NCBI RefSeq assembly: GCF_030848495.1
Contig: NZ_JAVDDT010000004.1
Location: 1 to 64,000 of the forward strand
Reading direction: 5' to 3'
Source: Natronospira bacteriovora
GTDB taxonomy: Bacteria; Pseudomonadota; Gammaproteobacteria; Natronospirales; Natronospiraceae
DNA: 64,000 bases
Below the pieces are notes generated by a model. The model had not been told where the DNA came from. It did not search any database and saw only the letters and a program-made list of their open reading frames with translations. Each line of letters begins with the position of its first letter. The first letter of the stretch is position 1. Shown here one piece after another: positions 1 to 64,000 of this stretch. The position numbers and the translations under genes were made by a program.

Positions 1-34
1 CAGATCCCCCGCACCAACGATCCCCACCAAAAAA

Positions 35-62
35 AACCCCGGCACAGCCCTGTGCCGGGGTT
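35..62 (-). terminator. Rho-independent terminator of the small RNA
   Basis: A 12-bp perfect stem (AACCCCGGCACA paired with TGTGCCGGGGTT) closes a 4-nt loop. Read on the minus strand it is followed by an unbroken U-run (the A-run at 29-36 on the plus strand). The T-run exists only on the minus side, so it ends a transcript coming from the right, although no convincing protein gene lies there. Confidence 0.85.
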
Positions 63-195
63 CACCTGTCAGCGAAAGGTGATTGAGTGCGCGTCCGCCA
101 CCTTGCCTGGCGTGCCTCCCTGCAGTGGCCGGCTGATCGTCTTCCTGCGATCGGTCCCTTATGCGACATCCTGTCGCTTTGTCTGCCTGGCCAAC
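35..195 (-). ncRNA. Candidate RsmY/RsmZ/CsrB-type CsrA-sequestering small RNA
   Basis: Seen: a non-coding minus-strand interval that ends in a perfect intrinsic terminator and carries five GGA motifs. Two lie in the loops of perfect 5-bp hairpins: GCGAC-AGGAT-GTCGC (163-177) and GATCG-CAGGAAGA-CGATC (135-152). A third sits in a GUG..CAC hairpin at 87-101. The other two are an unpaired AAGGGACC at 153-160 and a GGGA at 116-119. Known: RsmY/RsmZ/CsrB RNAs titrate the translational repressor CsrA/RsmA through repeated loop-exposed A(N)GGA motifs and are activated by the GacA/UvrY response regulator. Inferred: the size (about 160 nt), terminator, -10 and GacA-like box together support this assignment. 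The start near 195 is estimated from the -10. The exact subfamily cannot be told. Confidence 0.75.
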
Positions 196-200
196 GGACG

Positions 201-206
201 ATTAGA
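201..206 (-). promoter_or_regulatory. -10 element of the small RNA
   Basis: On the minus strand the sequence TCTAAT matches the TATAAT consensus at 5 of 6 positions. No good -35 lies 16-18 nt upstream, as expected for a promoter that depends on an activator bound further upstream. It places the RNA start near position 195. Confidence 0.5.
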
Positions 207-255
207 GTATGGACGGTTCGATAAACTTTCACAGTCAGTGGAATCCGCGTCCGCC

Positions 256-273
256 TGTAGGACAATCCCTACA
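256..273 (-). promoter_or_regulatory. GacA/UvrY-like palindromic activator box
   Basis: The sequence TGTAGG-N6-CCTACA is a 6-6-6 palindrome, extendable to nine base pairs per arm. It differs from the known GacA consensus (TGTAAG-N6-CTTACA) by one symmetric base. Its centre is about 70 nt upstream of the predicted small-RNA start. Caution: the outer arms resemble those of REP-like repeats elsewhere in the window, so a degenerate repeat is the alternative. It also lies about 30 nt upstream of dtd and could affect that gene. Confidence 0.6.
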
Positions 274-302
274 GGCCTGACACGCAGACAAGGGGAAGGC
301 TT

Positions 303-764
303 GTGATTGCATTGTTGCAGCGGGTAAGCGAAGCCAGTGTGCGAGTAGGGGGGGAGATCGTTGGCGAGATCGGTCCGGGGCTCGTCGCCCTGTGGGCGGT
401 GGAAACGGGCGACACGGAGAAGGAAGCCCGCCGGCTGGTGGAACGAACCCTGGGCTATCGGGTCTTCAATGATGGCGAAGGTCGAATGAACCTCGCCCTG
501 AAAGACACGGGCGGCGGGCTCCTGATGGTGCCGCAGTTCACCCTGGCGGCGGATACCCGCAAGGGCATGCGCCCGAGCTTCACGCCGGCCGCCAGTCCGG
601 CCGATGGGGAGAGGCTGTTCGCCTTTGCCCTGGCCGAAGCGCGGCAACAGCATGGATCGGTCGCCAGCGGACGCTTTGGCGCCGACATGCAGGTCGGACT
701 GATCAATGACGGCCCGGTGACATTCTGGCTCTCCGTCCCGCCCGCAAATGCACGGCCGGACTGA
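303..764 (+). CDS. dtd: D-aminoacyl-tRNA deacylase
   Basis: Cytosolic proofreading enzyme that hydrolyses the ester bond of D-amino acids (and glycine mischarged on tRNA-Ala), recycling tRNA. The 153-residue product has the family length. The QFTL motif is at residues 78-81 with the conserved Thr80, followed by [11 protein letters not shown]. The second signature NDGPVT is at 135-140 and forms the cross-subunit Gly-cisPro pocket. The start is GTG, with GGGGAAGG just upstream as ribosome-binding site. It is divergent from the small RNA and 77 nt upstream of hisB, so it may be co-transcribed with the his cluster. Confidence 0.93.
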
Positions 765-841
765 CCGCCGGCGCGCTGGGAGCCCGCGGCCTGATCCGGT
801 ATGCTTGCTCTTTCAATCTCATCAACAAAGAACCTGACGCC

Positions 842-1435
842 ATGACGGCCCGCAAGGCAGACATTCATCGCAAGACCCGCGAAACCGATGTGCGGGTGAA
901 GCTCGATCTGGACGGCAGCGGTGAGCGCCGCTTCGAGACCGGAGTCCCCTTCCTGGAGCACATGCTCGACCAGATTGCCCGCCACGGCATGGTGGATATT
1001 GAGGTTCATGCCGAAGGCGATCTGGAAATCGACGCCCACCACACGGTGGAAGACGTGGGCATCACCCTGGGACAGGCACTGGCGGAGGCCTGGGGCGACG
1101 GCCGCGGGATTGTCCGTTACGGCCATGCCTATGTGCCACTGGATGAAGCCCTGTCGCGGGTGGTGGTGGATCTTTCCGGTCGCCCGGGCCTGGAGTATCG
1201 GGTGGACTACCCGCGGGCACGCATCGGCGATTTCGATGTGGATCTGATCCGAGAATTCTTCCAGGGCCTGGTCAACCACGCCCGCATCACCCTGCATGTG
1301 GACAACCTCGCCGGACGCAACGCCCATCATGTGGCCGAGACTGTCTTCAAGGCCTTTGGTCGTGCCCTGCGCATGGCGGTGGAAAGCGATCCGCGCCTGG
1401 GGGATGCCACGCCATCCACCAAGGGGAGCCTGTAG
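842..1435 (+). CDS. hisB: Imidazoleglycerol-phosphate dehydratase (monofunctional)
   Basis: Catalyses dehydration of imidazoleglycerol phosphate to imidazole-acetol phosphate, step six of histidine synthesis. The product has 197 residues. Metal-binding HHTVED lies at residues 66-71 and AHHVAE at 161-166, the two repeats that bind manganese. There is no N-terminal HAD phosphatase domain, unlike the bifunctional enterobacterial HisB, so histidinol-phosphate phosphatase must be encoded elsewhere. First gene of the hisBHAFIE run; hisG, hisD and hisC are not in the window. Confidence 0.96.
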
Positions 1436-1455
1436 CCGCCGCGACGGATTCCAGC

Positions 1456-2073
1456 ATGAACGAGATTGCGGTCATTGATTACGGCATGGGCAACCTGCAT
1501 TCCATGGCCAAGGCTCTGGAGACGGTCGCCGATGGCCATCGGGTTCGCATCGTGGACACCCCGGAAGCCATTGAACGGGCCGACCGACTGGTCTTTCCCG
1601 GCGTGGGCGCCATGAGTGCCTGCATGCAGGCACTGCGTGAACGCGGCCTGCTGGAGGCCATTCGCCAGGCGGCCAACGACCGCCCTTTCCTCGGTGTCTG
1701 CCTGGGCATGCAGGCCCTGTTCGAGCACAGCGAGGAGGGCGGCGCTTCCCAGGGCCTGGGGCTGCTAAAGGGCCGTGTCCGGCGCTTCGAGGCCGAGGCC
1801 GAGCTCAAGATTCCGCACATGGGCTGGAACCGGGTATGCGCCACCGCGGAGCATCCCGTGCTGTCCGGCCTTAATGAGGCCTGGTTCTATTTCGTTCACA
1901 GCTATTACTGCGAACCGGCCGAGCCTTCGGCCATTGCCGGTGAATGCCGTTATGGCCGCAACTTCTGTGCGGCCGTGAGCCAGGACAAGTTGTTCGCCGT
2001 TCAGTTTCATCCGGAGAAAAGCCAGGGCGATGGCCTGCGCCTGCTGCGCAATTTCGTCCACTGGCGACCTTGA
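1456..2073 (+). CDS. hisH: Imidazole glycerol phosphate synthase, glutaminase subunit
   Basis: Class-I glutamine amidotransferase subunit that feeds ammonia through HisF to make imidazoleglycerol phosphate and AICAR. 205 residues. The nucleophile Cys82 lies in LGVCLGMQ; His185 and Glu187 of FHPEKS complete the triad; the oxyanion-loop region PGVGAM is at 48-53. It follows hisB by 20 nt and precedes hisA, with its partner hisF two genes downstream in the usual order. Confidence 0.96.
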   Translation: MNEIAVIDYGMGNLHSMAKALETVADGHRVRIVDTPEAIERADRLVFPGVGAMSACMQALRERGLLEAIRQAANDRPFLGVCLGMQALFEHSEEGGASQGLGLLKGRVRRFEAEAELKIPHMGWNRVCATAEHPVLSGLNEAWFYFVHSYYCEPAEPSAIAGECRYGRNFCAAVSQDKLFAVQFHPEKSQGDGLRLLRNFVHWRP

Positions 2074-2085
2074 GGAGGAAGGAGC

Positions 2086-2841
2086 ATGCTCGTTATTCCG
2101 GCAATCGACATTCAGGATGGACGCTGTGTTCGCCTGCGCCAGGGCGACCTTGATGACGCAACGGTGTTCTCGGACAACCCGGCCGAGGTGGCGCGACGCT
2201 GGGTGGACGCCGGCGCCGAACGTCTTCATGTCGTGGATCTGGATGGGGCCAAGGCCGGGCGCCCGGTCAACCACAAGACCGTCGCCGACATCGTTCAGGC
2301 CTGTGGTGACATTCCGGTTCAGGTGGGGGGCGGCATCCGGGACGAAGACAGTGCCGACGCCTACCTCTCCACCGGGGTGGAGTGGGTCATCATCGGCACC
2401 CGGGCGGTGAACACGCCGCACTTCGTCGAAGACCTCTGCGTGGAGTACCCGGGGCGCATCATCGTCGGCCTGGATGCCCGTGACGGCAAGGTGGCCATCG
2501 ACGCCTGGTCCAAGCTGTCCGAGCACGATGTGCTGGATCTGGCCCAGAAATACGAGAATGACGGGGTCTGCGCCATCATCTTCACCGACATCAGCAAGGA
2601 CGGCATGATGCAGGGTCCGTCGGTGGAATCCACCCGGGAACTGGCCCAGGCCATCAACATCCCGGTGATTGCCTCCGGCGGTGTCAGCAAGCTCGACGAT
2701 CTCAAGACGCTGGCCCGTTACCAGGACGAGGGGATTCAGGGCGCCATCGTGGGTCGAGCCATCTATGAAGGCGGCATTGATCTGGCCGAAGCCATCCGGC
2801 ATTTCCATGGCGACCCGATCCGGGACGCGGATGCCACCTGA
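2086..2841 (+). CDS. hisA: Phosphoribosylformimino-AICAR-phosphate isomerase
   Basis: A (beta/alpha)8-barrel isomerase that opens the aminoaldose ring of ProFAR by Amadori rearrangement. 251 residues. Catalytic Asp8 is in PAIDIQDG, and the second acid is Asp130 in VGLDARDG. Phosphate-binding loops are VGGGIRDE (80-87) and the later ASGGVSK. The start has a very strong ribosome-binding site (AGGAGGAAGGAG). Five bases separate its stop from the preferred hisF start. Confidence 0.96.
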
Positions 2842-2845
2842 GATC

Positions 2846-3658
2846 ATGACTTCCGGCACCCGTTCTGGCCTGGCGAAACGCATCATCCCCTGTCTGGACG
2901 TGGACAAGGGGCGCGTGGTCAAGGGCGTGCAGTTCGAGAACATCCGCGATGCCGGTGACCCGGTCGAGATCGCCCGCCGCTATGACGCGGAAGGGGCCGA
3001 CGAAATCACCTTCCTGGACATCTCCGCCAGCCACGAAGGCCGCCAGACCATGGTGGATGTGGTGGAGCGAGTGGCCGGCCAGGTCTTCATGCCCCTGACC
3101 GTGGGCGGCGGGATCCGCGCCTGCGAGGATGTCCGGCGCATGCTGCGGGCCGGGGCGGACAAGGTCGCCATCAATACGGCGGCCGTGCATGACCCGGAGC
3201 TGGTGGCGGAAGCGGCCCGTCGCTTCGGCCGCCAGTGCATCGTGGTTGCCATCGATGCCAAGCGGGTCAGTGGCAATGACGACGCACCACGCTGGGAGAT
3301 CTTCACACACGGCGGACGCAAGCCCACCGGCCTGGATGCCATTGAGTGGGCGGCCCGAATGGCCGAGCTGGGGGCCGGCGAACTGCTGGTGACCAGCATG
3401 GATCGGGACGGTACCCGCCAGGGCTTCGACCTTGCACTGACCCGCGCCATCAGTGAGCGGGTGTCCGTGCCCATCATCGCCTCCGGCGGCGTGGGCAATC
3501 TCGATCATCTGATTGCCGGCCTGCGTGACGGTGGAGCCGATGCCGTTCTGGCCGCCAGCATTTTCCACTTCGGCGAGTACAGCATCGAACAGGCCCGCGA
3601 GGCCCTGATTGCCGCCGGCCTGCCCATGCGCCCGCTCGCGGGAGCCCACCATGAGTGA
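2846..3658 (+). CDS. hisF: Imidazole glycerol phosphate synthase, cyclase subunit
   Basis: Cyclase half of IGP synthase, working with HisH. A 270-residue barrel with catalytic Asp18 (IPCLDVDKG) and Asp137 (VAIDAKR), plus the two phosphate loops VGGGIR and ASGGVG. The ATG at 2846 is chosen because an ATG at 2831 would overlap hisA and neither has a clear ribosome-binding site. About ten residues precede the usual [11 protein letters not shown]-terminus. The stop overlaps the hisI start by 8 nt. Confidence 0.95.
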
Positions 3659-4058
3659 AGCGGGTGACAGGGAGATGGCCTGGCTGGATGCGGTGGCTTT
3701 CGATGAGAACGGCCTGGTGGCCGCCATTGCACAGGATGCCGACAGTGGCGATGTGCTGATGCTGGCCTGGATGAATCGTGCCGCCTTGGCGGAAACGGCA
3801 CGCCTGGGCGAGGCCGTCTATTTTTCCCGCTCCCGCCAGCGCCTGTGGCACAAGGGCGAGCGCTCCGGACATGTTCAGAAGGTGGAGTCCATTCGCCTGG
3901 ATTGCGATGGTGATGCCGTGCTGCTGTCCATCCGGCAGCACGGGGGCATCGCCTGTCACACCGGGCGTCGGCGCTGCCTTTTCCGGCAGCTGGTGAACGG
4001 GCAGTGGCAGACCACCGACCCTGTTCTCAAGAACCCGGGTGATATTTATGGGCAATGA
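3651..4058 (+). CDS. hisI: Phosphoribosyl-AMP cyclohydrolase
   Basis: Zinc enzyme that opens the adenine ring of PR-AMP in the third step of histidine synthesis. 135 residues. Signature residues [16 protein letters not shown] lie at 59-74, with zinc cysteines Cys85, Cys102 and Cys109 ([17 protein letters not shown]). The ATG at 3651 is preceded by GGGAG. It is separate from hisE rather than fused as in E. coli; the hisE start lies inside its last codons. Confidence 0.95.
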
Positions 4059-4380
4059 AACGGCGGAATCCCTGCTGGCGGCACTTGACCGGGTCATTCG
4101 CGAACGTCGAAACGCGGATCCGGCACATTCCTACGTGGCGTCCCTGCTGCAGGACGGCCCGGCCCGCATCAGCCGCAAGCTGGGCGAGGAGGCCGTGGAA
4201 GCGGTGATCGCCGGCATCAGCGAGGACGATGAAGCCCTGGCGGCTGAACTGGCCGATCTCTGGTTCCACAGCCTGGTACTGCTGGCCAGTCGTGGCCTCG
4301 ACTCCACGGCGGTCACGTCGGTGCTGGAACAACGCTTTGGCCTCTCCGGCCTGGAAGAAAAACGCCGTCGCGAAAACTGA
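4048..4380 (+). CDS. hisE: Phosphoribosyl-ATP pyrophosphatase
   Basis: Hydrolyses PR-ATP to PR-AMP and pyrophosphate, the second step of histidine synthesis. 110 residues of the all-alpha MazG-like fold with the diagnostic [14 protein letters not shown] helix and the downstream [13 protein letters not shown] segment. The ATG at 4048 is preferred over a GTG at 4039 because GGGTG sits 6 nt before it. It overlaps hisI by 11 nt and ends the his run. Confidence 0.94.
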
Positions 4381-4413
4381 TCCAGGACAAGTCGGTACCT
4401 GAGCGGTGTCAGC

Positions 4414-4419
4414 TACAAT
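4414..4419 (+). promoter_or_regulatory. Possible -10 element ahead of tatA
   Basis: TACAAT in the 114-nt hisE-tatA gap matches the -10 consensus at 5 of 6 positions. The -35 region is poor. It could give tatABC its own transcription in addition to read-through from the his genes. Confidence 0.3.
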
Positions 4420-4494
4420 AGCCATCATTCGTTGAGTCCGGCAGGACGCGACCCGCGCCCCGGAAACAAGAGCAATCAGCAGGAGTAGGACATC

Positions 4495-4749
4495 ATGGGC
4501 ATCGGCGGCATCGGTATCTGGCAGCTATTGATCATCCTGGCCATCGTTATCCTTCTGTTCGGCACCAAGCGGCTGCGCAATATCGGCCAGGATCTTGGCA
4601 ATGCGGTTCGGGGCTTTCGCTCTGCCGTGAAAGACGGCGATCAGCAAGAGCCGGAAGAAGAGGAAACCTCCGAGCGCCTGAACCAGAAGGACGGCAGCGA
4701 GGATGCCGACTTCGGCAAGGATCGTCAGAACGACGAACACAAGTCCTGA
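4495..4749 (+). CDS. tatA: Sec-independent translocase subunit TatA
   Basis: Pore-forming subunit of the twin-arginine system that exports folded proteins. 84 residues. A short N-terminal membrane helix ([18 protein letters not shown]) is followed by the FGTKRL hinge and the amphipathic helix [18 protein letters not shown], then a charged disordered tail. An AGGAG ribosome-binding site precedes the ATG. tatB starts 5 nt after its stop. Confidence 0.95.
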
Positions 4750-4754
4750 CGGCC

Positions 4755-4982
4755 ATGGGCATCTGGGAAATCCTGCTCATCGCCCTGGTCATCCTGGTGG
4801 TGGCCGGTCCGGAACGGTTGCCGGTGATCATGCGCAGCATCGGCAGCTGGGTGGGGCGCGGTCGCGCCACCCTGCAGGGCATTCAGGCCGAGCTGGAACG
4901 CGAGGGCGAGGAACTGCGGCGAGGCGTGAACACGGATCAGGACGGAAAGGATGCCGAGGGCAGGGAGAAGGAGCGTGACTGA
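4755..4982 (+). CDS. tatB: Sec-independent translocase subunit TatB
   Basis: Forms the TatBC receptor for twin-arginine signal peptides. The N-terminal helix IWEILLIALVILVVAG is followed by the TatB hallmark GPERLP and an amphipathic helix. At 75 residues it is much shorter than E. coli TatB (171) and lacks most of the C-terminal tail. It is named TatB over a second TatA from the GPERLP motif and its place between tatA and tatC. Confidence 0.88.
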   Translation: MGIWEILLIALVILVVAGPERLPVIMRSIGSWVGRGRATLQGIQAELEREGEELRRGVNTDQDGKDAEGREKERD

Positions 4983-5724
4983 TCAGCAGACGCCCCTGAT
5001 CGATCACCTCACCGAGCTGCGCAACCGCCTTCTGCGCATGATCGCGGCGGTGCTGCTGGCCTTCGTGGCCATTGCCCCATTTGCCCGCACGCTGTTCACC
5101 TGGCTGTCGGAGCCACTGGCCCGCCACCTGCCGGCGGAAAGCAGCCTGATTGCCACCCAGGTCGCCTCGCCCTTCCTGACCCCCTTCAAGATGGCGCTGG
5201 TGGCCGCCATATTCCTGGTCATCCCCTATCTGCTTTACCAGGTCTGGGCCTTCATCGCGCCGGGCCTGTATCAGCGCGAGAAGCGGCTGGTGCTGCCGCT
5301 GATGGTGGCCAGCAGCCTGCTCTTCTATCTGGGCGCCGCCTTCGCCTGGTTCGTGGTGCTGCCGCTGGTGTTCGGCTTTTTCGTCGCCGTGGCCCCGGAA
5401 GGGGTGGCGGTGATGACCGACATCCACCATTACCTGAATTTCGTTCTCAGCCTGTTCCTGGCCTTCGGCCTGGCCTTTCAGGTTCCGGTGGCAACCGTGC
5501 TGATCGTTCGCGCGGGCCTGACCACACCGGCGGCCATGAAGACCAAACGCCCCTATGTGCTGGTGGGTGTATTCATCGTGGGCATGCTGCTGACACCGCC
5601 GGACGTCATCTCCCAGACGCTGCTGGCCCTGCCGGTATACGCCCTGTTCGAACTGGGGCTGGTCATGGCCTACTGGCTGGTGCCGGGCATTCGCGAAGTG
5701 GAGGCCCAACGCGGCGAGCGTTGA
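4975..5724 (+). CDS. tatC: Sec-independent translocase subunit TatC
   Basis: Six-helix inner-membrane protein that recognises twin-arginine signals. 249 residues. The N-terminal LIDHLTELRNRLLR is the family signature, and the family motif VFIVGMLLTPPDVISQ near the C-terminal third is present. The GTG at 4975 is chosen because it overlaps tatB by 8 nt and is preceded by GGGAG. An in-frame ATG at 4951 would add residues unlike the family. Confidence 0.95.
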   Translation: MTDQQTPLIDHLTELRNRLLRMIAAVLLAFVAIAPFARTLFTWLSEPLARHLPAESSLIATQVASPFLTPFKMALVAAIFLVIPYLLYQVWAFIAPGLYQREKRLVLPLMVASSLLFYLGAAFAWFVVLPLVFGFFVAVAPEGVAVMTDIHHYLNFVLSLFLAFGLAFQVPVATVLIVRAGLTTPAAMKTKRPYVLVGVFIVGMLLTPPDVISQTLLALPVYALFELGLVMAYWLVPGIREVEAQRGER

Positions 5725-5765
5725 TCAGGGCAGCCCTGCACAGGGGTTTCCCGGGCCATGGACAC

Positions 5766-5798
5766 AAAAAAGCGGGACACCCGCTCGGATGTCCCGCT
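5766..5798 (-). terminator. Rho-independent terminator after the plug-like gene
   Basis: Stem AGCGGGACA / TGTCCCGCT with a 10-nt loop. On the minus strand it is followed by a U-run (A-run 5766-5771). It lies just past the stop of the 115-residue minus-strand gene. It could also weakly end tatABC transcripts, although the plus side lacks a T-run. Confidence 0.75.
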
Positions 5799-5832
5799 GT
5801 TGTCGGATCCAGGCTTGATCCCGATACCCGGC

Positions 5833-6180
5833 TCAGGGCTCACTGGGCTGCATCTGCACCCGCGTCGTGGACAGGCGCGGATCCAGGCGCCACAGGGCAT
5901 CATCGAGATCCATGGCCCCGGTCCGGTAGATGTCCTCGCGGGTATAGACCCTGAGTCCCGAGGAACCGGCACCCACACGGCCGCGCACACTCAGGCGGTT
6001 CACGTCGCGGCTGATCCGACTGCCGGTAATGGTGATTTTCCCGTTGTCGGTGGCAAAGGCGGCCACCGCATCGCCGCTCGGGCGATCCTGCCGGGCGTCA
6101 CTGGCAAGAGCCGTGCCGGCGGCAAGGAACAGGGTCACCGCGCCGGCCGTGGCAAGTGTTTTCAAATCCCTGATATTCAT
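5833..6180 (-). CDS. Small exported protein resembling part of a TonB plug
   Basis: 115 residues with a Sec signal peptide (MNIRDLKTLATAGAVTLFLA, cut after ALASDA or nearby). The start at 6180 is fixed by a textbook GGAGGTGA ribosome-binding site; a longer frame upstream is not needed. After the signal come GKITITGSRISRD and later YTREDIYRTGAMDLDDAL. These resemble two landmarks of TonB-dependent receptor plugs, the VTGSRI strand and an I..TGA.nladaLr segment. No beta-barrel follows: the protein simply ends. The stand-alone function is unknown. It has its own terminator and is divergent from the EamA gene. The plug resemblance is by eye only. Confidence 0.75.
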   Translation of the reverse strand: MNIRDLKTLATAGAVTLFLAAGTALASDARQDRPSGDAVAAFATDNGKITITGSRISRDVNRLSVRGRVGAGSSGLRVYTREDIYRTGAMDLDDALWRLDPRLSTTRVQMQPSEP

Positions 6181-6379
6181 GGCATTCACCTCCAGATACG
6201 AGGCCTCCCAACAGCAAGCCGGACATTCCCGGGCATTCATTGAGTATAGACTTCTCGCAGGCCATGCGGTTCCAGCCGCATCCGACCTGCCGGCAGAATT
6301 GAACTTTGCCCATGGCGGGCAGTCCAGGGAGGCTCGGATTGCCCCGAGCTTTGCCCTTATCCATCACCGGAGTGTCCCC

Positions 6380-7321
6380 ATGGCCAGCGACTGGAAAATA
6401 CGCCTGGGCCTGATCGCCAGCTTTGTGCTGATCTGCCTGATCTGGGGCTCCACCTTCATGGCCATCCGCATCGGGGTTCAGGATCTGCCGCCCTGGCTCA
6501 TGGCCGGCACCCGTTTTCTGCTGGCCGGTGGCCTGCTCGCAGCGGTGGCCTTCCTGGCCGGCCAGCGACCCGGTACCCGTTCGGACTGGGTCACGGCCAC
6601 CGTCATGGCGATTCTGATGGTGGCGGTGGGCAACGGCTTCGTCACCTGGGCCGAGCAATGGGTGCCATCCAACAAGGCCGCCCTGCTGATCACCACCGGC
6701 GCCATGTGGATCACCCTCTTCGGTGCCATTGGCGCCAAGGGGCACCGGATTACCCTGCGAATCGGTACCGGCCTGGTGGTGGGCTTCAGCGGGGCGATCA
6801 TGATGCTGGCACCCGAGAACGGCCTGGATACCGGCTATCTGTGGGCGCAGATCGTGATCCTCATTTCCTCCGTCGGCTGGGCCATTGGCACCACCTATCG
6901 GCGCAATGTACGAGTGAGTACCGGCCCACTGATGTTCGCGGCCATGCAGATGGGGCTGGGGGGCCTTCTGCTGACCGTGGTGGGCCTGCTCAATGGAGAA
7001 TGGGGGCAGTGGCAATGGACCCTGCCGGGAACCCTGGCCTGGCTGTATCTGACGATCTTTGGCTCCTGCATTGCCTACGCCTTCTATGTCTGGTTGATCG
7101 ACCGCACCACCCCGGCCCGCCTCGGTGCCACGGCCTACATCGTCCCGGCCATTGCCACCGTCATGGGCTGGCTGTTTCTGGGCGAGGCACTGGAAGGCAT
7201 CCAGTTCATCGGTGTCTTCGTGATCATCCTGGGCGTCGTACTGGTGACGGCACCGGCCAGCCGCCGACGGGGCCGCGCGGCCGAAACCGCCATTGACGAT
7301 GACGGCATGAAACGACCCTGA
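6380..7321 (+). CDS. EamA/DMT-family transporter (YedA-like)
   Basis: Inner-membrane drug/metabolite transporter of about 313 residues with ten predicted helices in two EamA repeats. The first helix carries the typical LIWGSTFMAIRIGVQDLPP, followed by GTRFLLAGG. The second half has SSVGWAIGTTYRR. The substrate is unknown; relatives export amino acids or metabolites. The ATG at 6380 starts at the first hydrophobic segment; an upstream extension of the frame has no such character. A second, only distantly similar EamA protein lies at 26386. Confidence 0.85.
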   Translation: MASDWKIRLGLIASFVLICLIWGSTFMAIRIGVQDLPPWLMAGTRFLLAGGLLAAVAFLAGQRPGTRSDWVTATVMAILMVAVGNGFVTWAEQWVPSNKAALLITTGAMWITLFGAIGAKGHRITLRIGTGLVVGFSGAIMMLAPENGLDTGYLWAQIVILISSVGWAIGTTYRRNVRVSTGPLMFAAMQMGLGGLLLTVVGLLNGEWGQWQWTLPGTLAWLYLTIFGSCIAYAFYVWLIDRTTPARLGATAYIVPAIATVMGWLFLGEALEGIQFIGVFVIILGVVLVTAPASRRRGRAAETAIDDDGMKRP

Positions 7322-7342
7322 CGACGTTCCCGCCACCCTGTT

Positions 7343-7669
7343 ATGCTGACAGCCATGCTGGATCGTCTGCTCACCATGCTGGAGAAAGGTCAGGACAACG
7401 CCATGCTGCGTTTCAGCCTGGGGCAGGAGTATGCCCGCCGCGACCGTCACGAGGAAGCAGCCCGCCACTTCGCCGAAGCGGTACGACAGCAGCCGGATTA
7501 TTCCGCTGCCTGGAAGGGGTATGGCAAGGCCCTGGCGAACCAGGGCGCGCTCGTGGAGTCAGCCGAGGTCTACCGCCGGGGCATCGCGGTGGCGGAAGAG
7601 AAAGGGGACAAGCAGGCTGCCCGGGAGATGCAGGTCTTTCTCAAGCGAATCGAAAAGAACCTTTCCTGA
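7343..7669 (+). CDS. Small TPR-repeat protein
   Basis: 108 residues containing about two tetratricopeptide repeats. NAMLRFSLGQEYARRDRHEEAARHFA begins the first, and AAWKGYGKALANQGALVESAEVYRRG fits the second. The remainder is a charged capping helix. No signal peptide, so probably a cytosolic protein-protein adaptor. Partner unknown. An in-frame ATG at 7355 is an alternative start. It is 37 nt upstream of the LOG-family gene. Confidence 0.75.
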   Translation: MLTAMLDRLLTMLEKGQDNAMLRFSLGQEYARRDRHEEAARHFAEAVRQQPDYSAAWKGYGKALANQGALVESAEVYRRGIAVAEEKGDKQAAREMQVFLKRIEKNLS

Positions 7670-7706
7670 ACCATTCAACAAGCACCATTTCGCCGGAACC
7701 TTGACC

Positions 7707-8441
7707 ATGCATAACGACAACTTTGAATCCATCACGGAACGCCAGCGCAGTCGGCAGCGCAATGACAGCAGTCTGACCCGCGAGTCCTGGAAGATCTTTC
7801 AGATCATGGCCGAGTTCGTCGAGGGCTTCGAAAAGCTTTCCCGCATTCGCCCCTCGGTCAGCATCTTCGGCTCGGCACGCACACCGGAGGATCACCCCTA
7901 TTACAAGCTCGCCGAGGACATTGCCCTGAGCTTGTCCGATGCCGGCTTCTCGGTGGTGACCGGCGGTGGCCCGGGCATCATGGGCGCGGCGAACAAGGGC
8001 GCCTTCAAGGGCCGGGCACCCTCCATCGGGCTCAATATCGACCTGCCCCAGGAGCAGGCGCCGAACCCGGATCAGGACATCGAACTCCATTTCCGGCATT
8101 TCTTCACCCGCAAGGTGATGTTCGTGAAATACGCCTCGGCCTACGTGGTGCTGCCCGGGGGCTTCGGCACCCTGGACGAGCTGGCGGAAATTCTGACCCT
8201 GGTTCAGACCGGCAAGACACGACGTATCCCCATCGTGCTGGTGGGCCGGGACTTCTGGAGCGGCCTGATCGACTGGTTCCAGGCGCGTCTCGTGGGTGAG
8301 GGCATGATCTCGGCCGATGACATGAGTCTCTTCCACGTGGTGGAAACACCGGATGAAGTGATTGACTGCATCTTCGAACACTACAGCACCCGCCGTTTCG
8401 AACCCTCGGAATCGGAACGGGAAGTGATGCTGGACCTTTGA
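7707..8441 (+). CDS. LOG-family (TIGR00730) Rossmann-fold protein
   Basis: 244 residues. The lysine-decarboxylase-like/LOG fold is identified by TGGGPGIMGAANKGA (86-100) and PGGFGTLDEL (150-159), the nucleotide and phosphoribosyl binding motifs. Members hydrolyse nucleoside 5'-monophosphates to base and ribose 5-phosphate; this longer form is common in proteobacteria and its substrate is unsettled. The N-terminal 50 residues are polar and charged. The ATG at 7707 is taken because the frame upstream overlaps the TPR gene in another register. Confidence 0.85.
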   Translation: MHNDNFESITERQRSRQRNDSSLTRESWKIFQIMAEFVEGFEKLSRIRPSVSIFGSARTPEDHPYYKLAEDIALSLSDAGFSVVTGGGPGIMGAANKGAFKGRAPSIGLNIDLPQEQAPNPDQDIELHFRHFFTRKVMFVKYASAYVVLPGGFGTLDELAEILTLVQTGKTRRIPIVLVGRDFWSGLIDWFQARLVGEGMISADDMSLFHVVETPDEVIDCIFEHYSTRRFEPSESEREVMLDL

Positions 8442-8471
8442 GGCCTGGCCGAAGGCAAGGGAGCCGCTGAC

Positions 8472-8723
8472 ATGGACTACGAGACCGTTGCCAGCTTCCG
8501 CAATAGCCTGGAAGCGGAAGTGGCCAAGGGGCGTCTTGAAGCGGAAGGGATCCCGGTGATTCTGGCCGGCATCGGCCTCGGGCCCCTGACCGGCTTCTTC
8601 AACCCGCGCAGCAATGACGTTCGCCTCCAGGTCCCTGCCGAACATCTGGAAGAAGCCCGCACCATTCTGAACACCGATTGGTCAGCGGATGTGGATGCGC
8701 AGTGGGACAAGGGTGGGGATTGA
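8472..8723 (+). CDS. DUF2007 family protein
   Basis: 83-residue cytosolic protein with the DUF2007 pattern: an N-terminal YETVASFRNSLEAEVAKGRLEAEGIPV segment followed by a strand and VPAEHLEEARTIL. Members are annotated as putative signal-transducing proteins without proven function. It follows the LOG gene by 30 nt and is the last gene before a hairpin and terminator, so probably the end of the TPR-LOG-DUF2007 transcript. Confidence 0.8.
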   Translation: MDYETVASFRNSLEAEVAKGRLEAEGIPVILAGIGLGPLTGFFNPRSNDVRLQVPAEHLEEARTILNTDWSADVDAQWDKGGD

Positions 8724-8731
8724 GTACTGCC

Positions 8732-8806
8732 TCGTAATCGCGATCGTAATCGTAATCGGCTCTTTACGCACGGATAAAAAAGCCGACTACGACTACCACT
8801 ACGATT
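8732..8806. repeat. TAATCG-type imperfect hairpin repeat
   Basis: Left arm with repeated TCGTAATCG units ending in ATCGGCT; right arm AGCCGACTACGAC followed by ACTACGATTA units. The arms pair imperfectly over about 30 bp. The same unit occurs at 23038-23215 and 38861-38938. No coding potential. Confidence 0.7.
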
Positions 8807-8811
8807 ACTAG

Positions 8812-8837
8812 GGGCGCGGCTGGAGCCGCGCCCTTTT
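8812..8837 (+). terminator. Rho-independent terminator
   Basis: Nine-bp GC-rich stem GGGCGCGGC / GCCGCGCCC with TGGA loop followed by TTTT on the plus strand. It ends the DUF2007 transcript and lies directly against the trkH stop codon. Confidence 0.8.
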
Positions 8838-10288
8838 CACCGCTGCCAGAACGCCGGGGTCAGAATCACCAGCAGGGTAAAGATCTCCAGGCGGCCCAGC
8901 AGCATGGCAAAGACCAGCACCCACTTGGACAGGTCATCCAGACCCTGGAAATTGGCCGCCACTTCGCCCAGGCCGGGACCAAGATTGTTCATGGCCGCCG
9001 CCACGGCGGAGAAGGCGGTGACCTGATCCAGGCCATTGGCTATGAGGGTCAGCATCATGACGACGAAAAGGGCAACATAGACCGAGAAAAATGCCCAGAC
9101 CGAATCGAGCACGCGCTGGGGAATGATGCGACGCCCAAGCTTGGCCGGAATCTCGGCATTGGGATGCACCAAGCGCTGGATCTCTCGAGCCCCCTGGCTG
9201 GCCAGCAGGCGCATGCGGATGACCTTGATCCCCCCTGCGGTGGAAGCGGCACAGGCACCGATGAAGCTTGAGAAAGTCAGAAGCACCGGCAGGAAACCGG
9301 GCCAGGCCTGGTAGTCCGCCGAGGTAAAGCCAGTGGTCGTCGAAATGGAGACGGCCTGAAAGGCACCCTTGATCAGAGCCTCCAGGCCGGAATCATAGAC
9401 CCGTGTGAACAGAAGATAGGCGACTACCCCGGTGATGAGGAGGGTCTGGATCACGGCATAGGTTCGAAACTCCGGATCCTGAAAATAGTGCCCGACCATC
9501 CGCCTGCGCACGGTGAGGAAGTGCAGGGCGAAGTTGACCCCGGCGACAAGCATGAACACCACGGCGATCATCTCGATGGCATGGCTGTTGAAATGCCCGA
9601 GGCTGGCGTCATAGGTGGAAAAGCCACCGATGGCGAGGGTGGAATAGGCATGCCCGATGGCATCGAACGGTCGCATGCCGGCCAGCCAGTAGGACAGGGC
9701 ACAGGCAGCGGTCAGGCCAAGATAGATGTACCAGAGGCCCTTGGCGGTTTCCGCGATACGCGGGGTAATGCGGGTTTCCTTCATGGGGCCGGTGATCTCG
9801 GCCCGAAACAGCTGCATGCCACCCACACCCAGCATGGGCAGAACGGCAATGGCCAGCACGATGATGCCCATGCCGCCCAGCCACTGCAGCTGCTGACGGT
9901 AATAGAGTATGGATTCGGGCATGGTGTCCAGGCCCGTCAGAATCGTGGAGCCCGTGGTGGTGAGACCGGAGACGGACTCAAAGGCGGCATCGGTAAACGA
10001 AATGTCCGGGTTTTCCGACAGCATCAGGGGCACGGCACCGGCCAGACCCAGTACCGTCCAGAAACCGGCGACAATGACAAAACCGTCCCTGGCGCGCATG
10101 TCACGATATTCCCGCCGGGCCGGCAGCCAGATGAGCAGACCCAGGCTGGCCACGATGAGAAAGCCGGCAATGAAGGCGAAGGCGCTTCCGTCGTCGTAGT
10201 ACCAGGAGACACCGATGGGCGGAAGCATGGACAGGCTGAATGCCATCAACAGCAGGCCCAGCACTCGCTGAATCACCTTCAGATGCAT
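8837..10288 (-). CDS. trkH: Trk potassium uptake protein TrkH
   Basis: Inner-membrane K+ translocating subunit of 483 residues, four M1-P-M2 repeats. Selectivity-filter-like loops are visible in order: SGLTTTGSTI, STLAIGGFSTY, VSISTTTGFTS and AMNNLGPGL. It works with cytosolic TrkA, encoded just upstream on the same strand (67-nt gap). Potassium accumulation is a main osmotic response, in line with a salt-adapted host. The start gives a typical N-terminus, MHLKVIQRVLGLLLM. Confidence 0.95.
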   Translation of the reverse strand: MHLKVIQRVLGLLLMAFSLSMLPPIGVSWYYDDGSAFAFIAGFLIVASLGLLIWLPARREYRDMRARDGFVIVAGFWTVLGLAGAVPLMLSENPDISFTDAAFESVSGLTTTGSTILTGLDTMPESILYYRQQLQWLGGMGIIVLAIAVLPMLGVGGMQLFRAEITGPMKETRITPRIAETAKGLWYIYLGLTAACALSYWLAGMRPFDAIGHAYSTLAIGGFSTYDASLGHFNSHAIEMIAVVFMLVAGVNFALHFLTVRRRMVGHYFQDPEFRTYAVIQTLLITGVVAYLLFTRVYDSGLEALIKGAFQAVSISTTTGFTSADYQAWPGFLPVLLTFSSFIGACAASTAGGIKVIRMRLLASQGAREIQRLVHPNAEIPAKLGRRIIPQRVLDSVWAFFSVYVALFVVMMLTLIANGLDQVTAFSAVAAAMNNLGPGLGEVAANFQGLDDLSKWVLVFAMLLGRLEIFTLLVILTPAFWQR

Positions 10289-10355
10289 GACTCTGCCCCT
10301 CCCTGCCCCGTGTGGCTGAAGCGTGGGCTGCCTGTCACGGTGAAGCCGTGGCCGT

Positions 10356-11732
10356 TCATATGAAGGTCACATCGACCTGGAACAGACGTTCAACGGCCGG
10401 CACATACTTGCGATCCACCAGGAAGAGAATCACGTGATCCTCGGGCTCGATGACGATATCCCGATGCCCCATGATCACATCCTTGTCCCGCACGATGGCA
10501 CCGATAGTGGTACCCGGCGGCAGGGCGATATCTTCAATGGCCTTGCCCACCACTTCCGAGGTATCAGGATCACCATGGGCCACCGCCTCGATGGCCTCGG
10601 CGGCACCTCGACGCAGGGAATGAACGGCCACCACATCACCGCGTCGGATGTGCGTCAGCAATGACCCAATGGTGATCTGCTGGGGCGAAATGGCGATATC
10701 GATGGCCCCGCTCTGGACCAGATCCACATAGGAGGGGCGATTGATCAGCGCCATGGTTTTCTTTGCGCCCAGGTGCTTGGCCAGCATGGACGACAGGATG
10801 TTGGCTTCCTCGGCATTGGTCACGCCACAGAAGACATCCACATGCTCGATGTTTTCATCTCGAAACAGCTCTTCATCGGCGGCATCTCCGTGCAGCACGA
10901 TGGTCTTGTCGAGGCGCTCGGACAGCTGCCGGGCTCGATCCTTGTCCCGCTCGATCAGCTTGACGTTATGGGTTTCTTCAAGGGCCGCCGCCAGTCGTTC
11001 ACCGATGTTGCCGCCACCGGCAATGATGACCCGTCGGGCAGGCCGATCCAGCTTTCGGAGTTCCGAAATGACCTGACGAATATCCTCGCGAGCGGCAATG
11101 AAGAAGACCTCGTCGTCCGCCTCGATGACGGTATCCCCCTCCGGAATGATGGGCTCGCCACGACGGTAGATGGCCGCCACCCGGGCATCCAGGTTGGGCA
11201 GATGGTCGCGGATGTTGCGCAGCTCATTGCCCACCAGTGGGCCACCGTAATAGGCGCGCACGGCCACCAGCCGAACCCGTCCATCGGCGAAGTCCAGCAC
11301 CTGCAGCGCCCCCGGATACTGGATGAGTCGGCGGATGTAGTCCATCACCAGCTTTTCCGGGCTGATGACCACATCCACCGGCATGGCTTCCTGGACGAAC
11401 AGGGCTTCAGCCTGGATGTATTCGGTGGCGCGGATGCGGGCGATCTTGGTGGGGGTGTGATAGAGGGTGTAGGCCACCTGGCAGGCGACCATATTGGTCT
11501 CGTCACTGTCGGTGACGGCCACGATCATCTCGGCGTCATCGGCCCCGGCACGGGCGAGCACATCCGGATAGGAGGCCATGCCACGCACGGTCCGGATATC
11601 CAGCCGGTCCTGCATTTCCTGCAGGCGCTCGGCGTCGATGTCCACCACCGTGACTTCGTTGGCCTCTTCACGGGCCAGATGCTGAGCCACTGTGGACCCC
11701 ACCTGCCCGGCCCCAAGAATGAGAATCTTCAT
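10356..11732 (-). CDS. trkA: Trk system NAD-binding regulatory subunit TrkA
   Basis: Peripheral inner-membrane gating subunit of the Trk K+ channel. 458 residues forming two RCK units, each an NAD-binding Rossmann domain plus a TrkA-C domain. The first dinucleotide motif is ILGAGQVG near residue 5 and the second IIAGGGNIG in the middle. Acid ends of the Rossmann strands (VDID, IERDKDR) are present. Transcribed ahead of trkH. Confidence 0.96.
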
Positions 11733-11744
11733 GCGGTTGCAGAT

Positions 11745-12300
11745 TACGCCCGCCGACCTCCGGGCGCAACAGCTGCGGGGAAAAGCGCCGCGAAATGGAC
11801 GCTAAATGAACGCGAAATTAAACCTTTTTTTGGCCACAGATGGACACAGATGAACGCGGATGTGGGCCGTGCCAGGTGAGCCGCCGTGCGGCTTCGGCGG
11901 GGCCGTGCCAGAGGATGGCACGGCCCTTTTGATTGGCACCGTCTGTGGGAGCGGCGTCCGCCGCGATGACAATCTCCCGGTTGGCACGCCATCCTCTATG
12001 GCCGCGCCTACAGGGGGTTCCAACAACCGGGCGTGCCAACCGAAAAATTGAAATCGCGGCTGAAAGCCGCTCCCACAGGTGGCTGTCAGCACCTCCGGTG
12101 CCAAACCTTATCTTGTGTCCATTTCGTGTTCATCTCGTGGTCAATCCCTTTCATGCCGTCAACAGCCACGGCCCCTCCGAGGCCGCACGGCACCCCACCC
12201 GGCACGGCCCAAATCTCGCGTCCATTTAGCGTGCATTTCGCGGCCAAATGTTTTTCAGGTTTTATCTCGTGTGCATTTCGTGTCCATTTCGTGGTCCCAC
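11745..12300. repeat. Composite intergenic repeat array 1
   Basis: The trkA-uvrD gap holds no convincing gene. It is a mosaic of short repeats. ACAGATG/AACGCGGATG and CATTTCGTG-type units are at about 11795-11865, 12114-12145 and 12225-12300. GCCGTGC...GCCGCCGTGCGGCTTCGG units lie at 11868-11930 and inverted at 12170-12215. REP-like palindromes of the GTGGGAGCGGC...GCCGCGAT type are at 11942-11968 and, inverted, at 12052-12077. A CTACAGGGGGTT...CCGGGCGTGCCAACCG unit is at 12008-12043. The same modules recur in nearly the same order at 37863-38367. Confidence 0.75.
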
Positions 12301-12304
12301 CCAC

Positions 12305-14470
12305 TCAAGACAGCGACTCGAGCTTGGCATAAGCCAGCACCAGCCACTTGCTGCCCACGCCTTCGAAATTGACCTGGACCCGCGCCTGGGGGCCGTCGCC
12401 TTCCCGGTTGAGAACGATGCCCTCACCAAAGGCGGCGTGGTGGACGCGGCTGCCCAGGGTGATCCCGTCCACCGGGGCCTGAGCCAGGCCACCGCCGGTC
12501 AAGGTGGCGGGGCGACTGACCTGTACCCGCGGGCGAACTTCATGCAGACAGTCGGCGGGAATCTCGGCCAGAAAGCGGGAAGGAACGCCATAGGTCTCGC
12601 TGCCGTGCAGGCGCCGGCTTTCAGCATAGCTGAGATACAGATGGCGCATGGCTCGCGTCATGCCCACGTAACACAGACGCCGCTCCTCCTGGATGCCATC
12701 CGGGTCCTGGATGGAGCGCTGGTGGGGAAAGAGCCCGTCCTCCAGGCCGGTAAGAAATACCAGTGGGAACTCCAGGCCCTTGGCGGAATGCAGTGTCATC
12801 AGTTGAACACATTCCTCCCAGGCGTCGGATTGACCTTCTCCCGCCTCAAGCGCCGCGTGAGACAGGAAGGAGGCAAGCGGTGGCAATTCGTCTTCGAGGG
12901 GATCCGGTTCGTAAGCCTGGGCGGCGGACACCAGTTCGTCCAGGTTTTCCAGCCGGGCATCGGCCTTTTCGCCCTTTTCCTTGCCGTAATGTTCATACAG
13001 GCCGGACACCTGAATGACGTGATCCACCTGTTCATGCAGGTCAAGATCCGCACTGTCTTCGGCCATGCGATTGATCAGATCGATGAAACGGGTCAGGGCA
13101 CTGCCGGCCCGTGCCGAGATCCGGCCACTGTTGACCAGTTCACCGGCCGCTTTCCAGAGACTGCTGCCGTCGGCCCGGGCCTGGGCACGCACCTGCTCCA
13201 CGGTTCGCTGCCCCACGCCCCGGGTGGGCACGTTGACCACCCGTTCAAAGGAGGGATCGTCGTCGCGATTGGCCATCAGCCGCAGATAGGCCAGGGCATC
13301 CTTGATCTCCTGGCGCTCGAAGAAGCGCAGACCGCCATAGACCCGGTAGGGAATGGCTTCGGCCATGAGCAGTTCCTCGAACACCCGGGACTGGGCGTTG
13401 GAACGATACAGGATGGCAATGTCGGAACGCGCCCCGCCGTCGCGCAGGTACTGACGCAGGGATTCGACCACATACTGTGCTTCATCCCTTTCGTTGTAGG
13501 CCGCATAGAGGGTGACCGGCTCTCCCTCCTCGCCGTCGGTCCAGAGATTCTTGCCCAGACGATCATTGTTATGGGTGATCAGGGCATTGGCGGCGCGCAG
13601 GATGGTGCCGGTGGAGCGATAGTTCTGCTCCAGACGAACCACCCGGTGCTCCGGGTGTTCGTTCTGGAAGCGCTGGAGATTTTCCACCTTCGCGCCACGC
13701 CAGCCATAGATGGACTGGTCATCGTCACCGACGATGAAGGGGCAGCCATCCTTGCCGGCAATCAGTCGAATCCAGGCGTACTGGATGGCATTGGTATCCT
13801 GGAACTCATCCACCAGCACATGCCGGAAGCGCTGCTGATAGTGGCGCAGTATGGATTCGTTATCACGCAGCAATTCGTGGGCACGCAGCAGCAGTTCCGC
13901 GAAATCCACCACACCGGCCCGTTCGCAGGCCTCCTCGTAGGCATGATAGACGCGGATGAACTGGCGCTGGACCGGATCATCATTGTCCGCCACATGGCGT
14001 GCCCGCAGGCCCTCGTCCTTGCGTGCGTTGATGAACCACTGGATCTGGCGCGGCGGCCAGCGCCCGTCGTCCATTTCCATGGCCCGCAGCAGCCGCTTGA
14101 TCATGCGGTGCTGATCTTCCGCATCCAGAATCTGAAAACCCTCGCGCAGACCGGCCTCCCGACAGTGCAGACGCAAAAGCCGATGAGCGAGGCCATGGAA
14201 GGTGCCCACCCACATGCTGCCGGCCGGGCCACCAATCAGCTGCTCGATGCGACCACGCATCTCGCCGGCGGCCTTGTTGGTGAAAGTCACGGCCATGATG
14301 CCGAAGGGGGTGACTCCCTCCACCTGCATCAGCCAGGCGATACGATGAACCAGCACCCGGGTCTTGCCGCTGCCGGCACCGGCCAGTACCAGCATGGGCA
14401 CGGCCGGGGCGGTTACGGCCTCACGCTGGGCATCGTTGAGCGGGTCGAGAATTGCGGTCACGTCATCCAT
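12305..14470 (-). CDS. uvrD: DNA helicase II (UvrD)
   Basis: Superfamily 1A 3'-5' helicase for nucleotide excision and mismatch repair. 721 residues, the length of E. coli UvrD. Walker A AGAGSGKT at 30-37; the Walker B region VDEFQDTN and the GDDDQSIYGWRGA motif follow; helicase motifs V and VI are near TLHSAKGLEF and VGMTRAM. The C-terminal Tudor-like part (GSRVHHAAFGEGIVL to the end) matches UvrD rather than Rep. Divergent from the GGDEF/EAL gene. Confidence 0.94.
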   Translation of the reverse strand: MDDVTAILDPLNDAQREAVTAPAVPMLVLAGAGSGKTRVLVHRIAWLMQVEGVTPFGIMAVTFTNKAAGEMRGRIEQLIGGPAGSMWVGTFHGLAHRLLRLHCREAGLREGFQILDAEDQHRMIKRLLRAMEMDDGRWPPRQIQWFINARKDEGLRARHVADNDDPVQRQFIRVYHAYEEACERAGVVDFAELLLRAHELLRDNESILRHYQQRFRHVLVDEFQDTNAIQYAWIRLIAGKDGCPFIVGDDDQSIYGWRGAKVENLQRFQNEHPEHRVVRLEQNYRSTGTILRAANALITHNNDRLGKNLWTDGEEGEPVTLYAAYNERDEAQYVVESLRQYLRDGGARSDIAILYRSNAQSRVFEELLMAEAIPYRVYGGLRFFERQEIKDALAYLRLMANRDDDPSFERVVNVPTRGVGQRTVEQVRAQARADGSSLWKAAGELVNSGRISARAGSALTRFIDLINRMAEDSADLDLHEQVDHVIQVSGLYEHYGKEKGEKADARLENLDELVSAAQAYEPDPLEDELPPLASFLSHAALEAGEGQSDAWEECVQLMTLHSAKGLEFPLVFLTGLEDGLFPHQRSIQDPDGIQEERRLCYVGMTRAMRHLYLSYAESRRLHGSETYGVPSRFLAEIPADCLHEVRPRVQVSRPATLTGGGLAQAPVDGITLGSRVHHAAFGEGIVLNREGDGPQARVQVNFEGVGSKWLVLAYAKLESLS

Positions 14471-14676
14471 GGCTCAATTCTACCAGCCGCCGTACAGTCG
14501 AGGCAGGCAGGTCGCTTGTCCACGGCTCCGGGTGCTGCCATTATTGGGATGTTTTTCCACGGCATGATCCATCGAGTGCCGGCCCGGCGAAGGATGCACC
14601 GACAGGAAGCCGGTGTGTCACCCGTACTCGTCAACTGCCTCGGCCCAGGGAAGCGGGGGGCAGCCAGAGACCTTCC

Positions 14677-17208
14677 ATGCTGATCCAGACCCTGCACTGG
14701 CTCGTGATTGCAAGCAGCGGCCTCTGCCCCGGCGGCGAGCCGTTGAGCCTGCCAAAGGAGGGCCGGGCGCCCGTGACGCGGGAGCAGCAACTGGCCCTCG
14801 CTGATCCCGGGCAGGAATGGCAGGCCGCGCGTCTGGTTCGGGATAAGGATTGCGACGATCTCAGACCGGCACGGGCATTTACCCGGAGAGGGCAACGTCA
14901 CTGGATCGCACTGGATGCCTCCGCACTGGCGGAACCGGACATTCTCCTTAGCGGCTGGGGATTGCACGTTCCCGCGATGGGCTTTCGTGAACTCTGCGTG
15001 CACTGGCCGCTGGTCGGGGAGGGCTGGCATAGACAATGCGCTGGCAACAATCGGGAAGCCGGCGCAGATGCTGTCAGGCATCAACACCGTATCTTTCTGG
15101 CACCAGAGGGGATGAGTGCTGACAGGAACGTGCTGATCAGCGCCCAATCACCCTTCTTTGCGCTGCCGCCAATCGAAATCGCTTCCGCTTCGGAATTACT
15201 TTCGGCTCACGGCCGTTCCGGCCTGTTCACCGGCGCCGCCTATGGCATCCTGCTGTCCATCGTGATCTACGGCCTGCTCCTGCTGGGCACCACCCGCAAT
15301 CTCAGCCTGCTTTATTTTTCCGGCTATTTCGGCCTGTTCGCCCTGGCCCTTTTTCTGGCCGAAGGCCTGCACCTGGCCTGGTTCGGCATCGGCACGGTCA
15401 TCGGCGGCACACACCTGGCCTTCGCCCTGCTCGGTGTCGCCCTGCTGGCGGGCACCCTCTTTCTTGGACACTTTCTGCGCAGCCGCCACAATGATCCATG
15501 GCAGCACCTTCTGCTCTGGGTCATCGGCATTGTCGGGCCGGGCCTGATGTGGCTGGCCGCTCTGCGTCTGGACTGGACACAATGGGCCAGCGAAACCGGA
15601 GCCCTGGTCTTCGCCTTCGGTGGACTCGCGGCCACGGCGAAAGGCGTGCTGCATGGACGCCGCAATGCCGGCCCGCTGCTGATCGGCTTTGTGATCCTTT
15701 CCCTTGCCCTGGTCATCAACAGCCTGGTGCGTCTCGGCTGGCTGCCGTCGCCAGGGATGAACAGCATTGATATTCTCAAGTCCGCCCTGCTGCTCGGGGG
15801 CATGACCATCGGCCTGGCCGCCGAGAGGGAGTTTTCCAACCTGCGACGCCAACGGGATCGGGCCTCGCTGCTGGCCGAAACCCATCAACGCATTGCCCTG
15901 TACCGTGTGGATTACGACGGCGTAACGGGACTGCCCAATCGCCGGCGTTTCTTCAAGCTGGTCAGCGAACGGGTGGCCAATGTGGTCGAGGGACAGGGTG
16001 TCGGGGTCATACGCATCGAGTTCACGGATTTTCGTCGCCTGCGACACCTGCACGGCCAGGAGGTGGCGGAAGACCTGCTACGACAACTGGTGGCGCGCCT
16101 GCAGCGGTTCGAGAACAGCGGCCGGGTGCTCGGGCGAACGGAAACCGACGAGTTCAGTCTGTTGTTGCCACTCCCCGGCACCGAAAGTGCGGCGGAGTCG
16201 ATTCTCGATGCCCTGGCCGGTGATATTCACGCGGCCGTCAGCGAGGGACTGACGGTGGGCTCGGAAGAGATTCGCGTGCAGTGCGTCATGGGTGGCAGTC
16301 ATTATCCCCTGCAGGCCAACAGCGGGGAGCAGCTACTGGTACAGGCGGAAGCGGGACTGTTCGAATCCCGGGAAGCCGAGCACGGGGCATTTCATCTTTT
16401 CGGGAGAAACGACGGGCCCGGCTTTCGGGAGCGGTGGTCCATGGGGCGGCGGCTCACGGCCGCCATGGAAGCAGAGGAAATCCGGGTTCATTATCAGCCC
16501 ATCGTGGATCTGGCTGGCGGTGGCATTCGTCAGCTGGAAGCGCTGGCGCGATGGACCGACCCGGAGTTCGGCGAGATTTCCCCCGGCATCTTCATCCCCG
16601 TGGCGGAGAACCTGGGCATCATCGAGACTCTGAGCAGGCAACTGGTACGACAGGCCTGTCGCGATTTCGCCCGCTGGCAGGCGCTGGGCATTCTCGGTGC
16701 AACGAAGCTTTCACTGAACCTCTCCCCCCTGCAGCTGCGCGACCCGCACTTCGAGGACTGGCTGTTGGACACCATTGCCGAACACGGCCTGACCGCGCGG
16801 CAAGTCTCTCTGGAGATCACCGAGAACACCCTGGTGGAGAATCTGGCCACGGCCCGCGATCGCCTGCAGCGTCTTGCCGACCAGGGCATGGGCATCAGCG
16901 TGGACGATTTCGGGGTGGGCTATTCCTCACTCAGCTACATTCGGGAGCTGCCCATTGATACACTCAAGATTGACCGCAGTTTCATGGGGCGTCTGTCCCA
17001 TTCCGAGGCCGAGCGGGAGATCCTGCGCAGTCTGCTGACCATGGCCCGTCGTCTGCGCCTGTCCGTGGTGGCCGAGGGCATCGAGTACGAGAACCAGGCT
17101 GCCTTTCTCCGGCGCCATGGCTGCCCACTGGGGCAGGGTTTCCTGTTCAGCCGGCCGCAGTCGGCCGAGGCAATAGCGGTTCAACTGCGCCGCAAACCAG
17201 GGTTGTAG
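14677..17208 (+). CDS. Membrane protein with 7TMR-like sensor, degenerate GGDEF and intact EAL
   Basis: 843 residues. An N-terminal region with a possible signal (MLIQTLHWLVIASSGL) and a periplasmic part to about residue 185 is followed by seven hydrophobic helices (about 190-385), as in 7TMR-DISM sensors. A short linker leads to a GGDEF domain opened by YDGVTGLPNRRRF; its active loop reads ETDEF (489-493) instead of GGDEF, so cyclase activity is unlikely. The EAL domain keeps EAL (621-623), LSLNLSPLQL, EITEN, DDFGVGYSSL, KIDRSF and VVAEGIE, so it probably hydrolyses cyclic-di-GMP. The ATG at 14677 is chosen because upstream in-frame residues are not membrane-like. The signal sensed is unknown. 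Confidence 0.85.
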   Translation: MLIQTLHWLVIASSGLCPGGEPLSLPKEGRAPVTREQQLALADPGQEWQAARLVRDKDCDDLRPARAFTRRGQRHWIALDASALAEPDILLSGWGLHVPAMGFRELCVHWPLVGEGWHRQCAGNNREAGADAVRHQHRIFLAPEGMSADRNVLISAQSPFFALPPIEIASASELLSAHGRSGLFTGAAYGILLSIVIYGLLLLGTTRNLSLLYFSGYFGLFALALFLAEGLHLAWFGIGTVIGGTHLAFALLGVALLAGTLFLGHFLRSRHNDPWQHLLLWVIGIVGPGLMWLAALRLDWTQWASETGALVFAFGGLAATAKGVLHGRRNAGPLLIGFVILSLALVINSLVRLGWLPSPGMNSIDILKSALLLGGMTIGLAAEREFSNLRRQRDRASLLAETHQRIALYRVDYDGVTGLPNRRRFFKLVSERVANVVEGQGVGVIRIEFTDFRRLRHLHGQEVAEDLLRQLVARLQRFENSGRVLGRTETDEFSLLLPLPGTESAAESILDALAGDIHAAVSEGLTVGSEEIRVQCVMGGSHYPLQANSGEQLLVQAEAGLFESREAEHGAFHLFGRNDGPGFRERWSMGRRLTAAMEAEEIRVHYQPIVDLAGGGIRQLEALARWTDPEFGEISPGIFIPVAENLGIIETLSRQLVRQACRDFARWQALGILGATKLSLNLSPLQLRDPHFEDWLLDTIAEHGLTARQVSLEITENTLVENLATARDRLQRLADQGMGISVDDFGVGYSSLSYIRELPIDTLKIDRSFMGRLSHSEAEREILRSLLTMARRLRLSVVAEGIEYENQAAFLRRHGCPLGQGFLFSRPQSAEAIAVQLRRKPGL

Positions 17209-17315
17209 GGAAGCACTGATCCATCGGCGCTTCCCTGAACGCAATCCCCCTTGCCGGGAATGGCAGGGGATTGAGCAGACGTTTCTTATCGCCATCATTG
17301 AGCCGGGAGGCTGAC

Positions 17316-17834
17316 ATGTTTTCGCGAACTGGATGGGTACTCGTATTGGTTTGCGCCCTGATCGCCCTGACTGCCTGCAACAGCGACGACGCCGTTGACG
17401 CCCCGGATTTCGTGACCGAACTGCGTCTCGAAACAGCGGACGGAACCCCCACGGACCGGTTTGATGAGGGCGATGATGCCGTGGTGGTGCTGCTGGTACG
17501 AAACCGCAGCTGGACCGATCAGACACTGACCTTCAACAACGCGCGCACGAATGATTTCGTGGTCCTCGACGCAAGCGGCAATGCCGTCCGTGTCTGGTCC
17601 ACAACCCGCCTCTTCGCCGCGGCCATGACCGAAGTAACCATCGCCGCCAACAGCACCCGACGCTTCGAAATGGACTGGCCCGGTCTGGATGACGACAACC
17701 GCTCGCCGCTGCCCGAAGGGGAGTATGAAATCCAGGGCTGGCTACCCACCCTGGGTGAAGATGGCATTGATGATCTGTCACCGGGGCCCCTGCGTTCGAC
17801 CCTGGTGCCGTTCACCATCGGTGACGATCGCTAG
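17316..17834 (+). CDS. Lipoprotein with BsuPI-like domain
   Basis: 172 residues. Signal peptide with lipobox LTAC, lipidated at Cys21, so envelope-anchored. The mature part looks like the BsuPI (intracellular proteinase inhibitor) beta-sandwich: VLLVRNRSWTDQTLTFNN, NDFVVLDASG, VWSTTR and a late FEMDWPG...LPEGEYEIQG strand. Named after a Bacillus protease inhibitor, the domain also occurs in many secreted proteins with no inhibitory role shown. A GGGAGG ribosome-binding site precedes the ATG. It faces the M14 peptidase gene across a shared terminator. Confidence 0.75.
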   Translation: MFSRTGWVLVLVCALIALTACNSDDAVDAPDFVTELRLETADGTPTDRFDEGDDAVVVLLVRNRSWTDQTLTFNNARTNDFVVLDASGNAVRVWSTTRLFAAAMTEVTIAANSTRRFEMDWPGLDDDNRSPLPEGEYEIQGWLPTLGEDGIDDLSPGPLRSTLVPFTIGDDR

Positions 17835-17874
17835 TACAAAGAGCAAGGACAGGCCCCGGCCGAGCCCGCCAACA

Positions 17875-17908
17875 AAAAAGGGGCACCTTCCAGAAGGTGC
17901 CCCTTTTT
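17875..17908. terminator. Bidirectional Rho-independent terminator
   Basis: A 15-bp perfect stem (AAAAAGGGGCACCTT with its complement) and a 4-nt loop, with A-run and T-run flanks. It lies between the convergent lipoprotein and M14 peptidase genes and can stop both. Confidence 0.88.
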
Positions 17909-17926
17909 CCACTTCGGGCCGGCCGC

Positions 17927-20491
17927 TCAGGCACTCGGACCCAGCACCACGGCATTGAGGAAGAGGCGATCAACCCCGCGCCAGTAACCGCGGAAGTTGA
18001 TGTCCTCCGGGAAGGCGATCACGCGACCACTGCCGGCACGTTCCTCCCAGGCGAACACGCCACCGGGAAGGCGCTCGATGCTTTCCTCCCAGGCATGACC
18101 GGCGACCGGGCCCTGAGCGTAGCGGAGCACGGCGTTGCGCCCGGTGGACGGTGGTTGATCCGGAGCACGGAAGATACGTGAGGAGTTCACCAGTACCTTG
18201 GGCGCGGCGGTGTAACCCCCCGCAAGCCAGTGGCGCGCGTCCATCTCGGTGGCAAAGAAGGCGCCCGGCACACTGATGCGGTGGGCGGGGGCTTCGCCCT
18301 CCTCATGGGCCCAGTCGTCCTCCAGGGAAATCAGCTCCAGGTGCTCACGGGCGAAATCCACCGAGTTGCCGATCACCACCAGGTTGCCGCCGTCACGCAC
18401 CCAGCGCTTGAGACGCTCCATGCCTTCCTCACCGATGCGCTCGGCCAGGGCGGAGGCATTGAAGGTGTCACTGAGGATCAGGGTGCTGAAGGATTCCAGG
18501 CGTGTCCCTCCCAGGGATTCCAACCGTAGCACCGTGGTGTCCAGGCCGTAGGTCTGATCCAGCGTGTGCCAGGCCCAGCCAAAGGAATAGGCATGCATGG
18601 GATGCTCGGCCAGCAGGCCGATGCGACCAGCGGCCAGGGCAAAGGTGTCGGCCCCGCCCAGGGCCGGCAGATCACCGCCGGTGGTCCGGCCTCCGTCCAC
18701 GGGGACGACGCGCAGATCATAATCCTTGACCAGGCCGGCCAGGGCCGTTTCCAGGCCTTCCTTCTGGCCCCCGCGGCGGACGATGATCGTGCCGCTGGCC
18801 AGGGATTCGCCGCCGGCTTCGAAGGCACGGGGGCTCACGGACACGCGATAGCCCTGATTGCGCAGCTGAAAGGCGGCGGCCACGGCGGCGGTCTGGCGGC
18901 CATCGATCAGCCAGGCGTAGGCCGCGTCAGGCAGCTCGACACCCATGACCGGCCGGGCTTCCTGGGGCACCAGGGGCAGGCTGGCGCCGCTGCTGCTGGC
19001 GTAGGCCGGCAGATCGAAGAGCAGCGGCAGGGACCAGGCCGTGATGTCGTAGAAACGCGGGTTCTCGCCCCGGTCGATACGCTCGCGGGCCTGGGCCAGA
19101 AAGTCCTCGGGCACCGGCGTTTCCGGCTCCAGCAGGGCGCGGATGAGACGGTTGCGCGGCTGTGCCGCCTCGATCACGAAACTGCCGGCCGGGATCTCGC
19201 GGCTACCCACCCGTTCACCCAGGCGATCACTGAGCCCGCGCAGGCGAACCGACTCCTCGAGACGGTGCACTTCAATGCCATTGCGTAGCAGCATAGCCAC
19301 TGTCTCGGCCAGAATCCCGGGGTCACCTTCCGGCGTCAGGATGTAGCGGCGGGTACCGCTGCGGCCATCATGGATGGCGGCTTCATGGGCCGAGTGATAA
19401 TCCCGCAGCAGGCGTTCCCGCTCCCGGCTGGACAGGGCCACCGCGGCACGGGCGGCCACGTATTGCTGATGCAGTGCCTGCTCCAGGGTACGCACGGAGC
19501 CGTCACTCAGTTCCAGCGCCAGACCCCGGGTGGAACCCTGTTCGTAGAGCATGCCCACCGCGCCCTGGTAGCTGCCCCAGGAGGTGGTGTAGGCCGGGTA
19601 GAAGTAGTTGAAGATATCGCGCTTGGTGTATTCGATGCCTTCGGCATCAAAGGCATCGGCGTAGGCGGCACCGAAATCCTCGAACCAGTCCCAGGCGAAG
19701 TCCGGGAAGAAGGGATTGCGGGGCTGGGTGGGCGGGTCGAAGTAGAACTCCGTGTCATGACCCATCTCATGGGCATCCACCACCACCTGGGGCCGCCAGG
19801 CCTGGATCAGGGGCATGCGCGCCCGCGTCTCCGGGTGGGTGTGGGCGAACCAGTCACGGTTGATGTCGAAAAAGTAATGGCTGGTGCGAAAACCAAGGGC
19901 GTCCCAGCCGGTGAAATCATTGGACCAGTCCTTCTGCGAAGGGTTGGGAGCACGGCCGATGCGGCGATGGTTGAACATGGCAAAGGCGTCGCGGCCGTCG
20001 GGGTTCAGCGTCGGGTCGATGATCACCACGGTGTTCATGAGCCACTCGCTCACCTCGTCGCTGTCGCTGGTAACCAGCTCTTCCATCAGCTTGAGCAGGC
20101 CATCGGTGCCGGACAGCTCGAAGCCGTGAATCGAACCGCCCAGCCACAGCACCGCCGGCTGGTTCTCGATCCGGGCTTCGCCCCGCCGCGGATCCCCCAG
20201 GCGCTGGGCCGTTTCCCGGATCTCGTCCAGGCGGGCGTGGTTGTCCGGGTGGGTGATGATGGCGGCAATCAGGGGACGGCGCTCATAGCTTTCCCCCTGG
20301 TGCACCAGGCTGATGCGGTCACTTTCCCCGGCCAGGGTCTCCATGTAACGCCGGGCGTCGTAACTCGTTGCAATACGCTCTCCCAGGGAATAACCGATGA
20401 CGGCTTCATAGCTCAGCTCCTCGGCCTTGAGCGGACTCATGAGTGCCATGATCCCCAGGGCCAGAACCGTGGTACGCACAGACTGCAGCAT
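17927..20491 (-). CDS. Secreted M14-family zinc carboxypeptidase-like protein
   Basis: 854 residues with a Sec signal peptide (TTVLALGIMALMSPLKA). The M14 peptidase domain is in the first half. Zinc ligands are His122 and Glu125 (GSIHGFELSGTD) and His241 (VVVDAHEMGHDTEFYF); substrate-arginine region NRDW is at 211-214; the likely catalytic acid is Glu317 (MLYEQGSTRG) or Glu328. The long C-terminal half contains a class-I-glutamine-amidotransferase-like stretch (THPMHAYSFGWAWHTLD, VRDGGNLVVIGNS), as in similar large M14 proteins. Probably a periplasmic or extracellular scavenging peptidase. Specificity cannot be told. Confidence 0.85.
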   Translation of the reverse strand: MLQSVRTTVLALGIMALMSPLKAEELSYEAVIGYSLGERIATSYDARRYMETLAGESDRISLVHQGESYERRPLIAAIITHPDNHARLDEIRETAQRLGDPRRGEARIENQPAVLWLGGSIHGFELSGTDGLLKLMEELVTSDSDEVSEWLMNTVVIIDPTLNPDGRDAFAMFNHRRIGRAPNPSQKDWSNDFTGWDALGFRTSHYFFDINRDWFAHTHPETRARMPLIQAWRPQVVVDAHEMGHDTEFYFDPPTQPRNPFFPDFAWDWFEDFGAAYADAFDAEGIEYTKRDIFNYFYPAYTTSWGSYQGAVGMLYEQGSTRGLALELSDGSVRTLEQALHQQYVAARAAVALSSRERERLLRDYHSAHEAAIHDGRSGTRRYILTPEGDPGILAETVAMLLRNGIEVHRLEESVRLRGLSDRLGERVGSREIPAGSFVIEAAQPRNRLIRALLEPETPVPEDFLAQARERIDRGENPRFYDITAWSLPLLFDLPAYASSSGASLPLVPQEARPVMGVELPDAAYAWLIDGRQTAAVAAAFQLRNQGYRVSVSPRAFEAGGESLASGTIIVRRGGQKEGLETALAGLVKDYDLRVVPVDGGRTTGGDLPALGGADTFALAAGRIGLLAEHPMHAYSFGWAWHTLDQTYGLDTTVLRLESLGGTRLESFSTLILSDTFNASALAERIGEEGMERLKRWVRDGGNLVVIGNSVDFAREHLELISLEDDWAHEEGEAPAHRISVPGAFFATEMDARHWLAGGYTAAPKVLVNSSRIFRAPDQPPSTGRNAVLRYAQGPVAGHAWEESIERLPGGVFAWEERAGSGRVIAFPEDINFRGYWRGVDRLFLNAVVLGPSA

Positions 20492-20604
20492 GGAAGACTC
20501 CTTGTTCGGGAAGGATTTCCTTCGTTTCTTCGTGGCGGGATTTTATGACTTGACCTATTTGCCGACCAGCATCCTGCCCGATGGTTCCCAATGTGAAGAA
20601 CCAT

Positions 20605-20633
20605 AAAAAAAGGGCACCCGACGGGTGCCCTTT
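20605..20633 (-). terminator. Rho-independent terminator after the aminotransferase gene
   Basis: Stem AAAGGGCACCC / GGGTGCCCTTT with a 3-nt loop; on the minus strand it runs into a U-run (A-run 20605-20611). It separates the aminotransferase from the downstream M14 gene. Confidence 0.85.
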
Positions 20634-20656
20634 CACTTTCTCTCGGCAGACCGGAA

Positions 20657-22162
20657 TCAACCGGTCTGGCGCATTTCCTTGCGCGGGCCGTTTTCCAGCG
20701 CCTCACGGGTGGCTTCCACCAGCAGGTCCACTTCCTCGGAGGTCATGGCGAAGTGGGGGGTGAAGCGCAGGGAGTTCTCGCCCCCGTGAATCACGCCCAG
20801 GCCCTGGGTGCGCATATACTCCTCGGTGCTGTTGGCGCCGTAACACTTGTATTCCCCGGCATCCAGCTCGCAGGAGAACAGCAGGCCGGTGCCCTGGACC
20901 TTGGTGATCTTGCCACCCAGTTCCTGCATCAGCCCACTCAGCTTGGCCACGCATTCTTCACCGCGCTTGCGGATGTTCTCGCGCAGCTCATCGGTGATGG
21001 ATTCCAGCACCGCCACGCCCACATCCATGGCCCGCGGGTTGGCGGTCATGGTGTTGCCGTAGATGCCCTTGCGATACAGGCTGGCGGCGCGATCGTTCAT
21101 GGCCAGCACGGACAGGGGATACTGACCGGCATTGAGGGCCTTGGAATAGCTCTCCATGTCCGGGGCGTCCAGCTGCTCGAAGCCGGGGTAATCGACGATG
21201 GACAGGCAGCCGGTGGCACGCAGGCCGGCCTGGATGCTGTCCACCAGCAACAGGGTGCCGTGCTCGCGGGTCAGGTCGCGGGCGGCCTGATAGAACTCAG
21301 GCGTGATGCCCATGCCCGGATTGCCCTCGCCCATCACCGGCTCGATGAAAAGACCCTCGATGAAGACGCCATCCGCCTCGGCCTGGGCAAACTTGGCCTT
21401 GAGGTCGTCCACATTGTTGACTTCCACGGTGACCAGATCGTCCTTGCGGTCACGGAAGCTGGCCAGGTGCTTGGCGTAGGTGCCGCGGCTGGAATCGGAG
21501 AACTGGGCCGGGCGATCAGTGCGGCCGTGGAAGCCGCCACGCAGGGCCATGCGACGGATGGGCTTGCCGGCATGACTTCCGCCCTCGTCAGTGGCCAGCT
21601 TGGCGTTCACGTCGGCAATGCGGGCGGCCACGGTGACCGCCTCGGAACCGGAGTTCATGCACAGGAAGCGATCAAAGGGGCAGTCGCCGGAGCGGGCATG
21701 ACCGATCTCGCGGCGCAGGGCCTCGATCAGGCGCAGCTGGCTGAAGCTGGCGGTCATGATGTTGGCCATCACATGGGGCCGGTTCATGGCCTCGAGCACC
21801 TTCTGCGGGCCGTGGCCCATGCCCAGCATGCCGTAGCCGCCATTGTCGTGCAGCACGGCACCCTTGCTGGTGACGATCCAGGGCCCGCGGGCAGCCAGGG
21901 CCACATAGGGGTTGAGGGCATCGTCCGGGTAGAAGTTGACGAAATCCTTCTGGATGGCCTCGATGATGGCCTCTTCGTCCTGCGCCAGCAGCTCACCGTG
22001 GCTCTGAGCCAGTTCACGGAAGGCCACCACGGCCTCGTTCACGGCCTGGCCCAGCAGCGGGTCGCGCTCGGCGAAACGGCTGATGACCTCATCACTCAAA
22101 CCGGCGGTGCGAACGGCGCCACCCACGGCGCGGATTTCATTCAGTTGCTCGAGTACCGTCAT
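20657..22162 (-). CDS. Class-III PLP-dependent aminotransferase, atypical subfamily
   Basis: 501 residues, fold-type I. PLP-binding landmarks: MNSGSEAV (169-176), GGFHGRT (209-215), the acid of LLLVDSIQAG (Asp308) and the Schiff-base lysine Lys341 in SYSKALNAGQYP. The usual DEVQTG..RTG reads DSIQAGLRATG here, so this is a divergent branch. About 75 extra N-terminal residues precede the fold. Candidates include omega-amino-acid or lysine 6-aminotransferase-like enzymes; the substrate is not decidable by eye. Monocistronic, with its own terminator. Divergent from the methyltransferase gene. Confidence 0.8.
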   Translation of the reverse strand: MTVLEQLNEIRAVGGAVRTAGLSDEVISRFAERDPLLGQAVNEAVVAFRELAQSHGELLAQDEEAIIEAIQKDFVNFYPDDALNPYVALAARGPWIVTSKGAVLHDNGGYGMLGMGHGPQKVLEAMNRPHVMANIMTASFSQLRLIEALRREIGHARSGDCPFDRFLCMNSGSEAVTVAARIADVNAKLATDEGGSHAGKPIRRMALRGGFHGRTDRPAQFSDSSRGTYAKHLASFRDRKDDLVTVEVNNVDDLKAKFAQAEADGVFIEGLFIEPVMGEGNPGMGITPEFYQAARDLTREHGTLLLVDSIQAGLRATGCLSIVDYPGFEQLDAPDMESYSKALNAGQYPLSVLAMNDRAASLYRKGIYGNTMTANPRAMDVGVAVLESITDELRENIRKRGEECVAKLSGLMQELGGKITKVQGTGLLFSCELDAGEYKCYGANSTEEYMRTQGLGVIHGGENSLRFTPHFAMTSEEVDLLVEATREALENGPRKEMRQTG

Positions 22163-22383
22163 GTTCCGGCCTCTCTGTCGTTAGGGAACCGGCACGGCCA
22201 CGTCCCGTTTGCCTGCCTGCGTTCCGTGACCCCAAAAACAAACACCGGACGGAGCATTCGAACGACTGGATCACGACCCGCTCGGGGCAATGTCCCTCGC
22301 CCGGCTTCCGCCCGGTTGCTGTAGACTGCAGCTTGTTCAGCTGAATTGCGAAGACCGGCTAGATTACCCGAAAAACCGCCCTT

Positions 22384-23028
22384 ATGTCCAGTTCCTGCCC
22401 CCTCTGCCAGGCCCCCTCCATCCAGCGCTTCTGTCTGGATTTCCGCCGTGGCTGGGGCTACTGGCGCTGCCGCCACTGCCGCCTGAGCTGGCGCGACGCG
22501 GCCCAGCGTCCGACGCCGACACGGGAACGCCAGGAGTACGAACAGCATCAGAACGACCCCGAGGACCCAGGCTATCAGCGCTTCCTGTCCCGCCTTAGCG
22601 AGCCCCTGCTGGCGCGACTGCCCGAACCCGCCGAGGGCCTGGACTACGGCGCCGGCCCCGGCCCGGCCATGCCCGGCCTGCTGGCCAGCGGCGGACACCG
22701 CCTGGCCCTGTACGACCCCTTCTTTCATCCCGACCCGACGGTGCTGCAAGGCCAATACGACTTCATCGTCTGCAGCGAGACGGCCGAGCATTTCCACCAC
22801 CCCCGGCAGGAATTCGACCGCCTGCACGGCCTGCTGCGCCCCGGCGGGCTGCTGGCCCTGATGACCGGCCGCCTGGACGAGGATGCCCGCTTCGCCCGCT
22901 GGCGTTACCGGCATGATCCGACCCATGTCTGTTTCTATCGCCAGGAGACCCTTGAGTGGATCGGAGATCATTATGGCTATGAGCGGGTCTACGATGAGGG
23001 GGATGTGACGCTGTCCGTGAAGACGTGA
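22384..23028 (+). CDS. Zinc-ribbon class-I SAM methyltransferase
   Basis: 214 residues. An N-terminal four-cysteine knuckle (CPLCQ and CRHC) is followed by a Rossmann methyltransferase: LDYGAGPGPAMPGLL is motif I, LYDPFFHPD ends strand two, and YDFIVCSETAEHFHHP is motif IV, followed by GLLRPGGLLALMTG. CxxC-plus-methyltransferase proteins include rRNA and sugar or protein modifiers; the target is unknown. The C-terminal HDPTHVCFYRQETLEWI recurs in relatives. The start coincides with the first cysteine pair. Confidence 0.8.
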   Translation: MSSSCPLCQAPSIQRFCLDFRRGWGYWRCRHCRLSWRDAAQRPTPTRERQEYEQHQNDPEDPGYQRFLSRLSEPLLARLPEPAEGLDYGAGPGPAMPGLLASGGHRLALYDPFFHPDPTVLQGQYDFIVCSETAEHFHHPRQEFDRLHGLLRPGGLLALMTGRLDEDARFARWRYRHDPTHVCFYRQETLEWIGDHYGYERVYDEGDVTLSVKT

Positions 23029-23037
23029 ATGTTTTTC

Positions 23038-23215
<178 letters not shown>

Positions 23216-23237
23216 TGAAAAGGATAAACTGAGAGAC

Positions 23238-23693
23238 ATGGTGCATCGATTACTCCCACTCATTCTGATGATAGCCCTGCTGGCCGTGGTCGGCTGCAGC
23301 CGTGACCCCGCGGATCCAGAGCAGCAGGTGCGGGCGGTGATTGCGGCGGCGGAGGAGGCGGCCGAGGATCGCTCCACGCGACGGCTGATGCGTCATGTCT
23401 CGGAGAATTATCGTGACCAATCCGGGCGCGATCATGAGGCGCTTCGGGACCTGGTTCGCCTCTATCTGCTGCGACATCAGAATCCGCGCATTCTCACTCG
23501 CATTCGTTCCATCGAATTCGTCACCAGCGTGCGGGCCGAGGTCCGGCTGCTGGCCGGCATGGCGGATACCGGCATGGGCCGGCTGCAGGCCGATGCCTTC
23601 GAGATCACACTGACCCTGGACCTGGAAGAGGACGGGGAATGGCGGGTCATCCGCGCCCAGTGGCGCCGGGCCGGACGGGATGCCGAGTTTTGA
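23238..23693 (+). CDS. Small lipoprotein of unknown function
   Basis: 151 residues. Signal peptide with lipobox VVGC, lipidated at Cys20. The mature part is mixed alpha/beta: QQVRAVIAAAEEAAEDRSTRRLMRHVSENY, a helical middle, then strands ending in EDGEWRVIRAQWRRAG. The layout resembles small NTF2-like/SnoaL-fold proteins with paired helices then a sheet, but I do not recognise a family. Its stop overlaps the nudC start region. It begins immediately after the large inverted repeat. Confidence 0.75.
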   Translation: MVHRLLPLILMIALLAVVGCSRDPADPEQQVRAVIAAAEEAAEDRSTRRLMRHVSENYRDQSGRDHEALRDLVRLYLLRHQNPRILTRIRSIEFVTSVRAEVRLLAGMADTGMGRLQADAFEITLTLDLEEDGEWRVIRAQWRRAGRDAEF

Positions 23694-24565
23694 CCTTTGT
23701 CAGCGCTGAAGGTCTGGAGCCGCGGTGGCAGGATCCGGAATGCCGGATTCTGCCGGTGTGTGAAGAGCGCGTCTTCCTGCTTTGCCGGGAGCCAAGCGAA
23801 CAGGCGCCACGACTGCTGGCGCCCCGGCGCCACGAAGCCGGCGAGCTGCTGTCCCATGCGGATACACCGGTGTGGGTGGGTGAACTGGAAGGCCAGCCCT
23901 GTTTTGCGGTGCGCCTGCACCGCTTCTCGCCCCGGCAACGAATCCCCGGCGGGGACTTCACGGAACTGCGCTCGGTGGCCGGTTTCCTCAGCGACGCGGA
24001 GTGGCAGTTGCTGGCACGAGCCAAGGCCCTGGTGCATTGGCACGACAGCCATGGTTTCTGCGCGCGCTGCGGCCATCCGACCCGGCGCGAGGCGGCCGGG
24101 CTCTCCCGCTGTTGCGAGAATCCGGCCTGCGCGACACGGCATTTCCCCCGCACCGATCCGGCTGTGATCGTCCGCGTGTGCCATCGGGACAGGCTGCTGC
24201 TGGCCCGGCAACCCAGCTGGCCGGAGAAGCGCCGTTCGGTCCTTGCCGGCTTCGTCTCGCCCGGTGAGACGGCGGAGCAGGCGGCCATCCGCGAGATTCA
24301 CGAGGAAGCGGGCCTGGACATCGATGCCGACAGCCTGCGTTATTTCGAATCCCAGCCCTGGCCCTTCCCGGGCTCGCTCATGCTGGCCTACACCGCCGAA
24401 ACCCGGGATGAAACCATCCGTTGCCTGGACGGAGAGCTGCGCGAGGCCGCCTGGTGGACACGCGATGCCCTGCGCGACGCGGTCCGCAACGGAGACATCC
24501 AGCTTCCCACCCATCGCTCGGTCGCCCGCAGCCTGATCGAGGACTGGCTCGCTGCCAGACCCTAG
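23690..24565 (+). CDS. nudC: NADH pyrophosphatase / NAD-RNA decapping Nudix hydrolase
   Basis: Cleaves NADH to NMNH and AMP and removes NAD caps from RNA. Zinc-ribbon cysteines in FCARCGHPT and CCENPAC, Nudix box GFVSPGETAEQAAIREIHEE, and the NudC-specific SQPWPFPGS downstream are all present. Start choice: a TTG at 23690 overlaps the lipoprotein stop by 4 nt and gives 291 residues beginning TFVSAEGLEPRW. An ATG at 23639 would add 17 residues from inside the lipoprotein gene. The start is therefore less certain than the identity. Confidence 0.9.
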   Translation: MTFVSAEGLEPRWQDPECRILPVCEERVFLLCREPSEQAPRLLAPRRHEAGELLSHADTPVWVGELEGQPCFAVRLHRFSPRQRIPGGDFTELRSVAGFLSDAEWQLLARAKALVHWHDSHGFCARCGHPTRREAAGLSRCCENPACATRHFPRTDPAVIVRVCHRDRLLLARQPSWPEKRRSVLAGFVSPGETAEQAAIREIHEEAGLDIDADSLRYFESQPWPFPGSLMLAYTAETRDETIRCLDGELREAAWWTRDALRDAVRNGDIQLPTHRSVARSLIEDWLAARP

Positions 24566-24615
24566 CGGCCCCTCTGGTAGACTCCTCAGCTTGCGTCGAT
24601 TCTCTGGAGGCAGCG

Positions 24616-25980
24616 GTGAGCGAGCGATCGGAAATCAAGGTGCGGGATCCGGAACAGCTGAGCAACCGCGCCTACGCGGTGCTGAGCGGTGACGACCAGA
24701 CGGATCGCCTTTGCGAGGCAATCCCCGAATCCGCCTGCAGCAATCTGCCGCGCAACTATCTGCTGAACGTGGGCAACGGCGCCAGCAGCAAGCTGGCCGA
24801 ACAGGTAGCCGGGCCCAATGTGGTGCTGCCCTGGCTGCTGGGTGCGATTGGTGCCCCCGCCGCCCTGATTGGTCTGCTCATGCCCATCAAGCAGGCCGGC
24901 TCCCTGCTGCCGCAGCTGGCCATTGCCGGCTGGATCCGCTCCGCCGCCCGCCGCAAGTTCTTCTGGGTGCTGGCCGGCGTGGTCCAGGCCCTGTGCCTGC
25001 TGCTGATGATCCCCGCCGCCGAGTTCCTGCCCGCCGCCACCGCCGGCTGGGTCATCATTGCCTTGCTGGCGGTTTTCGCCATCGCCTCCGGCACCGCCTC
25101 GGTGGCCTTCCAGGACGTGGTGGGCAAGACCATCCCCAAGGGCCGTCGGGGGCGCCTGCTGGCCAACCGTGCCGCCATTGGGGGCGCCCTGACGATTGTG
25201 GCGGGGCTGCTGATCAATCAATACATCGGCCATGGTCAGGACATGCTCATCTATCTGGGCCTGGTCTTCTTTGGCGCCATGCTCTGGTTCCTGGCCGCCG
25301 GGCTTTTCCTCATGATCAAGGAGACGCCGGGTGCCACGGAGGGTGGCCGCAATGCCATTCAGGAGGCGGGCAATGGCATTCGCCTGGTGAAACGCCTAAG
25401 CGCTTACCGCCGCTACCTGCTTGCCCGGGCCCTGCTGCTGACGGTGGAGGTGGCCACACCCCTGTTCGTGCTGTTCGGTCAGGGCGTGGTGGTGGGCAGT
25501 GCCGTGGGCCTGGGGATGTTCGTCATCGCCGTGGGGGTGGCCCAGGTGATCGGCAGCCCCTTCTGGGGGTATTTTGCCGATGCTTCGGCGCGCCGGGTGC
25601 TGTACTGGAGCGCCCTGATTGCCGCCGCGGCCGGGATGGTTGCCATCGCCATCGGCCTGCTGCCGGAGGGCTGGCGAGTGGCCCCGCTCTATGCCGTGGT
25701 ATTCGTGCTGATCGGACTGGCCGAAGCCGGGGTTCGGCTGGGGCGCAAGACCTGGCTGGTGGATGCCGCGCCCGCTGCGGATCGCCCGACCTGGGTGGCC
25801 TTCTCCAATACTTCCATCGGCCTGTTGACCCTGGCGGCGGGGGGCCTTGGCCTGATTGCCCAGTTCGCCGGGCTGGAAGCCATGATGCTGACCATTGTCG
25901 CGCTCTGCCTGGCCGGCGCGGCCGCCGCCTGGTTCATGCCGGAAGCCAGTGACGCAGAAAGAGAGGCACTCAATGACTGA
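24616..25980 (+). CDS. Major facilitator superfamily transporter
   Basis: 454 residues, about twelve membrane helices after a polar N-terminus of 60 residues (SERSEIKVRDPEQLSNRAYAV onward). The loop between helices four and five, QDVVGKTIPKGRRGRLLANR, is the MFS motif-A-like charged turn. Substrate unknown. The start is GTG with a TGGAGG ribosome-binding site 5 nt away. Its stop overlaps the next gene by 8 nt, and that gene overlaps the following EamA gene, so three membrane proteins are translated together. Confidence 0.82.
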   Translation: MSERSEIKVRDPEQLSNRAYAVLSGDDQTDRLCEAIPESACSNLPRNYLLNVGNGASSKLAEQVAGPNVVLPWLLGAIGAPAALIGLLMPIKQAGSLLPQLAIAGWIRSAARRKFFWVLAGVVQALCLLLMIPAAEFLPAATAGWVIIALLAVFAIASGTASVAFQDVVGKTIPKGRRGRLLANRAAIGGALTIVAGLLINQYIGHGQDMLIYLGLVFFGAMLWFLAAGLFLMIKETPGATEGGRNAIQEAGNGIRLVKRLSAYRRYLLARALLLTVEVATPLFVLFGQGVVVGSAVGLGMFVIAVGVAQVIGSPFWGYFADASARRVLYWSALIAAAAGMVAIAIGLLPEGWRVAPLYAVVFVLIGLAEAGVRLGRKTWLVDAAPAADRPTWVAFSNTSIGLLTLAAGGLGLIAQFAGLEAMMLTIVALCLAGAAAAWFMPEASDAEREALND

Positions 25981-26389
25981 GAACGGAACCGAGAAACTGC
26001 TCATCTTCATCCGCAGCCTGATCAGCCTGTCGGTCGGCATGGTGGTGGCCATGCTGATTTTGGCCATGGCTTTCTGGCTGCAATCGCTGCTGCTGGATGA
26101 CCTGCGTCATGACAGTGTCGTCTCCATCATCAGCTTTCTCGTCCCCTTCCTGTTCGGCGGCATCGCCACCGGGCTGGCCAACTGGACCCGGAAGCCCCTG
26201 GTCACGGTGGCCCACGGGCTGCTTTTTGGCGTGCTCTACCTGGCCATGTTCATCTGGGGCTGGATCCAGAGCGAGGAGATCGGCCTGGGCCTGATCAGCG
26301 GCCTGGTCTCGGGCGGTCTGGTGCTGGCGGCGGTGGGCAGTCTGCCCGGCCTCTGGATGCGCCTGCGGTTCCTGCGCCGACGCGGATGA
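25973..26389 (+). CDS. Four-helix membrane protein of unknown function
   Basis: 138 residues with four hydrophobic segments (about 12-35, 45-65, 75-95 and 105-125) and a basic tail RLRFLRRRG. No signal peptide beyond the first helix. I do not recognise a family. Overlap at both ends with transporter genes (8 nt with the MFS gene, 4 nt with EamA) suggests translational coupling and a helper role, which is inference only. Confidence 0.75.
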   Translation: MTENGTEKLLIFIRSLISLSVGMVVAMLILAMAFWLQSLLLDDLRHDSVVSIISFLVPFLFGGIATGLANWTRKPLVTVAHGLLFGVLYLAMFIWGWIQSEEIGLGLISGLVSGGLVLAAVGSLPGLWMRLRFLRRRG

Positions 26390-27282
26390 GCCGCTCCGAT
26401 TACGGCGCCATCGCCGCCTTTGCCCTGTTGACGCTGGTCTGGGGTTACAACTGGGTGGTGATGAAGATCGCCCTGGATTACAGCAGCGCCCTGGACTTCG
26501 CCGTCCTGCGCAGTCTGGGTGGTGCCCTGTGCCTGCTGCTGCTCAGCCTGGCCTTTCGTCAGACCCTTATCCCCACCGCGCCCTGGCGCGTCCTGCTGCT
26601 CGGCCTGTTCCAGACCACCGGCTTTACCGGCCTGGTCACCCTTGGCCTGGCCAGCGAGGGGGCGGGCAAGACCGCCATCCTTGCCTTTACCATGCCCTTC
26701 TGGGTACTGATCTTTGCCGCCCTGGCCCTGGGCGAGAAAGTACGCGACTGGCAGTGGCTGGCCGTGGCACTGGCGCTCACTGGCCTGATTCTGCTGATCG
26801 GACCCTGGGACGCGTCCCTGCGCACCCCGGGCAGTCTGCTGGCGGTGGCCGCGGGTGCCTGCTGGGGCGCCAGCGTGATCGTGGCCAAGAAGATCCCCAT
26901 GCAAAGTCGCTGGGAACTGATCCCCATCACCGGGTGGCAGATGCTGCTGGGGGCCATTCCGCTGATGTTGCTGATGCCGGTCTTTGATCGCCCGCCCATT
27001 GAATGGAGCGGAACCTTCATTGCCGCCCTCCTGTTCAACATCCTGCCGGCCAATGCCCTGGCCTGGCTGTTCTGGCTGTATATCGTCAGCCGCCTGCCGG
27101 CCGGCCTGACCGGCCTCAACGCCCTGGTGATTCCCGTCATCGGCATGAGTGCGGCCTGGCTCCAGCTGGGGGAGCGACCCAGCCAGCTGGAAGGCATGGG
27201 CATGGCGCTGATCGTGCTGGCCCTGGCGGTACTCAGCATTCGGGGCTGGTGGCACTGGCGTCGGGCCAGGGCACGGGCATGA
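26386..27282 (+). CDS. EamA/DMT-family transporter
   Basis: 298 residues, ten predicted helices, two EamA repeats. LTLVWGYNWVVMKIALDYSS starts the first; GACWGASVIVAKK starts the second, and the end is arginine-rich. Putative exporter of a small metabolite, substrate unknown. Starts with ATGA overlap on the 138-residue gene. Similar in family but clearly distinct in sequence from the EamA protein at 6380. Confidence 0.85.
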   Translation: MSRSDYGAIAAFALLTLVWGYNWVVMKIALDYSSALDFAVLRSLGGALCLLLLSLAFRQTLIPTAPWRVLLLGLFQTTGFTGLVTLGLASEGAGKTAILAFTMPFWVLIFAALALGEKVRDWQWLAVALALTGLILLIGPWDASLRTPGSLLAVAAGACWGASVIVAKKIPMQSRWELIPITGWQMLLGAIPLMLLMPVFDRPPIEWSGTFIAALLFNILPANALAWLFWLYIVSRLPAGLTGLNALVIPVIGMSAAWLQLGERPSQLEGMGMALIVLALAVLSIRGWWHWRRARARA

Positions 27283-27482
27283 CCCGATCACCCCCACCTG
27301 CGCGCTCTCCAGCCACGACCGTCTGACAGGGTTGGCGATTCCGATTACCATAGGCGACTCTGACCAGCCGCTTCATCCCCGCCCTTGCCACCCAAGGCGG
27401 CGGACACGAAGTGACTGATCATCGCTTCCTCGGGGCATACTGGCACAACAGCGGACGGGTACAGCGGGGGTGAGCTCAGGGC

Positions 27483-28946
27483 ATGACGGAAACCATTGAA
27501 GTGCCGCTCTGGTTGCTGCTGGCAATTGCCTTGCTGGCCCTCTGGGTGCTGCTGGAGCGCCTGCTGCTGCCCAGCGTCCGGTGGTTCTTCCGGCGCCGGG
27601 TGAATCTGCTCATCGACCAGCTCAACCGGCGCCTGAAACTGCGTCTGCCCACCTTTTCCCTCACCAAGCGACGGGTGCTGATCGATCGCCTGGTCTACGA
27701 TCCGACGGTCCTGGAGGAAGTCCGACAGCACTGCCAGGAAACCGGCGCGCCCTGGGCCGCGGCCCTGCAGCAGGTGGAATCCTATGCCCGGGAGATCGTG
27801 CCCTCCTTCAATGCCTACTTCTATTTTCGCTTCGGCAATCAGATAGCCCGCTGGCTGGTGCAGCGCCTCTATCGGGTGCGCCTGTCGGAGCATGAACAGG
27901 GGGACCTGGCCAATATCGATCCCGCGGCCAGCATCGTCTTCGTCATCAATCATCGCTCCAACATGGACTATGTGCTGGTCTCACACCTGGCCCACAAGAA
28001 GACCGCCCTGTCCTATGCCGTGGGGGAATGGGCCCGGGTCTGGCCGCTGCAGCAGATGGTCAAGGCCATGGGCGCTTATTTTGTCCGCCGTGGTTCAAAC
28101 AATGCCCTCTACCGCCGGGTACTGGAACGCTATGTGCAGATGGCCGTGGAAGGCGGCGTGGTTCAGGCGGTCTTCCCGGAAGGTGGCCTGAGCCGGGACG
28201 GCCACTTCCGCGAGCCTCGAATCGGCCTGATCGATTACATGCTGCGAGCCCATGACCCGGAATCGGAGCGGGACATCATCTTCATTCCCGTGTGCATCAA
28301 CTATGACCGGGTCATCGAAGACCGTACGCTCCTGCGCGAAGCCAGCGGCAAGCGCGCCGAACGCAAGTCCGCCATCTCCGCCATCTGGGGAACGCTGCGC
28401 TTTCTCGGTCGCAGTCTCAATCCCTGGCGGGCCGGTCGCTGGCACCGCATGGGCTATGCGGCGGCGGGATTCGGGCAACCGATCTCGGTGCGTGACTGGT
28501 GCCGCCAACAGGGTGTGCATTTCAATCAATTGCCGCGCAAGGAACGCATTGACCAGACCCGGCGCTTCGCCGACGAACTGATGACACGCATCGCTGAAAC
28601 CATGCCGGTTCTGCCGGTCTCGCTCATCAGCTGGCTCATGCTGGCGGCACCGGCCCGTGCCTGGACGCGGGAACAGCTGGAGCAAAGCTATGCCGCCGCC
28701 ATCGCGGCCCTGCGGGAACGGCATGCGAAGGCCTATGTCCCGCGCCGGGAAGCGGCTTATGCGGTGGAGATTGGCCTCAAGATGCTGCGGGTTCGCAGTC
28801 TCATCCAGGATGACGAAGACGGTTATCGTCTGCTGGAAGAGGAAACACCGGTGCTGCAGTATTATGCCAATGCCATCGACCATCTGATGCGCGACCTGCC
28901 CCGCCAGTCCATACTGGCGGCAGCCGAAAGCGCTACCGCTCACTGA
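27483..28946 (+). CDS. PlsB-like glycerol-3-phosphate acyltransferase, short form
   Basis: 487 residues. One N-terminal membrane helix (LWLLLAIALLALWVLL) is followed by an acyltransferase domain. Motif I is NHRSNMD with His157 and Asp162; motif II GAYFVRRGS is at 197-205; motif III FPEGGLSRDG is at 231-240; IIFIPVCINYDRV follows. These match the PlsB/GPAT family rather than PlsC, but E. coli PlsB has 807 residues, so this is a compact form lacking the long N-terminal region. Likely role: acylation of glycerol 3-phosphate in phospholipid synthesis at the inner membrane. Monocistronic or leading into the outer-membrane gene. Confidence 0.85.
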   Translation: MTETIEVPLWLLLAIALLALWVLLERLLLPSVRWFFRRRVNLLIDQLNRRLKLRLPTFSLTKRRVLIDRLVYDPTVLEEVRQHCQETGAPWAAALQQVESYAREIVPSFNAYFYFRFGNQIARWLVQRLYRVRLSEHEQGDLANIDPAASIVFVINHRSNMDYVLVSHLAHKKTALSYAVGEWARVWPLQQMVKAMGAYFVRRGSNNALYRRVLERYVQMAVEGGVVQAVFPEGGLSRDGHFREPRIGLIDYMLRAHDPESERDIIFIPVCINYDRVIEDRTLLREASGKRAERKSAISAIWGTLRFLGRSLNPWRAGRWHRMGYAAAGFGQPISVRDWCRQQGVHFNQLPRKERIDQTRRFADELMTRIAETMPVLPVSLISWLMLAAPARAWTREQLEQSYAAAIAALRERHAKAYVPRREAAYAVEIGLKMLRVRSLIQDDEDGYRLLEEETPVLQYYANAIDHLMRDLPRQSILAAAESATAH

Positions 28947-28967
28947 CACCCAGGGGGATCACACACC

Positions 28968-29537
28968 ATGTCCTTCAGACCGCCCGCACGACTGCTCGGC
29001 CTGCTTCTTGTCGCCTGCCCCGCCATGGCCTGGAGCCAGCCCTGGGAACCCTACAGCTGGCACCTGGCACTGGAGGCCGGCGAAACGCAACTGGACATCA
29101 GCAAGGACAACTACCGCATTGACGACAGTGACACCTCCCTGCATCTGATGGCCGGTTACGAAATCACCCGCAACATCAACATCGTCGGCGGCTACATGGA
29201 TCTGGGTCGCTTTGCCACCGACCTGCTGGTGGAAGACGAAGACGGCGACATGGTGGTGGATGATCGCCGCCGCACCTCGGTCAGTGCCTGGACCGCCCAT
29301 GTGGAAATGCACTGGTCCCTGCTCGGTTTCCTGCACCCCAACGTGGGGCTGGGCGCCGCTCGCTGGCGCCTGGACATGCCCGATGGCCAGTATGACGACA
29401 CCCAGGACACCGCCCCGATGCTTCGCCTCGGTCTCGGCATTGATGTGGCGCCCAACAGCCGCCTGGACGTAACCGTCCAGGAGATCAGTCGCCTCAATGC
29501 CCGCACGGCGGCCCTGGGGCTCCGCATCACCTTCTGA
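28968..29537 (+). CDS. Outer-membrane beta-barrel protein
   Basis: 189 residues with a Sec signal peptide (LLGLLLVACPAMAWS) and alternating amphipathic strands: WHLALEAGETQLDI, TSLHLMAGYEITRNINIVGGY, VSAWTAHVEMHWSLLG and APMLRLGLGIDVA. It ends in an aromatic residue after ALGLRITF, the signal for BAM-mediated insertion. About eight strands are expected, as in OmpA/OmpW-like small barrels. Specific function unknown. Confidence 0.78.
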   Translation: MSFRPPARLLGLLLVACPAMAWSQPWEPYSWHLALEAGETQLDISKDNYRIDDSDTSLHLMAGYEITRNINIVGGYMDLGRFATDLLVEDEDGDMVVDDRRRTSVSAWTAHVEMHWSLLGFLHPNVGLGAARWRLDMPDGQYDDTQDTAPMLRLGLGIDVAPNSRLDVTVQEISRLNARTAALGLRITF

Positions 29538-29558
29538 AGCCGATCACCGGGAATCCGC

Positions 29559-30350
29559 ATGTGCCTGCTGGTTGTTGCCTGGCAAAGCCATCCCGCCATT
29601 CGCCTTCTGGCTGCCGGCAATCGCGATGAATTCCATGCCCGCCCGACCGAGGCAGCGGGGTTCTGGCCGGATCATCCGGAGTTGCTGGCTGGCCGGGATG
29701 TGACCGCGGGTGGTACCTGGATGGGCATCAGCCGCCAGGGACGCTTTGCCGCAATCACCAATGTACGCCCCGGGCTCGGCGAGGACCCCGGTCGGCCCGG
29801 CCGCCATTCCCGGGGCGAACTGCCGGTGGATTTCCTCACCAGCCGGCACACGACGGATGACTTCCTTCTGGACGTACAGAACCGGGCCAATGATTACGAC
29901 GGCTTCAATCTTCTGGTCTGTGATGGCGAGCATCTGGGCTACTACAGCAATCGGGATGGGCGTGCACCACAACGACTCGGACCCGGTGTTCACGCCCTGA
30001 GCAATCATCGCCTGGAAACCCCCTGGCCCAAACTGCTGCGCCTGCGCTCCGGCTTTGAGGCAGCGCTGCAGGAAGGCCGGCTGGACAGTCGGCATCTGCT
30101 CAGCCTGCTCAAGAACAGCGACACCGCCGAGCCGGGTCAGCTGCCGGACACCGGTCTTGATCCGGAACTGGAACGCCGCCTGTCGGCCGCCTTCGTGCTG
30201 GGCCAGGATTATGGCACCCGTTCCTCCACCCTGGTGTGGCTGCATGAGGACGGTCATGGCGAGTTTCTGGAACGCCGCTACGGGCCGTATGGTCAAGAGC
30301 AGGGTGATAAGGTATTCCGCCTCACGATCGAATCCCCGCCCGATGACTGA
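29559..30350 (+). CDS. NRDE-family (TANGO2-like) protein
   Basis: 263 residues beginning MCLLVVAWQ, with Cys2 as a potential N-terminal nucleophile, followed by the signature AAGNRDEFHARPTE and GGTWMGISRQGRFAAITNVR. This is the NRDE/TANGO2 family. Bacterial members are cytosolic and of unproven activity; eukaryotic relatives are linked to lipid and haem metabolism. It follows the outer-membrane gene by 21 nt and is upstream of the S9 peptidase gene by 41 nt. Confidence 0.88.
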   Translation: MCLLVVAWQSHPAIRLLAAGNRDEFHARPTEAAGFWPDHPELLAGRDVTAGGTWMGISRQGRFAAITNVRPGLGEDPGRPGRHSRGELPVDFLTSRHTTDDFLLDVQNRANDYDGFNLLVCDGEHLGYYSNRDGRAPQRLGPGVHALSNHRLETPWPKLLRLRSGFEAALQEGRLDSRHLLSLLKNSDTAEPGQLPDTGLDPELERRLSAAFVLGQDYGTRSSTLVWLHEDGHGEFLERRYGPYGQEQGDKVFRLTIESPPDD

Positions 30351-30391
30351 AGGGCGTTCATCCCCGGAGAAGAACAAGGATTGACTGCGAC

Positions 30392-32311
30392 ATGAAGGGC
30401 GCACAGGCCGAGACCAGACCCTACGGCGAATGGACTTCACCGCTGACGGCTGAAGGAATTGCACGTGGTGGCCGGCGCCTGGCCCAGCCGCATTGCCATG
30501 GCGGTGACATCTACTGGCTGGAGGGTCTGCCCGAGGAAGGGGGCCGCACCGTCCTGCGCCGCTGGCAGGCGGGCCGGATCGAGACACTGACGCCAGGTGG
30601 CTACAGCCTGCGTACCCGGGCGCAGGAGTACGGCGGGGGCGTGTGGTGCCCGGCAGACAGGGAGCGACGCTTCTTCGTGGAGGACAGTGATCAGGGTGTG
30701 TATGTACAGGACACCGCCGGCATCCGCCCCCTGTGTCTCCTCGACGGCCTCCGCTTCGCCGATCTGCAATGGGATGGTGGCCGCAACCGGATCATCGCCA
30801 TCTGTGAGGACCACCGCGACCCGGACATGGAGCCCAGCGCATCCGTGGTTGCCATCCAGGTGGACTCGGGCACGCTGACGACGCTGGTGAGCGGGGCGGA
30901 TTTCTATACCGCGCCCCGCCTGTCCCCCGATGGTGACGAACTGGCGTGGGTGGAATGGAACCACCCCGACATGCCCTGGGACGCCAGCCGGCTGATGCGT
31001 GCCGTGCTCGATGGGGACGGTCGGCCGCAGGCCGTGCGCCAACTGCCAGGCAAGGGGCCGGAAGCCGTGTTTCAGCCGGAATGGCGCAGCCGGGGACAGC
31101 TTTGCTTTGTCAGCGATCGTGATACCGGCTGGTGGAACCTCTACAGCTGGGACGAGCGAGGCATCGCCGCTCTGACCGATGAGGAAGCCGAGTTCGGCAT
31201 GCCCTGGTGGCAGTTCAACATGCGCAGCTGGGGACACGTGGACGCCGACACCGTGCTGGCGGCCAGCACCGCGGACGGTTTCTGGCACTTGAACCGCCTG
31301 GATCAGCAAGGTCTGCACTGCCTTGACCGGGAATGGTCCAGCATTGCCCATCTGCATGCGGCGGACGGGCAGGCGGTCATGCTGGCGGGCCGTCCCGACC
31401 ACCCCATGGCCATCGTCCGCCTCGACCCGCAGAAAGGCCCGCTGGAAGTGCTGGCCATCTCGGCACCGGCTCCCGCTGCCGGGGACTGGGTCAGCGAAGC
31501 CGAGGCCATCAGCTTCCGCACCGGTGACGGCGACACCGCCCACGGGCTCTATTATCCGCCCCGCAACCCGGACTGCATTGCCCCGAAAGGGGAACGGCCG
31601 CCACTGCTGCTCAAGTGTCACGGCGGCCCCACGGGAGCGACCCAGTCCGCCTATGATCCCCGCATTCAATTCTGGACCAGCCGCGGCTTCGCCGTGGTGG
31701 ACGTCAATTACCGGGGCAGTACCGGTTATGGCCGCGCCTACCGCCGCCGGCTTTATGGCGCCTGGGGGCGGGCCGACGTAGCGGACTGCGTGGCGGCGGC
31801 GGACTGGCTGATCGAACAGGGGCTGGCCGACCCCCAACGCTGTCTGATATCCGGCAGCAGCGCCGGTGGCTACACCGTACTGGCCGCACTGACTTTCAGT
31901 GAGCGCTTCAGTGCCGGCGCCAGTCATTACGGCATCGGTGATCTGAAGGCGCTGGATGCGGCCACTCACAAGTTCGAATCCCGCTATACCAGCCGACTGG
32001 TGGGGCCCGCCGAAGCCGAGTGGCAGGCACGCTCACCCATTAACCATGTGGATCGCCTGTCGGCACCGGTCATCTTCTTTCAGGGCGACCAGGACCGCGT
32101 GGTTCCGCCGGATCAGGCCGAAACCATGGCCGGCGCCCTGCGTCAGAAGGGGGTGCCGGTTGCTCATGTGGTCTTTGAGGGCGAAGGGCACGGCTTCCGC
32201 CGCGCCGAGAACATTCGCCAGGCACTGGAGATGGAACTCGCCTTCTATGGCCGGGTACTTGGCTTCAATCCGGCTGACCGCAGCCCCGAACTGAAGATTG
32301 ACGGCCTGTGA
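30392..32311 (+). CDS. S9-family prolyl oligopeptidase-like peptidase
   Basis: 639 residues. N-terminal beta-propeller (to about 380) and C-terminal alpha/beta-hydrolase. Nucleophile Ser490 in GSSAGG (488-493), acid Asp568 in GDQDRVVPP, and His600 in GEGHGFR. Belongs to the acylaminoacyl/dipeptidyl peptidase branch of S9; no signal peptide, so likely cytosolic processing of short peptides. Its stop overlaps the tamA start by one base (TGATG), an unusual partnership with the outer-membrane assembly genes. Confidence 0.9.
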   Translation: MKGAQAETRPYGEWTSPLTAEGIARGGRRLAQPHCHGGDIYWLEGLPEEGGRTVLRRWQAGRIETLTPGGYSLRTRAQEYGGGVWCPADRERRFFVEDSDQGVYVQDTAGIRPLCLLDGLRFADLQWDGGRNRIIAICEDHRDPDMEPSASVVAIQVDSGTLTTLVSGADFYTAPRLSPDGDELAWVEWNHPDMPWDASRLMRAVLDGDGRPQAVRQLPGKGPEAVFQPEWRSRGQLCFVSDRDTGWWNLYSWDERGIAALTDEEAEFGMPWWQFNMRSWGHVDADTVLAASTADGFWHLNRLDQQGLHCLDREWSSIAHLHAADGQAVMLAGRPDHPMAIVRLDPQKGPLEVLAISAPAPAAGDWVSEAEAISFRTGDGDTAHGLYYPPRNPDCIAPKGERPPLLLKCHGGPTGATQSAYDPRIQFWTSRGFAVVDVNYRGSTGYGRAYRRRLYGAWGRADVADCVAAADWLIEQGLADPQRCLISGSSAGGYTVLAALTFSERFSAGASHYGIGDLKALDAATHKFESRYTSRLVGPAEAEWQARSPINHVDRLSAPVIFFQGDQDRVVPPDQAETMAGALRQKGVPVAHVVFEGEGHGFRRAENIRQALEMELAFYGRVLGFNPADRSPELKIDGL

Positions 32312-34056
32312 TGCGTGCACCCTCAGCTCTTCTCCCCATCCTCGCGGCGTTGCTGCTCGGCCCGGGCATCGCTCATGCCCAGTCCATCGAGATCGAGATT
32401 CTGGGGCTGGATGAGCACGAGGAGGCGCGTGAGAACGTGCTCGGTACACTGTCGGTCTTCCGCTATCGAGACGACAGCATGGGCGAACCCCGTCTGCGCC
32501 GGCTGCACGCCAGAGCGGGAAGCGAGATCCGCCAGGCGCTGCGTCCCTTCGGCTATTACGCCCCGGAAACGGAAAGCGAAATCGAGGCCGAGGAGGAAGG
32601 CTGGCGCCTGCGCTACCGCATCACCCCCGGCCCAAGGGTTCAACTGACGCAAGTCATCGTGCGCATCGAAGGCGACGGGGCCGATGACCGGGCCTTCATG
32701 CGAGCCCTGCAGGAAATGCCCATCCGCGAGAACCAGCCGCTCAATCACCAGCACTACGAGGATGCGAAAAGCACCCTGCTGGCCATCGCCGACCGCCGTG
32801 GCTACATTGAGGCGCGCTGGGAGCAGCGCAGCCTGCTGGTGGATCCCGAGACGCTGAGTGCCCGCGCCATCCTGATTCTGGACAGCGGCCCTCGTTATCG
32901 TTTCGGGCCCGTCACCATTCACCAGGACATCCTGTCCGACAGTTTCGTGCAACGCTATGTGCGTTTCGAGGAGGGCGAGCCCTTCGATGCCGACCGTCTG
33001 CTTGGCCTGCAGTACGGCCTGTCGGACAGTGAATACTTCAATTTCGTGCAGGTGACACCGCAGCGGGATCAGGCAGACGAGGACCGCCGCATTCCCATCG
33101 ATGTGGAAGTCAGCGAACGGCCCAAGCATCGCTATACCGCCAGCATCGGCTATGGCACCGATACCGGCCCGCGTTATGGCCTGGGTTGGGACTATCGCCG
33201 CATCAACCAGTACGGGCACCGTGGCGCACTGGGATACAGCATCTCCGATGTCCGTCGGGCAACGGAGCTTCGCTACATCGTGCCCCTGGACAATCCCGTG
33301 CAGGAACGACTCGTCTGGGATCTCAACACCATCCGCGAGGATCGCGGTGACTTTCTCAGCCGCCGCAATGAGTTTGGTGTCGGGCGCACCACCGTGCAAT
33401 GGAACTGGCTTCAGACCGTCTTCCTGCGTTACGAGCGTGAGCGCTCCATCTTCGACGCCGACAACCAGCCAGTGTCCGAAATAGTTGTTCCCGGCGTGAC
33501 CTGGTCCCGCACCCGCGCCAATGATCCGACCTTTCCCCGCCGTGGCCTCAGCCTCTCCCTGGACGTGCGGGGTGCCCGGGAAGAGTTCCTCTCGGATCTG
33601 AATTTCTTCCAGACCACCCTGCGCGCCAAGCGGGTGCAGCCGGCCGGGGAGGACAACCGCTTTCTGATCCGCCTGGAGCTTGGGGGCACCGGCACCGAAA
33701 ACTTCGACCGCCTGCCCCTGTCCCAGCGATTCTTCACCGGTGGTGACCAGAGTGTGCGTGGTTTTGCCTACCAGGAACTCAGTCCGGTGGATGACGATGG
33801 TCGACGGGTGGGCGGGCGTTATCTGGCCGTTTCCAGTGTCGAATTCGACAGACGACTGAGCGGCCAGTGGTACGGCGCTGCCTTCGTGGATGCGGGCAAT
33901 GCCATGATGTCCTTCTCGGAATCCCTGGAGACATCAGCGGGCGTGGGCGTCCGCTGGGCATCACCCATCGGCATGATTCGCATGGATGTGGCCCGCCCCC
34001 TGTCCGATCCGGATCGGGGCTGGCGATTTCACCTGACCGTGGGGCCTGACCTGTGA
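32311..34056 (+). CDS. tamA: Translocation and assembly module outer-membrane subunit TamA
   Basis: Omp85-family protein of 581 residues. Signal peptide (SALLPILAALLLGPGIAHA), three POTRA domains (about 25-265), then a 16-strand BamA-type barrel. The RGF-like loop appears as SVRGFAYQEL, and the last strand region WASPIGMIRMDVARPL is typical. Works with TamB to move proteins or lipids to the outer membrane. The ATG at 32311 overlaps the preceding stop; a GTG at 32308 is also possible. Overlaps tamB by 4 nt. Confidence 0.93.
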   Translation: MRAPSALLPILAALLLGPGIAHAQSIEIEILGLDEHEEARENVLGTLSVFRYRDDSMGEPRLRRLHARAGSEIRQALRPFGYYAPETESEIEAEEEGWRLRYRITPGPRVQLTQVIVRIEGDGADDRAFMRALQEMPIRENQPLNHQHYEDAKSTLLAIADRRGYIEARWEQRSLLVDPETLSARAILILDSGPRYRFGPVTIHQDILSDSFVQRYVRFEEGEPFDADRLLGLQYGLSDSEYFNFVQVTPQRDQADEDRRIPIDVEVSERPKHRYTASIGYGTDTGPRYGLGWDYRRINQYGHRGALGYSISDVRRATELRYIVPLDNPVQERLVWDLNTIREDRGDFLSRRNEFGVGRTTVQWNWLQTVFLRYERERSIFDADNQPVSEIVVPGVTWSRTRANDPTFPRRGLSLSLDVRGAREEFLSDLNFFQTTLRAKRVQPAGEDNRFLIRLELGGTGTENFDRLPLSQRFFTGGDQSVRGFAYQELSPVDDDGRRVGGRYLAVSSVEFDRRLSGQWYGAAFVDAGNAMMSFSESLETSAGVGVRWASPIGMIRMDVARPLSDPDRGWRFHLTVGPDL

Positions 34057-37000
34057 GCGAACAAAGGCGAAAGGCGATCGGCTGGCGTGGCTGGCTGGTG
34101 ATTGGCTCCACCGGCCTGCTCACTGCGGTGATCCTGGCACTGGTGGCGCTTCTGTATACCGAGGCCGGGCTGCGCTGGGCGGTCTCGCAGGCCAGCCAGT
34201 TCAGCCCGGGCGAGCTGGAGATCGGCGAGATCCAGGGCAGCCTTGGCGGTCCACTGCGCCTGGGCGACATTCTTTACCGCGAAGAAGGCCTCGAGATCGA
34301 GGCGGCGGAACTGCGGGCCGACTGGCGCCTGGGACTGCTACTGCTGCGCACACTGCATGTGGATCAGCTCCATGTGGAGGGATTGCGGCTGCGACTGAGC
34401 CCCGATCCGGATGCCACGGCGGACGATGAACCCTTCCGCCTGCCGGAAGCCATCGAGCTGCCGTTGCGGATCAACCTGACGGAGTTGCTGCTCCGTGACG
34501 CCCGCCTGTTCGTGGACGATGAACTGCAGTTCGAGCTCCGGCAGCTGCGGCTGGACGCACTGGCACGCGGCAAGCGCCTGCGCATTGATGAACTGGATCT
34601 TGACAGCCCGCTGTTGCTCGCCCGTCTGGAAGGCGAACTGGAGATGGCCGGGGACTGGCCGCTCCAGCTGGACAGTGACTGGCTGCTTCGGCTGCCCGAT
34701 TTGCCGCAGGTGGAAGGGGCGACACGGCTGGAGGGCGACCTCCAGCACCTTCGTCTGCAACAGCAGATCAGTCGCCCGCTGGTGGCCGACGTCAGCGGTG
34801 ACATTCGGCAAGCACTGGAAGCACCCCGAGTTCAGCTGGCGCTCCGCTTCCGCGAGCTGCGGCCCTCGCGTTTCCTGGACGAAGCACCGGAGGGTCTGCT
34901 TGCCGGGCAGTTCCAGCTCAGTGGCCCACTGGACGATCTGCGCCTGCGGGGGCATGTGGACGCCACCGACACCCCCTGGGGCGACCTTGGCCTGCGTGGC
35001 GATGTCAATCTGCCGACGGACCTGACCTGGCTGCAGTTGCGCAGTCTCCAGCTGGATCACCAGCAACACCCCATGCGCATCCGTGCACAGGGCCGGGTGG
35101 AGAATCCCCTGGAGGATGACCCGCTGGTGGATCTGGCCCTGGAGTGGGTGTCGCTGGCCTGGCCGCTGGACATTCCCGAGTACGTTTCCGAGGCAGGCGA
35201 GCTCAGGCTGCAGGGCCGACAGAGCGACTACCGTCTGGAGTTGGCCACGCGATTTGCCTGGCTCGGTCACCACCCGGACATCGCCGGGCCGCTGAGCGGT
35301 GAGATTCATGCCGGGCTGCAGGGCGGGCCGGAGCGGGCCGATATCGACGATCTCCTCCTGCGCCTGGACGACGGGGCAGAACTGGGTTTTGGCGGCGCCG
35401 TGGACTGGAGTGATCGAGGCAGCTTCGTGGACGGTGACTTCCGCATCGCCCGGCTGGATCCGGGGCGCCTGGCGCCGGACTGGCCCGGCGAGCTGGCCGC
35501 CAGCGGGCAACTGCTGTTTTCCTGGCGGGATGGGGAACCGCGGCTTGACCTGACCCTCGCCGAGGCACGCGGGCAGCTGCTGGAACACCCCCTGGAGGGG
35601 CGTGGGCGGCTGGCCTATGGCGATGAACAGTTGGAATTCGATGATTTTCGGCTGCGCCTCGGGGACAGCCAGTTGCAGGCGGATGGCCGGCTCGCCCGTG
35701 AGCGGGAAAGCGCCATTCGCTTCCACCTGGCCGTGGAAGAGCTCGCCGACTGGCCCATCGATGCCGCCGGTCGCTTGACGGCCAGCGGCGCCCTGGCCGG
35801 AACGCTGGACGCCCTGGACCTGGAGCTGGAGGTTGAAGGGGCCAATCTGGCGCAGGAGTCACTGCGCCTGCGCGAGATGGCGCTCAACATTAAGCTGCGG
35901 GATTCCGGACGCGGCCAGAGCCGGGCCGAACTGCTGGCCGAAGGCATCGAGTACGACGATCAGCTCGTTGAACGGATTCATGTCGCCCTGGACGGGCAAC
36001 AGGATTCACATCGCCTGTTGATGACGGTCGAGCAGGAACTGATTCACTTTGGCCTCAGCCTGGCCGGCGGCCTGGACGCGGATTTCCGCTGGGAGGGGGA
36101 ACTGCTTGACACCCGTCTGAGCAATGCCCTTGTCGGTGACTGGCAACAGCAGGAGGCCAGTCGCCTGGTTGCCGGCCCTGACGGGGGTCGGCTGGATCAG
36201 ACCTGTCTGCGCACCCCTGAACATCAAGGCAGCCTCTGCTTCGCCGGCGATGGCGATGCCGAGGGCCACTGGCAGGCCGACATCCGTGCCCGCGACTTCC
36301 CTCTCGCCATGCTGGTGAACCCGGAAGCCATGGGTGTCGATGTGACAGGGCTGTTCGACCTGGGCGCCCGCGCCCATGACCGGGGTGACGGAATCCGGGC
36401 GGAAGGCGAACTCGAGTTCAGCCCCGGGGCAATTCGGCAGGCCGTGGATGGCGAAGCCATGACGCTGATGGCCATTGACGGCGGCCGGGGACGCTTCAAC
36501 TGGACCCCGGATTCGGCGGACGGCGACATTGCCCTGGATCTCAGCGACGGCGGTCATTTCCGGCTTTGGGCGGAACTGCCGGACGGCATGGATGGGCCCC
36601 TCCAGGGACGGCTGGACGCGGACATCCCGCAGTTGGGCCTGCTTCCGGTGCTGGTGGCAGAAGTGGGCCGGGCGGAAGGACGGCTGACTCTGGCGGTGGA
36701 CATTGACGGGCAGCTGGATGACCCGTCCTTTACCGGCGACGTTCGGGTACACGATGCCATTCTGAGTCTTCCGGATCTGGGTATCACCGCCGAGGCCGTC
36801 AATGTTCATGTTACCGGCGGCATGCAGACGGTCAGCATGACGGCCAGCGCCCAATCGGGCGGCGGGCAACTCGAGTTCGACGCCGATCTGGATCGTCTCG
36901 CCGGTGACTGGCAGGGTGGAGCCCGACTCAGGGGCGAGGACTTTCTGGCCCTGAGCACTCCCGACGCCCGAATCCGAATCAACCCGGAACTGGAAATCCT

Positions 37001-37862
37001 GGTATCGCCAGGCAATCGCCTGGACATCACAGGCGACCTGCACATTCCCTGGGCAAGCATCACCCCCGGTGATGTACGTACCACCATTCAGCCTTCACCT
37101 GACGAGGTACTGGTGGGAGAAGTCATCACTGCCGCCGCCGAGGACAATGGCTGGGATATCTACACCCGTGTCCGCACCTCCCTCGGGGACGATGTCAGTT
37201 TCGGCGGATATGGCCTGAGTGGACGCATCGCCGGCTCCCTGGTCATCCGCGACGAACCCGGGGCCCTGACCCGGGGCACCGGCGAACTGGAAATTCTTGA
37301 CGGCCATTACCAGGCCTGGCGACAGCGGCTTCAGATCGAACGCGGACGCCTGTTCTTCAGTGACACGCCTGTCTCCGATCCGGCCCTGGACATTCGGGCC
37401 GTCCGCCGGCCTCGCGGTGTGGTTGTGGGCGTGAACATTCGCGGCACCCTGCGTGAACCGGAGCTGGAGCTGTTCTCCGATCCGCCCATGCAGCAGTCCG
37501 AACAGCTGTCCTACCTGCTCACCGGCCAGCCCCTCACCGAAGGTCGCGAAGCCGACATGGATCTGATCCGGGAAGCCACACTGGCCCTGCAGCTGGCTGG
37601 CGGGGCGGCGGTGGGTCGCAGTGTGGGCCGGCGGCTGGGGGTGGATACGGTCACCATCGAAACCGGTGATACGCCGGATGACGCCCAGGTCGTGTTCGGC
37701 GAATACCTCTCGCCACGCCTGTTCATCAGTTATGGCATTGGCCTGTTCGACAGCGTCAACATCTTCCGCATTCGCTACGAAATCAGCAGCCGCTGGTTCC
37801 TGGAAGCCCAGACCGGCCCCCGCTCCGGCGCCGACTTCATCTACAGCCTCGAGCGCGGGTGA
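34053..37862 (+). CDS. tamB: Translocation and assembly module inner-membrane subunit TamB
   Basis: 1269-residue AsmA-like/bridge-type lipid transfer protein. A single N-terminal membrane anchor (WLVIGSTGLLTAVILALVALL) is followed by a long periplasmic beta-taco rich in LRLGD and LDL strand repeats. The C-terminal DUF490 domain contains LTRGTGELEILDGHYQAWRQ, the GRLFFSDTPVSDPALDIRA stretch and the terminal FLEAQTGPRSGADFIYSLE. GTG start overlapping tamA (GTGA). Partner of TamA in envelope lipid or protein transport. Confidence 0.94.
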   Translation: MSEQRRKAIGWRGWLVIGSTGLLTAVILALVALLYTEAGLRWAVSQASQFSPGELEIGEIQGSLGGPLRLGDILYREEGLEIEAAELRADWRLGLLLLRTLHVDQLHVEGLRLRLSPDPDATADDEPFRLPEAIELPLRINLTELLLRDARLFVDDELQFELRQLRLDALARGKRLRIDELDLDSPLLLARLEGELEMAGDWPLQLDSDWLLRLPDLPQVEGATRLEGDLQHLRLQQQISRPLVADVSGDIRQALEAPRVQLALRFRELRPSRFLDEAPEGLLAGQFQLSGPLDDLRLRGHVDATDTPWGDLGLRGDVNLPTDLTWLQLRSLQLDHQQHPMRIRAQGRVENPLEDDPLVDLALEWVSLAWPLDIPEYVSEAGELRLQGRQSDYRLELATRFAWLGHHPDIAGPLSGEIHAGLQGGPERADIDDLLLRLDDGAELGFGGAVDWSDRGSFVDGDFRIARLDPGRLAPDWPGELAASGQLLFSWRDGEPRLDLTLAEARGQLLEHPLEGRGRLAYGDEQLEFDDFRLRLGDSQLQADGRLARERESAIRFHLAVEELADWPIDAAGRLTASGALAGTLDALDLELEVEGANLAQESLRLREMALNIKLRDSGRGQSRAELLAEGIEYDDQLVERIHVALDGQQDSHRLLMTVEQELIHFGLSLAGGLDADFRWEGELLDTRLSNALVGDWQQQEASRLVAGPDGGRLDQTCLRTPEHQGSLCFAGDGDAEGHWQADIRARDFPLAMLVNPEAMGVDVTGLFDLGARAHDRGDGIRAEGELEFSPGAIRQAVDGEAMTLMAIDGGRGRFNWTPDSADGDIALDLSDGGHFRLWAELPDGMDGPLQGRLDADIPQLGLLPVLVAEVGRAEGRLTLAVDIDGQLDDPSFTGDVRVHDAILSLPDLGITAEAVNVHVTGGMQTVSMTASAQSGGGQLEFDADLDRLAGDWQGGARLRGEDFLALSTPDARIRINPELEILVSPGNRLDITGDLHIPWASITPGDVRTTIQPSPDEVLVGEVITAAAEDNGWDIYTRVRTSLGDDVSFGGYGLSGRIAGSLVIRDEPGALTRGTGELEILDGHYQAWRQRLQIERGRLFFSDTPVSDPALDIRAVRRPRGVVVGVNIRGTLREPELELFSDPPMQQSEQLSYLLTGQPLTEGREADMDLIREATLALQLAGGAAVGRSVGRRLGVDTVTIETGDTPDDAQVVFGEYLSPRLFISYGIGLFDSVNIFRIRYEISSRWFLEAQTGPRSGADFIYSLERG

Positions 37863-38367
37863 AGGTATTGGGACCACGAAATGGACACGAAATGCACACG
37901 AGATGTGGGCCGTGCGTGGAGAGCCGCCGTGCGGCTTCCGAGGGCCCGTGCTTGAAGATGGCGGGGCCATTCGACCGGCACTGTGGGAGCGGCTTTCAGC
38001 CGCGATGGCAATCCATCACCTGGCACGCCGTTTTCTAGCCGCTGTGGGAGCGGCTTTCAGCCGCGATTTCAATTGATCGGTTGGCACGCTGCTATACCGG
38101 AATCCCTGTAGGCGCGGATTTATCCGCGCCTACAGGGGGTTTCAAGGACCGGGCGTGCCAACCGCACGATTGATATCGCGGATAAATCCGCTCCCACGCT
38201 GCCTATAGCAATCCCGTGCCATCTCCGGGCACGGCCTTCCCGAAGCCGCACGGCGTCCCATATGGCACGGCCCTGCATCTGCGTTCATCCGTGTGCATCT
38301 GTGGCTAAAAATTCTTTTGTGTTTTATCTCGTGTGCATTTCGTGTTCATTTCGTGGTGCCAACACCC
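37863..38367. repeat. Composite intergenic repeat array 2
   Basis: Gap between the convergent tamB and VOC genes, without a gene. Modules in order: CACGAAATG units at about 37868-37905, a GCCGTGC...GAGCCGCCGTGCGGCTTCC unit at 37907-37950, two GTGGGAGCGGCTTTCAGCC palindromes (37980-38006 and 38041-38070), a CTGTAGGCGCGGAT palindrome ending in CTACAGGGGG (38104-38139) followed by CCGGGCGTGCCAACCG, an inverted GTGGGAGCGG palindrome (38176-38203), an inverted GCACGGCC unit (38215-38275), and CATTTCGTG units to 38356. It matches array 1 in content and order. Confidence 0.8.
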
Positions 38368-38784
38368 TCAACGCTGAAACAGCCGCTCCGCTTCGCGGAA
38401 GGTCTTGAACTCCAGGGCGTTGCCGGAGGGGTCACGGATGAAGAAGGTGCCCTGTTCGCCCGGCTCGCCTTCGAAGCGGATGCGGGGCGGGATTAGGAAG
38501 TCCACGCCGTGCTGACGCAGTCGATCCGCCAGAGCCTCCCAGCGGGGCCAGGGAAGCACGGCGCCGAAGTGACGGACCGGGACGGCATCGCCATCCACTT
38601 CATTGTGTTTTTCCGGCTCATCCAGCTCCGCCACATGGGCACTGATCTGGTGGCCGAAAAAATCCAGATCGATCCAGCGCTCGGCTTCGCGGCCCACGGA
38701 GCAACCCAGCTGCTCGACATAGAAACGGCGGGTACTCTCAATATCGCGGACCGGGAAGGCAAGGTGGAAGGGGATGGTAGTCAT
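38368..38784 (-). CDS. VOC-superfamily (glyoxalase/dioxygenase-like) protein
   Basis: 138 residues, one vicinal-oxygen-chelate module pair. Begins [23 protein letters not shown]; candidate metal ligands are the early His in FHLAF, the His in GHQISAHV or VRHFG, and the Glu in GNALEFKTF. The [13 protein letters not shown] end is typical of glyoxalase-like VOC proteins. Reaction unknown. Cytosolic. It starts next to the heptamer tandem repeat. Confidence 0.85.
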
Positions 38785-38802
38785 GGGGGGCTCCTTTTGC
38801 GG

Positions 38803-38849
38803 TGAGTGCTGAGTGCTGAGTGCTGAGTGCTGAGTACTGAGTGCTGAGT
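38803..38849. repeat. TGAGTGC heptanucleotide tandem repeat
   Basis: Nearly seven consecutive copies of the 7-mer TGAGTGC (one copy reads TGAGTAC), directly upstream of the VOC start codon on that gene's 5' side. The unit length is not a multiple of three, so it is not coding. Copy number could vary by slippage. Confidence 0.9.
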
Positions 38850-38860
38850 TGGCAGTGCCG

Positions 38861-38938
38861 TTCGTAATCGTACTCGTAGTCGTAATCGTAATCGGCTTTT
38901 TCGGGTGTGGGAGGAAATCCGATTACGAGAAAATTATA
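38861..38938. repeat. TAATCG-type hairpin repeat
   Basis: Left arm made of TCGTAATCG/TCGTAGTCG units ending in ATCGGCTTTTTC; the right arm GAAATCCGATTACGAG pairs with its end. Third copy of the family at 8732 and 23038. It lies at the 3' end of oxyR, next to the heptamer repeat. Confidence 0.7.
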
Positions 38939-39911
38939 GGGGGAGGGATTTGCCGGTTTCGCTGTTACGGGGTTCGGCCTCGGGAAGATAATCCACACCC
39001 TCCAGACGGGCATCCACAAGGGCATCCCGGACGGCGCGGACCGCCTCGGGACGGGGAAAGGTTTCGCGCCAGGCAATGGCCACCTGACGGGTGGGCGCCT
39101 GATCGGCGAAGGGACGTTCCATCAGCAGATCATTATGGTCGTTGAGGCCGACCCAGCGCCCCAGTGAGGTCTTGGGCACCACCGTCACACCAAGTCCGCT
39201 GGCCACCATGTGACGAATCGTTTCCAGGCTGGAACCCTCGGTGGTACGCGCCGGGCGCATGCGCTCGTCACTGCCGATGCATTCCGGACAGGCGGACAGC
39301 ACCTGATCCCGGAAACAATGACCGTCGCCCAACAAGAGCATGTTTTCACCGGCCAGTTCCGCGGAAGGAATGGATTCACGCTCCCGCAGGCGGTGCTCGC
39401 TGGGGAGGAGCACGCTGAAGGGTTCTTCATACACGGGCCAGAGATTGATGCCGTGTTCACTGAAGGGCGGACTGATCAGAATCACGTCCAGATCGCCCTG
39501 ACGCAGCTTTTCCGCCAGGACCCGGGTGTAGTTTTCCTCAATGATCAGTGGCATGCGGGGAGCCACGCGGTGCAAACGGGGAATCAGGTGGGGTAGCACG
39601 TAGGGGCCGATGGTGAAGATGGCACCAATACGCAACTCCCCGGCCAACTGATCCTGGCCGGCACGCGCCAGTTCGTTGATCCTATTGGCCTCGGCCAGAA
39701 CGGTTTCGGCCTGGGCAACGATGCGGCGGCCCACATCCGTCGGCACCACATGGCCTGACCGGCGTTCAAACAGAGGGACGCCCAGCTGGTCTTCCAGCTT
39801 GCGCACGGCAACACTCAAGGTGGGCTGGCTGACGAAACAGGCTTCCGCCGCGTGGCCGAAATGCCCTTCCCGGGCCAGGGCGACGATGTAGCGGAGCTGG
39901 GTCAGCGTCAT
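38934..39911 (-). CDS. oxyR: Hydrogen-peroxide-sensing LysR-type regulator OxyR
   Basis: 325 residues. N-terminal winged helix (LTQLRYIVALAREGHFGHAA, SQPTLSVAVRKLE). The regulatory domain contains GDGHCFRDQVLSAC, which puts cysteines at residues 199 and 208, the numbers of the E. coli redox pair. It should activate peroxide defence genes upon disulfide formation. The ATG overlaps the end of the AhpD-like gene by 4 nt, so the two are co-expressed. The last 15 residues are variable. Confidence 0.94.
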   Translation of the reverse strand: MTLTQLRYIVALAREGHFGHAAEACFVSQPTLSVAVRKLEDQLGVPLFERRSGHVVPTDVGRRIVAQAETVLAEANRINELARAGQDQLAGELRIGAIFTIGPYVLPHLIPRLHRVAPRMPLIIEENYTRVLAEKLRQGDLDVILISPPFSEHGINLWPVYEEPFSVLLPSEHRLRERESIPSAELAGENMLLLGDGHCFRDQVLSACPECIGSDERMRPARTTEGSSLETIRHMVASGLGVTVVPKTSLGRWVGLNDHNDLLMERPFADQAPTRQVAIAWRETFPRPEAVRAVRDALVDARLEGVDYLPEAEPRNSETGKSLPL

Positions 39912-40465
39912 GAGCTTTCGGCGTCGCCCTCGGGCTCGTTGCAGTCGACGCCCAGGCCAAGGGCCACGCGGTTGATGAAGTTGAAATAGGCCGCGATCAG
40001 GTTCATGTCCAGAATGTCGCGATCACTGTAGCCCACCTCCTTGAGCTCCTGGATATCTTCATCACTGACCTGGCTGGGCGAGGTGGTGAGCTTGAGGGCA
40101 TAACTGAGCATGCGAGCTTTCTTGTCGGGCAGGTCGAGAAACTGGAAATCGGAGACCATGCGGCGCAGCCGGGAATTGTCCTGCTCGTAGTGGGACAGCG
40201 CTTCGGCGTGGTGGCTGACGCAATAGCCACAGTTGTTGGCCGCCGAGACGACCACGGCGATACTTTCCCGATCGGCCCGGGACAGGCCGCTGCGGCCGAA
40301 CATGAGGTGCTTGTAGAGCGACATCTGGCGCTCCATGGCGCCGGCGTTGAGGCTGTGCACCCGCAGAATGCTGGCGATCTTCTGCTGCTGCGGATCAAGC
40401 GCCTCGTACGCTTCCTTCAGGTCGCCGCTCGCCTCGGCTTCCTTGATGGTGTCTATCCAGGCCAT
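39908..40465 (-). CDS. AhpD-like peroxidase-related protein
   Basis: 185 residues of the carboxymuconolactone decarboxylase/AhpD fold. The redox motif NCGYCVSHH carries Cys79, Cys82 and His85/86, the proton relay seen in AhpD alkylhydroperoxidases; upstream LSRADRESIAVVVSA is also typical. It probably reduces hydroperoxides or organic peroxides using a dithiol partner. First gene of a two-gene unit with oxyR, a sensible pairing of enzyme and sensor. Confidence 0.88.
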   Translation of the reverse strand: MAWIDTIKEAEASGDLKEAYEALDPQQQKIASILRVHSLNAGAMERQMSLYKHLMFGRSGLSRADRESIAVVVSAANNCGYCVSHHAEALSHYEQDNSRLRRMVSDFQFLDLPDKKARMLSYALKLTTSPSQVSDEDIQELKEVGYSDRDILDMNLIAAYFNFINRVALGLGVDCNEPEGDAESS

Positions 40466-40695
40466 GGGTAACGTTCTCCATCGGCAACCGGTGGTTCGCT
40501 TTCAAGTGCCGCACCGGATTGACCACCCCCAAAGGCTGCTGCATGCTGTCGAACCGGTCAGGTCCCGGGGGTATTGGACCATCCCCGACGGGACTCTGCT
40601 CCCCCGTCCCTGACCCCATTGTACGCCTGTTGCCGCCGACCGCCATAGGAATGGCGATTTTCCACAGTCAGGGAGCCAAGCCCGGAGCTGGGACC

Positions 40696-41430
40696 ATGGC
40701 CAAGCGCAAGAAATCCGTGCAGCGTTTCGACTTCCGACCGGGCGACCAGCTGGCCGGGAAGTACGAAGTGGTCGAACAGCTCGGCCGGGGCTGGGAGGGT
40801 GAGGTCTACAAGGTGCGCGAGCGGGCCACCGGCATCGAACGCGCGGCCAAGTTCTTCTATCCGGAACGCAACATGGGCAACCGCGCCGTGGCCTACCATG
40901 CGCGCAAGCTCAACCGCCTGCGCCATTGCCGCATTCTGATTCCCTATCTCACCCACGATCACGTGGAACACCGCGGCCGAGATGTGCCCTTTCTGGTCTC
41001 GGAGTTCGTGGAAGGGGAATTGCTGGAAGACTTCATTCATCGCCGCCCCGGCCGACGCCTGCCCCTGTTCGAGGCCCTGCATCTGCTGCACGCGCTGGCA
41101 GCCGGTCTGGAGGAAGTTCACCAGCTGCGGGACTACCACGGTGACCTGCACAGTGAAAACATCATCGTGGCCCGCCGGGGTATTCATTTCGAGGTCAAGC
41201 TGATCGATTTCTACCGCTGGAAGGCCCCCACCGGCGAGAACATCCGCGAGGATGTGCGTGACATCATCCGCATCTTCTACGACGCCCTGGGCGGGCAGAA
41301 GCACTACGCAAGACAGCCTGCCCTGGTGAAGAACATTTGCCTGGGCCTGAAGCGCAGCCTGATCTCCCGCCGCTTTCGCACCGCCGGTGCCCTGAGGCGG
41401 CATCTGGAAACAATGGATTGGGGGGAGTGA
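40696..41430 (+). CDS. Atypical serine/threonine protein kinase-like protein
   Basis: 244 residues, a single small kinase domain without membrane anchor. The glycine loop LGRGWEGEVY is near 29-38, the ATP-anchoring lysine is Lys52 (RAAKFFYPE), the hinge FLVSEFVEGELLEDF follows, and the catalytic loop is YHGDLHSENI with Asp150 and Asn155. The metal-binding DFG is changed to DFY (Asp171). The HGDLH form of the catalytic loop resembles APH/RIO-type small kinases. All three phosphotransfer residues remain, so activity is possible. The target is unknown. The ATG at 40696 is chosen since the upstream in-frame stretch is not domain-like. Confidence 0.78.
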   Translation: MAKRKKSVQRFDFRPGDQLAGKYEVVEQLGRGWEGEVYKVRERATGIERAAKFFYPERNMGNRAVAYHARKLNRLRHCRILIPYLTHDHVEHRGRDVPFLVSEFVEGELLEDFIHRRPGRRLPLFEALHLLHALAAGLEEVHQLRDYHGDLHSENIIVARRGIHFEVKLIDFYRWKAPTGENIREDVRDIIRIFYDALGGQKHYARQPALVKNICLGLKRSLISRRFRTAGALRRHLETMDWGE

Positions 41431-41482
41431 GGCCGATGTCGTGCTGATGCCTGTGGTCGATTCCGGTGCCGATAGGGATTAG

Positions 41483-43206
<1,724 letters not shown>

Positions 43207-43214
43207 GTCAGACC

Positions 43215-44018
43215 ATGGCTGATCGCTATGCAGTCTTCGGCCATCCGGTGAGCCACAGCCGCTCACCCGCCATCCATCAGCACTTCGCCGAGCAGACGGG
43301 GCAGTCGCTCGTCTATGAGGCCATTGATCCCGGCGCAGAAGGTTTTACGGCAGGGATCACGAACTTTTTCGACAAGGGCGGCCTGGGCGCCAATGTCACC
43401 GTGCCGTTCAAGGAAGCGGCCTTTGCGCTGGCCGATGAGTGCACGGAACGGGCGGCCCGGGCCGGGGCGGTAAACACCCTGAAGGTGCTCGACGACGGCC
43501 GTCTGCTGGGCGAAAACACCGACGGTGCCGGTCTGCTTCGGGATCTGACTCACAACCTGGGCGTTGAACTCGGCGGGGCGTCGGTGCTGATCCTGGGTGC
43601 CGGCGGCGCCAGCCGCGGCATCCTCGGCCCCCTGGTGGATGCCGGCATCGGCACCCTGCACGTCGCCAACCGTACGGTGGCGAAGGCCGAGGCCCTGGCC
43701 AAACGTTTCCCGGAGATGACGGCCGTGACCGTCAGCGGTCTGGACAGACTGCCCACCCGCGCCTTCGATCTGATCATCAACGCGACACCCAGCAGCCTGC
43801 AGGGCCAGGCCCTGACCCTGCCGTCCGGCCTGCTCGCCCGCGACACACTCGCTTATGACCTGGCCTATGCCGAGGGCGGAACCCCTTTCACCCGCTGGGC
43901 CGAGCAGCGCGGTGTTCCAGGCCGCGACGGCTGGGGCATGCTGGTGGAACAGGCAGCGGAATCGTTTTTTCTCTGGCGGGGGGTGCGGCCGGAGACGGCG
44001 GTTTTACTGAAACGGTGA
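43215..44018 (+). CDS. aroE: Shikimate dehydrogenase (NADP+)
   Basis: Reduces 3-dehydroshikimate to shikimate in aromatic amino acid synthesis. 267 residues. Substrate site GHPVSHSRSPAIHQ (9-22), NVTVPFKE with Lys66, and ENTDGAG with Asp103 form the catalytic pair; the NADP loop is LGAGGASRG. Third gene of hemB-DUF47-aroE. Ends before a REP-like repeat. Confidence 0.95.
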   Translation: MADRYAVFGHPVSHSRSPAIHQHFAEQTGQSLVYEAIDPGAEGFTAGITNFFDKGGLGANVTVPFKEAAFALADECTERAARAGAVNTLKVLDDGRLLGENTDGAGLLRDLTHNLGVELGGASVLILGAGGASRGILGPLVDAGIGTLHVANRTVAKAEALAKRFPEMTAVTVSGLDRLPTRAFDLIINATPSSLQGQALTLPSGLLARDTLAYDLAYAEGGTPFTRWAEQRGVPGRDGWGMLVEQAAESFFLWRGVRPETAVLLKR

Positions 44019-44150
44019 TGCACCTCATGGAATGGCGGGACGTCGGATTCTGGCCATTGCGCGGATGAATCCGCGCCTACAGGGGGCGACGATAACGGAG
44101 CGTGCCAATTTAAGGATTGTCATCGCGGCTGAAGCCGCTCCCACGGTGCC
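44018..44150. repeat. REP-like repeats (direct-repeat copy 1)
   Basis: 44018-44087 is a unit ending in GCCATTGCGCGGATGAATCC then GCGCCTACAGGGGG. It is nearly identical to 44851-44920, so the two flank the gamma-carbonic anhydrase gene as direct repeats. At 44122-44144 a shorter palindrome ATCGCGGCTGAAGCCGCTCC is of the GTGGGAGCGGC type found in the composite arrays. Confidence 0.8.
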
Positions 44151-44178
44151 GGTTTTTGCTCCTTGCTCCTTGCTCTTA

Positions 44179-44706
44179 TCAAAGATAATTATCCTTGAGG
44201 CGGACGTAGTGGGCGGCGGAGTACTTCAGTTGCTCCAGCTCCTGATCCGTCAGTTTCCGTGCGGGGCGGGCGGGGGAACCGCGGTAGAGCCAGCCGGATT
44301 CCAGTTGCTTGCCAGGCGTGACCAGGCTGCCGGCACCGATGATCACATCATCGCCGATCACCACGCCGTCCATGATGATGGCGCCCATGCCGATCAGGCA
44401 ACGATCCCCGATGGTGCAGGCATGCAGCAGGCACTTGTGCCCCACGGTCACGTCCTCACCCACAATCGTGGGGATCCCGCCGTCCGGGGTATAGGGCCCA
44501 TCATGGGTGACATGAATTACCGTGGCGTCCTGAATGTTGCTGCGCGCCCCGATACGAATCGCATTCACATCCCCACGCACCACGCACATGGGCCAGATGG
44601 AGACATCATCGGCCAGCACCACATCGCCGATGACCGAGGCCATGTCATCGATGTAGACGCGCTCGGCGATTTGGGGGTGGGTGTCCTTGTAGGGGCGGAT
44701 TGGCAT
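44179..44706 (-). CDS. Gamma-carbonic anhydrase family (YrdA-like) hexapeptide protein
   Basis: 175 residues, left-handed beta-helix trimer. Hexapeptide strands run through IGDVVLADDVSIWPMCVVRGDV and following turns. Metal ligand histidines lie in ATVIHVTHDG (His65/His68) and VGHKCLLHAC (His90, His95), so metal binding is intact. Carbonic anhydrase activity in this subgroup is often absent or unproven. The ATG at 44706 gives MPIRPYKD; a TTG 21 nt upstream would add seven residues. The gene is flanked by REP-like repeats. Confidence 0.88.
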   Translation of the reverse strand: MPIRPYKDTHPQIAERVYIDDMASVIGDVVLADDVSIWPMCVVRGDVNAIRIGARSNIQDATVIHVTHDGPYTPDGGIPTIVGEDVTVGHKCLLHACTIGDRCLIGMGAIIMDGVVIGDDVIIGAGSLVTPGKQLESGWLYRGSPARPARKLTDQELEQLKYSAAHYVRLKDNYL

Positions 44707-44772
44707 GGCTTTGTACCCGTTTGGCAAATTGCTGTGACGGAAATATGGATGCTGGAGGGTGACTCGATCAAG

Positions 44773-44920
44773 CCCCCTGTAGGCGCGGATTCATCCGCGC
44801 AATGGGAAAAATGCGCCGTTTGATTCTCTAATTGGGTCGTTGCAATCCGTGGTGCGCCTCATTGGATGGTGGGACGGCGGATTCCGGCCATTGCGCGGAT
44901 AAATCCGCGCCTACAGGGGG
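44773..44920. repeat. REP-like repeats upstream of the gamma-carbonic anhydrase gene
   Basis: 44773-44805 is an inverted copy and 44851-44920 a direct copy of the unit at 44018-44087 (core GCGCGGAT...ATCCGCGC with CTACAGGGGG end). The two inner copies face each other and could form a long hairpin. A further inverted, degenerate copy is at 58717-58757. Confidence 0.8.
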
Positions 44921-44949
44921 CTTTGTGTGGCCCGATGGGAGGCATTCAG

Positions 44950-46308
44950 TCACCGTAGCGTCACCATTTCCTCGGCGGTGGTGGGATGGATGGCGACGGT
45001 GTCGTCGAAGTCGGCCTTGCTGGCGCCCATGCGCACGGCGACGGCGAAGCCCTGCATCATTTCATCCACGCCCATGCCGATGGCATGGCAGCCGACAATG
45101 CGTTCCTCCTCGCCCACACAGACCAGCTTGCACAGGCCACGGGGCTTGCGCTCGCCCAGGGCGTAGTACATGGCCACGAAGCTGCCTTCGTAGCAACGCA
45201 CCTTTTCGTCTCCATATTCCCGGCGGGCCTCGGCCTCCGTCAGGCCGACCGTGCCAATGGGCGGGTGGGAAAAGACCACGGTGGGGATGCCATCGTAATC
45301 CAGCTTGCGCTCGCTCATGCCGCCGTAGAGTCGGTCCGCCAGGCGACGGCCGGCGGCGATGGCGACCGGTGTGAGGGCGGCGCGGCCGGTGACATCACCC
45401 ACGGCAAAGATATGCGGGACATTGCTGGCCTGCCACTCATCCACCGGAATGAAGCCCCAGGTGTTCTGTTCCACACCGGCCGCCTCCAGACCCAGGTCCG
45501 GCGTGGCCGGGTCGCGGCCGATGGCCCACAGCAGCTCATCGAATCCTTCCAGCAGCCGACCGTCTTCCGCACTCAGGCGGTAACCGTCCTGACCCTGCTC
45601 CGCCTGCGCCGGGACGAAACCGGTCACCAGCTCGATGCCGTCACTGGCCATCTCGCGGCTCAGGGCCTGACGCAGACTGTCATCGAAATCCCGCAGCACC
45701 CCATCCCGGCGCACGATCAGGCTGACCTGGCTGCCCAGGCCGCGCAGCATGCCGGCCAGCTCCACGGCGATGTAGCCGCTGCCGACCACGGCAATCCGTC
45801 GGGGCCGTTCTTCCAGCTCGAAGAAACCATCCGAGGTAATGCCAAGGTCCCCGCCCGGAATGTCGGGCCGCACGGGGTAGCCGCCTGTGGCAATCAGGAA
45901 GCGCTCGGCGGTGTAGGGCTGCCCATCCACATCCACGGTGTGGGCGTCAAGAAAGCGACCGAAGCCCTGCAGATGGGTGACGCCGCTCTTTTCCAGGTTG
46001 CGGGCGTAGATGCCGTTGAGGCGTTCCACGTAGGCATCCCGGGCGTGCTTCAGTGCCGTCCAGTCGTGACCGTGGACACTGAGGTCAAAGCCGTAGTCCC
46101 TGGCTTCCTCCAGACCATGGGCCAGGCTGGCTGCGTACCACATAACCTTCTTTGGGACACAGCCCACGTTGACGCAGGTCCCGCCCAGGCGCTGCGCCTC
46201 CACCACGGCCACCTTCTGACCGTATTCGGCGGCACGGCGGGCAGTGGCGATACCGCCGCTGCCACCCCCAATGATGATCAGGTCAAAGTCGTATTGGCCG
46301 CTGGCCAT
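44950..46308 (-). CDS. gor: Glutathione-disulfide reductase
   Basis: NADPH-dependent flavoenzyme keeping glutathione reduced. 452 residues. FAD loop [16 protein letters not shown] (12-27), redox disulfide [13 protein letters not shown] (Cys45/Cys50), NADPH motif [16 protein letters not shown]-binding [16 protein letters not shown] and the C-terminal catalytic HPTTAEE. The start at 46308 gives [16 protein letters not shown]; a longer frame adds 26 residues unlike the family. Divergent from prlC. Confidence 0.94.
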
Positions 46309-46453
46309 GGCAAACCCCGCAATGCGTGTGCTTCGATAGCGAACAGGCCGCTCATTGGACGGTCTCACACAGAGACTGTCAAGCACCCGACCGCCTGCTG
46401 AAAGACGGTCCGGGCCATGTTAAGTTACAGCTCTTTTTACGGGGTGCACCGCC

Positions 46454-48502
46454 ATGAACAATCCACTGCTGGCCGAATTTGACCTGCCACCCTTCAGCCA
46501 GCTGCAGGCCGAGCACTTCCTGCCCGCCGTGGAGCAGGTCCTCGCGGACAACCGCCGAGGCATCGAGGCACTACTTGAAAAGGGCGGGCCGTGGTCCTGG
46601 GAATCCCTGGCCGAACCCCTGGAGGCCTTTGATGACCGCCTGGCCCGGGTGTTTTCACCCATTTCGCACCTGAACAACGTGCGTAACGAAGAGGCCGTGC
46701 GCGAGGCCTTCAATGCCTGCCTGGAGCAGATCACCCGCTATGAGGCGGAACTGGGCCAGAACCGGGGCCTGTACGAGGCCTGGCAGGCCCTGAAGGCGGA
46801 CACGGTCTGGGCGGGACTGGACCAGGCCCAACGCAAGACCGTGGACGATACCCTGCGTGATTTCCGTCTCTCTGGCGTGGCCCTGGACGAGCCCGAGCGC
46901 AGCCGCTTTCGCGAGATCCAGGAGAGCCTGTCACGCCTGCAGAGCCGCTTCGAAGAGAACGTGCTCGACGCCACCCAGAGCTGGACACTGGCGGTGAACG
47001 ACCCGGCCCGGGTGGCCGGGATTCCCGAGCCCGATCTGGCCCGGGCCAAGGGGCGGGCGGCGGATCAGGAACAGGACGGCTGGCTGTTCAGTCTGGAATT
47101 TCCCGACTTCCTCGCCATCATGCAGCATGCCGACGACCGGGAGCTTCGGGCTCAGATGCACCAGGCCAATGCCACCCGGGCCTCCGAGATCGGCCCCCAG
47201 GGCGGGCAGTTCGACAACGGCCCGGTGATGGCCGAAATCATCGCCCTGCGGCATGAGGCCGCCAGGCTGCTCGACTTTTCCGATTTCGCGGAACTCTCCC
47301 TCGCCACCAAGATGGCCGAGAGCGGTGATGCGGTAATGGGTTTCCTGGAGGACCTGCTGCGGCGCTGCCGCCCGGCCGCCGAGCAGGAGTTCGCGGAGCT
47401 GGCCGCCTTCGCCCGTGAGTCACTGGGTATCGAGACGTTGCAGCCCTGGGACACCCTGTACGCCAGCGAGAAACGCCGCGAGGCCCTGCATGCCATTTCC
47501 GACGAGCAGCTGCGGCCCTATTTCCCGCTGGAGAAGGTGCTGTCTGGTCTGTTCGAGATCGCCGGCGAGCTGTACGGGATTAGCGTCGAGTCCCAGAGTA
47601 AGGTGGATGCCTGGCACGAGGACGTGCGGCTCTACGAACTGCGCGACGGCGAAAGCGGCGAGCGCATCGGCCGTCTTTACGTGGATCTTTACGCCCGCCC
47701 CGGCAAGCGCGGCGGCGCCTGGATGGACGAATGCATCAACCGGCGACGCACAGTGGAGGGCCTGCAGACCCCGGTGGCCTATCTGACCTGCAACTTCGGC
47801 GCGCCCGCCCGAGGCGAGGTGAGCCTGCTCAATCATGATGATGTCATCACCCTGTTCCATGAATTCGGCCACTGTCTGCAGCATCTGCTGACCGAAATGA
47901 ATGTCAGTGATGTGGCCGGCATCCACGGGGTGGAATGGGATGCGGTGGAACTGCCCAGCCAGTTCCAGGAACACTTCGCCTGGCCTCGCGAGGGCATCGA
48001 CCGCCTGGCCGAGCACCACGATACCGGCGAGCCGCTACCGGAGTCCCTGCACCAGGCCATGCTGTCGGCCCGCAACTTCCAGGCCGCGATGAAGCTGGTG
48101 CGACAGCTGGAGTTCGCCATTTTCGACATGCGCCTGCACCGGGAGTACCGTGGACAGACGGGCTTCGATGTTCAGGGCCTGCTTGATGAGGTCCGCAAGA
48201 AGGTCACGGTAGTGCCCGTGGCGGACTACGATCGTTTTGCCCACAGTTTCGCGCACATATTCGGCGGCGGCTATGCCGCTGGCTACTACAGCTACCTCTG
48301 GGCCGAGGTGCTTTCCTCGGATGCCTTCGCCGCCTTCGAGGAAGCCGGCCTGTTTGATCGCGAGACCGGGCAGCGATTCCGGCGCACCGTGCTCGGCCTG
48401 GGCGGCAGCCTGCCAGCCGCCGATGTCTTTCGGCAGTTCCGCGGACGGGATCCGGAATTGTCCGCCTTTCTGCGCCACCACGGTATTGGAGATGCCGCAT
48501 GA
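46454..48502 (+). CDS. prlC: Oligopeptidase A (M3 zinc metallopeptidase)
   Basis: Cytosolic peptidase degrading signal-peptide remnants and short peptides. 682 residues. Zinc motif FHEFGHCLQHLL with His469, Glu470 and His473, third ligand Glu499 in WDAVELPSQF. N-terminal MNNPLLAEFDLPPFSQLQAEH matches the E. coli protein. The following SH3 gene starts inside its stop (ATGA). Confidence 0.95.
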   Translation: MNNPLLAEFDLPPFSQLQAEHFLPAVEQVLADNRRGIEALLEKGGPWSWESLAEPLEAFDDRLARVFSPISHLNNVRNEEAVREAFNACLEQITRYEAELGQNRGLYEAWQALKADTVWAGLDQAQRKTVDDTLRDFRLSGVALDEPERSRFREIQESLSRLQSRFEENVLDATQSWTLAVNDPARVAGIPEPDLARAKGRAADQEQDGWLFSLEFPDFLAIMQHADDRELRAQMHQANATRASEIGPQGGQFDNGPVMAEIIALRHEAARLLDFSDFAELSLATKMAESGDAVMGFLEDLLRRCRPAAEQEFAELAAFARESLGIETLQPWDTLYASEKRREALHAISDEQLRPYFPLEKVLSGLFEIAGELYGISVESQSKVDAWHEDVRLYELRDGESGERIGRLYVDLYARPGKRGGAWMDECINRRRTVEGLQTPVAYLTCNFGAPARGEVSLLNHDDVITLFHEFGHCLQHLLTEMNVSDVAGIHGVEWDAVELPSQFQEHFAWPREGIDRLAEHHDTGEPLPESLHQAMLSARNFQAAMKLVRQLEFAIFDMRLHREYRGQTGFDVQGLLDEVRKKVTVVPVADYDRFAHSFAHIFGGGYAAGYYSYLWAEVLSSDAFAAFEEAGLFDRETGQRFRRTVLGLGGSLPAADVFRQFRGRDPELSAFLRHHGIGDAA

Positions 48503-49173
48503 AGCGTATTCGCCTGTTGATCCTGGGCTTGCTGCTCAGCCCGGCCCTGCTGCTGGCCGAGCCGGCCTGGGTCATCGACCGCCTCTATCTCAGTCTCTAC
48601 CCGGAGCCGGACAGCAGCACCCAGCGTATTACCCTGCTGGAAAGCGGGGATGAGCTGGAACGGCTGGGCGAGGTACAGAACGGCTTTGCCCAGGTGGAAA
48701 CCGCCAATGGCACGGTGGGCTGGGTGAATCAGGATTTTCTCGTGAATAGCCTGCCGGCACGGGTGCGGATCGACGATGTGGAACGCGAGCGGGACAGTCT
48801 GCGCAATCAACTGGCCAACCGTGAGGGGGCAATCAGTACCCTGGAAGCCAGGGTGGCCGAGCTGGAGGCGGAACTGGGTCAGGCGGTAGACGCCCTGGCC
48901 ACGAGCCCGGTGCTGGACGAGGAGATCGAGACTGCCGTCGAGCCCGACGCCGCAGATGCCGAGACAGACCCGGTGCTTGAAGAGGCCGCCACGGCGGAGT
49001 CGGCGCCGGTCGAAGCCGCGACCCCGCCCGGAGACGTCGGGCTGGTGATGGGCTGGCGCGAGGGTCTACTGGCGGGCGGACTGCTGCTGATCGCTCTGTT
49101 CCTGTCCGGCCTGTTCGGCTTCATCCTGCGTGAACGCCAGATTCGCAATCGTTTGGGAGGTCTGAGCCTGTGA
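48499..49173 (+). CDS. SH3-domain membrane-anchored protein (TIGR04211, YgiM-like)
   Basis: 224 residues. Sec signal, bacterial SH3 domain (about 22-90: LYLSLYPEPDSSTQRITLLESGDELERLG and GWVNQDFL), a coiled coil (VERERDSLRNQLANREG...EAELGQ), a low-complexity Ala/Glu/Pro linker and a C-terminal membrane helix (GLLAGGLLLIALFLSGLFGFIL) with basic tail. An envelope protein, probably binding peptidoglycan peptides; function unproven. Overlaps prlC and xth on both sides. Confidence 0.88.
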   Translation: MKRIRLLILGLLLSPALLLAEPAWVIDRLYLSLYPEPDSSTQRITLLESGDELERLGEVQNGFAQVETANGTVGWVNQDFLVNSLPARVRIDDVERERDSLRNQLANREGAISTLEARVAELEAELGQAVDALATSPVLDEEIETAVEPDAADAETDPVLEEAATAESAPVEAATPPGDVGLVMGWREGLLAGGLLLIALFLSGLFGFILRERQIRNRLGGLSL

Positions 49174-49958
49174 GTGGAAAACCCGGCCGCAATTCCGTGG
49201 TGTCCTGGAACGTCAATTCCATCCGCGTGCGTGAAGCGCAGGTGCGGGAGTGGATCGAACAGTATCAACCCGCCGTGGTGGGTCTGCAGGAAACCAAGGT
49301 TCCCAACGATGTCTGGCCGGGAGAGGCCTTTGAATCACTGGGCTATCACACCGTCAGCAACGGCCAGCGCACCTACAACGGGGTGGCTTTCATCAGCCGC
49401 GAGCCCGCCGAGGACCTGGTCTTCGATCTTCCGGGTTTCGACGACCCCCAGCGCCGGGTACTGGCCGGCACCTTTGGCGATCTGCGGGTGATCAATCTCT
49501 ATGTGCCCAATGGCCAGGCCGTGGGCAGCGAAAAATACGAGTACAAGCTGAGCTGGCTGGCCCATCTGCACGACTGGCTGAAGGAGGAAATGGCACGCCA
49601 CGACAAGGTGGTAGTCATGGGGGACTTCAATATCGCGCCCAAGGACGAGGACGTGCACGACCCGGAGGCCTGGCGCGGAAAGATTCTCTTCTCCGAACCG
49701 GAGCATGCCGCCCTCGGCAAGCTGCTCGACCTCGGCCTGGACGACAGCTTCCGGCTCTTCGATCAGGAACCCGAACAATTTTCATGGTGGGACTTTCGCA
49801 CCCGTGCCTTCCGCCGCAACCGCGGCCTGCGCATCGATCTGGCCCTGACCAGCCATGCCCTGCGCAATCAGGTCGAGGCCAGCTGGATCGACATTGAACC
49901 CCGCAAGGCCGAACGGCCCTCCGACCACGCCCCGGTGGGGGTCAACATCGAGCCTTGA
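49170..49958 (+). CDS. xth: Exodeoxyribonuclease III family AP endonuclease
   Basis: Magnesium-dependent 3'-5' exonuclease and AP endonuclease of base excision repair. 262 residues. WNVNSIRVR and LQETKV carry the Asn and Glu ligands, GDFNIAPKDEDVHDP the catalytic Asp and Asn, and RIDLALTSHAL and SDHAPV the last Asp-His pair. GTG start overlapping the SH3 gene (GTGA). The 3' end is repeated as a fragment at 54510-54620. Confidence 0.94.
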   Translation: MSGKPGRNSVVSWNVNSIRVREAQVREWIEQYQPAVVGLQETKVPNDVWPGEAFESLGYHTVSNGQRTYNGVAFISREPAEDLVFDLPGFDDPQRRVLAGTFGDLRVINLYVPNGQAVGSEKYEYKLSWLAHLHDWLKEEMARHDKVVVMGDFNIAPKDEDVHDPEAWRGKILFSEPEHAALGKLLDLGLDDSFRLFDQEPEQFSWWDFRTRAFRRNRGLRIDLALTSHALRNQVEASWIDIEPRKAERPSDHAPVGVNIEP

Positions 49959-49980
49959 ACAGTTCCACTTAGGTGTCTCC

Positions 49981-50415
49981 TTAGTCGACCATGTCGCGCT
50001 CCATCGGGGCTAGCTTGGCCAGCAGGCGGTTCTGATCCGGGACGCGGACGTGGTGACGCTCCATGGCGGCGATCAGATGTTCGACCAGGGCATTGAAGTC
50101 CGCGCGGCTCAGATCCAGATCTTCGTGGGCTTCGCGCATGTCCCGGCCGGTGTACTCGCAGGGGCCACCGGCCAGTTCGCAGAACTGGTCGGCGAGCTCG
50201 TCGCGTAGATCGCCCAGAGGAATGCCGCGGAAGTAATGCGCAATCCGGACATCGTCCGTCACGCGGATCAGCATGTCCTCGACGATGCGCTCAATACCCT
50301 CTCGCTCGCCCAGGGCCTGATAGAGACGGTCGTCCTCGGCCGGCTCCGGGCTGGCGACACAGCCGGCGAGTACGAGAGCAGAGAAGACAGCCAGGATGGA
50401 CAATCGCTTCAACAT
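49981..50415 (-). CDS. Truncated globin lipoprotein (group 1-like)
   Basis: 144 residues. Signal peptide with lipobox LAGC, lipidated at Cys19, followed by a 2-on-2 globin: LYQALGEREGIERIVEDML, YFRGIPLGDLRDELADQFCELAGGP, YTGRDMREAHEDLDL with proximal His97, then FNALVEHLIAAMERHHV. Where group-1 globins usually have Tyr at B10, a Leu (Leu49) is found by eye alignment. Cys79 and Cys86 are additional. The start at 50415 is fixed by AAGGAG 6 nt upstream; an ATG 6 nt earlier touches that site. Haem binding and ligand are inferred. Last gene of the cupredoxin operon. Confidence 0.88.
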   Translation of the reverse strand: MLKRLSILAVFSALVLAGCVASPEPAEDDRLYQALGEREGIERIVEDMLIRVTDDVRIAHYFRGIPLGDLRDELADQFCELAGGPCEYTGRDMREAHEDLDLSRADFNALVEHLIAAMERHHVRVPDQNRLLAKLAPMERDMVD

Positions 50416-50426
50416 GGTCATCTCCT

Positions 50427-51293
50427 TCAGAAACTGGCCTGTAGGCTGAGATAGAAGCCATCCTGATTTTCCAGGCCGGCGATGGCGCCATGCCGGGTCC
50501 AGGCGGCGGCAAGGGCGAGGTCCTTGTTCGGGAACCAGGCGATGAAAAGATCGGCCCAGTCGTTTTCTTCCGCGAAGGAAAGGTTGTTCGGCTTTCGGCG
50601 GTATTCCATGCCGACGGCTGTGCGCGGATTGAGGAAAATGGCCGCGCTGGCTTCCAGCTGCAGCTCGTGGTCGTCATTGCGGTCGCCACCGAATCCAAGA
50701 TAGCCGAGTTCATTGGCCCGGGTCGCCCGCAGGGTGCCGTTCAGCAGCAGGTTGTAACCACCGGCCCCACCGAGAAACAGGCGCGTGACTGCCAGATAGG
50801 CATCCACATCGCTGTCACGCTGGGCACCCACCAGCTCCGGGATGGTGGGGTCGCGCAGATCCTTGTACTGCACACCAAAGGCGATCTGCGGCAATGTGCC
50901 GTAGATCAGGTCACCGCCCAGGCGGGTCTTCAGCCCGAGCGTGTTCATGCGCAGCACGGCATCCGGGGCTTCCAGCGCGATGCCCAGGGTACCGAGGTTG
51001 AACTGGCCGCGGCTTGCCGAAACTTCCACCCGATTGTTCCAGCTCCAGTTGGCGGCCACCGTCGAGAGACGGTAATCGGCCAGGGACACGTGACTCAGGC
51101 TGACGGTGCCGCCTTGCTCACCCTCTGCCCCGTAGCCGGCCATCACGGCCCAGGGCACAAGCCCGCCACCCGCACTGCCTTCGATCTGGGTAACTCCGCC
51201 AGTGGCGAGAATGCGTCCGTCCTGGGCGATTGCCCAGGGCGAGAGCAGGGTCAGTATCAGGGCGAGAAATCCCCGGTATGTCTTTCCTGGCAT
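50427..51293 (-). CDS. DUF3034 outer-membrane-type protein
   Basis: 288 residues, Sec signal (GFLALILTLLSPWAIAQ) and beta-strand-rich mature chain ending in an aromatic residue (FYLSLQASF), as in outer-membrane barrels. Features such as GRILATGGVTQIEGSAGGGLVPWAVMAGY and RANELGYLGFGGDRNDDHELQLE match the DUF3034 family as I recall it; function unknown. AGGAGG ribosome-binding site before the ATG at 51293. 11 nt upstream of the globin gene, 37 nt downstream of the GGDEF/EAL gene. Confidence 0.82.
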   Translation of the reverse strand: MPGKTYRGFLALILTLLSPWAIAQDGRILATGGVTQIEGSAGGGLVPWAVMAGYGAEGEQGGTVSLSHVSLADYRLSTVAANWSWNNRVEVSASRGQFNLGTLGIALEAPDAVLRMNTLGLKTRLGGDLIYGTLPQIAFGVQYKDLRDPTIPELVGAQRDSDVDAYLAVTRLFLGGAGGYNLLLNGTLRATRANELGYLGFGGDRNDDHELQLEASAAIFLNPRTAVGMEYRRKPNNLSFAEENDWADLFIAWFPNKDLALAAAWTRHGAIAGLENQDGFYLSLQASF

Positions 51294-51330
51294 TGATTCA
51301 TCCTCCTGATGGCGACAGGGTCTGGGGCCG

Positions 51331-53679
51331 CTAGTCTGGCTCCCGCCACTGCCGGTTCGCGAACTCACCGAGCCATTCTGGCAAGGCGTCGGCGGGCATG
51401 GGTCGACTGATCCAGTAGCCCTGGATGGAGTCGCAGCCGTAGCCAGCCAGACGCCACCAGGTGGCCTCGTCCTCCACGCCTTCGGCCACTACCTTGAGGC
51501 CCATGTTATGGGCCAGGTCAATGGTGGAGCGGACGATGACCGGATCCTCCGCGTCCTCCGCCTGGCCCGCCAGCTTCATGACGAATGACTTGTCGATCTT
51601 GAGCTCATCCACCGGCAGACTGCGCAGCTGGGCCAGTGACGAATAGCCGGTACCAAAGTCATCAATGGCGATTGCCACGCCCAGTGAACGCAGCTCCTGG
51701 AGGATGTGCAGCGCATGTCGGGCGTCCTTCATGACGGTGGTCTCGGTGATCTCCAGACCCAGTGCCGATGGCGGCAGCTCGTGCTGATCCAGCAGCGCCT
51801 GAACGTAGCGTGGCAGACCGGCGTCCACCAGATCCAATGCCGAGATGTTCACGGCCACGGCAATGGACAGCTCACTGCGCCGCCATTCGGCCAGCTGGCG
51901 GATCACCGTTTGCAACACCCAGCGGCTGATGGTGCGAATGTAGCCGGAATTTTCCGCCAGGGGGATGAACTCGTCCGGTGGTACAAAGCCCTGCTCGGGA
52001 TGATTCCAGCGTATCAGCGCCTCGAGCTGGGTAGCCTGGCGATTACTGACGGCAATCTTGGGCTGATACTGGATATGGAACTGCTCATCATCAATGGCGG
52101 TGCGCAGGTCAGACAACATCTTCAGGCGCCGCAAATGCGCCTCGTCATGGCCGGCGGCGTAGACACTCGAAGTAAGCTGGCGCTCCTTGGCCTGGTACAT
52201 GGCGATGTCGGCTCGACGAAGCAGTGTCTCCACATCCGTCCCATCGCGCGGGCAAAGGGCGATCCCCAGACTGATCGCCAGCTGCAGCCGGATATTCTCG
52301 ATCTCCAGCTCCTGGCCACTGATGGCATCAATAAGCTCGGCAGCCAGACGCTCCGGGCCTTGCTTGTCCTCCACTTCAGCGAGGACAAGGAACTCGTCAC
52401 CACCCAGGCGGGCAACGGTGTCACTGCCTCGAAGCCGACTCGAGAGACGACTGGCAATTGCCCGCAGTACCGCATCGCCGGTGGGGTGGCCGAGAGAGTC
52501 GTTGATTTCCTTGAAGCGATTGACATCCAGCACCAGCACCCCGAGAACCCGTCCCTCGCGCTGTACCCGCTCAATACCCTGTTCCAGGCGATCGGCCGCC
52601 AGAGTGCGATTGGGCAGGCCGGTCAGGGGATCGTGGTAGGCCTGGTGCAGGATTCGCTGCTCGCGTTGGCGGATGCCCTCCTGCATGGCGTTGAAGGCTT
52701 CACCCAGTTGCGCGAGTTCCGCAATGGGCGGTACCGGTGCGGAACGGCTGTAATCCCCCTGACTGATGCGGGCGGCCGCGGCGGCCAGTGCACGAGTCGG
52801 GCGTGTCACCCGATTGGCCAGAGGCCCGGCAATGATCAGTGTCAGAGTGAAGGCAATCAGCGCGATGATGGCCATCTGCAGCCACAGGGGGCGGTAGGGC
52901 GCCAGGGCCTCCGACAGGGAAGTCTGCAACAGTACAATGGGTGAACCGGGATGCCCATCAAGGGTCAGGCGCAGACTGAGGTAGTCTTCGCCCGCAATCG
53001 TCAGGGTGCGCACGTCGTCAATCGCCGTGGCTTGCTCGGCCAGGCGCTCAGGCAGTTCTCGCCTAACGTGGCCCGGCAGAGTGCTGGCATAGGGCGCTGT
53101 TTCATCCGTCGAGGAGAGAAAACTGACATGCAGTCCGGTCAGGCTGCGAAGGTCGGCTGCAATCCGATCATCGAGGCGAAAGCCCATTGAGACCCGCGCC
53201 AGTGGCAAGGGTGCCCGTACCGTGGCATCCACCATCTGCCAGGCCTCACCCTCAAGGGAAATGACACCCTGGCGCAGGTCATTTTGGCCGATTGCAGGAT
53301 CCAGCTCCCGGAATCGATTGTCATTTTCCCTAAGGGCGGTGGTAATGAACTGGCCCTTGGTATCACTGAGAATCATCAAATCAGCATCAATTCGCCCACC
53401 GTGGTTGAGCAGGGCTGATCGGATGGTGGCCGCATCTTCGGTTGCCACGGCTTCGCGGAAGGCGAAGTCGTCTGCCAGAACCTGCGTGGTGCTGCTGAGC
53501 TGGCGATCCCGGTTGCTGAGCAGCTCTTCGAATACGCGGGCACCGACGCGCAGTTCCTCACTGGCCTGTTCTCGTACATTCGCGGCCGTTGAGAGAAGAA
53601 CGGCCAACAGAGTGACTGCCAGCACGGCGCTCACGAAGCCAAGCAGTATGAGGGTCATGCGGGCCTTGAGGCTGGTCAT
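51331..53679 (-). CDS. Membrane sensor with GGDEF and EAL domains
   Basis: 782 residues. Membrane helix (12-32), a periplasmic sensor of about 245 residues with cache-like look (DLMILSDTKGQFITTA, WQMVDATVRAPLPLARVSMGF), a second helix near 285-305 (MAIIALIAFTLTLIIAGPLA), HAMP (VTRPTRALAAAAARISQGDY), then GGDEF (426-430, intact, with RGSD inhibitory I-site just before) and EAL (553-555, with DDFGTGYSSL, ELKIDKSF, VVAEGVED and QGYWISRP). Both synthesis and hydrolysis of cyclic-di-GMP are possible. Its position within the cupredoxin-globin operon suggests a redox, copper or gas signal. Confidence 0.9.
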   Translation of the reverse strand: MTSLKARMTLILLGFVSAVLAVTLLAVLLSTAANVREQASEELRVGARVFEELLSNRDRQLSSTTQVLADDFAFREAVATEDAATIRSALLNHGGRIDADLMILSDTKGQFITTALRENDNRFRELDPAIGQNDLRQGVISLEGEAWQMVDATVRAPLPLARVSMGFRLDDRIAADLRSLTGLHVSFLSSTDETAPYASTLPGHVRRELPERLAEQATAIDDVRTLTIAGEDYLSLRLTLDGHPGSPIVLLQTSLSEALAPYRPLWLQMAIIALIAFTLTLIIAGPLANRVTRPTRALAAAAARISQGDYSRSAPVPPIAELAQLGEAFNAMQEGIRQREQRILHQAYHDPLTGLPNRTLAADRLEQGIERVQREGRVLGVLVLDVNRFKEINDSLGHPTGDAVLRAIASRLSSRLRGSDTVARLGGDEFLVLAEVEDKQGPERLAAELIDAISGQELEIENIRLQLAISLGIALCPRDGTDVETLLRRADIAMYQAKERQLTSSVYAAGHDEAHLRRLKMLSDLRTAIDDEQFHIQYQPKIAVSNRQATQLEALIRWNHPEQGFVPPDEFIPLAENSGYIRTISRWVLQTVIRQLAEWRRSELSIAVAVNISALDLVDAGLPRYVQALLDQHELPPSALGLEITETTVMKDARHALHILQELRSLGVAIAIDDFGTGYSSLAQLRSLPVDELKIDKSFVMKLAGQAEDAEDPVIVRSTIDLAHNMGLKVVAEGVEDEATWWRLAGYGCDSIQGYWISRPMPADALPEWLGEFANRQWREPD

Positions 53680-53744
53680 GGTAACTCCGCAGCGGCGACA
53701 GGATGGGTGATTTTATGAATTCAGGGTGTGCATGAATTTCGTGA

Positions 53745-54392
53745 TCAGAATCGTCGTCGGCGCCGACGGTCAATCTGATCGTCGGCCGCCGGCGTCAGTT
53801 CGAGATCGCGCTCCAGCGTCACACCATCTTCGGTAATCCTGATGGTTTCCTCGACACGGCGGCTGTCGCTTGTGGCATCGGGGTGCCAGATGACCAGTTC
53901 ATACTCACCCGGCGGCACCTCCAGTGTGATTTGCCCCTCGTTGTCAGCGAATCCGAAGTACGGTGTCTCCATGACGTGCACCCAACCAACCATCCAGTCG
54001 TGGATGTTGCAGCCGAGCACCACTTCACCCGTCTTTTCGAAATGAATGTCTTCGGGTGGATCACCCTTGAACAGGGGCAGCTCAAATCGTTTTGCAGCGG
54101 AAAAGGAATAGACATGATGGCGCACGTCATCATTGTTCAGAAAGCGAACATGGCTGCCGGGCTTGATGGCGATCGCACGCGGGCTGAACTGCCGATCGAT
54201 CTGATCCATTTTCGCCAGATCTTCCCCTTGCACCTCGGTGTCAGCGTCAACGGGCTGCAATGAGACGAGCGTTTCGCTGATGTCACCACTTTCGGCGCTG
54301 AGTTCAAGCGTTAGGTTGCTCGCTATGGGCTGCCCAGGCATCAGGGCCAATCCGAGGATCGTGCTGAGAAGGGGAAGGGTAGAACGGGACAT
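53745..54392 (-). CDS. Exported cupredoxin-domain protein ('methylamine utilization protein'-like)
   Basis: 215 residues. Signal peptide, then a plastocyanin-like domain with all type-1 copper ligands in place: His92/93 (NNDDVRHHVYSF), Cys128, His131 and Met134 (GCNIHDWM). A carboxypeptidase-regulatory-like Ig strand set follows (GQITLEVPPGEYELVIWHPD) and an arginine-rich tail (DRRRRRRF). The ATG at 54392 has GGAG 9 nt upstream; a GTG 21 nt further upstream is less likely. Predicted periplasmic electron carrier or copper sensor. First gene of a four-gene minus-strand unit. Confidence 0.87.
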   Translation of the reverse strand: MSRSTLPLLSTILGLALMPGQPIASNLTLELSAESGDISETLVSLQPVDADTEVQGEDLAKMDQIDRQFSPRAIAIKPGSHVRFLNNDDVRHHVYSFSAAKRFELPLFKGDPPEDIHFEKTGEVVLGCNIHDWMVGWVHVMETPYFGFADNEGQITLEVPPGEYELVIWHPDATSDSRRVEETIRITEDGVTLERDLELTPAADDQIDRRRRRRF

Positions 54393-54509
54393 GCAGATAT
54401 CTCCGTGGGACACTCAGGACAGCCTAGGTGAACCCAGGGCGGCTGCCAAGCACTGCACTCCCGGCGGTACCCGCTTCGAGATCAGCGGGATGCCTGGCCC
54501 AAAGAGCCC

Positions 54510-54620
54510 AACCGCGGCCTGCGCAATCAGGTCGAGGCCAGCTGGATCGACATCGAACCCCGCAAGGCCGAACGCCCCTCCGTCCACGCCCCGGTGGGGG
54601 TGAATATCAGCGTCTCCTGA
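54510..54620 (+). pseudogene. Duplicated 3' fragment of the xth gene
   Basis: Encodes NRGLRNQVEASWIDIEPRK and on to a TGA stop, matching the xth end at 49818-49958. Relative to xth, 33 nt (11 codons, from RIDLALTSHAL) are missing exactly between two copies of CCTGCGCA, as expected of a slippage or recombination deletion. The catalytic His motif SDHAPVG reads SVHAPVG. After the deletion point only a few bases differ until the last codons, so the copy is recent. The preceding 90 nt are not recognisable as xth. The whole 54414-54718 gap contains otherwise only a terminator. Confidence 0.85.
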
Positions 54621-54642
54621 GCCAGTACACCTCGAAAATAGA

Positions 54643-54678
54643 AAAACCCGGCAGGCTCTCTGTTATTGGCCTGCCGGG
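54643..54678 (-). terminator. Rho-independent terminator of the 131-residue gene
   Basis: Ten-bp stem CCCGGCAGGC / GCCTGCCGGG with a 12-nt loop; on the minus strand it is followed by UUUUU. It lies 40 nt past the stop of the minus-strand exported protein gene. Confidence 0.82.
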
Positions 54679-54718
54679 CTTTCCGGCGATGTGGGTGGAC
54701 TGTGCGGAACGACCCGTT

Positions 54719-55114
54719 TTACGGCTCCTGAAGCATTGCGCGAAGCATCGCACGAATCATCCCATAGGCGGCCGTACAGGTTGAAGCGGTGGCTTCCACC
54801 TCGGCGGATTGCCCGGCAATGCTCACTGTGACGGTAATCGTACAGGAACCTTCCTCATCCAGGGTCTCTGCAGAAAGCAAATCCTGACCCCCGATCAAGG
54901 CCTTGTTCTTGGTCTCAACGGAGACAATGGTGAAGCTGGGGTCAATGGCTTGGCCAAATCGCTCCAGCTGGCGCAGGTCGCGTACCAACGTTCGATTATC
55001 AAGCGGCTGTGCTTCATTCCAGCCATTCCCCGCGGAAGCGGTAATCGGATGGCCAACAAGAAAAACAACAACGCACAGAATGGAACCGATGGCAAGCAAT
55101 GAGATTTTTTTCAT
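54719..55114 (-). CDS. Small exported protein of unknown function
   Basis: 131 residues with a clear Sec signal (MKKISLLAIGSILCVVVFL, cut near ASA-GNG). The mature chain has RTLVRDLRQLERFGQAIDP, a strand-rich end with two cysteines (GSCTITVTV, STCTAAYG) that could form a disulfide, and a final helix. The gene is visibly less GC-rich than its neighbours. AGGGGAAG ribosome-binding site before the ATG at 55114. No family recognised. Monocistronic with its own promoter and terminator, suggestive of recent arrival. Confidence 0.72.
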   Translation of the reverse strand: MKKISLLAIGSILCVVVFLVGHPITASAGNGWNEAQPLDNRTLVRDLRQLERFGQAIDPSFTIVSVETKNKALIGGQDLLSAETLDEEGSCTITVTVSIAGQSAEVEATASTCTAAYGMIRAMLRAMLQEP

Positions 55115-55152
55115 TATCTTCCCCTTTAAAGATAAATCAACTCTATGATAGA

Positions 55153-55209
55153 CAAGGCGTCCCCACACGCCTTGGGAAAAATATTAAAAACCCGGCGCCC
55201 GCTCGTCAA
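55153..55209 (-). promoter_or_regulatory. Promoter and leader hairpin of the 131-residue gene
   Basis: On the minus strand TTGACG (55204-55209, 5 of 6 to the -35 consensus) is followed after exactly 17 nt by TAATAT (55181-55186). Downstream the leader contains an 8-bp hairpin CAAGGCGT/ACGCCTTG (55153-55174) that could be an operator or mRNA structure. AT-rich relative to surroundings. Confidence 0.5.
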
Positions 55210-55285
55210 GACCTCGGTCTCAGAGCAGACCCACCCTCAAGCGCCCCTCCTGCTGCCCGGTGACAGCATTTGCCCCTTGAGAGAT

Positions 55286-57124
55286 CTATTCCACGGTGAC
55301 GGACTTCGCCAGGTTGCGGGGCTTGTCCACGTCGGTGCCCTTGTGGACGGCCACGTGGTAGGCCAGCAGTTGCAGGGGGATGGTGAAGATGGCCGGGGCG
55401 GTGAGGGGGCCACCGGCGCGAGGCAGGGCGATGACGTGGGTGCGTTCATCGGGGAGGAAGCCGCTCTCGGCATCGGAGAAGACAATCAACTCCCCGCCGC
55501 GGGCGCGGACTTCTTCCAGGTTGGAGCGGATTTTCTCAAGCAGGGCATCGCTGGGGGCCACGGCAATGATGGGCATGTCCTCATCCACCAGGGCCAGGGG
55601 ACCATGCTTGAGCTCGCCGGCCGCATAGGCCTCGGCATGGATGTAGGAAATCTCCTTGAGCTTGAGCGCCCCTTCCATGGCCACGGGATAATGGACACCG
55701 CGGCCGAGGAACAGGGCATGGTGTCGATGCACCAGGTGCTCGGCCAGCTTCTCGATCGGCCCATCCAGCTCCAGGGCCGCCTCGATGGCGGTGGGCAGGG
55801 CCCGCAGCTCGGCCACGGCATTCGCTTCCGCCTCGGCATCCAGGCGACCGTGGGCCTTGCCCAGGGCCAGCGCCAGCAGGGCGAGGGCGCTGAGCTGGGT
55901 GGTGAAGGCCTTGGTGGAGGCCACACCGATTTCCGGCCCGGCCCGGGTCATCAGCACCAGATCCGATTCCCGCACCATGGAGCTTTCGGGCACATTGCAG
56001 ATGGCCAGACGCGCGAGGTAACCCTTTTCACCGGCCAGTCGCAGGGCGGCCAGGGTGTCGGCCGTCTCGCCGGACTGGGAGATGCAGACAAAGAGGTGGC
56101 GCTCGGGCACCACCGGATCGCGATAGCGGTACTCGCTGGCGATCTCAACGTTGCAGGGCAGGCCGGCCAGCTGCTCGATCTGGTAACGGGCGATCATGCC
56201 GGCGTGATAGCTGGTGCCGCAGGCAATGATATGCACGCCCTCCACCTCGGCCAGCAGTCGTTCGGCATCCGGGCCAAAGGCCGCGGCGAGCAGATGGTCA
56301 TGGGTAACCCGCTCTTCCAGGGTCTCCGCCACCGCATTGGGCTGCTCATGGATTTCCTTGAGCATGTAATGACGATACTCGCCGCGCTCCACGGCATCGG
56401 CCGAGAGCTGGCTTTCCGTTTCCCTGCGCTCCACCGCCTGGCCGTTGCGGTCGAAGATGCGCACCCCTTCCCGGCGCAGCTCGGCCACATCACCCTCTTC
56501 CAGGAAGATGAAACGCCGGGTCACAGGGAGCAGGGCGGCAATGTCGGAAGCCACGAAATGCTCGCCAATGCCGATGCCGATCACCACCGGGCAGCCCTGC
56601 CGGGCGGTTATGATGCGCTCCGGATCACGACGATCCATGACGGCCAGGGCATAGGCGCCGTCCAGCTCACGCACCGCCTCCTGAACGCTGGCGAGCAGAT
56701 CGCCCCGCGTCTGCATATGCTCGTGGATGCGATGGGCGACCACCTCGGTGTCGGTGTCGGACAGAAAACGGTAGCCCTTGGCTTTCAGGGAGTCACGCAG
56801 GGCGCTGTGGTTCTCGATGATGCCATTGTGAACCAGTGCCAGCTCATTGGAGGAGAATTGGGGATGGGCATTGCGTTCCGCCGGGGCGCCATGGGTCGCC
56901 CAGCGGGTGTGGGCGATGCCGATGCGCCCATGAACGGGGTTGCTGTCGAGGGCTTCGGCAAGGGCAGCCACCTTGCCCACTTCCCTCGCCCGCTTGAGGT
57001 CACCGTCATCGTCCAGGGCCACGAGGCCCGCGGAATCATAACCCCGGTATTCCAGACGACGCAGCCCCTCCATCAGGATGGGCACAACATCTCGTTCGGC
57101 GACGGCACCTACGATTCCGCACAT
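55286..57124 (-). CDS. glmS: Glutamine-fructose-6-phosphate aminotransferase
   Basis: Makes glucosamine 6-phosphate for peptidoglycan and LPS. 612 residues. N-terminal nucleophile Cys2 ([12 protein letters not shown]), glutaminase loop [10 protein letters not shown], then two SIS domains ([22 protein letters not shown]) and the C-terminal AKSVTVE. Start begins exactly at the Cys. Downstream of glmU by 153 nt on the same strand. No glmS ribozyme is visible upstream, as expected for this group. Confidence 0.96.
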
Positions 57125-57185
57125 GGGGGCTCCGTTATCCGCTCAGGTTGAATTGGCGATAAAACAGTCCGCGTAGCCGCGTGAC

Positions 57186-57290
57186 GGTTTCTGGGAGTTC
57201 CCAGTCAACAGTTCCCAGTGAACAGAAAAGGAAACCTCGGTGGCCCGTGCTTCTGTTCACTTGCACCTGTTCACTGTTCACTTTTTCTGT
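57186..57290. repeat. CAGTTCCCAGTGAACAG / CTGTTCACT repeats
   Basis: The glmU-glmS gap has repeated short units (AGTTCCCAGT twice near 57196-57221; CTGTTCACTTGCACC and CTGTTCACTGTTCAC near 57252-57281). The two groups are inverse complements in part, forming an imperfect hairpin that runs into the end of glmU. Confidence 0.5.
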
Positions 57291-58636
57291 GGCCGCTTCC
57301 AGCCTTCCAGGGTCTTCTGTTTCGAGCGGGAAAGCGTCAGCTCACCGGCCGGGGCATCCTTGTTGATGGTGGAGCCGGCTCCAATGGTGGCGTGGGCACC
57401 CACGGTGACCGGCGCTACCAGCTGGGTGTCGGAGCCGATGAAGGCGCCGTCACCGATGATCGTCTGGTGCTTGTTGGCACCATCGTAGTTGCAGGTAATG
57501 GTGCCGGCGCCCACGTTGACGTCACGGCCCACGGTGGCATCACCGATGTAACTCAGATGATTGACCTTGCTGCCTTCACCCAGCTCGACGTTCTTGGTCT
57601 CAACGAAGTTGCCGATTCTGGCCCGGGCCGCCAGGTGACTGCCGGGACGGAGGCGGGCAAATGGGCCGATTCGTGCATCACTGCCCACCCGGGCCTGCTC
57701 CAGCACAGTATGCGCATCAATCACCGTACCGGCCGCAATCTGGCTGTTGCGAATCACGCAGCCCGGGCCGATGTGGACGCCATCGCCGAGCTGTACCTCG
57801 CCTTCCAGCAGCACATTGGCGTCAATGAAGACATCCCGCCCGCACTCGACCCGTCCGCGAATATCGATGCGTGTCGGGTCGGCCAGGGTCACGCCATCCT
57901 CCATCAATGCCTGTGCGCGACGGCCACGCAGGATGGCTTCGGCCTCGGCCAGCTGAATCCGGTTATTGACACCCTGAATCTCACTGTCGTCATGCGCGAC
58001 CACGCCGCGAACGGGAACGCCGTCACTGGCGGCCAGTGCAATGATATCGGTGAGATAGTATTCGCCCTGGGCATTGTCGTTGCCCACGCGTGACAGCCAG
58101 TCACGCAGGCGGCCGGCCGGAGCAGCCAGCAGACCGGTATTGATCTCCCGGATTCCCCGTTGTTCCGGGCTGGCATCCTTGTGTTCGACGATGCCCTCGA
58201 CCAGGCCTTCGCTGTTGCGCAGGATGCGCCCGTAACCGCTCGGGTCGGGCAGTTCAGCCGTGAGCACGGCGACCGAATCGGTGGCGGCTTCCACCAGTGC
58301 TTTCTGGGTGGCCGGGCTGACCAGCGGCACATCCCCGTACAGCACCAGCACCACATGATCATCCGGGATTTGCGGCAGGGCCTGCATCACGGCATGGCCA
58401 GTACCCAGCTGCTCGTGCTGCTCGGCCCAGTGCAGGGGTGCTTCGCCGAAGGCCTCACGCACCGCCTCGGCGCCATGGCCGATCACCACCACGGTCTGTT
58501 CCGGGGACAAAGGCCGCGCGCCTTCGATTACATGGGCCAAGAGGGGCTCACCGCCCAGGGGCTGAAGAACCTTGGGCAGGGCCGATCGCATGCGCTTGCC
58601 GCGTCCTGCGGCGAGAATGACGACTGAGAGTTTCAT
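57278..58636 (-). CDS. glmU: Bifunctional GlcNAc-1-P uridyltransferase/GlcN-1-P acetyltransferase
   Basis: Last two steps to UDP-GlcNAc. 452 residues. N-terminal pyrophosphorylase: [40 protein letters not shown]-terminal left-handed beta-helix with acetyltransferase residues in [31 protein letters not shown] and [12 protein letters not shown]. The start at 58636 gives [11 protein letters not shown]; the frame upstream is not family-like. Forms a pathway pair with glmS. Confidence 0.95.
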
Positions 58637-58716
58637 GGGGGCGCAGTTTATCGTATTTCGGTGTGGGTGGCCCAATTTGGGCATTACCTAACGCCCGCCG
58701 CTACGCCTTATCGGAA

Positions 58717-58757
58717 CCCCCCTGTAGGTGTGGATTCATCCGCGCAATGGCCGGAAT
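58717..58757. repeat. REP-like repeat, degenerate inverted copy
   Basis: CCCCTGTAGGTGTGGATTC followed by ATCCGCGCAATGGCCGG. It is the reverse complement, with a few changes, of the units at 44018-44087 and 44851-44920. Confidence 0.7.
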
Positions 58758-58872
58758 TCGATGGTCAGCCCGCTGACAGGGTTCGCGGTATTGATTGAAT
58801 GCCCGTTGGCCGTGTTCAGGGTGGGTTCACAAATGAGGTGGGGCGGCGAATTTTGGCCCCTGCGCGGATAAT

Positions 58873-59143
58873 GGAGCCTCTTCCCGCTGCCTACGTCCAC
58901 GCAGTTGGGACAGAGAGTGCCTGATTCAAGGCGCATTGCGCCGCACAGTAGCGCGGGCTACGGGTAAGCAATGCAACGCCGAAGCAGGTGCTCTCTGTGC
59001 CAACCCGAAGGGCCAAGGGGATTTTTCCTCTCGACGTCGTTGCAGCTCGCTTATGTAGCACATAGCTACACCGCGCTCCCTGCGCCTCGCGAGAGAAAAA
59101 AATCCCCTTGGCTGCGCGGGCGAAGGCAGCGGGAAGAGGCTCC
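58873..59143. repeat. 271-bp nested inverted-repeat element
   Basis: Outer arms: an 18-bp perfect inverted repeat GGAGCCTCTTCCCGCTGC (58873-58890 with 59126-59143), extending to 32 bp with three mismatches. Inside are two further stem-loops. One is at 58909-58999 (GACAGAGAGTGCCTG with CAGGTGCTCTCTGTG, itself containing GTAGC..GCTAC). The other is at 59013-59111 (CCAAGGGGATTTTT..CTCTCG with CGAGAG..AATCCCCTTGG, containing GTAGC-ACATA-GCTAC). This is a three-way-junction layout. Short frames on both strands cross the palindromes and are not credible genes. The rest of 58637-59247 holds only a REP-like copy and the atp terminator. Confidence 0.85.
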
Positions 59144-59195
59144 AGCGCCTGCAGCGGGCGGGCCGAGCGGTTGGGTAACGTTTCTGCGTGACCAA

Positions 59196-59227
59196 AAAAA
59201 AGCTGTGCCGACAGGCACAGCTTTTTT
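59196..59227. terminator. Bidirectional Rho-independent terminator of the atp operon
   Basis: Stem AAAAAAGCTGTGCC / GGCACAGCTTTTTT with 4-nt loop and A/T-runs on both sides, 20 nt past the atpC stop. It ends the minus-strand atp transcript and would also stop plus-strand transcription leaving the nested repeat element. Confidence 0.9.
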
Positions 59228-59247
59228 GTCGTTCCGATGCGGTTCCC

Positions 59248-59670
59248 TCAGCCCTTTTTCTTCTTGAGCTTCTGGATCAGCTTGAGGCGGGCGGCGGCTT
59301 CGGCCAGTTCGGCCTGGGCGCGGGAGATGTCCACGTCACCCTTGCGATTGGCGATGGCTTCCTCGGCCCGGCGCTTGGCCTCGATGGCCTCGGCCTCGTC
59401 GACGTCGGCGGCACGTTCGGCCGTGTCCGCCAGGACACTCACGAGATGTGGCTGGATCTCCAGGATGCCGCCGGAGACGTAGAACTCCAGCTCCTCGCCA
59501 CCCGGCTTGCGCACGCGCACCTCGCCCGGCTCCAGGCGGGTGAGCAGGGGGGCGTGACGGGGCGCAATGCCCATGCCGCCCTGCTCCGCCGAGGCGAAGA
59601 CCATCTCGGCTTCACCTTCCCAGATCTCCGACTCGGCACTGACGATATGGACGCGAATGGTCTTGGACAT
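59248..59670 (-). CDS. atpC: ATP synthase F1 epsilon subunit
   Basis: 140 residues of the central stalk, regulating F1 rotation. N-terminal beta-sandwich (VHIVSAESEIWEGEAEMVFA, GIAPRHAPLLTRLEPGEV, FYVSGGILEIQPHLVSVLAD) and C-terminal helical hairpin with a lysine-rich end. Last gene of the operon, 13 nt after atpD and 20 nt before the terminator. Confidence 0.94.
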   Translation of the reverse strand: MSKTIRVHIVSAESEIWEGEAEMVFASAEQGGMGIAPRHAPLLTRLEPGEVRVRKPGGEELEFYVSGGILEIQPHLVSVLADTAERAADVDEAEAIEAKRRAEEAIANRKGDVDISRAQAELAEAAARLKLIQKLKKKKG

Positions 59671-59683
59671 GAGTCAGGGCTCC

Positions 59684-61123
<1,440 letters not shown>

Positions 61124-61132
61124 TTAGGGACG

Positions 61133-61996
61133 TCAGACTGCCGCGGCACCGCCGACGATCTCGGCCAGTTCCTGGGTAATGGCGGCCTGACGGGCCTTGT
61201 TGTATTCAAGCTGGAGACTGTCGATCATCTCGCCGGCGTTGTCGGTGGCGGCCTTCATGGCCACCATCCGGGCAGCCTGTTCACAGGCCACGTTCTCCAC
61301 CACGCCCTGATAGACTTGTGACTCCACATAGCGAGTCAGGATCTCTTCCAGCAGGGCCTCCGGGGTGGACGGCTCGTAGATGTAGTCCCAGTGTTCCAGC
61401 AGTTCATCGTCGGCCGAGGGCTCCACCGGCAGCAGCTGCTGAAGTTCCGGCTGCTGGGTCATGGTGTTGACGAACTCGTTGTGCGCGATCCGAATCAGGT
61501 CGATGCGCTTGTCATCGAAGCGATTCAGGGTCTCGCGCACGGTGCCGATGAGATCGGTCAGGTGCGGGGTGTCACCCAGATGACTGGCCTGGGCGACAAT
61601 GTCGAGACCGAGGCGGCTGAAGAAGGCCGAGGCCTTGGCGCCGATCAGGGTCAGTTCGACTTCCACACCCTTGTCCTGCCAGTCACGGATTTCCCGCAGC
61701 ACGGCCTTGAACAGGTTGATGTTCAGGCCGCCGCAGAGGCCGCGATCGGTGGAGATCACCATGATGTTGACCCGCTTCGGCTCCCGGGCAATCAGGTAGG
61801 GATGCCGGTAGTCGGGGTTGGCGTTGGCCAGATGGCCAATCACCCGCCGAATGCTCCTGGCATAGGGGCGGGAGGCCTCCATCCGGTCCTGGGCGCGGCG
61901 CATCTTGCTGGCCGCGACCATTTCCATGGCCTTGGTGATCTTCTGCGTGTTACCGATACTCTTGATCTGAGTCCGGATTTCCTTAGCGCCTGCCAT
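61133..61996 (-). CDS. atpG: ATP synthase F1 gamma subunit
   Basis: Rotor shaft, 287 residues. Starts [20 protein letters not shown] with the long N-terminal helix and conserved [14 protein letters not shown], middle Rossmann-like domain ([17 protein letters not shown]) and C-terminal helix ending in [14 protein letters not shown]. Gap of 51 nt to atpD. Confidence 0.96.
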
Positions 61997-62037
61997 AAGC
62001 GTTGCCCGTTATCTCGTGTCGTCGCGACGTTGCCGAC

Positions 62038-63573
62038 TTACCAGGACTGCTTGAATTCGGTGATGCACGTCTTCATGCCTTCAACGATCTCGTCGCTGTA
62101 GCCACCGGATTCATTGATCTTCTCGAACAGTTCCTTGTGACTGGCCTTGAGATGGCTGTGCAGACCGGCTTCGAAGTCCACGATCTTTTCCACCTCAACG
62201 TCATCCAGGTAGCCTTCGTTGGCGGCGTACAGGGAGACGGCCATTTCCGCGATGGAGAGCGGGCTGTACTGCTTCTGCTTCATCAGCTCCATCACCCGCT
62301 TGCCGCGCTCAAGCTGCTTGCGGGTGGCTTCATCCAGGTCGGAGGCGAACTGGGCGAAGGCCGCGAGCTCACGGTACTGGGCCAGGGCGATACGGATGCC
62401 GCCACCCAGCTTCTTGATGATCTTGGTCTGGGCCGAACCACCCACTCGGGACACCGAGATACCGGCGTTGATGGCCGGGCGGATACCGGAGTTGAACAGG
62501 TCGGTCTCCAGGAAGATCTGGCCGTCGGTGATGGAAATCACGTTGGTCGGCACGAAGGCGGACACGTCACCGGCCTGGGTTTCAATGATCGGCAGGGCGG
62601 TCAGGGAACCGGTCTTGCCTTTCACTTCACCATTGGTGCGCTTCTCCACCTCTTCCTCGTTGATGCGAGCGGCACGCTCCAGAAGACGGGAATGCAGGTA
62701 GAAGATGTCACCCGGGTAGGCTTCACGGCCCGGCGGACGACGCAGCAGCAGGGAGACCTGACGATAGGCCCAGGCCTGCTTGGTGAGATCGTCATACACG
62801 ATCAGGGCATCTTCACCCCGGTCACGGAAGTACTCGCCCATGGCGCAACCGGCGTAGGGCGCGATGTACTGCAGGGCGGCGTTTTCAGAGGCGGTGGCGG
62901 CAACCACGATGGTGTGCTCCAGGGCGCCATGTTCTTCCAGCTTGCGCACCACGGTGGCAATGGAGGAAGCCTTCTGGCCGATGGCCACGTAGATGCACTT
63001 AACGCCGGTGCCCTTCTGGTTGATGATGGCGTCCACGGCCACGGCGGTCTTGCCGGTCTGGCGGTCACCAATGATCAGCTCACGCTGGCCGCGGCCGATC
63101 GGCACCATGGAGTCGATGGACTTCAGGCCGGTCTGCACCGGCTGGTCCACGGACTTACGGGTAATCACGCCCGGGGCGACCTTCTCGATTGGAGAGGTCT
63201 GCTTGCTTTCGATCTCGCCCTTGCCGTCGATGGGACGACCCAGGGAGTCCACCACGCGGCCGAGCATGCCTTCGCCCACCGGCACTTCCAGAATGCGGCC
63301 GGTGCACTTGACCGTGTCGCCTTCGGAGATGTGCTTGTAGTCACCCAGCACCACGGCGCCGACGGAGTCACGCTCCAGGTTCAGGGCCATGCCGAAGGTG
63401 TCGCCCGGGAATTCCAGCATTTCCCCGTACTGGGCATCACCCAGACCGTGGATGGTGACAATCCCGTCGGTGACCTTGACCACGGTGCCCACATTGCGGA
63501 CTTCCGCGTCGGCATCAAAATTCTTGATGCGCTTTTTGATCAGATCGCTGATTTCGGTTGGATTGACTTGCAT
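62038..63573 (-). CDS. atpA: ATP synthase F1 alpha subunit
   Basis: Non-catalytic nucleotide-binding subunit, 511 residues. Walker A GDRQTGKT (169-176), [20 protein letters not shown], arginine-finger region [17 protein letters not shown]. The N-terminal helix [16 protein letters not shown] binds delta. Ribosome-binding site GGACAGG just before the ATG. Confidence 0.97.
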
Positions 63574-63591
63574 GGTCCTGTCCTACGTAAA

Positions 63592-64000
63592 TTAGTGACT
63601 CATGGCCGTGGCCAGCCGATCGAGCTGGCCTTTCACGGAACCGTCGATAACCAGATCGCCTGCCCGCAGCACAACGCCGCCGATCAGGCCTTCGTCTTCC
63701 TGCACCTTGAGCTCAACGCTGCGACCCAAGCGCTTGGCCAGGCTGTCGCGCAGGGCGGCAGCGGCCTTGTCGTCCAGAGCGTGGGCGGTACGCGCCTCCA
63801 CATTGATGCGGCCCTCGGCCTCATCACGCAGGGCCTCGTACTGCTCGGCGATCTGTGCGGCGGCCACCAGGCGGCGGCGTTCGGCCAGCAGGCGTATGAA
63901 GTTGCTGCCCGCCTCGTCCGCCCCCTTGAGGGCCTCGAGGATGGCCTCGGCCAGATCCGCCGGCGCAATGGCCGGGTGGCGAACCAGCGCGGCACCCGCC
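63592..64000 (-). CDS. atpH: ATP synthase F1 delta subunit (partial, 5' end outside the window)
   Basis: Peripheral-stalk subunit linking F1 to F0. The open frame runs off the window end. Visible residues run from GAALVRHPAIAPADLAEAI through FIRLLAERRRLVAAAQIAEQ to the C-terminal signature IGGVVLRAGDLVIDGSVKGQ and LDRLATAMSH. A GTG at 63867 is internal, not the start. 18 nt upstream of atpA; atpB, atpE and atpF presumably lie beyond the window. Confidence 0.93.
   Translation of the reverse strand, partial: AGAALVRHPAIAPADLAEAILEALKGADEAGSNFIRLLAERRRLVAAAQIAEQYEALRDEAEGRINVEARTAHALDDKAAAALRDSLAKRLGRSVELKVQEDEGLIGGVVLRAGDLVIDGSVKGQLDRLATAMSH

Follow-up and report, generated by a model that had tools for sequence, protein, structure and literature searches.

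A conserved operon joining a putative cupredoxin and a GGDEF/EAL sensor to a predicted outer-membrane barrel and an exported globin in Natronospira bacteriovora

The stretch of DNA analysed here, called the window throughout, comprises 64,000 nucleotides of Natronospira bacteriovora (contig NZ_JAVDDT010000004.1, positions 1 to 64,000). Within it four minus-strand open reading frames follow one another in the order cupredoxin, sensor, DUF3034 and globin, with intergenic gaps of 65, 37 and 5 nt (Table 1), which agrees with a preliminary description of the same DNA that had placed four consecutive minus-strand genes here, separated by short gaps. The domains of the sensor, DUF3034 and the globin were assigned by Pfam, and the cupredoxin was assigned by its fold and ligands.

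Table 1. The four-gene block, its flanking features and a second triad of the same genome
Feature	Position	Strand	Basis or remark
Inner direct-repeat copy, the 3' end of xth (49170-49958)	49849-49949	+
Globin, exported, lipobox-bearing, truncated, group I-like	49981-50421	-	PF01152, 48.7 bits
DUF3034, predicted 12-stranded outer-membrane barrel	50427-51293	-	Pfam and model; ATG start
Two-helix membrane sensor with periplasmic dCache_3, HAMP, GGDEF and EAL	51331-53679	-	Pfam
Putative exported cupredoxin	53745-54392	-	Type-1 copper ligands and cupredoxin fold
Outer direct-repeat copy, an orphan xth 3' end	54508-54608	+	91% identical to inner copy
Short exported ORF between the insertion and glmS	54719-55168	-	No Pfam or NCBIfam match
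Second cupredoxin-sensor-barrel triad of the window genome	3547-7144 of L142 (G000:C11:5000-17000)

In the window genome the operon has the form of an insertion that separates xth from glmS, and the block is flanked by a 101-nt direct repeat of the 3' end of xth that is absent from the preliminary description. A genome of the same genus (G002) has xth directly before glmS, that is, an empty site, and another genome (G001) carries other DNA between the two genes, so the gap beside glmS seems to be a site of variation; DUF3034 is missing from three relatives in the family. The tail of the outer repeat is slightly closer to the xth end of G002 than is the tail of the inner repeat, which hints, no more than that, that recombination brought in the block together with an xth end of its own. 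Integration of the block targeted to a tRNA was considered and rejected, since the 64,000-nt window contains no tRNA.

One could suppose from the repeated xth end around the block that the genes are together only through a local insertion event and share no functional link. This idea is already refuted by a neighbourhood survey across the proteobacteria, of the kind that the preliminary description had proposed, because the same four genes recur on distant chromosomes and on plasmids in several orders and because pairs of them persist with different partners, and we give it next to no probability. Among 369 genomes drawn evenly from the class, 18 have DUF3034, and nine of these 18 have all four genes; in three others the globin adjoins DUF3034 outside a full operon, with the cupredoxin also present in one of the three; a single genome pairs the cupredoxin with a kinase sensor, DUF3034 stands by itself in four, and the remaining match is fragmentary, lying at a contig end. 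The globin is thus found at 12 of the 18, which bears out a neighbourhood of DUF3034 and globin genes that the preliminary description had put forward tentatively. In a collected set, which is biased, all four genes occur together at 88 of 99 DUF3034 loci, and the full operon is found in 77 of 80 named loci picked by similarity to the window protein (from Pseudomonas, Stutzerimonas, Xanthomonas, Rhodanobacter, Shewanella, Marinobacter, Idiomarina and others), the three exceptions being interrupted by contig ends; related genomes within such neighbourhood counts are not independent samples. The DUF3034 of the window clusters with that of G006, a genome from the same taxonomic order. The arrangement of the genes is permuted elsewhere, running DUF3034, globin, cupredoxin, EAL on Caballeronia plasmids and taking the form of two divergent pairs on a plasmid of Novosphingobium. 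Since the four families are associated elsewhere, the four genes do belong together, and judged by gene neighbourhoods the association is a conserved operon, present in many proteobacteria, that extends well beyond one lineage and not a local accident.

Some Pseudomonas loci carry a further sensor-GGDEF/EAL gene, a paralogue, next to the operon (L078, L084, L087, L089, L090, L093, L095, L097 and L100, and also L094 and L096). A published description of the operon was not found in the open-access full-text literature, a scope within which novelty is not proven; the one mention of DUF3034 that we considered, in PMC12548924, stands in a figure legend on retron loci in a text that elsewhere names DUF3037, and it has no bearing on the operon.

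No Pfam or NCBIfam model matches the cupredoxin of the window, and NCBI labels its relatives 'methylamine utilization protein'. The preliminary description had claimed an exported type-1 copper protein with all ligands, and the AlphaFold model (pLDDT 90) accords with this, as it presents a cupredoxin domain at residues 57-142 and a second beta domain after it; the former matches copper cupredoxins with Z about 12 (Z 12.5 to 4hcf over residues 57-141). The type-1 ligands H92, C128, H131 and M134 are kept in 90-91 of 91, and by fold and ligands together the protein is a putative type-1 copper protein.

The periplasmic part of the sensor matches dCache_3 with 32.3 bits against a cut-off of 25.7, and an alignment of 19 diverse members of this domain has a single invariant residue, an Asp, with no conserved Cys, His or Met. 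On the cytoplasmic side the window copy has both an intact GGDEF domain with RxxD and an intact EAL domain, so the cyclase and phosphodiesterase motifs reported earlier stand for this protein, but not the cyclase as a feature of the family: at nine EAL catalytic positions 91-92 of 93 orthologues keep the expected residue (K697 varies), while GGDEF is intact in only 21 of the 93. The conserved output of the operon is therefore likely to be c-di-GMP hydrolysis through EAL, and a balanced cyclase and phosphodiesterase output as a family trait was rejected on the same count.

DUF3034 (PF11231) is matched over its full length, positions 1-255 of 255, with 343.9 bits against a cut-off of 25, and its prediction as an outer-membrane protein gains from a 12-stranded model (pLDDT 88) whose closest fold is FapF (Z 19.5 over 221 residues), with Z 17.8 to 4rl8, and with KdgM, COG4313 and autotransporter barrels as the next matches after FapF. 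It resembles the 12-stranded channels FapF and COG4313 in predicted fold at a sequence identity of about 10%; unlike FapF, it had no amyloid-secretion genes noticed beside it at the loci read in detail. A sequence search of the PDB with DUF3034 returned only Ika8 and Ika4, over a stretch of about 60 residues. Far down the list of fold matches stands the copper transporter PcoB (Z 12.6), and this, with the conserved copper site of the cupredoxin, lends something to the view that the operon serves copper homeostasis, with the cupredoxin as a store or chaperone, the barrel as a copper-related channel and a sensor that reads copper directly. We consider that view improbable, given that three ligands and a Met make a redox-type site and not a store, that genes for a copper ATPase, a copper oxidase or a CusA-like protein do not recur at the loci read, and that the invariant Asp of dCache_3 is unaccompanied by any conserved Cys, His or Met among the 19 members.

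The fourth protein shares the fold of group I truncated haemoglobins such as HbN (1idr) by its profile match and its proximal His (H99, in 94 of 94), and the claim that it is lipidated is strengthened by a lipobox, LAGC, on the window globin and by lipoboxes in 83 of 94 globins under a simple pattern test. Unlike HbN, the operon globin is exported, mostly lipidated and endowed with two near-invariant cysteines (C81 and C88, 93 of 94) and aliphatic residues at the positions aligned to B10 and E11. Mycobacterial HbN stabilises O2 with Tyr B10 and Gln E11, neither of which the operon globin has; its position aligned to B10, L51, is L, V or I in 91 of 94, its position aligned to E11, L76, is L, F or I in 94 of 94, and the positions aligned to B10, E7 and E11 of HbN are almost always apolar. 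Because its distal pocket appears apolar, the globin is unlikely to be an NO dioxygenase of the HbN type. It accompanies DUF3034 and never the other barrel families found beside the cupredoxin: of the cupredoxin loci with DUF3034, 38 of 39 contain the globin, and of those lacking DUF3034 none of 37 does, so that by co-occurrence DUF3034 and the globin form a second conserved pair, joined in the operon to the pair of cupredoxin and sensor. Related globins, matching the profile at 101-155 bits, also lie away from DUF3034 and the cupredoxin, at L158-L167.

The cupredoxin and its sensor likewise keep company in both directions. A cupredoxin profile search of the class sample found the sensor within 3.5 kb at 28 of 31 strong matches, and a search of the same sample with the periplasmic part of the sensor found the cupredoxin near 26 of 29 strong matches and also at 8 of 14 weak, distant ones. 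Some loci in the sensor profile were first found via the cupredoxin, so the strong-match counts are not fully independent, unlike the remote pairs, which are; in the four remote pairs inspected the two genes are directly adjacent. The window genome has only two dCache_3 proteins, and each adjoins a cupredoxin. At 49 loci outside the sets used to build the profiles, the sensor was present in 41 and a barrel in 42. Sensors with no cupredoxin nearby do exist (L217-L219), as do cupredoxins without a sensor (11 of 76 loci), so the pair is not obligate in cis. It also occurs without DUF3034 and the globin. The output of the paired sensor varies, between GGDEF/EAL, a class III nucleotidyl cyclase, a Ser/Thr kinase and a histidine kinase. 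The third neighbour is usually an exported protein that resembles an outer-membrane barrel and belongs to one of four families (DUF3034, two unnamed families and a Porin_5-like family), and barrel family and output type mix across loci. Comparison of neighbourhoods thus presents the cupredoxin and the dCache_3-HAMP sensor as a conserved, transferable input pair.

Several observations sit beside these counts. In the second triad of the window genome the output is a class III nucleotidyl cyclase, and the barrel-like protein belongs to a family other than DUF3034. Divergent cupredoxins lie directly beside GGDEF/EAL proteins of about 900-920 residues at L220-L223, and in L220 and L223 an argH-like reading frame adjoins the pair. 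The two unnamed exported families, whose members have about 420 and about 300 residues, are repeatedly found next to the cupredoxin (at L145, L148, L150, L152, L153 and L156, and at L142-L144, L146 and L147); most of the members tested have no Pfam match above cut-off, and with moderate confidence we regard both as probable barrels from sub-threshold Pfam matches and strand periodicity.

Cupredoxin and globin are both redox proteins, and among the nearest cupredoxin domains of solved structure are electron carriers and domains of nitrite reductase, from which one might propose an electron-transfer or NO/O2-handling pathway in which the two exchange electrons or detoxify NO, the barrel passes the substrate, and the c-di-GMP enzyme is merely co-regulated. 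That the cupredoxin keeps its sensor where the globin and DUF3034 are gone argues against such a pathway, as do the lack in the globin of the polar B10 and E11 residues of HbN and, at the loci read, of any oxidase, reductase or dehydrogenase as a conserved neighbour, and we hold it to be unlikely. The neighbourhoods best back a cupredoxin that would act on the c-di-GMP enzyme, because the pair is reciprocal and is kept while the output domain changes. The preliminary description had suggested that the cupredoxin, the globin or both read the copper, oxygen or NO state of the periplasm and pass it to c-di-GMP; the part concerning the cupredoxin is favoured by the reciprocal pair, and direct input from the globin to the sensor was set aside as the preferred reading, since the globin follows DUF3034 alone.

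We therefore favour, with somewhat better than even confidence, a trans-envelope signalling operon in which the cupredoxin is the periplasmic input and copper or redox state would pass through the sensor to c-di-GMP via EAL. The cupredoxin would dock on the dCache_3 domain in the periplasm, the redox state or copper occupancy of the docked protein would set the conformation of the sensor, in the way that periplasmic binding proteins act on sensors such as LuxP-LuxQ, HAMP would relay the conformational change to the cytoplasmic output, and the EAL phosphodiesterase would change c-di-GMP, with GGDEF presumably regulatory in most orthologues. We suggest, though less confidently, that DUF3034 as the barrel and the globin on its lipid anchor may form an outer-membrane unit, and that this unit might supply or condition the cue for the cupredoxin, be it redox equivalents, copper, NO or O2. 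Both the stimulus of the sensor, a copper or redox cue, and the role of the globin are what we infer, and the adjacency of cupredoxin and dCache_3 genes does not by itself equal an interaction of their products.

Sensors that depend on a periplasmic protein have precedents in LuxP-LuxQ and TorT-TorS, and the conserved side-by-side genes described above share with them an exported partner whose gene adjoins that of a membrane sensor with a periplasmic domain and an output in its cytoplasmic part. By analogy the cupredoxin-sensor pair may work as a sensor served by a periplasmic partner protein, with docking as the presumed contact; unlike in those systems, however, the partner is a copper cupredoxin and not a binding protein, and a single partner family serves at least four output classes. 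Similarly, YfiBNR of Pseudomonas combines an outer-membrane part, a small periplasmic part and an inner-membrane HAMP protein of c-di-GMP turnover, although there YfiR is no cupredoxin and YfiB no barrel of the DUF3034 kind, and YfiN makes c-di-GMP whereas the conserved chemistry of the operon is that of EAL.

To our knowledge, the cue of most membrane-bound c-di-GMP enzymes is unknown, and the operon, present in many Pseudomonas and Xanthomonas species, gives one large group of them a widespread candidate partner protein. More tentatively, and with slightly less than even confidence, we propose that the cupredoxin family is a general, previously undescribed periplasmic input subunit, a copper redox switch that would plug into dCache sensors to drive outputs through c-di-GMP, cyclic nucleotides, Ser/Thr kinases or histidine kinases and would be coupled to an outer-membrane barrel. 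The recurrence of this partner with cyclases and kinases would suggest that copper redox chemistry serves generally as a signal at the envelope.
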